A stretch of 64,000 bases of DNA from Bisporella sp. PMI_857 (taxonomy: Eukaryota > Ascomycota > Leotiomycetes > Helotiales > Helotiaceae), in assembly GCA_021307315.1 (NCBI GenBank), contig JAJSPD010000063.1:186001-250000 (forward strand), in the 5' to 3' direction. Under the pieces are notes generated by a model. The model ran no database searches. It saw only the letters and a program-made list of their open reading frames with translations, and had not been told where the DNA came from. Below are positions 1-64,000 of this stretch, in pieces; the first letter of the stretch is position 1; each line of letters opens with the position of its first letter. The position numbers and the translations under genes are program-made.

Positions 1-3000
1 CTACAAGTTGTTATACGCGATCCAGTGCAGTGGCGGCACAGTTCGTCTCTAGCTAAGCATCTCGACAGTGACCTGGGAGCCACCATGGCGCCCGGTCAAC
101 CGCTAAATGATTTTGGTCTCGTAGAGGAGGCATCGGGCAACCGATTTTTCGTGTGGAGATCACACCATAGCACCTACGATGGTTGGAGCGTAAACTTGAT
201 ATGGCAGCAGGTAACAAATATCTATCTTGACCAAGCTGTCCCGCGAGCTGTACCATATACGCGCTTCATCCAGTATATGCTGCGTGCAGACCCCGACATA
301 ACGCAGAAGTACTGGGAGCAACAACTTAGCGGCAATCCTGCAGCAGACTTCCCTCCGCTCCCCCAGGCCAACTACCACCCACGCCCACGGCAGCAGGTCT
401 CGCAGAAGATCGATTTGCGTGGACTGGGCAACAGCACAAGTGAGCTAACGATGTCTGATATTCTTAGGGCTAGCTGGGCACTCGTTCTAGCACAGCACCT
501 GAGCAATGAGGATGTTGTCTTTGCTGTTGCATTATCAGGGCGCAATGCACCCGTCTCTGACATTGAGAGCCTCATGGCGCCAACCCTCACCACTGTGCCA
601 TTGCGGGTTCATGTCGATGGTACGAAGACTGTACAGAGCTTCCTGTCAGCCATTCGAAAGCAGGGGATTGAAATGATTCCGTATGAACACACGGGACTGC
701 AAAGAATCAAACAGTTGGTTCCCGAAGCTGAGGCTGCTTTAACGCTACGGCATTTATTCATTGTGCAGCCAGCGGCAGAGAATGAGCCCGCGGTTGGCAT
801 TCCTGGAATGCGTGCGGTTCCTGTTGATATGGAAGAGTTCGACAGCTATGGATTGAATGTCGAGTGTACTTTAGGCCCCGACGCCGTTATAATCAATGCC
901 CGCTTCGATGAAAAAATCATCTCTCCTCGCCAGTTGAACCGGGTGCTGGAGCAGTTCGCCCATGTCACACAACAGCTTTGCCGCCCAGCTGTACTCGAGA
1001 AGCAAGTGAATGAGATCGAGATTATTAGTCCGACGGACATACAGCAGATAGCGAAATGGAATCAGGCGCTACCCGTTACGGTGGAACGTTGCATTCATGA
1101 ACAAGTGGAAGAGATGGCCAAGATGCAACCCGACGCCATCGCTGTGGATGCATGGGATGGCAAATTGACTTATAGTGAGCTTATGACACATGCTGCCGCG
1201 CTTGCCCATCACCTGCTCCATCTTGGGGCAGCTAAGCGTGCTGAGACTATGGTAGGCCTTTGCATGGACAAGTCAAAATGGGTGCCTGTAGCTATGCTCG
1301 CCATTCTCCAGGCTGGGGCAGTTGTGGTTCCTCTCGGAGTATCCCATCCCCTCACCCGTATCGACGGCATTCTCAAAGACACTGCCGCCGAGATTGTTCT
1401 CGTAGATGCCGGTCAAGCTGAGCGCCTGGCTGGTCTAGATAATGAGCTGCTACAGCTCGTAATAGTCGACTCACCGGTCGTGATTGCTTCTCGCGACGAA
1501 TTTTTGGCAAATTCAAAATTGGGACTCACACCAAAACATCCGTCACAAGTAGTGACTGTCCTTACCGATTCTTCACTCTTGGGCTCGCTCAATATTTCAA
1601 TTGAAACCCCACATACCGGTGTGAAGCCGCATAATGCTGCCTGGGTGATATTTACATCAGGCAGCACTGGTGTGCCAAAAGGCGTAGTCCTGGAGCACTC
1701 TGCTCTCGCAACTAGTATACAAGCGCATGGTGATAGGTTTGGTGTACGTCGTAATAGCCGGGTGATGCAATTTGCAGCTCATACATTTGATGCCGTGATT
1801 CAAGACTGCTTCACAACGTTGATCTGGGGTGGAACCATCTGCATCGCATCCGAAGATGATCGTATGAACAATCTTGCTGGCGCAATGCGATCCATGGGCG
1901 TTACATTTGTCAACCTAACCTCCACTGTAGCACGGCTGTTAAGACCATCCGACATACCCTCCTTGAAAACGATTACACTAGGTGGCGAAGCTGTTCAAGT
2001 CGACGTTGTCGAGTTATGGGCAAATCACGTCAATCTGTTAAACACCTATGGGCCATCAGAGTGTTCAATTAATTCGATGTGCAACGGACCGCTGTCGGAC
2101 CCTACACAGGCGTCAAACATCGGATACGCAATGGGAACTCGACTGTGGGTAGCTCAACCAACAAACCCGCATCAGCTAGCCCCTATCGGTGTCGCCGGAG
2201 AGCTCTTGATTGAAGGGCCTCTCTTGGCACGCGGCTATCTGAACGACAAGGAAAAAACCGCTGCCTCTTTCATCACAGACCCGGCATTCATGAATAACCC
2301 AGCACTGGGTTTATCAGCCGGTGGCCGTGTATATCGGACGGGCGACATGGTACGACAAAACGAAGACGGCTCTCTAATATATCTCGGCCGGGGTGATATG
2401 CAAGTCAAGATCCGTGGTCAACGAGTCGAAATTGGCGAAATTGAATACTGGATTAGCAAACTGCAACTAGATGTGCGGCTTGTAACTGTGGTCTTCACGG
2501 ACAACGGCAAACGAGATCAGCAAAGACTTGTGGCCATTATTGAGTTCGCTGAGAACAGCAAACACCGAACCAGTACAACGACAGCTAGTGCTATCGATCA
2601 GCCTCTCTTGCCCTCGACGAGCGATCTCCAAGCCGACTTTAGTCAGCTTCGAACGTCGTTGTTGGAGATACTTCCCGCATACATGGTCCCTAGCATTTTC
2701 GTGCCTGTGTCTAAGGTCCCTCTCAACCTATCGGGCAAGCTCGACCGGCGAGCAGCGCGCGAGATCGTCGATGCCATCGAGACCACAAAGCTGCTCAGCT
2801 ATGCCACCACCCGAGCCAAAGCGCCTCCATCTACAGAAACAGAGCGACAGCTAGTGCTCCTCTGGGGCCAGGTCCTCGGCATAGACGGCGAGGTCGGTGC
2901 GCAGGACCACTTCTTCCACATTGGAGGCGACTCAGTCGCTGCAATGCGCATAGTCACTGCCGCACGTGCTTCCCAATTATACCTGACGGTGGGCGATATC

Positions 3001-3129
3001 TTCCAGCACCCACGGCTGTCGGAGCTAGCGGAGTTGCTAGACAACCGCCAGCTGAGCGACAACTTCCTTGCGCAGGAAGTGGTTGAGCCGGCGCCGTTTG
3101 AAATGTGGAGGGAGGCGATTGGGGTGTAG
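1..3129 (+). CDS. Nonribosomal peptide synthetase, C-A-T C-terminal part (5' truncated by window)
   Basis: The reading frame is open from base 1, so the gene starts upstream and only its last module is seen. The order is the end of a condensation domain (HHSTYDG catalytic motif near 163-189), an adenylation domain (A3 core FTSGSTGVPKG near 1650-1690; YRTGD near 2330; MQVKIRGQRVEIGEIE near 2400-2450) and a thiolation domain (GGDS phosphopantetheine site near 2930). No intron is seen. The protein stops about 45 residues after the carrier domain, within what resembles a T-to-C linker (EPAPFEMW), with no thioesterase, reductase or terminal C domain. It must therefore pass its chain to another protein, most simply the C-A-T-R synthetase at 13319-17902. 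Specificity residues read by eye against GrsA are D-A-Q-N-T-G-T-I-N; I make no substrate call. Earlier modules may lie off the window. Confidence 0.93.
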   Translation, partial: LQVVIRDPVQWRHSSSLAKHLDSDLGATMAPGQPLNDFGLVEEASGNRFFVWRSHHSTYDGWSVNLIWQQVTNIYLDQAVPRAVPYTRFIQYMLRADPDITQKYWEQQLSGNPAADFPPLPQANYHPRPRQQVSQKIDLRGLGNSTSELTMSDILRASWALVLAQHLSNEDVVFAVALSGRNAPVSDIESLMAPTLTTVPLRVHVDGTKTVQSFLSAIRKQGIEMIPYEHTGLQRIKQLVPEAEAALTLRHLFIVQPAAENEPAVGIPGMRAVPVDMEEFDSYGLNVECTLGPDAVIINARFDEKIISPRQLNRVLEQFAHVTQQLCRPAVLEKQVNEIEIISPTDIQQIAKWNQALPVTVERCIHEQVEEMAKMQPDAIAVDAWDGKLTYSELMTHAAALAHHLLHLGAAKRAETMVGLCMDKSKWVPVAMLAILQAGAVVVPLGVSHPLTRIDGILKDTAAEIVLVDAGQAERLAGLDNELLQLVIVDSPVVIASRDEFLANSKLGLTPKHPSQVVTVLTDSSLLGSLNISIETPHTGVKPHNAAWVIFTSGSTGVPKGVVLEHSALATSIQAHGDRFGVRRNSRVMQFAAHTFDAVIQDCFTTLIWGGTICIASEDDRMNNLAGAMRSMGVTFVNLTSTVARLLRPSDIPSLKTITLGGEAVQVDVVELWANHVNLLNTYGPSECSINSMCNGPLSDPTQASNIGYAMGTRLWVAQPTNPHQLAPIGVAGELLIEGPLLARGYLNDKEKTAASFITDPAFMNNPALGLSAGGRVYRTGDMVRQNEDGSLIYLGRGDMQVKIRGQRVEIGEIEYWISKLQLDVRLVTVVFTDNGKRDQQRLVAIIEFAENSKHRTSTTTASAIDQPLLPSTSDLQADFSQLRTSLLEILPAYMVPSIFVPVSKVPLNLSGKLDRRAAREIVDAIETTKLLSYATTRAKAPPSTETERQLVLLWGQVLGIDGEVGAQDHFFHIGGDSVAAMRIVTAARASQLYLTVGDIFQHPRLSELAELLDNRQLSDNFLAQEVVEPAPFEMWREAIGV

Positions 3130-3687
3130 GGTGGATAAATATTCCAAGATTATAAGCCAAGATTTGAAACAGATTGCAATATTATGCTTCTAAGTGTAGT
3201 TATAGTTTAGGGGGTTATATTAGGCGCAATTACTTATACTGGCAGCGTAGAGAGAATTTGTATCAACTTAGATTCTGAAGAAGTGTTAAGAGATGAGGGA
3301 ATTTTTAGGAATTTCTTGTGATTTGTCCATATCGAAGATGCAGTATCTCAATCTAAAGGGGGATTGCTCTTTTCGTTGTCACATTAAGTAAATTGTGACA
3401 GTGAAAGCCCACCAGGGGTCTAAGCAGTAAATGTTTCCATGCCATATGGCTGAAGCATTGCTTCTCGTTGGTATTGTTATACTTGATACAATACTCTTCA
3501 CCCCATTCAAGTCTCTTAGAAATTGTGACTCTAGTAAACGTAGATGCACAAACTTAGCTTAATTGAGTGAGAGAAAAACAATAACTATCCTTTTTTTAAC
3601 TAATAATAAGCTACATTCTTTCGAAAATTCCGTTTTCTCAATCTCTATAAAGCCTCGAGCTTACACTGAAACTTTTTTTTTTTTTTT
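3130..3687. other. Convergent intergenic region
   Basis: This AT-rich 558 bp stretch lies between the 3' end of the NRPS gene and the 3' end of the ligase gene. It ends in a T tract of about 17 bases (3672-3688) next to the ligase stop codon. I see no coding potential in it; it presumably holds the two facing 3' untranslated regions. Confidence 0.6.
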
Positions 3688-5755
3688 TCAAATTACCAAG
3701 GACTTCAACTTATACTTCAATGCCTTCCCGTTATGACTCTTTGGGATCTCTGCCATGAAGGTGATATTGTTTTTCAACCAGTGCGGCTCGCTGAGTGTTG
3801 ACTCGACAAGTTTGTTGATATCGGCCTTAAGACTCTTATCGTCAAGCTCGGCCATCGATTTTGGAGAGCGCACGATGAAGGCGTATGGCCTCTCACCGGA
3901 ATCCTCGTCGGGCACTGCAATGACGGCTGCTTCATCGACGGCGGGGTGGGAGAGCAGCTGCGTTTCAATCTCTACAGGTGCGACTTGCAAGCCCTATTGG
4001 TAATTTGATTCAGCCTGCTTTCTTGTGTCATCCTGGGGTGGTTTCTTATCATACCTTGACTTTCATAATGTCTTTCTTTCTGTCAACAATGAAGAGGTGC
4101 TCGATGCCGTGCGGGTCTTTCTTGAATGTTGCTACATCCCCTGTTCGCAACCATCCGTCGGCATCAAATGATCTTTCGTTGGCTGATTCATCACCAAGAT
4201 ATCCCGCCATGATGCTCGGAGAACGCAGGAAAAGCTCTCCGGATTCACCGAGATTGTCAACGTCGGACCCATCTTCTTTCACCAATCGTGCTTCTGCCAT
4301 TGCAATGAGACTCCCGTCAGATCCGAGATAGACGTTGTGAGCGCTTGTAAATGAAATAATCACGCCGCTTTCCGTCAGTCCTGATACTTTGTTAGTCAAA
4401 CTCTGTGTAGCACATATAGCATAGCAGAAGTTTCCGAAAGTGATCCTTACCATATCCTGGGAGAACCTGCCAATCCGGTTGACATTGCTTCAGGGCTTCA
4501 GCCATCCGCGGACCGAATGATGCTGAGCCCGTGACGACGGAGTCTACAGTGGATACATCATAGATGTCAAACAAGAACGAATTATTTATTAACGCGTTGA
4601 TGATTGATGGGACCTGAAAATGATTAGCACATTGAATTAAGATAGAAGAGAAAAAAGAAAAGGGTGTCACGTTACTAGATATAATCTCTCGATCTTGTAC
4701 TTCGAGATGGACGACAGCATGTTCTGCATGTCGAAACGGGGGTGCAAAATGGTACAGTCGCCACGCCATGCCATCAAGTGCCCAAGAATCAAGCCATAGC
4801 TATGGCTTAAGGGCAAAATTCCAACGACCACTTCGGTGCGCCCCTTCTTGTAGAAGCTTTCAAAGGTTGCTGCCTGCAAAATGTTTGCAATAACATTAAA
4901 GTGGGTCAGCTTCGCAAGTTTCTAGATTAAACACGCACCGTCAGTCATAATGAGCAATAATATAGCGAGTCAATCGTGCATAGTGACAACAATGCGGCGC
5001 CTAACCTGCTTGCCTGAAGTGCCGCTTGTGGGGCATAGATATGCTACTCTATTACGGCCTTCACTCGGCTGCAATTTCAACGTATCAATTTGCTCAAGGC
5101 CTGAGCCCTCCGCGATTAGCTGACCAATGGTCTTGTAATTTTGAGTTGTCTCCTGTGTTTTCTCTAGCGGGCTGGGAAGATCCAGAAGGAAAGCCCGGAC
5201 CGATCTCTTTTTTGCAACTTGTTCAAACGTGCTGAGAAGGGGCCGGCAGGTCACCATAACTTTGCACTTTGCGAGCTCCAAATGAGCCTCGATCTCCAAT
5301 GGAGTGCTTGTTGAATGCAGAAGAAGGCATATACCTCCGAGTCGGTGGATAGCCCAACATGTGATCAGAAAGTCAACCTAGGTAAATAGTATGTCAGGTT
5401 GCTAGTAATTCCTTCCTGCGAGCAAAGAGGGAGATGCGTAGCGTTTGCTATGCTATTTTTCTAGAATCTAACGTACTGTATTGAAGCTGAAAATTCCCAC
5501 AACTTTATCCCATGGCGACCCTTCATTTGGCGACCAGCCCAATTCCTTACCCAGGCTCTTCGAAAGCGACAAGACACGGTCTTTGATCTCCTTCATATCA
5601 TATGTGGTGCCCGAGAGGGCACACACCACCGTAGGCTTATCGTCATTCCAGTCGTAGAGATCATGGTCTCGTTGCGTAACAAAATCGCCTATGAGAACAG
5701 AGTCTGGAATTGCGGTAGCAATCTGGGGAACCCATGGCGGTGCGGAGAAGATCAT
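3688..5755 (-). CDS. Acyl-adenylating enzyme (AMP-dependent acyl-CoA/acyl-AMP ligase)
   Basis: Six exons give a 563-residue ANL-superfamily ligase: 5755-5477, 5377-5006, 4921-4676, 4613-4451, 4380-4055 and 3993-3688. Every junction has GT...AG ends and keeps frame. Motifs in order are the phosphate loop [10 protein letters not shown] (about residues 208-217, split by intron 2), [17 protein letters not shown] (about 350), GWLRTGD (about 425), [17 protein letters not shown] (hinge and A10 side) and a C-terminal NGKALKYK with the likely catalytic lysine. Such enzymes activate carboxylic acids as acyl-AMP and load them on CoA or a carrier protein. Its place beside two NRPS genes suggests it supplies a fatty or aryl acyl starter for N-acylation, the role reported for the fatty-acyl-AMP ligase of the A. 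nidulans inp cluster. The substrate cannot be read from the sequence. Confidence 0.88.
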
Positions 5756-7569
5756 TGTGAGAGCGTCAGGGTCAGTAGTTCGGATAACAGGATTAGCGCA
5801 ATCTCTATTAAGTTTCTAGGTAGTGTTTTGCTTCTGTACGAGGCAAGTCCTGAATCCTCTATGCGAATATCGCTGCTGTTTGCAGTATACTTTAGTGTCT
5901 TCAAATTGAGCCTTGAGATTTTGCAGCGCATTTGGCCCTTTAATTTTTTCCAATTATAGCTAGTTTCCTTGGCGTAATCCTTTTTAAGGTTCTGCCTTTC
6001 TAGGAGGAGAGCTAAGTTCCCAGCTTGCATAACGTCGCACTTTGCCTCGATTAGAAAATAATCTTATATCATGTCTCAACATATACAACTCAGGATAAGT
6101 GGAACATGTTTTAAATAACGTACACCCGATTTAATATTAAGCTGAAAAATAGGCTCCGATTGGAATAGCTTTAAGGGAGCCAAATGATAGTTATTATTTT
6201 TATATGTTATTACATGTTTGACCCACTTATTATTCTCACTTTCCTAATCAAGTCAGTACTTAACTGACATTACAAACTTCTGAAAACCCATCTTATAGGA
6301 ATTTTTGCAATTTTTTTAAATTATAGACAGCCTAGACCCTTTACTTTGTAGGTTCCATCCCCAACTTTTTCCTAGGCGTTATTTCTTGGCGTTTTTCATG
6401 GCATTGTAATATGGTGGGTTTCTATGGTCTTGTGTCATATGGCTGTGCCATGGTAATGTTCCTTGGTGTTGATCCTTAGTTTTCCTTAGTTTTCCTTAGT
6501 TTGTTCCTTAGCTTGTTCCTTAGCTTGTTCCTTAGTGCTGTTCCTTGGTGCTGTTCCTTGGTGCTGTTCCTTGGCGAGGTCCCTTGTTTGCAGTTTCCAT
6601 GCAGTAGCCCTGCAGTGTTCTACAGCGAGCCCCGGCCTTACCCTAGGATCTGAGCAGCTTGAAAGTAAGTGCATTCACTATATTCGGATAAATACCAAAA
6701 AATAAAATATGAAAAAGCTTAATGAATTATCTTGGCTATATTGGTGCCTTAGGCTACAGATGTCTTTACTACAACTACTAAGCAAACACGTCATGTGATG
6801 ATCACAAAAAAGAAATATTCTTTATATCATATGGCTAAAAAGGATACTCTCATAAGGAGTTACGCGGTCTTCCCCAGTGATACTTGTATATAGTATGTCA
6901 ATTGATTTGATTTCATATAATCAAACTAAGTTAATTTAACCTTACAATTTTGCTAAATAATAATTAATTAATCAAACACTGTTTATCAATGTTGTAGAAT
7001 ATGTCTCTATAGTAGTTATTTATCTCTCTTTAAATAGCTTTCTCACAAAATAGCCGTTATAGTATATTAAGTCAAGTGCTGAAAGGCTAGTGTAATAAGG
7101 CATTTGTGTTCTAACTGGCTGTTTGTCCATTCCTAGACTGAGGTCCGAACATAGTACTTTATCAGCATGAGCTTTGAATGAAAAAGTTCATAAAGACTCT
7201 TGCCGTATCTAGAGGCCCACTGATAATGAAGGTTTAAATCAGCATATTCTATTTACATGGATAGGAGTTTTATGCGAAGCTCAAGTGTCAATCAACAATG
7301 AGTAACAAGCTATCTTATGTACTATGTAATACACCTTCCTCATTCCCACTTGAACTGACTATAGATTAGGCGTTCTTACCAACGGTCTACCTATAGAATT
7401 TAGCTTTGCCCACTGGACCAAGAACTAGAATTTGGCAAGCCGAGAATTGTGCTCTTGTTACAGTCATTTCCTGCCTCCATAATTATCTCAGGGTATTCAG
7501 CTATACCAAGAATATCTACAGTCGAATTTTAGCAAAGAGCAGTATATCTTATAGCCGGTGCTAGTAATA
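5756..7569. other. AT-rich non-coding region
   Basis: About 1.8 kb of AT-rich sequence lies between the ligase start and the MITE at 7570. Its first part must contain the ligase promoter. ORFs here are short and resemble nothing I know; a 92-residue minus-strand ORF directly upstream of the ligase has no recognisable domain. Apart from the short tandem repeat at 6474-6576 I see no feature. Base composition suggests old repeat-rich or mutated DNA. Confidence 0.5.
6474..6576. repeat. Imperfect tandem repeat (TTCCTTAG / TGTTCCTTGG units)
   Basis: Roughly eight to ten diverging copies of an 8-13 bp unit (TTTTCCTTAG, TTGTTCCTTAGC, TGCTGTTCCTTGG) follow each other. Read on the minus strand they give a KEQ-rich peptide, but no gene model supports translation. 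This is a minisatellite in the AT-rich spacer. Confidence 0.7.
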
Positions 7570-7742
7570 CAGTCAAACCTGGTTATATCGGAACGCTCGG
7601 TGCCAAACCAACCTTCCGATATATTGAGGTTTCCGATATAACGAGGTCCATTATAGCTACCTAAAGCTCGGCGGATCCAAGGTTCATTCCGATATACAGA
7701 GGTTTCCGATATAACGAGTTCCGATATAACCAGGTTTGACTG
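7570..7742. mobile_element. MITE with perfect 25-bp terminal inverted repeats and TA target duplication
   Basis: The 173 bp element starts CAGTCAAACCTGGTTATATC and ends with the exact reverse complement; the match covers 25 bp on each side (7570-7594 and 7718-7742). TA dinucleotides flank it at 7568-7569 and 7743-7744, the duplication expected of Tc1/mariner-pogo (Fot1-like) elements. The interior carries two related copies of a TTCCGATAT...GAGGTTTCCGATATAACGAG block. It has no coding capacity, so it would be a non-autonomous element mobilised in trans. It lies 431 bp beyond the 3' end of the oxygenase gene. Confidence 0.9.
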
Positions 7743-8172
7743 TACTGCTTTTCTAGAGTTGGCAAGAACGAGCTCTGTACAACGCCTGTTTTTAGTTTGG
7801 CACAAAGATCCGGACTGGTGTTTATGTTACTTTTACTTTAAATGGTGTAAGCATGGACTATGGTAGGTACTAGCACATACGAACTTCTCGAGAGTAAATT
7901 ATCAACGAAAAGTATTGTTGCATGTGGACTAGAGAGCGCAAGAGTGGCTTTAGGGTCAGCGGATCTATCTGATCTGGACTTTCAGGCAAATTTTAAAATG
8001 AAAGAGCAAATGGTTTGGAGTTTCTCTGTATATAAAATTGTAGCTAATGATTAAGCTATCATATTGTAAATGCATCTTGGGTGGAGCGAAACCTCAGGTG
8101 AGTAGAACTGTTTTCGCATCAACTTTACCTAATAATGCTAATAAGCAGAATGTATTAGATCGAAAAACCAGC
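7743..8172. other. Spacer between MITE and oxygenase gene
   Basis: About 430 bp of AT-rich DNA with no recognisable gene. It probably contains the oxygenase 3' untranslated region. Confidence 0.5.
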
Positions 8173-9278
8173 CTATAGGGCAACGGCGATTCGGTCTCCC
8201 TTTTCCATTCCTCCAGTGAGGATATTTTCGCTGGACTGTTCTGCATGTGAAGCTCGGAAATGGTCGAACTTGTCATTATGCCACTCATTGGCTGTAACGA
8301 GTCGACCGTTTGAGTCACGATACACAGTGTCATCCGCAGGCCGTAAAAAGAACGCAATTGAGTGACGGTGCTCAAGCTGGCGATTTGTGAAAGGTAGGAC
8401 ACGGTGAACAGCAGATAATAACTGGTTGCCGGTTAAGAAACGGAGAGAGTCTCCAACATTAATAATGGCGTGGTTCTTCTTTGGAGCAACGTAGAGCCAC
8501 TGGTTTTGTTGTGGTGAGAGGACTTGGAGGCCCCACTGTTGACACAAAAGGAAGGTGAAGGTGCCGATATCAGTGTGTTTGTTATGACCGATCCCCTTCA
8601 ATGCTTCTTCTTCGGTTTGGCGTGGATAACGAAACATGGACATTGTACTCGTGGTCGGCTGAGTTGGGTCGTGGAAGGATTCTAGAGACCCCGAAAGTGA
8701 CTTTCCCAAAACGCTGGTAAGGCGACGTAGAAGCATAATAGTCAGGCTATGGGCACCAGTAACAATGGATTCGAAAAGTTTTATGTTATCATTTAAGGCG
8801 GGTGCAAGATTTGGTGAACGTGATTTGCATTCAGTATATGAGATCTAGATAATTCTTTGTAAGTCTCGCAACTGGAGCCGGAATAGGATTAAGTACCTTT
8901 AGGCTTTCATAATGATCCAAGGAGTTTTCTGCCACCCCAGCAGATGTACCACAGGGTTCGTAACTTTCCATTATTAGCGATTGATAAATAACATATAATT
9001 ACCAATGGTTTATACCCGTGAGTATCGCTGTTCCGCGAATCTTTAAGCTTAACATCCAGTGGCTGGTCAAAATACCAATTCATGAATGCAAGCACATCTT
9101 CCCAATCTTGAGTCAGGTACGAAGTCTCCTCTGCTGATAGGTCCAGATAGAAGAACCCATATGTCTTGCATGCAAGCAGTAGCCTGTCTACCTCAAGCTT
9201 GTCATTCTGTATTAACTTGCCGGCATTCAAAATCAGAAGTGGTGCTGTTTCTCGCACAAGCTCTGATGTAATATCCAT
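8173..9278 (-). CDS. 2-oxoglutarate/Fe(II)-dependent dioxygenase (isopenicillin N synthase-like family)
   Basis: Three exons (9278-9016, 8963-8897, 8844-8173) encode 333 residues, normal for the family. The N-terminal DIOX_N-like part ends in a THGYEPCGTSAG segment that is formed only when intron 1 is removed at GTATAA. The C-terminal double-stranded beta-helix shows the iron triad: H200 and D202 in HTDIGTF, H257 in SAVHRVLP. R270/S272 in RHS is the likely 2-oxoglutarate-binding pair. Such enzymes hydroxylate, desaturate or cyclise small molecules. Position within the NRPS cluster and intact motifs suggest a tailoring step on an amino acid or the peptide, for example a beta-hydroxylation; that role is inference. 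It is divergent from the FSH hydrolase gene. Confidence 0.9.
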
Positions 9279-10222
9279 ACTGATAGTGAGAGAATCTCAG
9301 ACTAGTTGACGCAAACGAAGGTTCGACAACACAAGAGCTCAAACAGAGCGAAAGATAATGCAAAATCAACTTCTTTGTGTCTCGAGCTTTACTGGCCGAA
9401 ATATCAGCAGGACTGGTGAAAATTTTGAACGAAACTATAGAAATAGTGAAGATCTTGGTAATTATTGAGGAACAATATTTCTAGAGATATATGAGATAAC
9501 TCGACAGAGACTTCGGCCTCGACGGCCTATCAGAAAATTTAGGCTGCCTAAATTAATCACATTTGACTGCATGACCGAGGATTGCAGTTGTAGCAAGCCC
9601 CGGTGTTCCTTTACAATCCCTGTTTTCTCCCATGAACGTTGATTGCTGAGGTGCACCAACATATAACAGATACAAGGAATTGCATTCATGCTTGATGGAG
9701 GCGTTTGGCTTGCTAGGGTAAGGGTCGTGCTTTACCGCCGAGAGCCGTACTCCACGGATTGTGAACTAAGAGGTTTGCATTTATTACGATTTGAGGGGAG
9801 GAGTGGAGTTTGATGTACAGGGCAGCAGTAGATCAAGCTCTGTCCACACCCAATAGTTCTTGGCAATAAAAATATCACGTGCAAATTGCGCCTATTGTAA
9901 CACGAAGAGTCTAATCTGGTTAGTGTATGTAAATTCATAAACTCGGAGTGGCTTAAAATATCGGTCCTCGTACATCCCTGGCTCTCCCTCCCTTGCATAG
10001 CGTGTTTCCTTTGACTGTTCCTTTGAAGCTGAGCTAATATGGCGCTATTGTACCGCATTTCAGACAATTTTTATCTTGTGATGGATTACACAGAGCAAGG
10101 ATTAAGCCAATGTGGCGTCGATTAATCAACTGCTTTTTTTGTGCAAAATTCACTTATTTATACATACAGATAAATACTATCCTAACTTAAGATAAGATGC
10201 TGTCTTCATTTGTATTGCAGAG
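9279..10222. promoter_or_regulatory. Divergent intergenic region (oxygenase / FSH hydrolase)
   Basis: This 944 bp spacer separates two divergently transcribed cluster genes and must hold both promoters. I see no convincing palindromic regulator site and no coding sequence. Confidence 0.45.
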
Positions 10223-11440
10223 ATGAAAGTTTTAGTCCTGCATGGCTACACCCAGAGTGGTCCAGGCTTTCAAAAGACAATTAAAAAGTTAGAGTCACGT
10301 CTCGAAAGAGAATTCCGAGATGACTCAATATCATTCTATTTTCCAACTGGCCCAATCCCGCTGAGACCGAGCCAGATGATAGCCGCCAGTGCATCACACC
10401 AGGAAGCAGAAAACGCTCCATCAGCACAGCAAAACCCGTACGAGAAAGCTGACCCAGACAACATTGACTGTTACGCTTGGTTCAGATTGCACGATCATGA
10501 CGACCCCCCATTTGGATTTACCCTTAGTCTAGAGATGCTCGCGGAGGTTCTCAATATTCACGGGCCATTCGACGGAATTATTGGATTTTCACAAGGAGGC
10601 CTTATGGCTATTATGGTCGCCTCTCTGTTGGAAGGAGAGCTGCGCCAGGAGGCATTTGCGCAAGCGCAGAAAAAATCAGCTGATATCTTCCCGTTCCCCG
10701 ACTGTTACAAAAACATACAGCACCCACCGTTCAAGTTTGGGATAACCTATGGGGCATTGATGGGAGTTGGGGAAAAATACGCGCCATTCTATGATTGCCC
10801 ACGCATCCAAACACCTTTCTGTCAATTTTCTGGTCTTTGGGATCCAGTGGTGAGTATGGAAATGAAATTGGCTGTCGAGAGGGCACAAATAGGCGGTGGG
10901 AGATCGCTCCAGGTCACTCATCCGGGTGCCCACTCAGTCTGTACCCAGACGAAGTATCTCGATATTTTGGTCGACTTCATCAAAGGTGTACAAAATCATG
11001 CCATGCTTCCAACATCGATAGAGGGGAGCATCAGTAGCACGGTGGGAGAATTGTGCCTAACTTCGACGACGTTAAGCTCAGATGAGTCTCAGTCATCCAG
11101 GAATGCGAGCCGACCGAGGAGGAAAGGCTTGAGGAGGATGTCAAGAAATAAAGTTAAAATGGCGCGCTTCGCGCCACAAGTTGACGAGCCTCACCACCGA
11201 AGCCCTGATCCCGGCTCTAATTTAACAAGCATATATGCCTCTTCCACAGATGAGGAAGAAAACTTGATCGAGAAACAACAGCGGTTGAGCATTGCTCTAC
11301 AGAATGTCTTGACAGCATGGACACAGGAGAAGGAGTTCCACAGGTCTCTTTCATCGCAGGACCATATTCAAGAAATGGCTGAGAGAATTCTAAGAACGAT
11401 TATGCAAGACGGGTTACCTAACATCCGCGGAGTGACGTAA
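10223..11440 (+). CDS. FSH1-type serine hydrolase with C-terminal extension
   Basis: This intronless 405-residue alpha/beta hydrolase starts MKVLVLHGYTQSG, the typical FSH1 opening. The nucleophile elbow GFSQGG lies at about residues 121-126. The acid is likely the Asp in SGLWDPVVS (about 207) and the base the His in HPGAHSVC (about 236). FSH1 relatives in fungal clusters act as esterases or stand-alone thioesterases that release or proofread chains. Because the partner NRPS already ends in a reductase, an editing or hydrolytic side role is a reasonable inference. The core is about 260 residues; the last 145 or so form a Ser-rich then Arg/Lys-rich tail (RPRRKGLRRMSRNK) not expected in the family. 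It is convergent with the proteasome gene, 207 bp away. Confidence 0.88.
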   Translation: MKVLVLHGYTQSGPGFQKTIKKLESRLEREFRDDSISFYFPTGPIPLRPSQMIAASASHQEAENAPSAQQNPYEKADPDNIDCYAWFRLHDHDDPPFGFTLSLEMLAEVLNIHGPFDGIIGFSQGGLMAIMVASLLEGELRQEAFAQAQKKSADIFPFPDCYKNIQHPPFKFGITYGALMGVGEKYAPFYDCPRIQTPFCQFSGLWDPVVSMEMKLAVERAQIGGGRSLQVTHPGAHSVCTQTKYLDILVDFIKGVQNHAMLPTSIEGSISSTVGELCLTSTTLSSDESQSSRNASRPRRKGLRRMSRNKVKMARFAPQVDEPHHRSPDPGSNLTSIYASSTDEEENLIEKQQRLSIALQNVLTAWTQEKEFHRSLSSQDHIQEMAERILRTIMQDGLPNIRGVT

Positions 11441-11647
11441 GAAAGGCTTAGCGTGTCTTGAGCGCCATTCTGTTTTGTATATATATGATGTTACGAGATT
11501 TGAGATGTTGGGTACTTGTGAGAGATCATCAGAGCAAAGACATGAGGCATTTATGGAGTTTTCCTGTTGAGGACTGCCACCCATTTAAGAATGAATTTTG
11601 GTGCATTTCTCAAATATTTCAATGCCTTATATATAAACGCTAACTGT

Positions 11648-12456
11648 TTAATCCTTCTTTAATGGTACAATGGTCTCTTTTATTCCATCCTTCGATACTA
11701 GCAGCATCTGCAGCCCATCTCCAACCTCAATATGTCTCTCAGTTGCATTATTAAATGCATCTTTCACAAAATCAATCACTGTATCTTTAGAGAACACTTC
11801 CCGAGGCCGTTCTTGCAATTCGGCTCCGGCTAATGTGCTTGGAATATACTGATTATTGAGCTCGACCTGACTATCCAAGAATGGCATAATCAAATTCGCA
11901 GCAGCTCCAGCAACTCTACAAGCGCTTCTTTCGTAGCATCCTGCTGGGTCATAACTAAACACCGCTCCTTTCCCATCTTTGTCTAACCCGCCAAGAATAG
12001 CCTGCACTTGATATGGAAAGAATCGCTTCTGATATAGAAGCGTTGAAAGGCGATGTGCACAAGCTTCCACAGTAATCGGCTTTCCATGCTTAAACTTGTA
12101 CATATTGACCATAGCGTCAAGACGTTCTTTGAGATCCTTGCCATCGGCACCAAAGCCTACCACCGATAGAACTATCCGGTCGTCATCGCCAATGCGGAAC
12201 ACTTTTGGTTCTAGTCGGGAATTGATGGAATAGCCACTTGTGGAACGAGTATCGCCAGCAATAATCACAAAGTCCCCGCTGCTTATACCTAGGATTGTAC
12301 CTCCATTGTCGGTATATCTATAGAAAAGTGGTTAGATAGAGGCATTAAATATGTAAAAGATACTGACGGGTTGAACGAATGTTGTTTTTCGCTTGAGAAT
12401 GACTCCTGCGGAAGAGGCACCACCGAAGTTCCATAAGGGAGAAGTGAGTGGCTCAT
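11648..12456 (-). CDS. Proteasome 20S subunit beta-6 (Pre7/PSMB1-type), probable self-resistance paralog
   Basis: Two exons (12456-12368, 12317-11648) give a complete 252-residue protein. The splice joins SEKQHSFNP to YTDNGGTILGI, the conserved beta-6 start. Further hallmarks are AGDTRSTSGYSINSR, KRFFPYQV, GLDKDGKGAVFSYDP and ATERHIEVGDGLQ, all matching Pre7 rather than other beta subunits. Beta-6 is non-proteolytic but borders the beta-5 active site. The gene lies between the FSH hydrolase and the reductase-ending NRPS and shares a divergent promoter region with the latter. That is unusual for a housekeeping proteasome gene but is the arrangement seen with inpE in the A. nidulans fellutamide B cluster. 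The conserved DPVGSY loop reads DPAGCY here (residues 153-158). The ATG at 12456 is the first suitable start; the frame upstream has no ATG. A second, ordinary beta-6 gene should exist elsewhere. Confidence 0.93.
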
Positions 12457-13318
12457 ATCGGTAATGCGGCGGCGTTGCAAGCTTTGGAAAACCAGATTTA
12501 ATGTTACCAGATTCAATGGCAATAGAAGAATGTGTGAGGTGCGCCTACAGATTCTATGATGGGTATATTCGCAATGCTAGGCTGGAGGGCTGCGTAAGCA
12601 GAGCGATATGCCGGTTTATGGGGCCTCATAAGGCATCGAAGCATGAGTTTGTTCCTCCTTCCTAATTGGACCACCTAAATGGTAATTTTGTGTAACTTGT
12701 CCATAGTCTCTTCCTTCGGACTTTATCTTTAGCGTCTTCCTTCGCGTTGTTGCTTATGGCAGCTTATTGCATGGGAGCCCGGGTGTGGCGAGACAAGGTT
12801 GTAGGGGTAATCCCGAACCCTGTCTTAATACCTTACTTCCGACCATCCGTTGTAGTGCCAATCCCCCCCAAAAAATTAACTTGGTAATTGAGATTAAATA
12901 ACTCCATATATAGAGGTTAATAGGTGGGCTATATGGGGAGCCATTGAGATATATAGTATGAACATTTTAAGCTAACAGGCTTCATAATTATTTTACGTAG
13001 GCCCTCTTTTTTACAAAAGGCCAGGGGGGATAGATATTAAGCCACTTCCTATGTAGGGCATAACTCTGTTATAAGGTTGTCTGACTCCTTAGCTACCCTT
13101 AAAGGAGGTTGCCGCACTAAATATCTTTGCTGTAATAGACACAAGCCAGATATAAATAACATTTTTCTAATCGTTATTCGTTGTATGGGAGTTTTCACTC
13201 CAGTCTTAAGGCAGGAGAGTTGGCAACCAAAATCCTGATTGATTTTATGGGTGACTGTTGTCCCTGACACACTCTTTCACTTACCATTTTGGTCTTGATT
13301 ACCTTTTGAGATTCTCAA
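12457..13318. promoter_or_regulatory. Divergent promoter region shared by proteasome beta-6 and NRPS genes
   Basis: 862 bp separate the two start codons, which point away from each other. This arrangement would allow co-regulation of the synthetase with the candidate resistance subunit. The middle is AT-rich and contains a C tract near 12865. No coding sequence or clear regulator palindrome is visible. Confidence 0.5.
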
Positions 13319-16300
13319 ATGGTTCCGTCACGACAGTACTCACCACCGAGAAAGGCTATGGCGCCTCCAGAGAATACAGCTCTAGCTAACGCTATTGCTA
13401 ATTTTGCGCAACAATGCAATGTTCGCTCAAGCCAAATTGAAGATATATACCCTTGCACACCTTTACAGCATGGCATGTTTGTGCTTTCAGCCGCGTCGGA
13501 AGGAGCGTACATTGCTCAGCATGTTTTTAAGCTACAAGATAGCATCGACACAGAGTTGATGAAGAATGCTTGTAACATGGTGATTCAAAGAAATGCAATC
13601 TTCCGTACACGAATCGTTGCAGTGGAAACTCGGGCCCTGCAGGTAGTATTGAAAGATTGGCTGCCGGAATGGACTGAATTTGTTGATCTCCCAACTTATC
13701 TTACAACCGACAAACAAATAGCAATGGAATATGGAGATCCACTGTTACGCCTGGGTATCTCAAAGACTCATTTGGTCTGGACAGCTCATCACAGCATATA
13801 TGATGGCTATTCGATTGACCTCATGCTTGAGGATATTGCAGCAGCCTATACACAAAGGGCTTTACCTGTTCGCCCACCTTACAGGAACTTTGTCAAATAC
13901 CTCCAGCAGCAACATGAAAAGGCAAAATCCAAATCTTTCTGGGAATCTGTACTTTCAGCCAAAGAAGTTCCTCCGTTTCCCACCGTACATCCACCCTACC
14001 AGCCACGACCGAACGAAACTATCAAACACTATTCGCAATCAGTAATGACTGTCTCCAGCGAAGTGACTACCGCAACTCTCGTTCAGGCGGCATGGGCTCT
14101 CGTTTTGTCAAGCCATCTCAATTCTTCGACTGTTTCTTTTGGTACTACCATGAGTGGGCGGAATTCTGACATTATTGGCATTGAGAGCATTATGGGACCC
14201 ACCATTGCCACAGTTCCTGTATGTCTTGAGATTGACTATGGACAGTCCGCAGTACAGTATTTACGGGTTATGCAGAAACTCCTTACGGAGATGATTCCTC
14301 ATCTCCACCTTGGGCTCCAAAATATCAAGGAAATTGGCCCAGCGGCTGCAGAAGCTTGCGCATTTCAGAATTTACTAGTCGTTCACCCTGCCCAACAGGA
14401 CAATATCCAGCCTACTTATAGAAAATTATTCGTAGGCACGGAAGAAAAGATTGAAGCCGACTTCCTCGACTATTCTCTGACCGTACAGTGCTCTCTAGGC
14501 AATAATGGGATACTGAAAGCCGCTGCCTCGTTCGACAGCACTGTTATCGATGCGCCACGGGTGCAGCGACTTCTCTTCCAGCTTGAGCATGTTGTTCGTC
14601 AACTAGGATCAAGTGACACAAGGAGAAAGTTGAACGAGATTGATCTCTTAAGCCCCAGTGACATCAATCAGATTCAAGCATGGAATGGAAAACCCCCAAA
14701 ACCTTTTGGACTCCCTCTAGATATGATCAACAAACACTTTTTGGATCAACCTGAAGCCATAGCGATCTGTGCCGGTGACGGAGAAATAACTTATTCAAAA
14801 TTAGACGCGCTGTCTTCGCAGCTGGCTAGCTATTTGGTCTCCGAGCATGGAATCGGCCCTGAATCCATTGTGCCAGTGTGTTATGAGAGGTCTCTCTGGA
14901 TGGTTGTTGCCGTTATCGCTACGATGAAAACGGGTGCGGCGTTCACATTGCTTGACCCCAGCTACCCTGTGCAGCGCCTGGAGAAAATTATTGAACTCAC
15001 GGACGCAAAGGTCGTTCTAGTATCCAGAGCATGTCGTGGCATGTTCAATGGGGCCTTGACTAAGTTTGTGGAATTCAAAGAAACAGTCCTGGAATCAAGT
15101 AATTCTGTAGATTCCGCATCCACCTCAACGACTATAGGTAGCCCGTTATGCATAAAAGAGCCATCTATCGACAATGCAATGTATGTAGTTTTTACGTCTG
15201 GCTCGACCGGCCAGCCAAAAGGTGTTGTGATTACTTTCGGATCCTACTTCGCAGGAGCTATGGCTCACATACCTGTTTATGATCTTGGGCCACAGTCACG
15301 GGTTCTAGCATTTGCATCACCAGCATTTGATCTCTGTCTCCAAGAGATTGTGTCGACGTTGATGGCTGGTGGCTGTCTCTGCGTTCCCACCGAGGATGAT
15401 CGTTTTGGAGATATCGCCAGCGTCATTCAGTCAATGAATGTTAATATGGCTTCATTCACGCCTTCATTCGCCAGACAGATCTCTCCCGATAGCGTACCCT
15501 CTCTGAAAAAAATGATATTTGTCGGTGAAGCACTTCCCAAAGATCAAAGAGATACATGGGCAGACAAACTGTGGCTCATGAACAGTTATGGGCCATCTGA
15601 GTGCTCAGTCATCAGTACAATTAACCCACGCGTGACGAAGTCTACCTACCCTACAAACATTGGACCACTTCTCACGGGATCTGCATGGATAGTTCGTCCT
15701 GATGATGAATCCAGACTTGTGCCAATAGGAGCCACTGGGGAGTTGCTTATCGAAGGTCCACTTTTGGGTCGAGGCTATCTCAACGATCCTGCGAAGACCG
15801 CTGCCAGTTTTATCGAGACTTCGCTTCTCGGTGTTGATTCGGGAAATGGAACGCGGCGGTTGTATAAGACTGGTGATCTGGTTCGGTATGATCCCACGGA
15901 CGGCAGCATTATTTACGAGGGCCGGAAAGACATGCAAGTCAAGATCCGCGGTCAACGCGTAGAGATTGGCGAGATTGAACATCACCTTGGAAAGACCTTT
16001 CCCAAGGCATCTGGAGCGGCAGTGGAGCTATTGAAGCATGCTAATAATACTGTAGCAGAGCTCGTTGCTTTCATTTTCTGCGATGGAATGTGGGATGAAG
16101 CATCCGAGCATAAGCCTCACCAACTGTTACCGTTACTCGCCGACTCAAATATCAACAACATGGCGGATATCAAGTCACATCTCGCTAACGTCTTGCCCCG
16201 CCACATGGTTCCTAGTCGATTTCACTTGGTGCCAAAACGTCCTATGCAACCAGCGGGCAAACTAGATCGGAAGAAGTTGCGACAAGAGCTTCTTGAGCCT

Positions 16301-17902
16301 ACTGGTTATCATTTTGAGCTGGAAAGATCTGATATCGAGATATCGCTCCTCAGCCAAGATAACGAGATAGCTTTACGGCTCAGCGAGAAGATTGTTAAAT
16401 TAGTGACAGTGAAGGATACAGATGGAGCTATTGAGCTTTCCGGGAGGGATTTGACACTGTCCACACTGGGTTTAGACTCCATCCAGCTCATCAGCCTACT
16501 CACTTACATCAGGAAAGAGTACGATGTCAAGTTGTCGATTGCAATTTTATATAATAACAATCTCACTATTTCAGGGTTGGCCAAAATCATTGACGACTAT
16601 CAGTCTGACGTAGTACCACAGCATAGCGAACAGACGATCGACCTTTCCAAACAAATCCAAGATTTATACGACAGTTTCCTAGCTGCACCATTAATACAAA
16701 ATGAACTCGCGTCAAAGACCATCTTCCTCACCGGGGCGACCGGCTACTTGGGCTCGCAGATATTACGCCAGCTGCTTACTGACACACTGATAAAGAAGGT
16801 CATTGTACACGTGCGAGCGGCCACCTCTGAGGAAGCTCTTGATCGCGTGGTCCACGCTGCGTCGCTTGGAAAATGGTGGTCAGCGGCGTACCTTTCTCGG
16901 ATTGAATGTTGGCCGGGAGATTTACGAGCTCATAATCTTGGCCTCCTACCAAATCAATGGAGCCAGTTAACTGGAAATTGCTATCCCGGTGAACAGATAA
17001 ACCATATCATACATAACGGAGCAACGGTCCAGTGGCAGGCGCCATATTCTGCGCTCAAGGCAGCCAACGTCGACTCGACATTGGCATTACTATCTGCTGT
17101 TCGTCAGTGGCCTAGCCCCGGTAGTTTTACATACGTCTCCGGAGGATTGAAACGAACTCCAGACATGGATTTGGATTCGTTTGCCGCCAGTCTGCAAGCT
17201 TCAAATGGGTACAATCAGACCAAGTTTGTTTCCGAACAACTTACCGCGAGGTTTGCTACTGGTAATCCAAAGCACAACGTCTCGATAGTTCGACCAGGTT
17301 TAATCATCGGCACGGAGGTTGAGGGCATCCCAAATACAGATGACTTCTTATGGAGACTAGTCCAGGTATGCGTCAGCATTGGTGGCTACCCGGCAGAGAA
17401 GCAAGATTACTGGCTATCTGTTACTAGTGTTGAAGAGGTTGCAACATCTATCATCGATTCAACTCTTAGCCCTGGCCAGCAAACTTCGAAGGTCTGGGAT
17501 ATCGATACGGGCCTAGTCGTGGGTGAATTTTGGGCCATCGTTGGGGAGGAGCTGGGTGGAAGATTGAAACCTATGAACGGCAAAGAATGGATTATCGCTG
17601 TCAAAAGCTTTCTCGAAAATGCGGGAGAGAATCATGCTTTCCAGCCGCTAATGGCTATGTTCCAAGAACCTACTTTCAGTCTAGGGAGTCCCGCGTCAGT
17701 ATCAGCCAAAAGCGATCCCAGCACCTTCCCAGCTCTCCGGAAGAATCTGCGGACATTGCTGAGTACTGGCTACCTCTGGGTCGAGGAACAAAGCAAGGAT
17801 TCTCGATTTCCCCGTGGTCTCGTGCCAGAATCTGGTACTTTGTTTAGTAGGTCTAGTATGATGAAAGCAGGACACGGCCTGCTTACAAAGGTGGTAGGCT
17901 GA
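13319..17902 (+). CDS. Nonribosomal peptide synthetase, single module C-A-T-R with terminal reductase
   Basis: One uninterrupted 1527-residue frame. After a short leader comes a condensation domain (SQIEDIYPCTPLQHGMF near residue 40; HHSIYDGYS near 156), then an adenylation domain (FTSGSTGQPKG near 625; NSYGPSECS near 755; YKTGD near 848; QVKIRGQRVEIGEIE near 872), a thiolation domain (LGLDSIQL near 1049) and a thioester reductase (GATGYLGS near 1138; YNQTK active-site motif near 1297). The R domain would release the finished chain as an aldehyde, or an alcohol after a second reduction, using NAD(P)H. The leader plus C domain looks like the continuation of the T-C linker at the end of the other NRPS, so the two probably work in series. 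Specificity residues by eye are D-L-Q-S-I-V-S-V-I; I do not assign a substrate. Confidence 0.95.
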   Translation: MVPSRQYSPPRKAMAPPENTALANAIANFAQQCNVRSSQIEDIYPCTPLQHGMFVLSAASEGAYIAQHVFKLQDSIDTELMKNACNMVIQRNAIFRTRIVAVETRALQVVLKDWLPEWTEFVDLPTYLTTDKQIAMEYGDPLLRLGISKTHLVWTAHHSIYDGYSIDLMLEDIAAAYTQRALPVRPPYRNFVKYLQQQHEKAKSKSFWESVLSAKEVPPFPTVHPPYQPRPNETIKHYSQSVMTVSSEVTTATLVQAAWALVLSSHLNSSTVSFGTTMSGRNSDIIGIESIMGPTIATVPVCLEIDYGQSAVQYLRVMQKLLTEMIPHLHLGLQNIKEIGPAAAEACAFQNLLVVHPAQQDNIQPTYRKLFVGTEEKIEADFLDYSLTVQCSLGNNGILKAAASFDSTVIDAPRVQRLLFQLEHVVRQLGSSDTRRKLNEIDLLSPSDINQIQAWNGKPPKPFGLPLDMINKHFLDQPEAIAICAGDGEITYSKLDALSSQLASYLVSEHGIGPESIVPVCYERSLWMVVAVIATMKTGAAFTLLDPSYPVQRLEKIIELTDAKVVLVSRACRGMFNGALTKFVEFKETVLESSNSVDSASTSTTIGSPLCIKEPSIDNAMYVVFTSGSTGQPKGVVITFGSYFAGAMAHIPVYDLGPQSRVLAFASPAFDLCLQEIVSTLMAGGCLCVPTEDDRFGDIASVIQSMNVNMASFTPSFARQISPDSVPSLKKMIFVGEALPKDQRDTWADKLWLMNSYGPSECSVISTINPRVTKSTYPTNIGPLLTGSAWIVRPDDESRLVPIGATGELLIEGPLLGRGYLNDPAKTAASFIETSLLGVDSGNGTRRLYKTGDLVRYDPTDGSIIYEGRKDMQVKIRGQRVEIGEIEHHLGKTFPKASGAAVELLKHANNTVAELVAFIFCDGMWDEASEHKPHQLLPLLADSNINNMADIKSHLANVLPRHMVPSRFHLVPKRPMQPAGKLDRKKLRQELLEPTGYHFELERSDIEISLLSQDNEIALRLSEKIVKLVTVKDTDGAIELSGRDLTLSTLGLDSIQLISLLTYIRKEYDVKLSIAILYNNNLTISGLAKIIDDYQSDVVPQHSEQTIDLSKQIQDLYDSFLAAPLIQNELASKTIFLTGATGYLGSQILRQLLTDTLIKKVIVHVRAATSEEALDRVVHAASLGKWWSAAYLSRIECWPGDLRAHNLGLLPNQWSQLTGNCYPGEQINHIIHNGATVQWQAPYSALKAANVDSTLALLSAVRQWPSPGSFTYVSGGLKRTPDMDLDSFAASLQASNGYNQTKFVSEQLTARFATGNPKHNVSIVRPGLIIGTEVEGIPNTDDFLWRLVQVCVSIGGYPAEKQDYWLSVTSVEEVATSIIDSTLSPGQQTSKVWDIDTGLVVGEFWAIVGEELGGRLKPMNGKEWIIAVKSFLENAGENHAFQPLMAMFQEPTFSLGSPASVSAKSDPSTFPALRKNLRTLLSTGYLWVEEQSKDSRFPRGLVPESGTLFSRSSMMKAGHGLLTKVVG

Positions 17903-18719
17903 AGAAAGTATCAACCAATTTCTGTATGGTCGATACAATTCTCAAAGGAAGCAGAAACATATATAACTTGCATATATAAACTCGTAACATAATGATTGCT
18001 ACTACCAAACGTAATTTCAATGATCTGCTCTGCTTACTTCACGGTCGTAAACCTGACCACAACGTTTTTACCGTATAGCCATTCTTCACTATTGCTCGGC
18101 TAAGCGCATATACTACGTCTCTTCCGCCTTTCTGATGTGTCTATCTGCGCCGCCGTAATCAAAAAAGGGTGGATGTAGTGTCCGATTCCTATTGTGGCTT
18201 ATTTGCTCTGCACACTGGAATATTCTTTCTGCGTTTAGCGTCCCTGACACGCCTACGCAACGAAAGCCTCTGTGCCTGTGACTGCTGCGAGTTGCAGAAT
18301 TATTTCAAAGGTAGCAAGCGCGACTTTGTCGTCTCAAAGACTCCTACCTTCTTGGGAAAGATTGTCCAATGGAGGCCGAATTGCCTTCCGGTTTGCGTTA
18401 GACGATGCATCAGGCAGAATTTAAAGCGTGCTATCAGATTTGTGGTCTTAAGGCTCCGAATATTGCTTGCTGCATAGCCTGTGGTGCACCCTATAACTCC
18501 CAATCACCTGGATCCAAAAATCTCACATTGTTTAGTCCTGGTATCGCTAAATGATTGAGATTCTGTTTCTGTGTTTCTGTCAAATGACCTGGTGCGCTGT
18601 ACAGTGATGCTATTATATGTTCATGCACGCTTGCTTCGCGGTCAACAAATTTGATAGTAGCATTGCATTCGCCTTAGCGGTGGATAATTCAGTGGTACAA
18701 TATTCAGTCATCGATGTCG
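17903..18719. other. Intergenic region after the NRPS gene
   Basis: No gene is recognised. Short ORFs around 18170-18500 lack known motifs on either strand. The region marks the right edge of the peptide cluster. Confidence 0.5.
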
Positions 18720-19970
18720 AAACCATGCGTGCTGCAGTACGTCATTGATAGATGATGTTTCGTCCAGTTCCAAAGTCAGCGTTCTTTTCAGTATGTCTTT
18801 CAGTGGCTTTCTGTCAATGGTCTCATCTTCTAAGTCGTCTACCATTTCGTCAAGTTTCCCTGGTCCATCACTTCAATCTGCAGCGTCTCCTCGAGTGATG
18901 CCCAGGCCTGTATCAGCTTTCTCTCAAACCCAACCGCCAATCTTCTGACGGCTTGCCAAGTAATTCAATAATCTCCAGGAGTACCATCTACAAGGAGTTC
19001 GAGTCATCTTGGAAGAGCTAGTTACTAGATATCAGCTGAAAGATCCAAACTCTCGCTAAGTAATGTTTCAGGCGCTGTATTCCAGGTGGCGTACCTGCTC
19101 AACTCGGCGTTACCTCGACATTTAATGATTTGAAACTACGACCAAAATCCGCAATTAAAACGGATCCGCCGTACTTCCAGGGAAACTAAACTTTGCTGGA
19201 TGAACAACCGCTTCCGGTGCGTGCTCCGTAATGAGTTTCCCGTCCACGCTCATGATGAGCGTCGAAACATGGCTATCAAAGAAGGCCAGCAAGTCCTCGT
19301 TATTCTTGAGATAGCTATCCTGTAATCGGAGGCAAATATTCGATATATGAAGGCCTGAGCGCACTAGCGCAACGCACTCATGTTAATATTAGCAAAGGCA
19401 CTAGCCACCATGTCCAACACTAGCCTGATTTAGGCACGCAACGCCTTCAACAGTCTCCCGAATCACTTTGTTTCTAACATGCGCGAGGAGACAATTGCCA
19501 TCCTGATCTTTCATATTATAGAAGAGATTTGAGCCTGCGGCAGAATCACAACATCATGTATCCCATTTAGCCTCTCGATCTTGCAGAATTGCTCCAGTAA
19601 ACCAAGAAGACGGCGGCCCTGATGCGCAGCCAAGGTTCCTGCAAGTTTTGCTTCTACACCCACAAAACTACCATCACCCGTAACACTTTGAGAGCAACGA
19701 GGCGGTTTTGCGAGCTATCCATTGCCAGCCAAACAGATGGGCAAGCCCTGTAGCCAAGCTTATCAAGGATCCTGAGCCGGTTTTGTGAAAGGCGTCCCCT
19801 ATCCGGATAGGATGACATCTGCTCAGTACAAAGAACAACATCTTCGACGCCCAGGATTTCATAATGGATGACGGGAGATTCGGGTCCTTTTGAAAAAAAA
19901 AAACACCACGCTGTTAGTATCGTATTCGCGCGGAGATGCGATATCGATGCAACGTGTCTATCCAACAAAC
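18720..19970 (-). pseudogene. Decayed protein kinase gene (SRPK-like)
   Basis: Kinase motifs appear in the right order on the minus strand but in broken frames. A glycine-loop/VAVK-like segment (LDKLGYRACPSVWLA then RLVALKVL) lies near 19680-19790. A segment resembling GRRLLGLLEQF lies near 19600, a catalytic-loop-like GLHISNICLRLQ near 19330, IADFGRSF (DFG) near 19120, and an APETLL segment followed by SADI near 19040-19060. A C-lobe end (LKDILKRTLTLE...LQHAW) lies near 18740-18800. Stop codons and frame changes interrupt it; the codon after SADI is TAG where the family has Trp, consistent with G-to-A (RIP-type) change. The order and spacing match fungal SR-protein-kinase-like genes. No functional product is expected. 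Confidence 0.75.
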
Positions 19971-21365
19971 TTTACTTGAAGGCTTACTCTTGCTTGTATT
20001 TAGAGAAGCTTTGGTATACCAGTATTTAATTCCCCTCTCCGGGCTATGACCTCGCTAGTACTAGTTTTGGTGGTTCATTCTTCTGATCACATCTAAATTA
20101 TGTTCTAAAGGTCGCCGAGGGAGCGGCTCCGCGATATAAAATAGGATAGGGTCAAGGGGCTGGAAAAGCGGGCAATCATTCGGCAAGTTGAGAGAAGGAA
20201 ATAGATATAAAATAAGCTTATCCAAAGATCTTTGAGAACAATAAAAGTCTACTTTGCTAAGCAGTGCATATAGGTTTCAAGGGTGGCATGGATATGCTGT
20301 AAAACCACATGACAATGATGCACCACCTAGGGAAGGTCTCCGCTCCCTAATTTTCATATCCTTACCCTTACATCCAAGGACCGAGACAGCTAACAGTATT
20401 CACAGAGGCCCTTATATGCCGACAACGTGCGCTATTCTCTTATCACTGCTGCCGAATACTTACCATGCAAAAATCAACCATCCACCGAACCCAGCTTTGG
20501 CGCTTTGCATTGGGCTAAGAAGCAAGAAACCCAGAACATCACGGAGGATCAACGCCTATAAATAAATGCACAAAATCGGAGAGGCTCTCCTTGGGCCGGG
20601 GTATCGTGACACACGACCGCGCGTTATTACGCTCTACCTGTCGCAAGGAAAGTGAGGAAACGAGAACTGTGGGGTGCTGTAGAAGAAGGGCCCCGAGGAG
20701 ACAATTAGGTAGAGTGTACTAGAGTAGTCTTGTTAGGAAGAATATTTTGTTTTCTCACGGACTAAGAAGGTGCATATGGGCATTTATTGGTGGCATTTGA
20801 TGCGGGTTGTGGTCGCCTGAAAATGTCAGGCTGAGGACCAGACAGCAGGCGCAAAGTGGTTGAACATAGTCAAAGTAACTATCTCAAAACCCAAGATCAT
20901 AGCTTACAACAATGCCAATTTTTGAATGTATGCTTCAGCTTCGAGGAAGATATTGGACAAATGCCCGCGGTGGATTCAGATGCTGAGTTTCCGTTTATTT
21001 TATCTACAATTATTCAACTCCCATGGTCTTCTCTTTGCCTTGTGCTCTGGCAACCCCCCATGATATAATGATGCAACGCATAAAGTCAAGAGCAAAAAAC
21101 GATCATGGTATTGGAAACGCAGCAAAAAAGCAGAGCAAACAGCAGGAGCATCGGGAAAAAAGTAACTCGCAAAAAGAATCTGTAAGACCAACGACGCAAA
21201 GCTGCCGCTACCGTTTCCCCCACATTAACAGTTAAAGATAGCCCAACTTTACGGTCAATATCATACAATTCGAATGCTCCTCATTTCCTGGAGATCCGAC
21301 CACCCGAGGTATTACATCGTCGCTACGCTCCTCCCAGGACCCTTTTTTGTATGAAGGTGATGTAT
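19971..21365. other. Intergenic region
   Basis: About 1.4 kb without a recognisable gene. ORFs near 20254-20565 and 20856-21235 show no domain or family resemblance. The right end contains the 3' flank of the CBM48-type protein gene. Confidence 0.5.
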
Positions 21366-23889
21366 TTACTCCTTCTTCTTGTCAGAAAGCTTAGCCTTCA
21401 ACTTTCCAAAGAATCCACTGGCACGGTTCTTCTTTTTCTTCTCAGCAGTGGCCGGGCTATCGGCAGCCTTGCTGCTTCCTGGTGTTACGGGTGCTCCGGA
21501 TGAGGGCTTGGCTGGTGTAACAGGATCGGTAGAGCCGGACGCAACGCCAGTGGTAGCTTCAGGTGCGGTCTGCGTATGAGTACCAGGAACAGTGCCTGGA
21601 GAGACGTCACGAGATTCTGGCTTAGCTGGTGTGCTTGGTGCAGCAAGCTTTGCTTCTGATGGCTTTGGCTCAGACTCTTTGGCTGGGGTTGCTGGTTTGG
21701 GCGCAGGTTCACCTGTTGATGTCTCTGGCTTAATTTCCTTCAATAATTCCGCCTCCACAACCTTCTTCTCCAATACAGCTTCTTCGTTTGCGGCAGCTTC
21801 TGGGGCTTGGCCTGCTTCAGTGAGCGACTCCTTCACGATCAATGGTGTATCCTTGGCGGTTTCTGCCGGTGCAGCTGTCGTGGCTGAGCTCTTGTTGTTG
21901 ATGTCGTTGATGGAGTTCTGAATAGATGTTGGCAATATCGAGGTCACTGACTCAGGGAGTTTGCTTGCAGCGCCTTGTGCGTAAGCAACCGCTGCGCCTC
22001 CAATCGCAGCAGCAGCACCACCAACTCCAGCCGCGGTCTCAGCAGGTGAGGTTGCCTTTTCGCTCTTGTCTGGAGTGTCCTTTCCAGCCGTGCCTTCTGA
22101 GGTAGTTGGCGCGACTGGGACCTCTTTGAGCAGCTCTTTCTCGACGGTACTCTTCTCCTTGACCTCTTCTGGAACTCCACTGGCCTCTGCATCTACACCG
22201 GCCTCTGCCTGGCTTTCCTTGACAACCTCAGGCACCTTTGACGACTCAAGAGGGACTGCACCTGCAAGTGCAGCTGTAGTGCTGTTGGCACCGCTAGACT
22301 GCACAAACGGACTGGCGTCAGAGGATCCGCCTGGCCCGCCGATTGGTAAGCTTGATTCAGGGATGAGGTTTTTTGAGACGGGAGGTAGATCGAAAACTCC
22401 TGTTCCCTTTTCATCCCTCTCAGCTTCAGGAGTGACGACGTTGGGAAGTATAGGCGCAGTGCCAAGACCACCGCTCTTCTCATACGACTCTTTATCGGTG
22501 CGAACACCGGAGTGAATCGTGTTCTCTGTTAGGAGGCTTGAATGAGGCGGCTTCTCTCCAGGAGCAGTTTTGACAGGGTTAACTCCACCAGGAAAAGCTG
22601 GAAGAGGCGAAACACTAAAAGTAGGTTCTTCGGACTCACCCTTCGCTTTGTCTGCAGCAACTAGCTCAGGGTCATCATGAACGCCTGATGTGACGGTGTT
22701 GGAAGTGAATGTGTTTGAGTCAGGAACCTTCTCCCCAGGGGCAAGCTTGATAGGGTTGGCGGCGCCATCTGTAGCGGGTAATGGGCTTACTGAGAATTCG
22801 CCAGTTTCGAGTCCGGGAGTCTCGGGGAAAGAGCCAGGCAAGTCAGAAGAACCCTTCTTTTCTAGCGGCACTTCTCCTGCTAAGGCGGTGGTTGTTGAAC
22901 CGGGAGCGACGCTACCGGACATAATTCCTGCAGTATCGGGAGTGGGCTTGACAATGCGATCAGTGGTAAGTACGTTGTTCAGATTTCCGGAAGCGTCGTT
23001 CTCTTGAGGTGCGGTGTGATCTGTGACCCAGCTTCCGTCGACGACAAACTACCGGGGTATTAGTGACAAGCTAACGTTTCCAATGATTTGTTATATTTCT
23101 ATATGGAACAAAAGAGAAAAAAGAAACAAAATCGGAGTGGCGTGCCGTCTTGTCTTAAGTGATCAAGCTGCTTAACGGGCTGATAGCGGGGTTCAACGTA
23201 AACCTTGGTATGCCCTGTCTGATGACCCTGGAAGCGCCTCAATTCCAACTCTGAAGGTTCACCGCTCCACAGGTACCTTAATTAGGCCACAGGCACTGAA
23301 AACGCGTCATAACTGTCCATTGGATTGCTGTGCAGGGACCAGAACCAGCACCGCCCCGTTGGGAGCAAAAGCATTCACAAGTGACGCATTGTCGTGCAAG
23401 GGGTGAGATTTTTACAACAGCCGCTCAGTACATTCCACTTGGCAGCACGCAGACTGTAAGACCATAGACATGGCTCGAAGCGAATAGAATAGATGTGAAA
23501 ATCTGGAAGCGAACTCATCTAGTCTCTCTTGTCTTGCACGCACCTTGTAGTATATTTTTTCGTCTGCGCTCTTGAGTGTGACGTTCTTGGAGAAGCTATC
23601 GCCTTGCTTCTCCAACTTCTCGCTCTTCGACCAGCCATCAAACGTCCCAGTGACATAGACCTCCTCGGCGGGGTGATCCCTAGAAGAAGACGCTTCGTTA
23701 GCTAACGATTATGTATAGACAGATGGATGTCTTGGGCCCGAATTAGCGGCTACAGAATGCGATAGAACGCATAGAAAGGAAGCGACTCCGACAGAGTAGG
23801 CCAGACGATCCGCCGAAGCAATGCGCGGGGACGACGGTGACAGAACACAGGAATTTCCAGGCTTACCACTTGAATACGAAGCTACCCAT
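21366..23889 (-). CDS. AMPK-type glycogen-binding (CBM48-like) domain protein with long low-complexity tail
   Basis: Three exons (23889-23867, 23679-23544, 23048-21366) give 613 residues. The N-terminal 85 or so form an AMPK1_CBM domain: MGSFVFKW, then HPAEEVYVTGTFDGWS, KIYYKFVVDGSWVTD and NLNNVL. The same architecture occurs in yeast Mdg1/Crp1, which have been linked to pheromone signalling and cruciform DNA binding. The remaining 520 residues are rich in Ala, Pro, Glu, Ser and Thr, with internal repeats around FSVSPLPA and KxAPGEK, and end in a basic GFFGKLKAKLSDKKKE. The tail is probably disordered. The exact role is unknown. It is a single-copy-looking housekeeping neighbour, not part of the peptide cluster. 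Confidence 0.85.
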
Positions 23890-26151
23890 TTTGATTTTGA
23901 AATGTCTTGAGAAGAGGTCGATGTGTTGACCAAGTGCGCTTTTTGGTAATTAGGATTCAGATTTCGAAGAATTGAGCTTGTATTGAACTTGAATGGGATC
24001 TCAGATGGCGAGTGCGATCGGAGGAGGTAGCTGAGCTGATGTTGAGGACAAGTCGTATGCGAAAGTTTCGGTGGGATTCTATGAGGAATCGATGACGATC
24101 GTAAGAATGTGACAGATCGTGGGGTATCACTCTGCGAAGCAGTTGTTAGTGATTGGCGACTGCGGTTGTTCGCAAAGTAGGGAGGATAAGTATGCGATTG
24201 AGAGGGAATTGGAACTCACAGCAATAATTGATTGTGTGTGCAATGGGTGGGTACGGGGTTTGTTGCAATTGATGCTTGCAGATGGAGTTGGTGGTTGGTG
24301 GTGGTGGAGGAAAATGAAGGTGGCGGGTGTTCGCGCTAGGATAAAGCAGAGAGCTCTCTTCTCTCTCTCTTATCTCTTTTTTTTTCTCTCCAGCTTAAGC
24401 TCCCCTGTAATTTGGGAGGTCCGGACCATCGAACTCGGCTGTTTCAACTTTTGACTACATAAATAAGTTTAACTACTACTGATTGATGTTTTGATAGACA
24501 CAAGGTCCCTACCCATATATTACTACACACTCAATAGTTTGTCTACGTTTCCTCTTTGCTAGAAAAAGCAATACACATAAACCGCATCAACGTTTTAGGT
24601 GGAAGCCTGAGGGACAGGTTGACGAATGCATGCCACCCTCGGCGCAGGTATATGACGTTTGTTGGGGCAGGGTCAGAGCTTCAGTCAACAGCAAAACCTC
24701 ATTGGCATATTCTCCCCCCCCCCCCCCAACCTTTCGTACAAAGAAACTGATCCCTATCATGTCGCATCTGCAGCGTAGACGTATGTTTTATACAGGTATA
24801 GCTTAGCATAGTCTTGTAGGAAGTCACTATGAGGCTGGATGGGTTTAGGTCTGGGATTTTAATGTTAGATATTAGGCTTGGCTTAGGCTTCATTTCCACT
24901 TTGCCCCATATGGTGATACACGACTAACATCATCTGAAAAACCAGCCATTCGGGCGGGAAAGGAGATCTGGTTTATCTATCATTTCGTCTCCCGAGACAG
25001 TGTTGACCTGCAAGACAATTGACTCGGAGAGAAGCTGAAATACATACACTCTTTGTTGTGCGACGTTTAGGGTAATTTTCGTCTTGAAGCATTATTTTCT
25101 TTTCAAAAATCCCTACATCACTATTAATATAGTTTTCTGCTTTGCACTGAAAGCATATCTCAATCGATCATCTGGCCTTGAAGGCCGTCGATATTGCCGG
25201 GCGACGTGACTATCTCTTTGTGCCTAATCCAGCATTCTTCAGTCTTGAATTCACCTGCGGCCTCCCTCCCTTTACCAAGCAGCACCAGTCTGCTAGAGCG
25301 CCGCCGCATAGCAGACGCCACGGAACCAGCTGTACAATCTCAGGAAACGTTTACTCCATGCGCAGGCAGGAGTAAGCTTCTTCAGCCTCTGGGAAGTGCT
25401 TGCGAACTGGCCATCCAACACATTCTGTAAGTCATTACTCGACTTGCAATATATCGGCTGGGTCGGGTCTTGGGTTAGCCGCCGATAAGTGTGCATATTA
25501 TTTAAGGATTGTAAGGACGAACGGTCAAGCATAGGTAATGATTAGTTTCGTTGGCACTGTGATAATGGCTGCTGACTGCTTTGCCGTGTTCCTCCCAGAG
25601 ATTTTGAAAAGATTTAATTGCTTCTAGACGGCTTCTAGAAGACTTAGCGGAAGATTCCAAAGCTTCGATCGCCGCTTCCATCCAATCCCGAAGCTCGTCC
25701 TGCGTACTGCGACCACTCTCTGAGAAAAAGCACTGTCCACCATTTGCCCTTGTTCCCCCTCCCCACGTCCAACTACCCAAGTACACTCAACTCTTAGCGA
25801 AATCTTTCCCCTCCCCTCATCGAGACAGCTTCCCACATCCACATCCACATCCACATCCACATCCTGTCAATCAATCAATCCTTCGCCACACCACCCTCGC
25901 CTTTTCATACCAGCTATCATCAGTAAACAACAAAAAACAAACAAAAAACAATAGAACAGGCAGGCCTCCAGCTGGTAATTCATCGCCCATCACCCCTCAT
26001 AGCAAAGTAAGTCCTGCGTTACCTCGGGAAGCATCAGTGGTGGATCAAACTATCCCTGAATCATTCACTGATTAGCATACTAGTGATATAATACCTCACA
26101 CGCAGCATCCCTGGGACCATTCAATTAGCGCTACAAACGACCAAGTTTCGA
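23890..26151. other. Divergent intergenic region with low-complexity tracts
   Basis: About 2.3 kb lie between the starts of the CBM-domain gene and the PKA subunit gene. Contents include a CT-rich tract (24355-24395), a C homopolymer (about 24713-24727) and a short CATCCA tandem repeat (about 25838-25863). It probably holds two long 5' leaders and promoters. The minus-strand ORF at 25502-25860 is a by-product of the repeat. No gene is seen. Confidence 0.5.
25838..25863. repeat. CATCCA microsatellite
   Basis: About four tandem CATCCA hexamers sit in the leader/promoter region upstream of the PKA regulatory subunit gene. Confidence 0.75.
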
Positions 26152-27553
26152 ATGTCCCTCCCACTTGCATATACAAACGAGATTGAGTTATTAAAGAGTG
26201 CTATCATCAAGGCACAGCCTACAGATATCCTTCAGTTCTGTGCCAACCACTTCAATCAACGTCTCGAATTCGAGCGAACACTCTCCTTATCCAAATCAAC
26301 AAGCAATCCCACAAAACAAGCCATGTCGGGCAGCACATTCCCAGGCCGTCCAGGCGCAAGCTTCAATCCCTTCGGCGTCCAACCTGGAGGGGCTGACATA
26401 CTAGGCTCTAGCCCGGGAGCTATCCATAAGGTGACGGAAGAAGATGAGAATGATACAATTACCTCGCCTACAACCCCAAGCTTCAGTTTCAAAGACAACG
26501 CCACATTTGGGGCTTTTGGAGGAGACGCTGCCGGAGGACCGCCGTCATCGTGGAAGGCTCCAAGTGGGGAAGGTTTTCCAGCACATTATGGGATGGGACG
26601 ACGTACGTCTGTTTCCGCAGAGTCATTGAACCCAACCGCTGCCTCGAACGATAACTGGACTCCACCGTTCCACCAAAAGACACCAGAACAACTTGAGCGG
26701 CTGAAGAATTCAATCTCCAACAATTTCCTTTTCAGTCATTTGGATGATGAACAAAGCAATCAGGTACTCGGTGCATTAGTAGAGAAACCTATTCCAGCCA
26801 AGGGTATTAAGGTACGTTTACGGAATTATCTTGACGAAGCTGTATTGACCATAATACCAGGTCATCACTCAAGGAGATCAAGGAGATTTCTTTTACGTAG
26901 TGGAGAAGGGAACTTTTGATGTTTACAAGCACGAAGCTGGTTCTTTACAACCGGGGCTTGATGGACTTGGCGATAAGGTTGCCACAATTGAGCCTGGTGG
27001 ATCTTTTGGAGAGTTGGCTCTCATGTATGGAGCTCCCAGAGCTGCGACCGTCATGTCTGCGGAAAGTGGAAGCACTCTCTGGGCACTTGACCGTATCACA
27101 TTCCGTCGCATCCTCATGGACTCCACCTTCCAACGCCGCCGTCTGTACGAAAGCTTCCTTGAAGAGGTTCCACTTTTATCAACATTAGATAAGTACGAAA
27201 GATCAAAGGTTGCCGATGCCTTGGAGACTCAAAAGTATCCTGCCGGAACAACAATTATCAAAGAGGGTGATGCTGGCGAGGCATTCTATCTTCTAGAGAG
27301 CGGTGAAGCCGAGGCGTACAAGGCTGGCACAGAAAATGCTGTGATGTACTATAAAAAGGGCGATTATTTTGGAGAGTTAGCCTTGTTGAATGACGCCCCA
27401 AGAGCTGCAAGCGTGATTAGCAAGACGGAAGTCAAGGTCGCCACTCTCGGAAAAGATGGTTTCCAAAGACTGCTCGGGCCGGTGGAGAGTATCATGAGAA
27501 GAACGAAATACGAGACCGGAGTCGAGGATATTGACCCTTTGCAAAAGAAGTGA
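26152..27553 (+). CDS. pkaR: cAMP-dependent protein kinase regulatory subunit
   Basis: Two exons (26152-26811 and 26861-27553, intron 49 bp) give 450 residues. The N terminus (YTNEIELLKSAIIKAQPTDILQF) is the RII-like dimerisation/docking segment. GRRTSVSAES near residue 150 is the inhibitor site that occupies the catalytic subunit and can be phosphorylated. Two cyclic-nucleotide-binding domains follow, each with its phosphate-binding cassette: FGELALMYGAPRAATV and FGELALLNDAPRAASV. It holds PKA inactive until cAMP binds and so links nutrient and stress sensing to growth and metabolism. All key residues look intact. It is a single housekeeping gene. Confidence 0.96.
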
Positions 27554-28046
27554 GCTGATGAATGATGGAGGCATGCTGGGGAAATTAAGTTTGTTCAGCT
27601 TCAGGCGTTCAGGGTTATCTTTCGTTTGTTACTGGAGAAATTTGGCTTTGAGAAGCTCGATACCTACTTTTTCGCGTGGGTGCGAAAAACAGACTGAGAT
27701 TACCCTTATTCAAGGCTGTACTCAATAGCGACGCGACCCTTAGATTCTCTTCCCTACAGTCCTCCCACTTATTATAGCCATGGCAATGAAACCCTCAACT
27801 GATTAATTTTAGGCTCTGTGAAGCATTGGTAACCAGGTTCATTGTAGTTAACACAATGAGATATTTGTGAGTTCTCACATATTTGTCTCTACTATTTATG
27901 CCTTAGCTAGTTTTCGTCTATACCACATGGCGTTTCTGGGTTGTGGTCCGCTGTCCCTTATCATAACATATCCCAGTCTGTACCGGGTTTTCCAATATCG
28001 TTCCTCAGCGGGGATGGCTTTATCCACATCAACTTTCGTCTCACGC
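27554..28046. other. Convergent intergenic region
   Basis: 493 bp lie between the 3' ends of the PKA regulatory subunit and SPF27 genes. No gene is seen. The plus-strand ORFs that begin here run through the antisense of SPF27. Confidence 0.55.
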
Positions 28047-28730
28047 TCACCGCACGCCCTCTCGTCTCCTCTCCAAAACCTCCCTCCTTACCCCCTCCGC
28101 AGCAACCTCAACCTCCAGCACCTTCCCGACGCCTCTCTTCCACCCCTCTTGGAGACCCCTCATCTCGCCCGCCACATTCTGCTGCGCGCCTTGCCTCTCC
28201 ACCACAACCCGGTCGATCTCCTCCTTCCTCTGCTTCAGCTCGCTTTCTATCGCCCTAAGCTCATCCTCGAGCACCGAATTACTTATCAGCCAACCGTTCT
28301 TCCCAAACTCATCCAGCAAATGCAGGTTCGTCTCCCGCCCCCTCAGGTACGTCAGATTCGTGTAGGCCTTCCGTAACACGCTCCGCCACTCCTCCTCCTC
28401 CCCCTCCTCCCCTTCCTCGTCGGCGCCCGCTTTCGCCTTCCCGCGGCCCTTCTTCCTCTTCTTCTTCTCGGCTGGCGGGTCGAGCTCCTCGTACCGCTTC
28501 GCGTCGATGGCTTGTAGCTTTTCGCCGCGCGAGATCCGCGATAGCTCGGCTTGCATGTACGGCGAGGGGTTCTGCGGTGGGAGATCGGGAAGGGAGGGGT
28601 GTGTTAGGGGTTCGGAGGGTTGTGCGAGCGAAAGTTCGGCGTCGATGAGCGATTGTGCTGCGCTGCGTTCAAGTGCGGTGGGCTCGCTGTCGATGTAGGG
28701 GAGGGATTCGATTGCTGTTGTTGAGGACAT
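28047..28730 (-). CDS. Pre-mRNA-splicing factor SPF27 (BCAS2/Cwf7 family)
   Basis: An intronless 227-residue protein from the ATG at 28730; an upstream in-frame extension to 28982 lacks family character. It begins with the family signature LPYIDSEPT followed by a helical LERSAAQSLIDAELS. The middle holds a Lys/Glu-rich acidic stretch (EKKKRKKGRGKAK then EEGEEGEEEE). The C-terminal half is coiled coil (ELRAIESELKQRKEEIDRVV). BCAS2/SPF27 is a core subunit of the Prp19 (NineTeen) complex of the spliceosome. It is divergent from DUG1 with 273 bp between starts. Confidence 0.9.
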   Translation of the reverse strand: MSSTTAIESLPYIDSEPTALERSAAQSLIDAELSLAQPSEPLTHPSLPDLPPQNPSPYMQAELSRISRGEKLQAIDAKRYEELDPPAEKKKRKKGRGKAKAGADEEGEEGEEEEWRSVLRKAYTNLTYLRGRETNLHLLDEFGKNGWLISNSVLEDELRAIESELKQRKEEIDRVVVERQGAQQNVAGEMRGLQEGWKRGVGKVLEVEVAAEGVRREVLERRREGVR

Positions 28731-29003
28731 TGTGAGCTTGTCTCGGCGGGTGCTTGAGAGTATGGGATGGGGGGTGCAATAGGGTTGTTTGGTGGTATTG
28801 GATTGGCTTGAATCAGAGGACAAGGTCAACAAGGCTGAAATATTTTGGACTGCAGGGATCCGGTAGCTTGCAAGCTTGACTAGGCTAGGCCTGAACAAGG
28901 AAAGTATAGCCGTTGGTAGCCGCTCACGTGCGAAAGCTCCAACGCCCCACCTAGACGAGATGACCCCTCCCTCCTGCCCCATTAGCCTAGTTTGTGTTCC
29001 TTG

Positions 29004-30664
29004 ATGTCCTGCTCAAGAGTCTTTAGACAGACTTCATTCCTTTCTCAATTCTTTCCACCTTCGAAGTATCTTTTCAGGCCTCAGATATCTCAATCAGTTC
29101 TCTCCAGAGCAGGATCTTCTCCTCAAATTCAACGAACCTACCTCACCGAAGCTATTCGCACTCATCAAGCTCGAAAGTCCAAGATGGCTCCGCAGCTAGA
29201 TAGCTTCTTCAAGCAGGTGGATGACATGAGCGACCACTTCATCGAGCGTCTCCGCGCCGCAGTTGCTATCCCCTCCGTCTCCGCCGACGACGAGCGCCGT
29301 CCTGACGTCTTCCGTATGGGCGACTTCCTCTATGACCAACTCATCGCCCTCGGTGCCTCTGCCGAGAAGCGCGCTCTAGGAAAACAGCCTGGCAGAGAAC
29401 ATCTCGAGCTCCCTCCCGTCATTGTAGGACGCTACGGCAACGACCCCAAGAAGCGCACGATACTGGTGTATGGTCATTATGATGTGCAGCCTGCGCTGAA
29501 GGAGGACGGCTGGGCGACGGAGCCCTTTGATCTAACCGTTGACGACAAGGGACGTATGTTTGGGCGCGGGAGCACAGATGACAAAGGGCCGGTGCTGGGC
29601 TGGTTGAATGCTATTGAGGCCCATCAAAAGATCGGGGTTGAGTTTCCGGTCAATTTGCTCATGTGCTTTGAAGGCATGGAGGAGTTCGGGTCTGAGGGAT
29701 TGGATGATTTCATTCTGGCGGAGGCAGACAAGTATTTCAAGGACGCAGACGCGGTTTGCATATCCGATAACTACTGGCTGGGGACTGAGAAACCGTGCTT
29801 GACATATGGTTTGAGAGGCTGCAGTTATTATTCCATTGAGATTTCAGGTCCAGGACAGGATCTCCACAGTGGCGTATTTGGTGGCACAGCTCAAGAACCC
29901 ATGACGGACTTAGTGCGCGTCCTCGCCAGTCTCGTCGACACAGATGGGAAGATCCAAATTCCAGGCCTAGCCGAGCTAGTAGCTCCACTTACTGAGGAAG
30001 AGAAATCCCTCTATGGCGACATCGCATTCACAATGGATAACCTCCACGAATCCCTCGGCAGCAAAACAACCATCTACTCTGATAAAGAGAGCACACTTAT
30101 GGCCCGATGGCGCTACCCCTCCCTCTCCGTCCACGGCATCGAAGGTGCGTTTTACCAACCAGGTGCTAAGACTGTCATTCCTGCCAAGGTCATTGGCAAG
30201 TTCTCTATTCGTACCGTGCCCAACATGGAGCTTGGTGATGTCGACAGACTTGTATATAAATACGTGGATGAGCAGTTCGCGAAGCTGAAAAGCAAAAATT
30301 CATTAAAGACGACTCTGCAGCACAGTGGGAAATGGTGGGTTGCTAGCCCAAACCATTGGAACTTCTCCGCGGCTGGGAAGGCCGTGGAGAGGGTTTGGGG
30401 TGTGAAGCCCGATCTGACACGCGAGGGTGGAAGGCAAGTTTCTATTCTTCTTACACATCGCATGATCTACTAACAAGGAACAGTATTCCAGTAACATTAA
30501 CCTTTGAGCAAGCAACCAAGAAGAACGTACTCCTACTTCCAATGGGCAGCTCAACAGACGCAGCACACTCGATCAACGAGAAATTGGATAAGAAGAATTA
30601 CATCGAGGGTATCAAGCTACTTGGTGCTTACCTGCATTATGTGGCCGAGGAGAAGATTGATTAG
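29004..30664 (+). CDS. DUG1: Cys-Gly metallodipeptidase (M20 family, DUG1-type)
   Basis: Two exons (29004-30433 and 30484-30664) encode up to 536 residues; starting at the internal ATG at 29184 gives 476, close to yeast Dug1 (481). M20 metal-site motifs are [32 protein letters not shown] and ISDNYW, with HSGVFGG in the lid/dimerisation domain and REGGSIPVT plus [11 protein letters not shown] at the end. The enzyme hydrolyses Cys-Gly during glutathione turnover. The intron begins GC rather than GT (AG|GCAAGT) and ends CAG; only this splice restores the REGGSIPVT motif. Residues 1-60 of the long form are Arg/Ser/Gln-rich and lack acids, like a mitochondrial presequence. Confidence 0.94.
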
Positions 30665-31453
30665 AAGGATGAACTTCAAGGCCACTAAAAGAACAAGATA
30701 GGATAGGATAGCGTAATACCAATAATTTCTATCCAACTCCGCACTCATCTCAATACCACTTCATGGTCAGAATAACTAGAAATCTCCCCTAACGCCATGC
30801 TCTACCAAAGGTTTTAACAAAAATCGACCAGGAAAGAACGATAATTTGCGTGCCGGGGTATCCTCAACGCAACGAGCTGTAGCTGGTTATATTCAACCTC
30901 CTCACCCAACACCTCTAAAGTCGATGCTCGCAACCGAATTCCAGCAATCTACCAAGGTAAAAACGCAACCGAACTTGTGCTCATTTCATGTTGCAAGTCA
31001 TACATGGCCGCTAAAATCCGTTAAGGTCCATGAGAAGGTTTTAGAGCACCAGCTATTTCCAGTTACAACGAGTTTCCGCCTTTCAAATCAGGCTGTGTTT
31101 GAGTGAGAAAACGGCATTTCTAGGATTTAGAAGGAGCATGTTGTGGTTGGTAATGCTCAAGAGAAATCGCTTGCCGCAATTTGGAGGACAGCCGCTTCTT
31201 TCTCATCTCTACCATGCACCTCTTTTTACCTAAGAGTCGGAATCGGCGATTCAAAGCATAAGACAGCTGAATAAACGGTATGACATTGGCCGCGGCACAA
31301 TTTATGGGAGCAAGGATGTCAACATAGCCTTCAGCCTTGCATGAGCAACTTCTCCAGGCGCTCCAGGCTTTTTGCAAATGTTTTAACGCACAGTTCCCTC
31401 TTACTTTTAATGAAGGAAATTGAAAGACTTCGAATATATCATCATTGCCCCCA
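30665..31453. other. Intergenic region
   Basis: About 790 bp with no recognised gene. A 132-codon minus-strand ORF (31120-31518) overlaps the first exon of the next gene and resembles no family. Confidence 0.5.
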
Positions 31454-33864
31454 ATGTCCTTTGGATTTTCAGTAGGAGATCTCTTTGCCGTCGGCCGGTT
31501 TGCATGGTCAATATACAAATCATGTACGTGCCTCCCATAATAAGCTACGCCAGCTATTAAGAACCAGACTCATCGCAGTGAACTGTTAGGTAAAGGAGCC
31601 GGCGAGGCGTTTGCAGAAGTTTCTCAAGAAGGTAAGGCCGTTTTCCCCGCACCTCAACCACGTCTGTTCCGCTGTCAGTCTAGATATACTGACGCCTGTT
31701 CGCACCAGTCATTTCTCTCCACACGGTACTCAAAGAGCTCGAGGATGAGATCGAAAATCCCGACTCCATCTTGAATCGGACAGGTGCGGCCAAGAAGAAG
31801 GAATTGGGGGTGCTAGCGCAGAACTGCAATGGCGCGCTCCAGCAATTGAATAAGCTGCTGGCCAAATACAACTCCCTGGGGACAGCCAGCAAGCGGACCT
31901 GGGACCGATTGAAGTGGGGCACAACTAAACTGCCGGAGATTAGGGAGAAGATCATGAGCCATACTTCGTCATTGACTCTTTTTTTGACTACGCTGGGCAC
32001 TGGGTCGCTAGGCCGGATCGAAAAGAAGCTGGATCAATTGATTGAGGATGTGCGAGCTGGAAGAAGAGAGGAAACTGTTCTCACGATGGCAGACGATGAC
32101 GCGGATGAAGCAGAAACTCAGTGGAACTTATTCAAGAGTGAGCTGGTGGATGATGGTTTTACAAAGGTGGAGCTCGAAGGCCACAAGCACTGGATCAAAG
32201 CCAGGTTGATGGCCATCATTGAGTCTGGCGGTTTGCATGAAGATCCTTCGCTAAAAAATGGAAGCCCCAGCAATTCTACGAAGCCAGGAAACCTGAAGGC
32301 CGAAAAAGCAGGAAGTTGGAGTGTCTCACAGGATGTAAAGCAATCCGAACCTGGCACGCCGTCAACGAGACGCCGAGCTCTGCGGCCTACTGTTGAGCAT
32401 GCTGAAGAAAGCAAGGAAGAAAATCAAATTATAAAAGATGAGACACCAGTTCAGCAAGGAGATATACAGTCTACATTCAAGGCCCTCTCCCTCAAAGAGT
32501 TAGGTCGAGAGGACCAAAGAGACGAGTCTGCGCCCGAAAATTCTGATCAATCAGAAGATTCCACACCAGCTCAGTCAATCAATGTGTTTTTACCATTGGA
32601 TTCAATCTCAAATATAGATGCCAATAGAACGCAAGGCGGATCAACACAAGCTTTTCCCAGAAATGGTGCGTTGGGCGATGAACGTTACAATTCTGACCCA
32701 TCAGATATAACGAAATCAAAATTACCAAAATATGAGACGCTCAGCAGAAAAGAGCCCCCCGAGACTGCGACCGATTTGCACAGGATTATATGTATAGGCT
32801 GAGGCGTGTTAAAGAGATCTTCAGGGACATAGAAGTCCCCCCTCCATCTCCTACCGAGAAAAGCCCTTACATCGACTTGGAGGATAATCCTTATGATTAT
32901 TCGAGAGCAACTTGCTATATTAATTCACAGGATAGTCAATATGTTGACTCCAGGGACAATCGAGGCACAACAACGCATTACCCAGGATACTCTCCAAGAG
33001 GATACGATCTAGAGATAAGGAACCCATTTGTGCCTGCGCCATCTGACAAGTATCCAATATCAAATTTAAACTCCTCTAGCCATGATAGTACAAAAGGCTA
33101 CCAAGTCCCACCAGGCGCTGAGTCTGGGGAGAAATTTTCATTCTCAAACCGGGAGGCAATATTTGCTGACTTCCTTCGTGGCCAGGGAGGGATGGGAGAT
33201 TTGAATGGTGCTGAGAATCGTGATGGAGAAGGAATAAAACCTCATCCTTCTCGGTTGCACACGCCAGGTGTCACCGCTATAGAGCGAACTGTTCAGTTGA
33301 CGCTTGAGCAGTTGTTCGAAGGTACCCAGAAAATGAAGAAAGTCGGATGGAAGAAATTTGATCGAGATGCCGGGCAGATGACTCCCTATAAAGATAACGT
33401 AGGGTCGGTCATTAAACTCGGCTTTAGGAAAGGCACCAGGGTCATTTTCCGGGATGTTGGTGATTTAAAAGAAGAACTACATTTGATTATTGACGAGGTT
33501 GGTAAATGAAGCCACAATATCTGTACACCTACTAACGCAAATTTACTTTAAGAAACCTCATCCGGTATTTACCAGAGATGGCGACGATCTCCATATGACC
33601 ATTGAGCTCAGCCTCTTTGAGTCGTTATGTGGTTGGAAGGCCTCGGTCTTCACGATCGATGGTAAGCTATTGGACATCGAAAAGAAGAACCCGACTCAGC
33701 CAGGCTCTCATGACTCGTACCCAGAACTGGGGATGCCTTCGTCTGAAGCTAGAGACAAAAGAGGTCGTTTTATAATTCATTATGCTGTCAAGTACCCAGC
33801 CTGGTTGACCAGAAGAGAAATATCAGGATTGAAGGAAATCCTGGGCCCGAAAATTTATACCTGA
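31454..33864 (+). CDS. Fungal STAND-type N-terminal domain fused to DnaJ C-terminal domain
   Basis: Five exons (31454-31527, 31579-31631, 31709-32665, 32737-33497, 33553-33864) keep frame and give 718 residues. The N-terminal 250 residues are the helical domain found at the head of many fungal NLR/STAND-like and ankyrin proteins: MSFGFSVGDLFAVGRFAW, then EVISLHTVLKELEDEIENP, SLGRIEKKLDQLIEDVRAG and GHKHWIKA. A disordered middle follows (about 250-520). The last 190 residues are a DnaJ C-terminal substrate-binding domain (VQLTLEQLFEGTQKMKKV, ELHLIIDEKPHPVFTRDGDDL, PELGMP), with a Gly/Phe-like FADFLRGQGG just before it. There is no J domain and no zinc finger, so it cannot stimulate Hsp70 in the usual way. 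The intron at 32666-32736 uses an unusual GAG acceptor. Function is unknown. Confidence 0.8.
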
Positions 33865-34639
33865 ACGAGACCTCAAAACATGGAACTAGCGAATTCATAA
33901 ATGGATCTACTACTTAATTTAAATACTTTTTAATTTTTTTCTTCTTCAAAACTATCAGATGTCGATGCTCTATTAGATCGTGTTGAAAGCTTGGGAGGCA
34001 GAGACCACGAAGCTCATCGACATCACATCACATCGCCACGCCTTCCTTCCTTCCTTCCTTCCTACCCCTGAAATAAGCGAAACCCTAATGCTTATCCCCG
34101 TGATATCCCGCTCTTTCGAGCCAAGAGGCGGAAAGTATTCAAGAAATAGAGGGGAGGTTTGAGCAAACAGAAGGATAAGATAAGGACGTGCTTGGGTGAG
34201 CGGGGTGTTGGTATATCGTAATATTGCAATGTTGCCCTACGAATCGTAGATATGTTTTATGATTCATGGATGCCCGTAGAAGATTTGGCTAGGGCTTGAG
34301 CGTGTTTCGTTCTCTGCTTGCTAAAACCAAGGGGTTAATCTCAAGATTGAGCGCGGTATTTCGGAAGTTTGATTTCATGGACATGATGTTTTAACGGTTT
34401 ATCGTTGTTGCTGGGATATTACAAGTCTTGAATCTAGATCAGGGATGGGTAGATAGAGGTAAGCGAGGCCCCCTTTTAGCATGCTTGACTAGCTTCGGAA
34501 AGAAAATATTGTCATTTTATATCTAGTTACAATTAATCTTCGAACAATCCTGGTATCAAAGGTATCATAAGCATCATCAAACTCCATGTCTCATTAGATA
34601 TTCCCGTTCCTGACGCCAGCCCATCAAATCAATGCATGG
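33865..34639. other. Convergent intergenic region
   Basis: 775 bp lie between two 3' ends. It contains a short CTTC microsatellite at about 34043-34062. No gene is seen. Confidence 0.55.
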
Positions 34640-36541
34640 TTATTTGCCTCTATAATCTGGTTTTCGTGCCATGTTCACGGCTGGCGGTGGCCCGTCATCA
34701 ATTGGATACGGTAAAGGTGGTCGTCCTCTACCTGCATTTGCCGGTTCTCCTGCTATCGGAGTTTTAGGAGGTAGGGGCGGTGGCTCCACTCTTCCTGTAG
34801 GGAGTGGAATTCTGGGGGGAGGGTATTTCGGTGTTGGCATCTCGTCCGAGCTCACGATTGCGATCTTGTCTGCTCCTCCGGCTGTGCGGTATTGAGATGG
34901 TGTTGGGCTGTGGATGACCAGCCTGTCGTTATCGATATCGGCCTCGGAAGAGGACCGTGGGGATGGTGTTTTCTGGCGTTGCCCGGGGACTTCGAGCGTA
35001 TCGTGGTGGCCGCTCTCGTAGGATGGACGAGGAGGCGGACTGCGTGGTGGTTGGGGTGGGACTTCAGCTGGTAGTTCTATGGCAAGGGGATGTGCTTCGG
35101 GTACATCAGGAAGCGTCTTATAAATGCTTAGTGGTCTGTTATCCAAAGCGGCGAGACTGTTTTCCCTTTCCTGTCGCTTGACGGCGAAGAAAATTTTCCC
35201 CAGCTTATGCGCCGCATCGTCGTTCATCTTCTTCACTTCCGTTTTCCCCAGATAGCGTCGGGTTCCAGTACTGATATCTGCGAGACGATGCCACTCGTTC
35301 ATCCCGAATTCTCCTACGCCAACCTCAACGTTGAGACGATAGTAATTCTCTATGTTCACGCCACGTTTGCTAAGACCATCTTTCTTCATGTACTGATGCG
35401 TTTCTTCGCAGCCCTCGATTTTCGCAATGAGTCGCCGTCGTGCTTCAGCGAATTCTCCCATAAAGCCCTCGTACCAAAGATGTTGATTTTGGTCGCTTCC
35501 TCCTGGGCGCTTTCCTGTGCCGATACTAACGAATACACCGACTTCTCTCCCCGGCCACTCATTCACGCAAGCCTCGTCAAGCACAAATGGTGCGGGATTG
35601 TATTGGCCTGCTCCTTCGTCGATAAAGACCGATTGCCCGACTGTAATCGGCTTGAATGCCAACCCTGTGGCCGAAGTTGCTCGACCGGCTTGCCAAATCG
35701 TGCAATTGTATTCTGGGCTGGGCTCTTTTCTTGAATCGTAAGAACGTAGGAAGGCGGGCTCGGTTCCCCTTTTTGTCGTGCCTTTGTATACTGCCGTAAC
35801 CGCACTGCTTTGGTCAGTTGTGATCTGTGAGTTTATACAAAAGGAGCTTACGTTTTTGTTCGGTTTTCCCTTCTGTCGTACAGCAGGGCATTTGGATCGC
35901 CCCAACGCATAGCCATATAAGGTCGGCTACTTTGGTAGCTCGCAGGACTTCTTGCGCTAAAGCTCATTACGCTTGCATTGCTGGAATGCCTCTGTGGTAC
36001 TGATTTAGCACTCATCGGACTGACCGGACTTGCATTCAAGCCGTCAAACTCCTCGCCGTCGTTCCCCTCCCGCTCAAAAATTGTGTGTTCCCTCACGCAC
36101 TCTTTTATCGCTTCCTCCAGTTTCGAAGCCTTGAATAACGTCGACCGGTATGGTATCCCGGCAATCGTCTTATCTGTTTCGAAAACCTTCCTCGTCATGC
36201 GAACATATACTTCTTTACACGTCTCCAGGTCCAGACGCAGCCTGCCCAGCATAATGGCAATCAGACCGCCGGTTCCAGTCCCGCAAATGAGATCGAAGTG
36301 GTCGCATGGCTTAGGTATTTGGTCTCTCCTCGGCGCCTTCCCTTCAATCTCGACATAGGTTCTGTGCATCAATTCTTGTATGATGATGAGCATCGAATAA
36401 CCCCGCACGCCACCTCCATCTGCCAAATTGTTAGCAGACATTTCGCAGGTTCATCAAATTAAATTGCTTACCTAAAGACAGGATTCTCAGAGGAGGACCT
36501 TTGGTAGTGTCTCTCCTCCGTATCCCACTACTATTATCCAT
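34640..36541 (-). CDS. Patatin-like phospholipase-domain protein lacking the catalytic serine
   Basis: Three exons (36541-36472, 36419-35852, 35804-34640) give 600 residues. The first splice builds the oxyanion motif LSLDGGGVRGYS. The nucleophile elbow, normally GTSTGG, reads GTGTGG (FDLICGTGTGGLIAIMLGRL), a Gly codon GGA on the DNA. The expected Asp-Gly partner reads FIDEGAGQYNP. Patatin domains are lipid acyl hydrolases and also serve as effector domains of fungal NLR-like proteins. With Ser replaced by Gly this copy should lack ordinary hydrolase activity, unless another residue substitutes. The C-terminal 200 residues are a Pro/Ser-rich disordered tail. I believe a GTGTGG subfamily may exist in other fungi, but could not check. 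Confidence 0.87.
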
Positions 36542-38441
36542 CACTTGGTTGTTTGGGGATGCTGTCACAGCCTGACGCGGGGTTTCTGCCTTATGTTGTG
36601 TTTTGTACAAAGGGACTCTTCAGCTGTCTAGTGGATGTGAGCTGAATCGTCAAGTCAGGATGACTGTGTCTTAGTTATTTAGTAGAGCGTGATCGCGTCA
36701 GCGCAAAGTCTTGGGTGCTGCTGTATGAATGTTTTGAAAAGTTGTGACGATGACCTTTGGAAAGCTGGTTCCTCTAGTCTGCAGGTTTTAGCGGCCAGGG
36801 GGGGGGAGGAGGGTCGGGAGGTTCGGCGCCTACGGCAGGGGCATCCACAGCACCCACAGTTGACTTGTCGATCTGGGAGGCAAACCAAACGCGCAGGCTC
36901 GGGTTAGTGCTATTACTTACTGATTGCACTGTATTGAAGTAGATTGTTTGTTATTTAATAGTGCAGAATAAGCTAGTAAATGAAATGTTGGATTCTCTTT
37001 CGGCATCAATAATCAGTAGGCGAGGACTAGCCAAGACCAAGTATATCCACCATAAAACCTATTTTGCAAAGTCTCTTTTCTTCATCCTCCTGCCTTTACA
37101 GTACGCCAAGTGACCCTTGACCCGAGAAGTCAATGGCATACGCAAGTCAGGATGACGATGGTTGTCCTGCCCCTTGTCTATCATAATGCTGATTGGACCC
37201 TGAGGAGGGAGGGAGGCTCGTTTCAGCTGACGAGGGGATGGGGGACAAATGGACATGAGAGGGGGAAACTCGGATGGCTGTGGCTGTGCGGTGGATATGG
37301 TGGAGCGAATATACCACCCACTATACAGTGTTGATATGCGAGCGAGCTTCTCCTCCTTCCCCATCTTTTGTCTTTCAAGCATTCTTCGTCATTCCAAGCT
37401 TCATCTTTGTGCAGGTACCAACCATTGTCCGGCGATGGATCTACTTAGGGGATGGGACCGACTTAACGAGGGGCGTAACAGGGTAGAATTGGTTTCGCAG
37501 TTGCAGTTGCTCGTACTCGACCGTAAGGATGATATCGAGCATGTGGTCAAGCCGAGTAACCCTTGTCTTCGAGTAATGTGACAACCGGACGCGTTCGCAA
37601 CTTATTACTAATGTCATTATTATGTCCGAGGACCTGGGCCATGCTTCGAAAAGATATCTCAAGGTGAGGAGGAAGAAGACATTGGCAAATCTTGAATCTT
37701 GTACTCAAATACTAATAGAGCCAACATCTGCACTACTCTCTCAGGCACCATGAACTAAGGGCCGCTCGTACTTTGACTGTGGATGGTCTTAGGATCATTG
37801 ATTTTCGGAATGATGAAGCAGTCTACTGTACTTCGCATACTCAAAAAGGATGCATTCATACTGTCAACAAGATTTCAGTTGTTTCATCTCACCGGATATT
37901 CATCGGCTCAGGTCCCAAAGCCAGCGCCACAACCTTAATTCCCAGGCGCAGAGAGCTTGGCGTCTCAATAACCTTATTTTATGGGCTTTTTCTCTTGTAG
38001 CACTTACTGGCAATTCTTGCCCTGACAAGTTCAGTAACAACGCAATACCCTCTTCACTATTTCTGTTCACGATTCAGTTCTGGCTTACCTCGGATTTACT
38101 CCTCTTGCATTTGTACAGAACTAAGGAAGTCATTTGTTGCGGGATAACATTGCAAAATCATTGGTACCTTTTCCCTTTGGCTTGGGTTTCAAGAAGAGTA
38201 CTAATGCGCTGAACCCAAACGAACACTGCTTGCAAAACTGCTGCGTGTGACTGGGGGTACGAAATAAATTGATAGCAGATAGTTGCTATGTTTATTTGTT
38301 TTGTAACTACTAGTTGCAAAGTAGCGCGGATTGCCGTTCTGTTTTCTGACAATTACACCATGCACCATATTTTCCATTTTTCATTTCCAAAGCAGAATTC
38401 TGATGATAATTGTGCTATATCTCATAAGCGAGGCTTGCTCA
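36542..38441. other. Intergenic region
   Basis: About 1.9 kb without a recognisable gene. It includes a G tract near 36799-36806 and many short ORFs on both strands that show no motif. The left end should hold the patatin gene promoter. Confidence 0.5.
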
Positions 38442-39131
38442 TCAAAATGGGCCTCTATTGATCTCATTCCACCTTGCCGCCCTCCACCATTTGTATGCAA
38501 GAAAGCTTGACACCAATGCCATACACCCTAAAGCAGCCCCAACGCCTATTGTTGCATTCCTCTCTGTATTGCAGCTATTGGGGCTGGGTGCTGCTGTTAT
38601 CGTCAAAGTCTCTCAGATGCAAGTAATCGATGACGGGGTTATGGTGGTAGTTGCAGTCAATGTGCTGATGGCCGCTGTTCCTATGGATGGCCCTTCACCA
38701 GCATCTAGTGGCAGGATGGCCGATCCAGCAGGAATTCGCACCGTGTCTGTGCCAGTCGAACAGCAATTACGTGCCGCTTGGTCTTGTCCGCAACAGAAAG
38801 AGGTATACGTGTCACACGGAGTGAACACAACATCCGCAGAACGATACTTATCACCTGTGAGACCACCAAGTTAGAGCTAATGCTTAACTGGATTGAATCT
38901 CGAATCTCAGGCCAAACACATACCTGCAATGCATTGCTGAGGGCATTGTGTACTGTTGAAGGTTTTGTCGGTGCAGCCGCGTCGTACCAAAGCATTCAAC
39001 CCAGTTGAGAAACAGAGTCCATTTGTTATACATATATCTCCTGTACGGCAACAATGCGAAACCCCTGCTGTCACATTACAGGGCTTAAGCCCATCCGCAA
39101 GTTGCTCATTTGGATAATAACAAGCCATCAT
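38442..39131 (-). pseudogene. Cys-rich single-pass membrane protein with an in-frame TGA before the membrane segment
   Basis: Exon 1 (39131-38924) encodes a Cys-rich N terminus: MMACYYPNEQLADGLKPCN, SHCCRTGDICITNGLCF, RRGCTDKTFNSTQCPQQC. Exon 2 begins at 38854 (CACAG acceptor) with GDKYRSADVVFTPCDTYTSFCCG. This matches a family of fungal cell-surface proteins of unknown function: a Cys-rich ectodomain, a Ser/Thr stalk and one TM helix. Here the frame meets TGA at 38615-38613, after the stalk. It then runs on in the same frame through a clear membrane segment (ATIGVGAALGCMALVSSFLAY) and a basic stop-transfer KWWRAARW to TGA at 38442. CGA to TGA would explain it. The protein is either truncated and unanchored, or the gene is dying. 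Confidence 0.7.
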
Positions 39132-39698
39132 GAATTTGGCATGAAAACATTAGGAAGAGTCGTTGCGATATACCTTTAACATTTTTGTGGGTGAAATTCA
39201 TAGAGAGCCTATGGCTGGAAGAGGCGTTTGTGGCACGCCTACAAGAAGGGCGGGATTAATGTTGCTGTCTCGATCAAGAAATAAGGCTACAGATAACTGA
39301 GACATAGGAGTTCGTCGCATCATTTTGACGGTATTGATTCGCTAATCTAATGCCAAGTCTCGGCACTTTCGAACCTGTGGCTTTCGTCGACAGCCTTCCT
39401 TCCGCAAAGTTTGTCTTAATATGAGCTTTCGTTTACGCTTTCTTGCATGCAAATATTAAATCTTAGCCCTAATGCACCACGTCGGGTGATCAAAGATGCG
39501 GTAGCGAATCGGCGCCAGTCACCAGACGTTTGCGTCGATGACATGAAAGATATTTTCAACGCTAAGTCGCAATATCTGCTCATTCAAATGGAGTTGACTG
39601 AGGAATAATGATAAGACGGAGGTCATTGCTATACATCTTCCGTCCCACGGGCGGCCATAAGGTCTAAATGCGGCCTTCGCTGGCACAGCTCCACCACG
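39132..39698. other. Divergent intergenic region
   Basis: 567 bp lie between the starts of two facing-away genes. No gene is visible; it should contain both promoters. Confidence 0.5.
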
Positions 39699-41597
39699 AT
39701 GGAGATTGGCAGTGGGATTGCCTGCCTCGTTAAAGTTGGGACGCTTACTTGGGAAGCGTACCAGCTCTATCAAGAGGCATTGGAACGATATAAGGAAGTA
39801 TCGAGAGAGATGTGGTCCTTACATGCTTATCTTAACATGGTTGATGAGAGAGTCTCAAACTTGATTCTCACCCATTCTCAAGAGGCCAATCTCAATAGCG
39901 CGAGAGATGGATGCAAAGCTGCTCTGCGAGACTTGCAGTCCATTGTTAGAAAGCACCGAGACTTGAGTTTGCGGAGCAGACTCTCTTTTACAGAAGACAT
40001 TAAGAAGATACGAGGTCATATAAAATTCTGCTTTACCCTGCTAGGGATGTTCTTAAAGTGAGCTGTTCCTGTTCAAATACCCGCGAATAATAATTAGTAC
40101 CGTTCTACTAATAGATCACTAACAATGAACTACAGCGTTCTCCCAACATTGGCAGAGCAGTGTCACACAACCACAGAAGACCCTCAGGAATGCCATAGGA
40201 GAAGATACGTTGTAAGGACTTGTGGGGCTATAGCGGCACCCATCGATGATAAACAAAATATTCATACCTCATGGGTCGAAACCGATAATGTTAGTATTCT
40301 CGAGGTGGCTTTTCAAGGCAACAAACGCCCGTCAGACCAAGTACATGAGGTCCATGACTATAGTGTCTTTCCCAAAGCGCAACCGGATGGGAGTGCGATT
40401 AATATCGAAAGTAAATCAGTTACTAGAAGGAGGTGCCTCAATCATGTCTCCCAAATAAGGATATCTGAGACGCCTTCTGGTTTCGAAGAACAAGGACAAA
40501 GCCAAGATTCACTTGGTCTCTTTGAGTCGCGCCCAAGTACAACGACAATAGACAAATATTATACCAATGATCCTGAGTTCAATTTGGTCAACACGAGACC
40601 TCATAGCCTTGGGAGCCAGACTAGTATCTCAAGTATTAGCTCCTCTGTAGCTTCATCGGACCGCACTATTCAGGCAGCTCGGAAAGCAAATTCCAAATTC
40701 ATCCAAAAGGCAAAGGAAGGTGATACTGAGCTGGTTCTCTCGTGGGTCAAGAACAACATGATACGACTACATCTTGACCAAGCATCAATAAACTCTGCCT
40801 TGCTGTCGCTGCTTTCATTATCGAAGAACAAGAATGGCCTCAAGATGCTACCTACCATTTGAATCATAATAAATGACTGCGTCCCTGATTTCGATTGCAA
40901 AGATAAATATGGGTTTACACCATTGATGTGGGCTTGTTATTGTGACCACGAGGACATTGTCAAGCTTCTCCTAACGAAAAACGTCAGTCTCGCAGCACAA
41001 CACACGAAATTCCACCTGACACCGATCTTGTGGGCAGCAAAGCAAGGCTCTTCAAAAGCTGTAAAGGCTCTTCTTGACAATACTCATCCCCAACAGACGG
41101 AAGATCTCTTGCTGAGCACCGCTCTATCTCTTGCTCTAGTGTACTCATGCACAGACCATCACACCCAAACAGCCAAGACCCTCCTCTGCTATGGAGCAAA
41201 TCCCAATGTGGCAATCACCACTGGACTGCCCCCGCTCTCCACTATTGAGAATGAGAATGGGTTTTTGATACATATCCCTATAGATGGAAATGCCGGGGTT
41301 CGATGTGAAAATGCCAGCGACCTACCGCTTTTATCCTTCGCCATGAAGAATATGCCCTTGGAGATTATTGAGCTGATGATTAGCAAAGGCGCCGATCTCG
41401 AACTTCGTGATACAGAAGGTCTCACGCCGCTCATATGGGCGATTAGAAATCTTAGAGTCGACATCGTGAGTTTGCTTCTCAACAATGGGGCGGATAAGAC
41501 CGTTGTAGACAACAATCAACACACGGTCATGGATTGGGCTGCGAAAACTCGACCACGAAAAGGTGGACAAAAGATTTGGCATCTTGTGAGCGATTGA
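39699..41597 (+). pseudogene. Ankyrin-repeat protein with STAND-type N-terminal domain, interrupted by one TGA
   Basis: Exon 1 is 39699-40057; the intron 40058-40114 ends CTACTAATAG; exon 2 runs from 40115. The N-terminal part (GIACLVKVGTLTWEAYQLYQ, then REMWSLHAYLNMVDERV) is the same kind of helical domain as in the 31454 gene. A low-complexity linker follows, then a start of ankyrin repeats. At 40860-40862 a TGA interrupts. The same frame continues without shift into DFDCKDKYGFTPLMWAC and at least four ankyrin repeats (LTPILWAAKQGSSKAVKALL, DTEGLTPLIWAIRNLRVDIV, TVVDNNQHTVMDWA), ending at 41597. No GT...AG intron removes the TGA. A single CGA-to-TGA change fits. Without it the protein would have about 613 codons. 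Confidence 0.75.
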
Positions 41598-43848
41598 GAT
41601 CAAACCTGGTGCACGCAGTAGAAAGATCACGGAATTACGCTGACACAACAAAAGGAAATCGGCAAGCTTTATCCACATTCCAGGCCTTTGATGAGAAGCA
41701 CAGCCTTCATTCCATTGCCTCAGCATGCATAACAGCAGAAATAGACTTTGGTCGGTGTTTCCAGCTGATAATTTTTGGCATATAAATTTTCCGAGGAGTA
41801 ACTAGCTTAAAGTCTGGATCTCTATCTTGATGTCCCTTGGCCGCCACGGCTCCTGGTCTTGATGGTCCCGGTATCAGTTCCGGTGCTTGTTAACCGTGCC
41901 CCTACAAATGGCTATAACTTCTAGACAGCTCCCCCTCGACTTTCAATGGATTATCCACACGTTAACAATGATATATATTTTCTAAAGGTGAAAACTCTCA
42001 AAGCAGAAGATCTTCTCCCTATCAACGACCGCTCTCAACAAATGCATTCTTTTGGTCTTTGGTATGTCAAATTGGCCAGCTTTGATCTGGTCTATTTTCG
42101 CCAGTTTCAATTTGGTTACAGAGTATATAATGAAAATATGGTCCCGAGCAATATTTCACACATTTAACAATCTTTTGGATGACCTTTGTTCATATGTCAT
42201 GAATGTAGCGATGGTGGATGTCTATTCCCATAGCGATCTTCAGATTTTGCGAGCGAAAGAACCACCTGATCAAAGAGGCTGGCTTGGTAGTGGATAGAGC
42301 CATTGTAGAAATTAGTATCATAATGATTTTTCAACTCTTAAATCGTTGTACTGTACACTACGCAATATAATGCTAATTTAAACACGTATTGCACCCAAAT
42401 CAGCGGTATTATATAATATCGTGATATTTTATAATATTGCTACCTGCTTAAAGCAATAGAGCTATGCTAATGGCAAAATGGAATTCAAAGTATAGTGTCA
42501 CGTAGGAAGCTAGCGTTGCTTCCGCGAGCTGTAAACTTTATACAACCATTTACAAATTTGTTATTGATCGCATTAAAGATTTTAAATATTAAGTTTAAGA
42601 GACGTTGATATAATAGTGATAATTTTAGTGATTGAAAAAATTAGAAAAATATCAGTGAATTTACACTTTAGCACCGCACTTAGTACTACGAACCGTATAC
42701 CATCGTATTAGAATTTCATATCAACACTGTATTTTGCATAAATCTTGTACCAATACTGAGTAGATTTAAAGTATCGATACTATACCTGCTAGGAAAGGGT
42801 TGTATGCCAAGACACTGCCATACTATTGTTCACATGCTATATATTCCGCTTTCCATTTATAAAGTGGAAACCGGATACAGAAATGCATAATATTTTAAGC
42901 TAGAACCTAGCTATCAAAATTCGCTTCCGTTGGAATTTTGTCCACCTTGCCGCGAGCCGCTTGTTCTATCGGTGAACAGGCTGCGGAAAGCTTTGTTGTC
43001 CTGAGAGACAGGCTGCGGGAACGGGACAATGAAAGACTCTACTCTCAAATGAAAGGGATTCTCCGGGATGATATCAGGGTGCGCATAGCTTGGGCCACCT
43101 CCATCAAGCCTTGTTGGAGGAGATGCGGAGCGTTATGTTCTTTGGATACGTCATATAGAGCCAGGCCTGGTCGCTTGATATAGGCGTTCGCAAAAAGCGC
43201 TTCTAGAGCCTGGCTGAGAGCCACTTCATAAAGCAGCTAATCTGAGAAAATATCTTTGTCAGGGGTTGGACCTAGCGCAGAGGTGAGCTTCTGGAAATGA
43301 GATCTCGAGTCTGGGAATGTTCAGCTGGGCAGAATAAAAGACATCATCATCGATGGCGGCAACCATGGCGTACCGGAATTCGCCTGTTTCCGTGTCAAAT
43401 TCCTTGGATGGGAAAGTCAACTCTTTCCAGTTTGTAACCTGTGCTGCCATCGTTCGAAAGGTAGTTGGTGATAATGGTCTGGCAAATAGTCAAAGTTGTC
43501 CACTGGCTGGGAAGTCGGGGTGCTGATGATAAGGAGATAGACTCTTGAGTTTTTAATTTCTGGGATTAGGAGATGTTTGACTGGTTTAGAATGCTGAGCC
43601 GTAGCCCAACCCTCAGTCGGCAACTTTGTAATTTGCTCTTGAGTCCACTGTGACTAATACACCTATACCTAATCTGCTAATCGTAAGTTTATCACACAAG
43701 TGCGCTCCACAGTTTGTCTTAATCATGCTTTAGAAAGGTGGAGATACCACAATATTGGTACTAACACAAATTTCTTCGGCTGGGATTGGCTAAACATCTA
43801 TTTTAAATTACGAGGTTCAGCTTCTCGCAAGCTCGAAGGAGTTTCGTA
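41598..43848. other. AT-rich intergenic region
   Basis: About 2.25 kb. The stretch 42300-42900 is strongly AT-rich and ORF-poor. ORFs at 42938-43183 (plus) and 43259-43623 (minus, two pieces) are more GC-balanced and might be remnants of a gene, but I recognise no family and cannot join them into a model. Confidence 0.45.
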
Positions 43849-44003
43849 CAGTAGGGTCAAAAAGTGTCGACCTCCCCCCCCCCCCCCTTGCTAGCGCGGT
43901 TGCTTCAGGGGAGTAAAAATGCGTACATTAAAAACTGCAGCCCTGAAACCGCGTATATATGGTCACGCTAGCAGGGGAGGTTCGACACTTTTTGCACCTA
44001 CTG
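43849..44003. mobile_element. Fold-back MITE flanked by TA
   Basis: This 155 bp element starts CAGTAGGGTCAAAAAGTGTC and ends with the near-complement GACACTTTTTGCACCTACTG. TA dinucleotides lie at 43847-43848 and 44004-44005. Arms match for about 45 bp with a few differences, and include a C tract (about 43870-43888) against CCCC on the other arm. The inner part also pairs (CGCGGTT...CAGGG with CCCTGAAACCGCG), so nearly the whole element can fold as a hairpin. It has no coding capacity. It sits 163 bp upstream of the HET gene start codon. Confidence 0.85.
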
Positions 44004-44166
44004 TAGTAATAGAAGATATAGATAAGGTCATACGTGACGCGGCTCAATTCATCGTCCAATTCGTCGGTATTCAGCTAGAAGCTGAGGCAACAGGCAGCCA
44101 ATTTAGGCTCGGTTTCTACGAGAAACAGGCGCCGAACACATTTAATATTTGTTCTTCTTTAATAAG

Positions 44167-45961
44167 ATGACTGATTTAGGTGAAAGCTACAGCACCTATC
44201 AATACAGGCCTCTGCCATCAAACAAGTTTATAAGACTTCTGGAACTGTATCCTGGGCATGCAACTGATGATATCGACTGTTCCTTACATCAAACAGAATT
44301 GGATGGATCGTCAAAATACGAGGCAGTATCATATGCGTGGGGTGATCTGACAAACAAGGCTAATATCTGCTGTGATGGCAAGATCATTACGGTGACGCAA
44401 AACCTCAAGTACGCTTTGATCCGACTCAGGCACAAAGATAAAGCACGACTAGTTTGGGCCGATGCGATATGCATCGACCAGAATGATGTTGCGGAGAAAG
44501 GTTCACAAGTTAGAGTAATGGGTAGAATATACGGCAATGCTAAGAGAGTATGCATATGGTTGGGCGAAGCAACCGAGCAAATGCAGCCTGCATTCGGGCT
44601 GATAGATGAGATAGCTAGCCACGAGAGTCCGCAAAGCATTAGTATGTATTTATCTCTTGACAGTACCAATCCTTAATTTGGCATTAAAATTTATCGGCAG
44701 AACTAAGATCCCAGATTCTACTTCGAGTGTTTGGCCAGCGCTTGAAATATTCTTCTCCGCAGCCTGGTTTGAGAGGCTTTGGGTTGTTCAGGAGGTATAT
44801 GGCAATGAGTGTACGGTCTTCTGCGGTGAGCGCGAGATACCGTGGAAGGATGTCGTCCTGGTCGCGAAGTGGCTTCTCTTCTCTTCTCGCAAGGCTGGCA
44901 GGTACACAAATGCATATTACGGTCATGTATACCAAGCCTCTCATGTTCTACAGATTGAGTCTGCTGGCCGCGACAGCTCAACATCTGGTGTTTTCGATAT
45001 GTTCCGCTCTTTCCGCTGCTCCGACCAGCGAGACAGAGTATATGCAATGCTGGCATTCCCACCTGTCTCTGAACTTCGCCCGCTTATTCAACCAGATTAT
45101 AGCAAATCCGTTGCTGAAGTTTTTGAAGAGGCTACAGTGAGGACATTCAATTATCGTCAAAATCTCGGCCTCCTTTCTAGTCTTGAGCATGATTGTGTAA
45201 TCGACGAAAATTGGCCGTCATGGGTTCCTAGATGGGATCGGATTCGCACAACTCAGATCCTGCACAATTACGCCTCAGGAAGAGCAGGAGCATCCTTACC
45301 TCGCATAAAATGCAAGCCAAAAATCCTAATATCAGAAGGAGTTCGTATTTCCACACTGTCATGGTGCGGTGGGGTAATAAGGCAGGACACCACAAAGTCA
45401 GTGCAGGGATATGGCAAACGTACAATTGAGCACCTAAATCAACGTTTCCAGGAGTGGCTATCGCAATACCTTCCTAAGATCACAGATGCAGCCGATCCTC
45501 TCTTGCTTCATATTGCCATGACACTTACTGTTGGCCTCGATTGGGAGTCACATTGCCCTCCGCAGGACTTGTTTCAGTTCCGCCTGGATTTCTTGTCTTA
45601 CTTAGTAGAAGTCTTATCATCTCTGAAGATAATTAGTGCCACGCCAGACCTGGCACAAGTTCTGGAGAAAGAAGCATCGGCAGGTAATCCCTCGATTTTC
45701 TATGACGCAGCCGATCGCGGAAGCAGAAACAAGCGGTTTTTCTGCACACCGAATGGAGAATTCGGCATCTGTCCACGAGCCGCTCACACCGGTGATTATA
45801 TAGTTTTGTTATATGGCAGTAATGCTCCATGCGTGCTTCGACCAAAGGGGCCATACTTTCAGTTCATTGGGGAGTGCTATTTACACCAACACATGCATGG
45901 TGAAGCGATTGAGATGGCCGCTAAAGGACTCCTCCCTATCGAGGAGTTCGAGCTGAGGTAG
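44167..45961 (+). CDS. Heterokaryon incompatibility (HET) domain protein
   Basis: Two exons (44167-44645, 44701-45961; intron 55 bp with GTATTT donor) give 579 residues. The HET domain spans about residues 45-210, with its three conserved blocks: YEAVSYAWGD, LVWADAICIDQND and, after the splice, WFERLWVVQEV. A later RCSDQRDRVYAMLAF and PDYSKSVAEVF are usual in the family, as is a C-terminal GDYIVLLYGSNAPCVLRP-type end. HET proteins trigger programmed cell death when genetically different hyphae fuse. The start is the ATG at 44167; the frame upstream has no other ATG. The MITE just upstream sits in its promoter. Confidence 0.93.
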
Positions 45962-46774
45962 ATTCATTATCCGAAGCTAAAATTATATCAAGATGTGGCC
46001 TTTGCGCTATGGTAATTCTCTGCCTGCGAGAACTAGTGAAAGCAATAGTATTGCAGTGTCTTGGCATACGACGCCTTTGGTATTAGCATTGGATAGCGCG
46101 TTAACGTGTTTTATTGGCTCGTTGTGTTGTATTATTTCTTCTTTCGGTTTAGTTTTATTTCATGTAGTACGTAGTAATACTACATGTACTACGGTACAAT
46201 GTAATATTGCTTATTTGGGACGTAGTACGTATTTAAATCAACAGTATTATATTGCGTGGTATATAGTACAGCGATTTGGGGTTGGTATACCGTGATAGTA
46301 CTATTGTTTTCACTGGTCTGTTCCGTTGTTGTGTGTTCAAAGTCTGTTCACAAGCCACGTCTTCGCTATTTTTCTTCACCGGAAGAACATCCTGTATTGT
46401 CACCGTAGTCAACCTGGCGCCAACAGCCGATGTCACCCCCTGAAACTCTATATTTATCCCTATCGGTTTCTCCTGCATGTCATTGCGCCACGGGCTGCAG
46501 AGGAACTGGTGAACTCTATCTCGGCTATCCTGATTGGCGGAAGGCCAAAATGGTGTATGCAGTGGTACCCTCCAATATTGCACTCCACTGTTCAGCCTTC
46601 CAATTTGGCTGTTAATATGTTTCAAACGGCCATTCACTTAAGCTGAGGGCGCAATGTGACCTCATGGATGTTTACTTGGTTTAAAATCTTAGTTTTGGAT
46701 TCGAGCTACTTGACAAGAATTTCGATGCTCTCCTTCCACCTCGAACTTCAACTTCAACCTCAGTGTTACATAAC
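45962..46774. other. Intergenic region with small inverted repeat
   Basis: About 810 bp, AT-rich, no gene recognised. CATGTAGTA and TACTACATG form a perfect 9-bp inverted repeat at 46161-46186, and further TAGTACGTA-like pieces follow up to about 46275. It could be an eroded element end. Confidence 0.45.
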
Positions 46775-48016
46775 ATGAACCGGTTACCTGTTGTGCTTGC
46801 TGGGGTGATATTTGCCTTGTGCGGAGCAGCGCTGGAGATTCATGTAGACAATGAAGATTCCATAAAGGCGGCGGCGAGCGAGGTCGCCAAAGGACTATAC
46901 GTCTACCACGATGCCTCTTCGACAGTAGGCGACTTCAAGCAACCACAGCCATGGTTCTGGTGGCTTTCTGGCAATGGCTGGAACGGCCTGCTTGATTACA
47001 CAGTTTACACCAACGACACAACCTACCAAGCAGATCTCCTTACCGCGCTCGCCGAGAACATCGGCCCCAACAACGATTTCGTTCCGCCAGAGCAAGCGGG
47101 CTGGGAAGCGAATGACGACCAGATGTACTGGGTCTACAATGCTCTCACAGCACTGGAATACAATTTCACTGCTCTGCCTTGCAAGCCTTCCGGCAGTGGT
47201 GGATGTTTGAATTCATGGTTGGCTTTGAGCACAAACGCATTCAACCTCTTCGCGCACCGCTGGAATCTGGACAGCGGGACCTGCAACGGCGGGTTGAAAT
47301 GGCAGTACGACCGCAGCAAGTCTGGCTACTACTACAAGAATGCCGTTACTAATGGAGGATTCTTTCAGACTGCTGCCCGACTCGCGCGCTACACCAACAA
47401 CCAAACTTATGCCGAGTGGGCCACAAAAATTTGGGACTGGTCAGTAGGCGTGAGGCTCGTGAGCGCTGAATATCATGTGTATGATGGCACGTGGGATGAT
47501 CAGGGTAGGAACTGCTCAGGTGTGAGCGGCGACGAATGGAGCTATAATGTGGCAAGCTATTTGCACGGTGCGGCCCAGATGTTTGCGTTCACGAATGGCA
47601 GTGCATTGTGGGAAGAGAGGGTGAAGGGGTTGCTTGCTGCTGCAACGAGTACGTTTTTTGGTCCCACAGCTGAGGCTCAAGGAGTCATGTTTGAGAGGAA
47701 ATGCGAGCTTGCGGGAACATGCGGGACTGACCAAACGAGTTTCAAGTCGAGCCTGTCGCGCTGGTTGGGGAAGACGGCGGTCCTGGTCCCGAGCGTGAGA
47801 GAGACTATCCTGGACCTCCTTAAGACTAGTGCGAAGGGTGCTGCAGCAGCATGTAGTGGAAATGGGGGTTCAACTTGTGGGATGAAATGGTATACCGGTG
47901 GCTTTGATGGGCAGTCGGACTTTGGCGTTGAGCTGAGCGCTTTAGAGGTTGTACAGAGCTTATTGGTGCTCGGTGCGCCTGAGCTGGCAGTTGCTTCATC
48001 GCCTGACAGTATCTGA
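46775..48016 (+). CDS. Secreted glycoside hydrolase family 76 (alpha-1,6-mannanase, DCW1/DFG5-like)
   Basis: An intronless 413-residue protein from the ATG at 46775. A signal peptide is clear (RLPVVLAGVIFALCGAALE). The catalytic Asp pair lies in WEANDDQMYWVY, with family segments AGGGLKWQ-like CNGGLKWQYD, NAVTNGGFFQTAARLARYT and SYNVASYLHGAAQMF. Several N-glycosylation sequons are present. GH76 enzymes cut or transglycosylate alpha-1,6-mannan and help attach GPI proteins to the cell wall. The C terminus has no strong hydrophobic GPI signal (ends LAVASSPDSI), so a free or wall-associated enzyme is more likely than a GPI-anchored one. Confidence 0.93.
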   Translation: MNRLPVVLAGVIFALCGAALEIHVDNEDSIKAAASEVAKGLYVYHDASSTVGDFKQPQPWFWWLSGNGWNGLLDYTVYTNDTTYQADLLTALAENIGPNNDFVPPEQAGWEANDDQMYWVYNALTALEYNFTALPCKPSGSGGCLNSWLALSTNAFNLFAHRWNLDSGTCNGGLKWQYDRSKSGYYYKNAVTNGGFFQTAARLARYTNNQTYAEWATKIWDWSVGVRLVSAEYHVYDGTWDDQGRNCSGVSGDEWSYNVASYLHGAAQMFAFTNGSALWEERVKGLLAAATSTFFGPTAEAQGVMFERKCELAGTCGTDQTSFKSSLSRWLGKTAVLVPSVRETILDLLKTSAKGAAAACSGNGGSTCGMKWYTGGFDGQSDFGVELSALEVVQSLLVLGAPELAVASSPDSI

Positions 48017-49178
48017 AAATGAAAAACTTGGCCACAAAAGCTTGAGCTCTCTTCAAGGATTTTTCGACGTCTTGTCCGATATATGTGTCCCTAGCGAGTA
48101 TAGGCACGTGATTGAGACACCGTCAAAGTTATACCGTAAGTCTGGAGAATAAGTGCATTGTCTTAATGTATGAACTTTTGCCATATTTAACAGACTCTGA
48201 GTTTATTTTTCAACAAAGCGCATTATGTAGGAAAATACGGCTTTGTAAATATTCAAAATACTTGAAGCCCAGGTTAATATGATAAATCAGTATTCTACAT
48301 CCAAACAGTAAACTTCTGCTCCAAACTCTAAGATACTCTGACTTATACTTAATACCTAAAGTTTCGGTGAAAGCTTATTAAATTATCAATTAAACTAAGA
48401 AGCATATGCTAAAAAAACAGGTGTACTGACTTTGGTTATTCCCTTGGCAAACTCTCAACCTGCTGCTCCCCTCCCCCCCCCCCCAAAATAACCCCGGCTC
48501 CCAACCTCAAGACACCCGACTCCCGACCCGAAATATCACAGATATCCATCAAGGACTCAACTCCTATTGTGCATCATAACGCATTCACGGAGATACAGAG
48601 CGAACTCCGCGCATCCCAATCGCACACTCCGATATTTCCATGACCGTATGTCCGAACAGCGCTCAAGGACTCCAAAAACCGGTATAATAGTAAGCCTGAT
48701 GTGGGGCTTTCCTAACGTGGTAATTCTGTGCTGACAAACACATCGCAAGGTTCGCCAAACGCTCCCACGCGAACCGCGTTTCTCGGTGCTTTGAACACTA
48801 AATTCCATGCCAGGACATCGACCAATCACGTTTGGTTTGCCTTTTGCGGTAAGTTTTGAGGCTTGCTTATACGTCAAGGCTACGCTAAGAACCAGAGGAT
48901 GCCTGGCAAGCACCAGATCAGCTTCTACAAGCCGAGGCTTCCTGTCATGGGAATGGTAAGATGAAGTTATGCTGTGGTGAGGCGCGAGAATTCGAAAGAG
49001 ACATGACTATCTAGAAAAGAATGGATAGGCTGGGGAAGTTTGATTTGAAAGCAAGGCATCGATGGGTCGAGTGTAGGATAAGTTTAAAAAGAAGGCTTGT
49101 TGGCGATGGATTGAGAACCTCATCTTTCTTTGATCTTACCAGCATCATCGGGTTCTCTTACGCATCCATAGTTTCAAC
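48017..49178. other. Intergenic region
   Basis: About 1.2 kb without a recognised gene. The first half is AT-rich; a C tract lies at about 48473-48484. The right end must contain the propeller gene promoter. Confidence 0.5.
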
Positions 49179-50219
49179 ATGCAGTTTAGATCCTCCTTTA
49201 TGGCCGTCATAGGCCTTCTCTCTCTCCCCATTGCCACTCCCTTCCAAAAACCATCCAAGCTCCCCCTTCCAACAACCGTAATCCACCAATTCTACCAAGG
49301 CTCTTGGATCGAGAACATCGCCGCGCGACCAAACGGCAACCTCCTCCTCACCTTCCTCGACAAGCCAGACCTCTACGAGGTCTCGCCCTCCTCGCCCTCC
49401 AAAGCCACGCTGCTGCACAGCTTCACGGGCCGCACCTCGCTCTTGGGCATCACCGAGATCGCACACGACATCTTCGTGCTCGCGGCGGGAAACTACAGCA
49501 TCGCGACCTCGACGCCCACGCCGGGCACGTTCGGCGTCTGGAAGGTCGACTTCACGCGTACCTCCTCCTCCGCCTCTACAGGCGGCGGATCAGGGCCCGA
49601 GATCTCAAAGCTGGTCGATATCCCCGAGGCTGGGCTTGGAAACGGGCTGACGAGCATCCCGGGGACGGAGACCGTGCTGGTGGCTGATTCGGTGCTTGGT
49701 TCTGTGTGGGCGGTTGACGCGGCGACGGGCCGGTACGGCATGGTGCTGGACTTTGACGAGCTTGCGCCGCCGGCGAATAGCTCGATTCCGCTCGGTGTCA
49801 ATGGGATACATATCCGGAACGGGTATCTCTATTGGAGCAACACCGCTGCGCAGGCGGTGTACCGCGCCAAGATAACATCTGCTGGTACGCTCGCTGGTGG
49901 AGCGAGGCCTGAGTTGGTGGCGCGGCTTGAGACGGTGGTTGATGACTTTGCGGTTGATGAGCAGGGTCAGGTGTGGATTACGACAAATATAGGCAACACG
50001 GTAGAGTTGGTGGGTAAGAGTGGGAAGATAAGGACCGCTGTCGGAGATATTGGCAGCCTGGCTGTTGCAGGAGATACGGCGGCTGTCTTCGGAAGGGGGA
50101 AGAAGGATAAGGAGGTTCTGTACGTGGTAACTTGTGGTGCACTAGTCCGCCCTGTGAATGGAACCATCACGGAGCCTGGAAAGGTTGTGGCAGTCGATAC
50201 GAAGAGGCTTCAGATCTGA
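49179..50219 (+). CDS. Secreted six-bladed beta-propeller protein (SMP-30/gluconolactonase-like)
   Basis: An intronless 346-residue protein. The signal peptide is MQFRSSFMAVIGLLSLPIATPF. Repeating blade-type segments follow: WIENIAARPNGNLLLTFL, GLGNGLTSIPGTETVLVAD, LGVNGIHIRNGYLYWSNTAAQAVYRA and DDFAVDEQGQVWITTN. This layout is shared by fungal secreted SMP-30-like proteins and by fungal hetero-Diels-Alderases (AsR5/EupF type) of tropolone-sesquiterpenoid clusters. I see no partner terpene or tropolone genes nearby, so a metabolite role is not supported here. Its GC content is visibly higher than the flanks. It is convergent with the Zn2Cys6 regulator, 195 bp away. Confidence 0.82.
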   Translation: MQFRSSFMAVIGLLSLPIATPFQKPSKLPLPTTVIHQFYQGSWIENIAARPNGNLLLTFLDKPDLYEVSPSSPSKATLLHSFTGRTSLLGITEIAHDIFVLAAGNYSIATSTPTPGTFGVWKVDFTRTSSSASTGGGSGPEISKLVDIPEAGLGNGLTSIPGTETVLVADSVLGSVWAVDAATGRYGMVLDFDELAPPANSSIPLGVNGIHIRNGYLYWSNTAAQAVYRAKITSAGTLAGGARPELVARLETVVDDFAVDEQGQVWITTNIGNTVELVGKSGKIRTAVGDIGSLAVAGDTAAVFGRGKKDKEVLYVVTCGALVRPVNGTITEPGKVVAVDTKRLQI

Positions 50220-50414
50220 CTAGCCGAAGAAGCGAAAGGAGGTATTGATGGAGGGTTGTAGTGACGGCGATTGATTGGAGCTGAATTTGCCATTCTTAGA
50301 TTAATTCAAACTTAATTCAATATATACACAACAATAGACAGCACGAAATTTTTACATGCCTATAGCGGGCCGACGAAGCAAACCTCGTTCTTGAGACCAC
50401 GACGTCTGCTTCAG

Positions 50415-52112
50415 TCACCCGTACAACGTCTGCATGCCTTTGGAGGCAACAACGACCATCCAGTCGCATTTCTTCCCTCCTTCATCATCTAACCGCCAGA
50501 TCTCCTCTACGATGTTGATGATCCTCGAGACCTGTTCTAGGCCGACATTTGCGCCATGCGATTTTAAACCAGTCATTACTTTCTCTCGCCACACTACTTT
50601 TGAATCGGATGCTGTGGTCAACGGTAGTTGGGGATGCTCAAGGGTAGGAGCCTTTGAAGTCTGATTTGCTGTGTTTGGTAGTGGGTCTACTAGCCAAGTT
50701 GCTGCGATAATCACAGGCAGACCTTGCAGTACGCGAGTGCTTGAGGTAGCAGGAATAGTAGAGAGTATGCCACAAATGTGGAAGGCAAACGCACGGAGCC
50801 AGGCGTGTTGTGCACGTGTATATTCTCCTTGTGAGTTTAAAATCATCGCCTCCATCTCCTTCTCCAGCGAGCCATCTGAGGCAGTTATTATTTGCCGTTG
50901 AAGTAGCTGTGGATAGGTGGCATAAAGTTGCAGCAATCCAGCACAGCGATATGCTTCGCCTACGCTGAGAATCTCATCAACAGATGTGTGAGGATCTTTA
51001 GGATCTGTAAAATTGGTCTCTGAGGTTTGCTGTTGTTCGAGCAAGTCTTTTTCCACGAAAGCAGCTTTCTCTAGCAGTGCGTCCTTGAGGTGAGGTTGTT
51101 GGTCGGTGTGGCACATTCGGCATAAAGATCCAACCTTTCCAATCGAAACAAGTAGCTTGATAGAGAATCCGCACAAGGGATGTGGAATAATTCTGCGCAT
51201 TTCCTCAGTTATGTCGGTGTCATCGATAATATCTCGACTCATTTCAACAGATTGGATCGTTACCAGGAGACTTTCATGGTAATCAAATGACCCTTTCGCA
51301 TCACCGACTACGAAAGCGGAGATCATCAACCAGTAGACGAATGCCCCTAATATAAAAGTTTGCTGATACTGAAGGCGATTCCGTTGAGGTTTCAACCACA
51401 GATAAAGCAGAACCTGACCACCCAAGACATGGCTTTGGCCAAGATCATTCACGTCATACCACGCAGAGGTTAAGCCAGCGATGATAGAACTTATCATGAG
51501 CTCGTCCGATACAAAGCTGTTGGTTGTTGGATTCTGCAGCTGTGAGATGTCGTCTCTTACAGCCGAGAAAGCTTCTGATTGTAAGCTGAGTGCTTTGATC
51601 CTCATTCGCGGATCGTGCCTGCCCATATGTGCTGCCGATGACGCTTGTACAAGGAGGTAGACAGGCCTAGAGTAGGTCATCATCGAAGCAGCCAAAGTGC
51701 GGAATGGATTCAAGTCGGAGTCAAAGCATCCGGCAATTTTGCAGATTTCAGTGAAGTAGTGGTGGATGAGGACCTTCGACTCGTCATCTGGAGATAAGTG
51801 ACTCTCCAAAGTCGAATCGCTTCTGAAAGGGATGACAGAATCTGCCTGTCGAGTCCCTTCCTTCGTGTCCGAAAACTCCAATTTCAGAGTCTCGGTTTCA
51901 TCTCTCCATTTTAAAGGCTTTCGGTAGCCTGGACAACTTAACTTCTGCCTACGACATTGCTGACAGGCTGGGATAGATTGGTCGCATTTCACCTGAGTTA
52001 AAATGTCAGAAATTAATCTTGTCCTAACCAAAAAATCTAGAGTATGGCGTACCCGTCGCCTTTTACATTGTTGACATCCTGCTCGTGACTTAATGCGTCG
52101 TGCTTCAGACAT
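50415..52112 (-). CDS. Zn2Cys6 transcription factor
   Basis: Two exons (52112-52053, 51992-50415; intron 60 bp) give 545 residues. The splice creates the binuclear zinc cluster at residues 13-40 with Cys spacing 2-6-6-2-6 (GCQQCKRRRVKCDQSIPACQQCRRQKLSC region). The body resembles fungal_trans_2-type regulators (ICKIAGCFDSDLNPFR, SSIIAGLTSAWYDVND, ATWLVDPL). It is a DNA-binding regulator in the nucleus; its targets are unknown. Neighbours are a secreted propeller protein and a sphingolipid methyltransferase, so it could regulate either locally. The ATG at 52112 is the first Met in frame after a TTG. Confidence 0.92.
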   Translation of the reverse strand: MSEARRIKSRAGCQQCKRRRVRHTLDFLVRTRLISDILTQVKCDQSIPACQQCRRQKLSCPGYRKPLKWRDETETLKLEFSDTKEGTRQADSVIPFRSDSTLESHLSPDDESKVLIHHYFTEICKIAGCFDSDLNPFRTLAASMMTYSRPVYLLVQASSAAHMGRHDPRMRIKALSLQSEAFSAVRDDISQLQNPTTNSFVSDELMISSIIAGLTSAWYDVNDLGQSHVLGGQVLLYLWLKPQRNRLQYQQTFILGAFVYWLMISAFVVGDAKGSFDYHESLLVTIQSVEMSRDIIDDTDITEEMRRIIPHPLCGFSIKLLVSIGKVGSLCRMCHTDQQPHLKDALLEKAAFVEKDLLEQQQTSETNFTDPKDPHTSVDEILSVGEAYRCAGLLQLYATYPQLLQRQIITASDGSLEKEMEAMILNSQGEYTRAQHAWLRAFAFHICGILSTIPATSSTRVLQGLPVIIAATWLVDPLPNTANQTSKAPTLEHPQLPLTTASDSKVVWREKVMTGLKSHGANVGLEQVSRIINIVEEIWRLDDEGGKKCDWMVVVASKGMQTLYG

Positions 52113-52916
52113 CAATCACTCTATATAAAATTCGGGCACTTGCCACAGCTTAGGATGGGTTTTGACATCTCAAAACATAAAGATACAGGACGAGAAGCTG
52201 AGATGTTGATGCATTGTGGAAAGTGAAAGGAGGAAGGACGTCGTCACACAGTGAACAAACACAGATCCCTGCTAGCAGCCCGTCGCACTTTTTCCGCAAA
52301 AACGGTTTAGTGCCATGCCTCCACTGGAATGCCCATTGGCTGATAGGTCATGCGACCCCACTAAAACTGGATACAAAGTACTGAACCAATCATACGCCTC
52401 AGGTGTGCTTTGATTTTCATACTTGAGGCTGATATGTAGCAAACAGAGCATCGGGTTAATAAGCAGCTTTTCTGAAAGATATGCTATCGATAAGATTGGC
52501 AGCCATTGTCCCTGACACAAAAGAATGAGTTTAGAGACTATTCTGATAGTCTAATCTATCTGCAGACTTGTTGAACCCTTCAATTAGAGAAATTCAATCA
52601 TGTATAAACATGCAAGTTACCTGCCGGAACTCACCGTCGTGTCTGTTTTACGAATGCTTGTCCCCAAATTTTTGTCGCACTCTTTATGCGAATCGGGCTT
52701 AGCTCAAACACCTCAATGCAAATAAATTAAACAAATGGAAGATGTAGTGCTGAATCGGACAGCTAAGCAATTAGAAGTGTGTTCTCGCTGCCAGTGAAAG
52801 TGGCAAGGGTGTAATAACTTGTTTATAAGTCTCGAAGTTTCCTAGAAATAGGTTGGTCCTTCATGAGTATTTCGCTTTCTCCACACTTGAAACACCATTA
52901 AAGATATAACTTCAAT
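52113..52916. promoter_or_regulatory. Divergent intergenic region
   Basis: 804 bp lie between the starts of the Zn2Cys6 regulator and the sphingolipid methyltransferase. An 82-codon minus-strand ORF (52272-52520) has no recognisable features. It must contain both promoters. Confidence 0.45.
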
Positions 52917-54682
52917 ATGTCTGGAAAAAGAGTTCCAGAGAAGGAAATTGACTTCATCGTTACTCCAGAGCAAGCACCTTCAGCATTTCAGCATGAATTA
53001 GACTGTGGAGTGCGTATCGTAACTGTAAGTAAAATTGATAGCAGCGTGCTGGATTTATGGAGAGCAATCTAACCCATAGGCAGTCACCGACAATCCACGA
53101 TGGTGTTCTGCCCGCAGATGGCCCAGGCTCAGAAGGCTTCTCTAACCCTGCTCTTTTCACAATTCTCTTCAGCGTACCGTTGCTCACGTCTTGGAAACTC
53201 AACGGCGGGTGGCGTCTCGCATTGGGAATAGCCATCATCACAACTATTCCATTGCTCATTAGCTTCTGGTATATCTCGTCTAGGTTCACGCCTCGCAAGA
53301 ATGAGAAAGTCAAACTTCCGGGAAGGCCAATCGAGGACTATCTCACATTTCATAAAAAAGCCGATATCCTGAAGTATCGTGGCTCGAACAAGAAGATCCC
53401 GATGGAGACATTCCAGCAGATGTACTTTAAGGGAGATGTTGACTTCAACGGCGATGCCTTAGAGGTAATGGAATATCAACATGACTGGGCCAACTTCCAT
53501 TTCACCTTTGGGCTTTTCAAACACGTCTTTTTCGGATTTGCGCCAGAGGTAATAATGCATACTAGATCGCAAGGTGAGCATATGCAGGCGCCTTCACAAT
53601 GCTTCTGCCATCTCGACACGTGGAGCTATAGTTAACCTGTTCATAGACGAGGAGCAAGTCCGCGGGCACTACGATCGTGGCGACGATTTCTATGCGTGGT
53701 TCCTCGGACCGCGCATGATATATACATCCGGTATAATCTCGGACCCATCCAAAGCAGAAACATTAGAGCAGCTGCAGGACAATAAACTTGCGATTGTATG
53801 CCAGAAAATAGGGCTGAAGCCGGGTGACAAGATGCTTGATATTGGCTGTGGGTGGGGAACGCTGGCTCGATACGCGAGCACCAGGCACAGAGCGCACGTC
53901 ACTGGGGTGACGCTCGGCCGCAATCAAACTTCGTGGGGCAATGCTGGACTCATCGCTGACGGCATTAGCCAGGAACAAAGCCGCATATTGTGTATGGACT
54001 ATCGCGACATCCCCAAGGCTAAATATGACAAGATTACATGTCTCGAAATGGCTGAACATGTTGGCGTTCGACACTTCTCTAGTTTCCTTAAGCAGGTATA
54101 TTCCCTGCTCGACGATGATGGGGTTTTAATCCTGCAGCTAGCCGGGCTGAGAAGACCCTGGCAATATCAAGACCTTACTTGGGGTTTGTTTAGTAAGTGC
54201 TTTCGACATATTCAACTTGCACTTATTTGGGCGGTGCTAACGGCGTGACTAGTGAATAAGTACATATTTCCTGGAGCAGATGCTTCAACGCCACTTGGAT
54301 TCTACATTAATGGAGCAGAAGGAGCGGGATTTGAGGTGAAGGGCATTGACACAATTGGGATCCATTACTCGGCAACTTTGTGGAGGTGGTACCGGAACTG
54401 GTTGGGTAACCGCTCTAAAGTGGAAGCCAAATACGGCAAACGTTGGTTCAGAGTATATCTTCCTGGCCACTGTTATGGAATACATGCTGACATGCAAAGA
54501 TCTAGGAATTTTTCCTGGCATCATCTACCATCATTGCACGACAAGGAAATGCCACGTGCTATCAGATTACTTTAGTGAAGAACCTAAATTCCACACAGCG
54601 CACCGCCGGCATTTTTACTCAATTTGGATTGTCTGGAGCTTTAGCTGCCGAGGGCACTGTGACTTCCGAGAAACTGGTGTAA
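52917..54682 (+). CDS. Sphingolipid C9-methyltransferase (CFA-synthase-like), with nonsense codon at last splice site
   Basis: Five exons (52917-53024, 53084-53573, 53647-54192, 54253-54452, 54506-54682) give 506 residues. Two N-terminal membrane segments lie about residues 60-105 (PALFTILFSVPLL, LALGIAIITTIPLLISFWYIS). The SAM-binding motif is MLDIGCGWGTLARYA; CFA-synthase-like active-site segments are KITCLEMAEHVGVRHF and GADASTPLG. The enzyme adds the C9 methyl branch to fungal glucosylceramide. The expected joint WFR-IW-E(Y/F)FLA is altered: from an AAAG acceptor the next codons are ATC TAG GAA, where TAG replaces Trp. The TAG itself supplies a new CTAG acceptor 6 bp further on, which keeps frame but drops two residues (WFR-EFFLA). 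The C terminus (ATCYQITLVKNLNS) is otherwise intact. Confidence 0.85.
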
Positions 54683-56883
54683 GGAGCGATAGAATTAGGA
54701 AATAGGCGGGCGAAAGGCTCGAGGCGTCTGCTGGCGGCGCATATTTTTAATAGCAGATAGTGCGACTACTTTTATTGATTTAAAGGCACGAAGGATGTTG
54801 CATCAAAGTGGTCGTCATGATATAGGGGAGGAACCACCTCAAAAGCCGATCCCTTCTCAAAACGTGCCTTCACGTAGCCACCTGCTCAAGTTATGTCGCC
54901 ATATTATTGTCTGAAACGAATAAGATCTACAGGGACATTATATGAAATCATAAATATCTTGCCTGAAGAATAAAATTGATGATTATTTCACTAAAATGTT
55001 CAGGTTATAAGACCCGTAATAGCTCACACATCCGGGGTTCCCAGTTCTGCACTCCAAAACCCCCAGGTGACTGGGACCACAAATCATCCCTGACTCGCGA
55101 CGCAAATAGACTGGATCAGATAAGCTTCAAATTTCGAGTTCCTCAAGCCTGGGACCACTCGATTGTGCTAGATGAGACCGTTGGAGTGGTTACAGAAGCC
55201 ATGGCTCGTTGCATAGTGGATGCACAACATTGTGATACATTCCTGTTACCGAGGTCACTTGTTCTAACTCCATGGATATTGCTGAGCGATGTAGTATCAA
55301 GCATAAAATACCATTGACACAGAACTCCAACTGAATTCCAAGCATTGGAGTATCTGCCATCAATGTAATGAAACACCGTCCTATATTAAAGATGAAAGCT
55401 TACTAAGAGATGGCTGCCAGGGTCATAAATAGAATTTCGGGCGTTTCTTCCCCATACCCAAGATCCTGGATATTTAATTTCGGGCTGATTATATGGGGAG
55501 GATTAATGTATCTTGGGTAACGATACGTTAATAGCTAGGTAGGATAGTTGGACAACGGAAGTTCTGGAAGCAGAGTAGCCGAGGGTGGGTGAACGCTGGC
55601 ATCCGCATCATGCAGCGGAAATCAGGTTTGGGTCATGTTGTTAATCAGCCCTTTTGTTCGTTGAGCTTCCATAGAATTCACCGCATCTTCTAGTTCCAAG
55701 GCTACCCCTTTGGTGTCCCATAACCTTTGTTCCTTGAAGTCAAGTTTCTTAGGTGTCTTTGCGCCACTGATAGATGGCAAGTGAAATTATCAGCGCAATT
55801 ACGAGATTCTCTGCATACAAGATTCTCTGCAAGTGCCTTTGGTATCCCTGAGTATGATAGCCCCGACCGCGGCGATAGAGATATTTGTCTACCCCAGTCA
55901 CGGTTACGTTCACAGTCTGTCATAAGTCTGCCAATAGTCTTGCAAAGATTGCCAAGGTTGCACCTGGCCCAACATTGTCCACCCGCGGATGTAGATTTCG
56001 CGTGGGCTGGGAACTTTCTGTGTTAAAGTCGAACAGCTCGAATATGGTCCAATACAAATGTAAAAAGCGTTATTCAGATCAGAGGTGGCGCTCGAGCCCT
56101 TTCACATCTGTACAAGAAGTCGTACAGGCTAAGGTTACACTCACCATTTCTCCGCCGAGTATATATGACGAGTCTTTTTCTGTTGGTGGACTCTAATGCG
56201 TCGATGGATGCGGACAAAGTGAGGACAACGGGATGTGAGAGGAGAAAGCGATGGGCAGACGGAGATGGCTGATGGATAATGGTAGCAATCGGGATGGCGC
56301 AAGGCAGGGCGCCGTTTGTTCGTTCCTTCTTTCGTTCTTTCCTTCCTTCCTCAACCAGAAGCAAGCCATTGCCCAAGCCAAGGACACCTATAGGATGGGA
56401 TAGGAAGGTAGCCTATATGGGTATATTCTATCCCTATTCTATCCTATCCCATTCCATCCTATCCCATCCCATCCTATCCCATCCCATCCTATCCCATCCC
56501 ATCCTTTCCTTTCCTCTAGGATATCTGAGAAGGAGTAGATACTTCAGGTAGCTCCTTCAAAGGCGATCACCACCACCGTCACCATCATCCACCACTGTAA
56601 TAAATTCATGTTCGGTTCATCACCAAGCTGTTGACGACGACGACGATGATGATGATGATATGATGCAGCATTGGCCCGCATCAGATTATCCCCCATCACT
56701 ACTGTTATCCAGCTGGATCGTTTGAAAGATCTGCTGCCTGTTCTGTTTAGACCTTGCTTCCCTTGACCCTTCTCTCACCATATTCTTCTCCATCTCTTCG
56801 CCCATTGAGCGTGGAGAGGAGCTGCTTTGCAGAAAACTCGCAAATTGCTACACCATCCCTTTACTGTGGGATCTACGCGATTC
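54683..56883. other. Intergenic region with microsatellites
   Basis: About 2.2 kb with no recognised gene. ORFs at 54976-55317 and 55727-56196 show no family character. Pyrimidine-rich tracts occur from 56320, then the tandem repeat at 56428-56512 and a GAC/GAT triplet run near 56628-56661. The right end holds the MFS promoter. Confidence 0.5.
56428..56512. repeat. TATCCCATCCCATCC-type tandem repeat
   Basis: Multiple copies of a pyrimidine-rich CCTATCCCATCCCAT-like unit (about 15 bp) are repeated through 85 bp, ending in CCTTTCCTTTCC. It lies about 370-450 bp upstream of the transporter start. Confidence 0.8.
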
Positions 56884-59415
56884 ATGGCCACCTCTGTACC
56901 TGTACTCCTCAAGTTCACACCATCTCGTGTAAGGAATAACAGGCAAGACACGGGCACCATGCGTAGGACAATATCGAACAGTCCTAGACCAATACACCCT
57001 CGTGGCAACAACGCAAATAGGTCTCAGTTGGTGAGCGATGGCAACATGTACCAAAACAGTTCTCCTGTAGAAGATATCGCTGCTTTCGCAGCTGCCAAAA
57101 AGTTACGTGCCGATGCTGAAGCAACGATGGCAGACCGGCTGTTCATACAGGACCCTAATTCTCGTCCAAAATGCTTTCGCAACGTCTTTGAGGAATTCAT
57201 TTTTGTCTTTACTGTCATGATAGCAACGGCCTCTACGACTTTCCTCCAGGGAGCCATCGTCATAAACACGGCGATAATTGGGAAGGACTTGCGCATGACA
57301 GAGGCACAGGTAGCCTGGATAACTGCAGCGATTGGGTAAGGGAACATGCGGCTCCTTTAATATGGGAACTGACATTTGTACAGCCTCGCCAGTGGTTCTT
57401 TCATGCTCTTCTTCGGTAAGACGGCAGATCTTTTTGGGTCTAAAATACAACTTTGTGGTGGCATGGTATTCCTCAGCTTCTTTTCTTTGTTAAGCTTCTA
57501 TTCAAATTCTGCCATTCAGATGAACATTTACTGCGGTTTTCTTGGACTTGGTACTGCCGTTGTTTCTCCCCCTGCCATCGGCGCTCTTTTTGCGACATAT
57601 CCGGAAGGCAAGCGACGTAATGCCGCTACTGGAGCTCTCGGAGCCGGAAATCCAATTGGCTTCATCCTGGGCAGTATTTCGTCAGGATTGGTGACGAAGA
57701 AGTTTGGGTGGAATTTGTCATTTCTCATCGTCTGCATCTTTTTTGCTGTCATGGCATTATTTTCTCTCTGGACAGTTCCCTCAACCCCACGACCTAGGAA
57801 TATGAAAGAAGAGTGGAAGCGGTTTGACTGGGTTGGTACGTTTGTTACCGTTACTGGAATTTCATTTATCTGTGCCGCCTTGACGTAAGTGTTATAGCAT
57901 TTATTTCCGTTGAGTTGAGTTACCTGACACACTCTAGTGATGGACCCGTGAATGGATGGAAATCGGCCAAATTTATTGCGATGTTCATCATTGGCATTAT
58001 ATTTCTTGCCTCTTTCGTCATATGGGAGCGCAACTGTCATTTCCCACTTCTGGCCATGGATGTTTGGAAGAATAAGAACTATACATTATGTGTACTTGGT
58101 AAGTCATTCCCCAAATAGCGAGATATCTGGAGCGATACATTCTGGTAAATCATTCACAATGAACACTCTATCACGCGAGACGTTTGCAAAGATCTAACAA
58201 TTCAACAGTCGTCTTTTTCGGATATATGTCTTTCATCACAAATCAATTCTGGATCTCGTTATACATGCAAGATGTACAGAATATTGAGCCAATAATGATA
58301 GCGGTTCGCCTATTGCCACAAGCCATTGCCGGGATTTTCTGGAGCTATCTCGGCGGAGTCCTTGCTCAACGCATAAATGGGACGATTTTGATGGCTGTTG
58401 GTGGTTTAGCGTATCTGGCTGGAGCTTTACTGCAAATTTTCATTCAGAGGCATACGTCGTACTGGATGTTTCTATTTCCTTCCTTGTGTATCACAGTTCT
58501 TGGAGCAGATATTCAGTTTATCGTTTCAAATGTAAGTGTGCCTCACGCCTTTCCACGCATTATGCCACATCTTTTCTTCAAATAGATTTCCGTCATCGCC
58601 TTTTTATTTTTCCCTTATCACCTCCTTGTTAGAGGATTCTCAGAATTATTATTGATCTATTTTAGCTCTATATTTCGACGCAAATGCCAAGTCAGACAGC
58701 GCTTGGTGCAGGTGTGTTGCAGACCGTAATGCGCCTATCGGTCTCAGTTGGTATGGCCATCACATATGCAGCCTACGGCTCCACCCGGAAATCTCCGCAA
58801 GCGCATAAGGACATTACTTCTGCTTTTGATAGCGCGTACTTTTGTTCGATAGCTTTTGCAGCTGCTGGATTGGTCTTTGTCCCCTTCATGCGAATTGGCA
58901 AACAAGGCGCCAAGCCAAAGAAAGATGATGAAAATGCTGCTGAAGTAGCTGCAGAAAAGCCACACCCGCCCCAAGTTAATGATGAAAATTATCAGGATGA
59001 GGAAGTTCAGGCGCTGGAGGATCATAGCCACAATCCTTCACCACTGAATAGAATTGGAAGCATTTCGAGTTTCTTAACCCAGGGTACTTATGGTAGCGAA
59101 GGCTCATACTTCCCACGATGGAGCTGGGAAGATGATGCAGAATATCGAGACGGACGGCATCAAGATGGGAGGGTCATATACGAAGTCTGCGTAAAATGTA
59201 GTGAGGAGCGTAGAGTACGAATTGAGCATCACCTCGAGCCTATATGCCATTACGAGCTAGAGGCGTCTTCTTCTCGGGGCCGAGACTCGGTCATGGATCG
59301 ACCGAATACACAAGATCGTGATGAGAGGGTAGCATATGTGAGAGAGGTTCTACAAAATCACCATAAAAGCAGGAGGGACCAGCTGGGGGCAGGAATTAGC
59401 TGGAACACCTATTAA
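56884..59415 (+). CDS. MFS transporter (DHA2-like, drug/metabolite efflux)
   Basis: Five exons (to 57335, 57384-57884, 57938-58098, 58209-58531, 58666-59415) give 728 residues from the ATG at 56884, or 703 from the ATG at 56959; I cannot choose between them. The cytosolic N terminus is followed by hydrophobic helices. MFS features include FFGKTADLFGSKIQLCGG (loop 2-3 signature), GALGAGNPIGFILG (motif C-like) and GFLGLGTAVVSPPAIGALFA. A roughly 170-residue polar C-terminal tail follows the last helix. It resembles plasma-membrane H+ antiporters of the aminotriazole/DHA14-like group. Its position on the same side as an acyl-CoA ligase and a PKS suggests export of that cluster's product. Confidence 0.9.
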
Positions 59416-60133
59416 TTTCTAGCCATATTAAGAGTTTCAACGCAGTGCAACGAGAACAAGTTCCGTTTGAAATTCGGATTTATTCGAGGATAGGTGATCG
59501 CGCAGCATAGCGAGGAGTTCTAGAGTTTTTGCTGCGGAATACTTTCTCTGGATGACAACGGATAAAGCGATTATGGATGGAAGATGAAGCGTGGTAAAAG
59601 GATAACAGAGATCGAATAAAAGAGGAGCCAAAACTTATCATGTAGGACGGCGGTGTTTGCTTGAACACATGATATAGCGAGAGCTAGTTTCAATGTCTTT
59701 GAAGGGTATAATTTTGGGGTCTAAAATTATTGCTGCTTTGCTTGCGGCATTTAAATGATTATTTGCGGATGGATGAGCTTTAGCATCCAATTACTTTCTG
59801 TTTACCCGATAATGAAAATATTGCCTAGAGACACCGTAGCCCCCATATTGGCAAGGCACTGCATAGCTACGGCGTAGTCGGCCCCTAAAGTTGTACTGCT
59901 CAGCTCCCACTCACTTTTCCGAGCTACTCAGAATTGACTCAAATCTAGACCCCAAATAGATTAGCTGAATGCCCAGAAGCGAAGTACCTCATGTGCGCCT
60001 TTTCAATTCTTCTGCGCTTCCGAGCTGACACTCGCTGACCACCCTCACGCGGGGTAAGGAGAGCTTATATCGCTCGCTCCCTAACTGTATTGACTTGAGC
60101 TTGACTTCTGGAGGACTATCATAGTATTCCACA
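59416..60133. other. Intergenic region
   Basis: 718 bp between the transporter and the ligase gene, both on the plus strand. No gene recognised; it must contain the ligase promoter. Confidence 0.5.
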
Positions 60134-62171
60134 ATGGTATTACGTTCTTCTATATCTATCCATGTCCCAGAAGTGAATTTGCTGTCATGGGTGTTTGAAG
60201 GGCCCGAGTATGATAAGAACAAAGATGTGAGATGCTCGTTCGTATAACTAGAATAATCAACTGAACGATAACTGTAAATTCAGATATATATCGACGTGCT
60301 TGATGACACGCGTCGACTTACTGCTCGGCAGGCAGAGAGCCTTGTCCGAAAACTGATCAGTGGTTTTAAAGCTCATGGAGTCAAAGATGGAGATAGCATC
60401 CTCATCCATTCCTTCGGTGATGTATGTTACTTAAAGGCTTCGGCCATTTACTGAGAAAGCGACAGGTAATGTATCCGATCATCTACCTAGGGATTGTGGG
60501 AGCGGGTGGGAGGTTTGTAGGCTCGAATCCAGGTAGCACACCGCAAGAATTGGCCCATATGCTTAATCTCACTTCAACGCGATACGTTCTGGTGTCACCT
60601 CCCCTTTTGCCTAGCCTACTCCAAGCTACGACCAACCTCTCAGTCCCGATCCCCATCACCAATATTTTTATCTTTGACACCCCACATAACCCGTCCACCC
60701 CGCCAGGTTTTCAATCATGGAAGGAGCTTCTTGAAAATGGAGAAGGATCGTGGAAAGCCTTCATCAACGTGAAATCATCAAAGGAGACAATAGCTTCGCT
60801 ATTCTCGACAAGTGGCACCACTGGCTTACCAAAGGTAGCAGCTGTGTCCCACTACGCCAGTATTGCTAGGTGTATCGCATCTTATGACCCGAAGCCAAAA
60901 GATTATCCCGTATCTAGACTTATGTGTCTTCCTATGTTCCATGGAGTAGCTGCGACCGCCTCCCATATCGGTAAGTATTCCTTTAACCCCAAAGCGATAT
61001 TTCCTCTGCTACGAGCTTGAATGGGAAATTGTGTAGGAGCTCTTTGTCGAGAGTTTTCTATCAAGAAGTATGCCGCCCAGTTCCTCTGGGCTCTTTATAC
61101 GATCTGCCTAGCTATATTGCTAAATCGTTAGGCAGACCCTCTGCGCTTTGGAATTCCAACTTACATCTTGCCTCGCTTCTCGATATCGCCCTTCTTGTCT
61201 GCGATCAGGAAGTATCAAATCACGGAGACAGGCGTGGTTCCCGCGGTGCTTAGCATACTTAATCAACCAAATAGGGGGGCAGAAGAAGATGTGAAGAGAG
61301 ACTTAAAGACGTTGAAGTTGTTGCGATGTGCAGGTGCACCACTAGATGTAGAAGTGCAAAGAAAGTTTGCTGGGTTACTAGATAGTGAAGCAAGAATAGT
61401 GGCGGCGTGGGGGCTCACCGAGTTTGGGACCGTGACAAGCTCCTTTGGTACAGAGAAGGATGATACCGGGAGCGTAGGACGGTTAACGCCTAATTCCTCA
61501 GCCAAGTAAGCAATTTTAATAGGTAGCATTCAGGTCGGGAGGCTCGAAAGTACTGACACAGCTGTATCGTAGAATACTCGATAAAAATGGTATAGAGATC
61601 GAAACCGATGGAGAGCCAGGCGATGTTTTGGTTAACGGGCCATCAATGATGAATAAATACCTTGGGAATAATGAGGCAACAGAGAGCGCTTTCGCTGATG
61701 GCTGGCTGAGGACGGGCGATATTGCCTATCGCAATGAAGGAAAATGGTATATTGTTGATCGCTCCAAAGTAAGATATAATCCAATATGTGACTCTGAAAT
61801 TTACTCAATGTATGCAGGATATGATTAAGGTTCGAGGCTGGCAGGTTGCACCGGCAGAGATCGAACGATGTCTAATTCAGCACCCCTTGGTATTCGAGGC
61901 GTCAGTAATAGGAGTCAAGTCCACAACGCAGGAGACTGAGCTACCGAGGGCATACGTTGTTCTTAAACAAGCTTCAGATTTGGCGATGGTAACAGAGACT
62001 GAACTGAAAGAACTTGTAGCAGCTAAACTAGCCAACTATAAAACTTTGGACGGTGGGGTTAAGTTTGTAGATTCCCTTCCTAAAACGGCCTCTGGAAAGA
62101 TAATGAAAAGAGTGTTAAGAGAGGAAGCAAGTAAAGATTTATCAAGGAGCATGTCTTTATGCATATCATAG
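60134..62171 (+). CDS. AMP-dependent acyl-CoA ligase (4-coumarate:CoA ligase-like) beside a PKS
   Basis: Six exons (60134-60226, 60284-60421, 60466-60970, 61136-61505, 61573-61768, 61818-62171) give 551 residues. Motifs: FSTSGTTGLPKVAAVSH (phosphate loop), LPMFHGVAATASHI, AAWGLTEFG, GWLRTGD, MIKVRGWQVAP and SGKIMKR with the catalytic Lys. It activates a carboxylic acid to its CoA ester. The third intron is long (165 bp) and was set by frame: it joins ASHI to LRFGIPTYILPRF. The gene is tail-to-tail with the highly reducing PKS (93 bp apart), so it probably activates a starter, or a released polyketide acid for transfer. The start at 60134 fits the usual N terminus of the family. Confidence 0.88.
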
Positions 62172-62263
62172 CTATCTGATAAACGACTTCTATTATTGTT
62201 ATACTTCTGTAGGAAACAAAGCCATGAACAGTAGCAGTTAACATAATGTTGGTCTCTTTCCTG

Positions 62264-64000
62264 TTAAGAGCTTCCTGGTTTCGTGATCTTTTCCCAAATC
62301 AGATCGATCAATTCTCCAAGCAGTAGCCCCTTCTCCAGAATCTTCATAAATGGTATATCTGCCCTAAACTCATTCCATGCAATGGCTCTGATTTCACTAC
62401 TAATCATGCTATCCATGCCGAAATCTGTCAATGGCTTTGGCAAACCATCTTGTAGCTTGGCAGTTGGAACTAACACAAGCTTTGAGAATTGACCAAGAAC
62501 AATATCCCTCATGGCGTCTTTCATGGCAATCTCTCCACCGGATTTCATCGCCGCTGCAAGAATAGAGGCAGAGTCTGATTCCTTGGAAGCATTAACTGAA
62601 TCGGCGTTGGAGTTCGGAGGTCGAATATTCAGACACCTAAAACGTTGGTCTCCCATGAGCGCTGAACCAGAGAGAAAGGATGAGATGTCCATTCGGCTCG
62701 CCTCCAGGCCAGTTACTATATGCGCACCTGCATGTTTATCCCACTTTGACAATAGATGAGGAGAAGCACCGAGGGATCGCGGTTGACATGCAAGCTCCAT
62801 CATCAAAAGATACTCGGCTTCGCTGATCATATAGAGACCGTTCTGGAGCATGGACTCTTCCATCTCAGGATTGTCATTAATATGCCCGATCCCTTGAACT
62901 AAGCCTAAAGCCAAGGATGTAGCTTGTAATCCAAGGCTCCAACGATGTCTTGCCATCGAGTCCATGAACGCATTTCCCGCCGCATAGTGACTCTGTGTTG
63001 CTGAGCCTTTTAGCCCGAGGGTTGAACTGGTCATGACGAAGAAGTCCAGGGGCTCATGAATCAGAGCTTCATGCAAGTTAATTGTGCCTTGTACCTTTGG
63101 GTTTAGCACAGCGTTGAAACTTTCCGTTGTCATATCTTCAAAGAGGTCCGCCTGTCAGGTGTTAATATACTAGGAAGGAGTCTGAAAGCTGGGGAAACAA
63201 TACCCCAAAAACAGCGGCGGCTTGAATAACCCCTCTGATAGGCAGTTTCGCAGACTCGATTGCCTTGTCGACATCTTTCCGTAAGGAAACATCACCGGCA
63301 ATTACCTGAGATGATATAATAGTTTGATGCTCGTCGGCATAGCACCTGAGTTCTTCGAGAAACGCGAGCGTCTCTGGCTTTTCTGCTCCGGATCTGGATA
63401 AGAAGATAAAATGCCGGGCCCCCCTACTAGCCATCCACCGTCTATCATGCAATTTAGGTTAGCAAAAGGACCCTGGTGCTTGAGAGGATTTAAACTCACA
63501 CTAGGCTGCGGCCTAGCCCACCAAGGCAGCCTATCATGAGGAAAGTTGCACATGAATCAAACACTGAATGCGTTGGGACAACATGAATAGGAACTTTTGA
63601 CACAGGCTCGTATCTGATGATAGCTTTCCCAAGGCTATCAGGGCTCAAAGCGCTTGAAATTGCTTTCCCAAACTCTGAGATATCGAAAATGATTGGAGCA
63701 TGAAGGTGGTAATAGCCGATATCACGGTAAATGTCGAACGCCTCTTTCACTAATCTGGAGGGGGGAATGTTAGATTTTTTCATACATGTCGGGAGCGCAA
63801 CTGACTTCTTCATAGACATTTCTTCTCCAAATATGTCTAGTATATCCAATAAAGTGAGGCTAGCACTTCGAGTAAAAACCGAGTTCGCGGTTGTGCTTAA
63901 GTCGGGAAAGTTTGACCTAGTTCCTAAAAACACACACTTCCCGTTTTTCTTGACGTGATTCCACAAACCGTGACAACTTGTGGTAGATGATGTTATTATA
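62264..64000 (-). CDS. Highly reducing polyketide synthase, C-terminal ER-KR-ACP part (truncated by window)
   Basis: The gene enters from the right edge; the frame is open at 64000. Seen exons are 63966 and beyond to 63500 (possibly with one more intron near 63765-63820), 63441-63204 and 63151-62264. The order is the end of an enoyl reductase (HVKKNGKCVFLGTRSN, then LVKEAFDIYRDIGYYH), a ketoreductase (IGCLGGLGRSLV NADPH loop, HFIFLSRSG, GDVSLRKDVDKA, SHYAAGNAFMD) and an acyl carrier domain with the attachment Ser in DFGMDSM. It ends after the ACP without a thioesterase or C domain, as usual for fungal HR-PKS, so release must be in trans. The neighbouring ligase and transporter are probable partners. 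Confidence 0.92.

What the first reader, a model, noticed from the sequence alone, without database searches (positions are those of the whole stretch)
1..17902. Candidate proteasome-inhibitor (lipopeptide aldehyde) gene cluster with a built-in proteasome subunit
Seen: NRPS C-A-T, acyl ligase, 2OG oxygenase, FSH hydrolase, a complete proteasome beta-6 gene and NRPS C-A-T-R within 18 kb. Known: in the A. nidulans inp cluster a proteasome subunit gene (inpE) protects the producer of fellutamide B, an acylated peptide aldehyde made by NRPSs with an acyl-activating enzyme. Inferred: this cluster makes an N-acyl peptide aldehyde or alcohol that blocks the proteasome. The 2OG oxygenase would be an extra tailoring step, so the product may be a new member of the class.
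Basis: partly seen in the sequence, partly recalled or inferred. Interest (0 to 1): 0.92.

Follow-up and report, generated by a model that had tools for sequence, protein, structure and literature searches.

The report
Fellutamide-type cluster with spare proteasome subunit
A fungus of the genus Bisporella carries a gene cluster, already reported in print, that is predicted to make a fellutamide-like drug blocking the proteasome, and the cluster's spare proteasome subunit, changed at a residue matching one that the drug's fatty tail touches in yeast, likely protects the producer.

Summary
The window lies in Bisporella sp. PMI_857 (Leotiomycetes), and the genes are the right-hand part of a fellutamide (inp)-type cluster. 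The part outside the window adds an MFS transporter, a C2H2 regulator and the rest of a T-C-A-T-C-A-T synthetase. But PMC10734572 already reports a complete fellutamide cluster in this strain, so the main finding is known.

Added here: the cluster beta6 belongs to a distinct clade (18 of 149 beta6 proteins compared; the 5 named members are from Leotiomycetes and lichen fungi). A review of the yeast structure puts fellutamide B's tail against beta6 Pro95, Tyr96, Pro115 and Val116. The clade has Ala at Val116 in 15 of 18 (0 of 131 outside) and Gln, Met or Ser after Tyr96 in 18 of 18 (0 of 131). This is a concrete, testable resistance mechanism. Against it: no significant concentration of changes in the pocket segments (p = 0.15), and A. 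nidulans inpE could not be retrieved.

The extra 2OG oxygenase is intact and would fit a fellutamide A-type product (beta-hydroxylated Gln); untested.

The parts
1..3129 (+). 3' part (C-A-T) of a 2361-aa NRPS with layout T-C-A-T-C-A-T, inpB-like; the gene starts at C245:181983, 4018 bases left of the window
   Evidence: Pfam PF00550/PF00668/PF00501; spliced model with one 61-nt intron; A. nidulans inpB is 2327 aa (PMC10734572)
3688..5755 (-). acyl-AMP ligase, 563 aa, 5 introns (inpC-like)
   Evidence: own splice model; PF00501 E 3.2e-52 and PF13193 E 6.5e-17
7563..7749 (.). MITE-like element with 32-nt terminal inverted repeats, 94% complementary; an insertion inside the cluster, probably not functional for it
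   Evidence: the repeat finder
8173..9278 (-). 2OG-Fe(II) oxygenase, 333 aa, two 52-nt GT-AG introns (9015-8964, 8896-8845); candidate tailoring hydroxylase
   Evidence: (PF03171 E 3.9e-15, PF14226 E 1.4e-7)
10223..11440 (+). FSH1-family serine hydrolase, 405 aa (inpF-like in role)
   Evidence: PF03959 E 1.4e-37
11648..12456 (-). proteasome beta6 paralogue, 252 aa, one intron (inpE-like, likely self-resistance gene)
13319..17902 (+). NRPS C-A-T-R, 1527 aa (inpA-like), predicted reductive release
   Evidence: Pfam; homologues in Clarireedia, Lecanora and Aspergillus; motifs

Best explanation
This is a fellutamide (inp)-type biosynthetic gene cluster of the fungus Bisporella sp. PMI_857 that is predicted to make an N-acyl tripeptide aldehyde, and its second beta6 gene likely keeps the producer's proteasome working by weakening the groove that holds the inhibitor's fatty tail. 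Steps. (1) The acyl-AMP ligase would load a hydroxy fatty acid on the first carrier domain of the T-C-A-T-C-A-T synthetase (inferred from domain order and the inp model). (2) That synthetase would add two residues, by analogy Asn and Gln (inferred). (3) The C-A-T-R synthetase would add a hydrophobic residue, by analogy Leu, and release the chain reductively as an aldehyde (domains shown, product inferred). (4) The FSH hydrolase would help release or transfer and the MFS protein would export (inferred). (5) The aldehyde would bind Thr1 of beta5, as published for fellutamide B, with its tail against beta6. (6) The cluster beta6, assembled in place of the housekeeping one, has Ala at the tail-contact residue Val116 and Gln next to the contact residue Tyr96, so tail binding and affinity at beta5 would fall (substitutions shown, effect inferred). 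(7) The 2OG oxygenase may hydroxylate the Gln, as in fellutamide A (weakest step). The confidence below is for a fellutamide-type cluster with a self-resistance beta6; for the groove step (6) alone I put about 0.6, for step (7) about 0.35.
For: Gene classes equal the inp list in PMC10734572 and the regulator type equals scpR (C2H2, PMC8395729, passages). The genome has 15 proteasome-domain loci by my grouping of 24 matches; among the 25 best pairs printed in an all-against-all comparison, the only one above 37% identity over more than 70 residues is window beta6 and C1:1100 kb beta6, so beta6 appears to be the one subunit that is doubled. The locus that I assign to beta5 has ordinary pocket residues in its first exon (assignment and residue list recalled). 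Window and C1 contig lengths equal those of the Bisporella sp. PMI_857 proteins P0001 and P0098. In 149 beta6 proteins (all that two searches listed, of 917 and 1509 hits) the 18 lacking Tyr at P0001 position 133 are one clade: FastTree support 0.992, 0.991 with the two pocket segments removed, IQ-TREE UFboot 96-100 (18 members plus 41 of 131 others). Fellutamide B's tail groove is Pro95, Tyr96, Pro115, Val116 of yeast beta6 (PMC13180746, section read), which maps by the alignment to P0001 P131, Y132, P154, A155; the housekeeping beta6 P0098 has P, Y, P, V there. Ala at 155: 15 of 18 against 0 of 131; not Tyr at 133: 18 of 18 against 0 of 131; all 18 have Ala at 155 or Cys at 157. The equivalent Val contacts inhibitors in human (Val127, PMC5700161, passages) and Plasmodium (Val155, PMC10721928, passages), and a beta6 mutation there gives resistance to a beta5 inhibitor. 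In Clarireedia jacksonii and Lecanora helva the clade beta6 and the C-A-T-R NRPS are listed with longest contigs of equal length (418197; 271442).
Against: No product, expression or resistance was measured. Changed invariant sites are not significantly concentrated in the two pocket segments (3 of 21 inside, 3 of 65 outside, p = 0.15), and as a whole these segments are more alike between window and housekeeping beta6 (80.6%) than the rest (64.1%), so the argument rests on single contact sites named in the literature. Three of 18 clade members keep Val at 155, and Tyr96 itself is unchanged in the window. No A. nidulans inpE, the gene with tested resistance, was recognised among the listed hits, so the signature is untested there. 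The module 3 code differs from the commonest Aspergillus one at 4 of 10 positions, so the third residue may not be Leu.
Confidence: 0.85

Rival explanations
1. Fellutamide-type cluster, but resistance comes from another beta6 property (expression level, assembly, the acidic and surface changes) or from export, and the groove changes are drift in a relaxed paralogue.
For: The clade evolves faster over the protein outside the segments (mean root-to-tip 0.54 against 0.38); other invariant sites outside the segments also changed (38, 91, 161); segment enrichment p = 0.15; the segments as a whole are more conserved than the rest.
Against: Position 133 is never Tyr in 18 of 18 and 155 is Ala in 15 of 18 although both are invariant in 131 of 131 others; one is a published tail contact and the other adjoins one.
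Confidence: 0.3
2. The cluster makes a different proteasome inhibitor, an acyl tripeptide with other residues or an alcohol end, with the 2OG oxygenase as a real extra tailoring step. (This overlaps with the best explanation and differs in the product.)
For: Adenylation codes read by motif, DVSNVGSIIK, DAQNTGTINK and DLQSIVSVIK, the third differing from DLYSAVAVVK (8 of the 9 named Aspergillus or Penicillium rows) at 4 of 10; intact 2OG gene with no counterpart in the inp gene list; fellutamide A has beta-hydroxy-Gln where B has Gln (PMC10608792, passages).
Against: Same NRPS domain set and same kind of resistance subunit as the fellutamide clusters; codes in fungi predict residues poorly (recalled).
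Confidence: 0.4
3. The beta6 gene next to the NRPS genes is chance, a spare housekeeping subunit unrelated to the product.
For: Extra beta6 copies outside predicted clusters are reported in three Aspergillus species, though they could be cluster prediction errors (PMC6517689, passages).
Against: Two other fungi have clade beta6 and C-A-T-R NRPS listed with contigs of equal length; published fellutamide clusters carry a beta6; here it shares a divergent intergenic region with the C-A-T-R gene (models).
Confidence: 0.03

Closest known systems
Aspergillus nidulans inp (fellutamide B) cluster, inpA-inpF and scpR
   Same: Two NRPSs (one of 2361 aa here, 2327 aa for inpB), acyl-AMP ligase, transporter, C2H2 regulator, serine hydrolase against esterase/lipase, beta6 copy with another beta6 elsewhere
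   Different: An intact 2OG oxygenase gene that is not in the inp list; C-A-T-R protein only 44-47% identical to those of the eight named Aspergillus species with a protein of like length and layout; gene order differs from the one I recall; direct comparison with A. nidulans proteins was not made
Fellutamide cluster of Bisporella sp. PMI857, reported in PMC10734572 citing Lan et al. 2020
   Different: The section read gives no gene-by-gene account for Bisporella, and no word of the main text begins with oxygenase; its supplements were not read (none allowed) and Lan et al. is not held
Clusters inferred in Clarireedia jacksonii and Lecanora helva
   Same: C-A-T-R NRPS 62% and 53% identical and beta6 of the same clade, listed with contigs of equal length
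Plasmodium falciparum beta6 A117D resistance
   Same: A change in beta6 lowers the effect of an inhibitor of the beta5 pocket (PMC10721928, passages)
   Different: A point mutation at another residue of the parasite's own beta6, not a cluster-borne paralogue

Membership tests
Fellutamide (inp) biosynthetic gene clusters | Two NRPS genes, one ending in a reductase domain (the reductase end of inpA is recalled; Aspergillus homologues show PF07993) | tested here: met
   T-C-A-T-C-A-T and C-A-T-R by Pfam and motifs
[quoted passage not shown]
   AMP-binding plus AMP-binding_C, 563 aa; fatty-acid specificity not tested
Fellutamide (inp) biosynthetic gene clusters | Transporter gene (inpD) | tested here: met
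   MFS_1, E 1.7e-30, at C245:180423-178242
Fellutamide (inp) biosynthetic gene clusters | Esterase/lipase gene (inpF) | tested here: inconclusive
   A serine hydrolase (FSH1) is present; whether it is the inpF homologue was not tested, as no inpF sequence was at hand
Fellutamide (inp) biosynthetic gene clusters | C2H2 regulator (scpR) | tested here: met
   zf-C2H2 match E 4.1e-7; scpR is C2H2 (PMC8395729); homology to scpR itself not tested
Fellutamide (inp) biosynthetic gene clusters | Proteasome beta6 copy in the cluster and a second one elsewhere | tested here: met
Fellutamide (inp) biosynthetic gene clusters | Sequence homology of the NRPS to those of known fellutamide clusters | tested here: met
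   C-A-T-R 47% identical over 96% to that of A. recurvatus, a species with a reported fellutamide-family cluster; that this protein lies in that cluster was not checked
Fellutamide (inp) biosynthetic gene clusters | Makes a fellutamide; beta6 copy gives resistance | not testable with these tools
   No chemistry or growth data
inpE-type resistance beta6 | Common ancestry with A. nidulans inpE | tested here: inconclusive
   No protein recognisable as Aspergillus inpE among the 120 listed of 917 and of 1509 hits; the listings are cut off

The most novel reading that the evidence does not exclude
Cluster-borne beta6 is an old, separate proteasome lineage shared by Leotiomycetes and lichen-forming fungi, and it gives self-resistance by dismantling the lipid-tail groove on the non-catalytic neighbour of the target (Val116 to Ala or Ser118 to Cys, and Tyr97 to Gln or Met) while leaving beta5 untouched; in Bisporella the 2OG oxygenase makes the product a fellutamide A-type beta-hydroxyglutamine aldehyde, giving a candidate gene for that hydroxylation.
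Probability: 0.35. Interest if true: 0.65.

Novelty: already known. Interest (0 to 1): 0.45.

Why it matters
Fellutamide B is a nanomolar inhibitor of the beta5 site whose selectivity comes from a tail that grips the neighbouring beta6 (PMC13180746, section read). If the producer escapes by changing that groove, the resistance gene is a natural experiment on beta6-assisted binding, and the substitution pattern becomes a marker to tell true resistance copies from ordinary beta6 duplicates in genome mining. The 2OG gene is a candidate for the hydroxylation of fellutamide A, for which I found no enzyme named in my searches.

Tried and rejected
Housekeeping-only reading: rejected, a second beta6 exists. 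Chance neighbourhood: rejected, see rivals. Frame problem in the 2OG gene: my first model skipped about 20 residues of a 2OG region through one 158-nt intron; two 52-nt GT-AG introns, chosen by eye, give an intact 333-aa protein, so it is not a broken gene. Enrichment of changed sites in the pocket segments as a whole: not significant, p = 0.15. Shared promoter motif: words such as AAGGAACA looked enriched, but 7 of its 10 copies sit in one tandem repeat at 6456-6590, so dropped. Aspergillus inpE through a profile of 17 clade members: none recognised among the 120 listed. Print searches that could have shown the beta6 groove idea or the 2OG role showed neither in the listings (titles, starts of abstracts) or in the passages and sections read, but Yeh et al. 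2016, Hines et al. 2008 and Lan et al. 2020 are not held, so either could be in print there. Structure prediction was not used.

Full report
What is there. The window is C245:186001-250000 of a 55.6-Mb genome. The cluster beta6 is deposited as P0001 of Bisporella sp. PMI_857 on a contig of 263,749 bases, the length of C245, and the other beta6 as P0098 of the same strain on a contig of 2,026,417 bases, the length of C1. Reading leftwards, the first NRPS is a 2361-aa T-C-A-T-C-A-T enzyme with one intron, followed further left by an MFS transporter and a C2H2 zinc-finger gene. Left of these, C245:167-176 kb is AT-rich, with only two (overlapping) open frames of 120 aa or more in the 10 kb of L015. 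The cluster thus spans about C245:177,183 to window position 17,902, some 27 kb, with eight genes. Gene models come from a small splice finder of my own and from splice sites chosen by eye; the beta6 model equals P0001 exactly.

Is it the known fellutamide cluster? PMC10734572 (section 12 read) lists the A. nidulans genes as two NRPSs, a fatty-acyl-AMP ligase, a transporter, a regulator, a beta6 homologue and an esterase or lipase, gives inpB as 2327 aa, and states that Bisporella sp. PMI857 has a complete cluster, earlier noted by Lan et al. 2020 (not held). PMC8395729 (passages) gives scpR as a C2H2 factor. These classes are met here, with the esterase/lipase represented by an FSH1 serine hydrolase. 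The C-A-T-R protein is 62% identical to one of Clarireedia jacksonii, 53% to one of Lecanora helva and 44-47% to those of eight named Aspergillus species of like length and layout, among them A. recurvatus, for which PMC10734572 reports a fellutamide-family cluster. I therefore file it as that cluster. The A. nidulans proteins themselves were not compared.

Is beta6 doubled, and only beta6? PF00227 gives 24 matches that I group into 15 loci; six carry the alpha N-terminal domain (seven alpha genes are expected in a eukaryote, so one was probably missed). In an all-against-all comparison of the loci (25 best pairs printed) the only pair above 37% identity over more than 70 residues is window beta6 and C1:1100418-1101107; two shorter matches of 53-63 residues at 54-55% join alpha-type loci. 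The locus I assign to beta5 (L024, C1:1214.7 kb; assignment by a recalled motif, the only hit of that scan in 14 loci) has ordinary residues in the part of the pocket read from its first exon (residue numbers recalled).

What distinguishes the cluster beta6. Two searches listed 149 distinct proteins out of 917 and 1509 hits; all 149 were aligned. At P0001 position 133, 131 have Tyr, 12 Gln, 5 Met and 1 Ser. The 18 without Tyr form one clade: support 0.992 in FastTree, 0.991 after removing positions 124-138 and 145-160, UFboot 96-100 in IQ-TREE on the 18 plus 41 of the 131 others, again without those segments. In C. jacksonii and L. helva the beta6 and the C-A-T-R NRPS are listed with longest contigs of equal length, which suggests linkage but does not show distance.

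How resistance likely works. PMC13180746 (a review; section 3.4.4 read), on the yeast structure 3D29, says that fellutamide B's aldehyde bonds to Thr1, that its aliphatic tail lies in a groove of beta6 Pro95, Tyr96, Pro115 and Val116, and that beta1 and beta2, where the tail lies differently, are inhibited only at micromolar level against 9.4 nM for beta5. By the alignment these are P131, Y132, P154 and A155 in P0001 (I matched the only Pro-Tyr and Pro-Val pairs of that stretch). Val116 is Ala in 15 of 18 clade members and Val in 131 of 131 others; the residue after Tyr96 is Gln, Met or Ser in 18 of 18 and Tyr in 131 of 131; the residue two after Val116 is Cys in 8 of 18 (window included) and Ser in 131 of 131; all 18 have the Ala or the Cys. 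The equivalents of Val116 contact inhibitors in the human immunoproteasome (Val127, with Ser129; PMC5700161, passages) and in Plasmodium (Val155; PMC10721928, passages; equivalences read by me from the residues named there). Against this, sites invariant elsewhere and changed in the clade are not significantly concentrated in the two segments (3 of 21 against 3 of 65, p = 0.15); the segments as a whole are more alike between window and housekeeping beta6 (80.6%) than the rest (64.1%), and the clade evolves faster overall; three members keep Val116; and Tyr96 itself is kept in the window. I hold the groove mechanism likely (about 0.6) and the broader claim of a fellutamide-type cluster with a self-resistance beta6 very likely.

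The 2OG oxygenase. It is intact, with two 52-nt GT-AG introns and both Pfam halves; solved relatives are general, led by thebaine 6-O-demethylase, with fungal TropC and SpoC (the last two known to me as fungal) among the first eleven of 45, so the substrate cannot be read from homology. Fellutamide A is 3-hydroxydodecanoyl-Asn-(threo-beta-hydroxy-Gln)-leucinal and fellutamide B has plain Gln (PMC10608792, passages). A hydroxylase acting on Gln would fit; probability about 0.35. Its presence in other clusters was not tested.

Product. The three adenylation codes, read by motif with positions recalled from PheA, are DVSNVGSIIK, DAQNTGTINK and DLQSIVSVIK. Of the 17 homologues aligned for the third, 9 are named Aspergillus or Penicillium; 8 of these 9 read DLYSAVAVVK and the ninth differs from it at one position. 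No epimerase domain of the condensation type was among the matches listed (PF01370, named Epimerase, is the reductase region). The residues Asn, Gln and Leu are by analogy only.

Noticed in passing
window 7563-7749: MITE-like element with 32-nt terminal inverted repeats (94% complementary) between the ligase and the 2OG gene.
   Followed up: partly
window 6456-6590: Short tandem repeat of a TTCCTTAG/TTCCTTGG-type unit upstream of the ligase gene.
   Followed up: partly
C245:166001-176000 (L015): AT-rich stretch with only two overlapping open frames of 120 aa or more, left of the cluster; perhaps degenerate transposon land that marks the cluster border.
   Followed up: no
P0002/P0122 and P0015/P0123: Clarireedia jacksonii and Lecanora helva appear to hold fellutamide-type clusters; neither genus is named in the main text of PMC10734572.
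   Followed up: partly
P0125 and P0158: In two lichen-fungus records (Xanthocarpia lactea, Flavoplaca citrina) the C-A-T-R NRPS carries an MFS domain in the same predicted protein, perhaps a gene-calling fusion of inpA- and inpD-like genes.
   Followed up: no
No Aspergillus inpE was recognised among the listed hits, even of the clade profile, although inpA-like NRPSs of eight named Aspergillus species are listed; Aspergillus inpE may stem from a separate duplication or have diverged far.
   Followed up: no
window 26092-59412: Right of the cluster 10 of the 19 other open frames of 200 aa or more were scanned: RIIa, BCAS2, M20 peptidase, GH76 and a Zn2Cys6 regulator; five had no match. No PKS was among them, although PMC10734572 notes a PKS within 70 kb of the Bisporella beta6.
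   Followed up: partly
window 12457-13318 and 9279-10222: beta6/C-A-T-R NRPS and 2OG/FSH hydrolase are divergent pairs that share intergenic regions of 862 and 944 bases.
   Followed up: no
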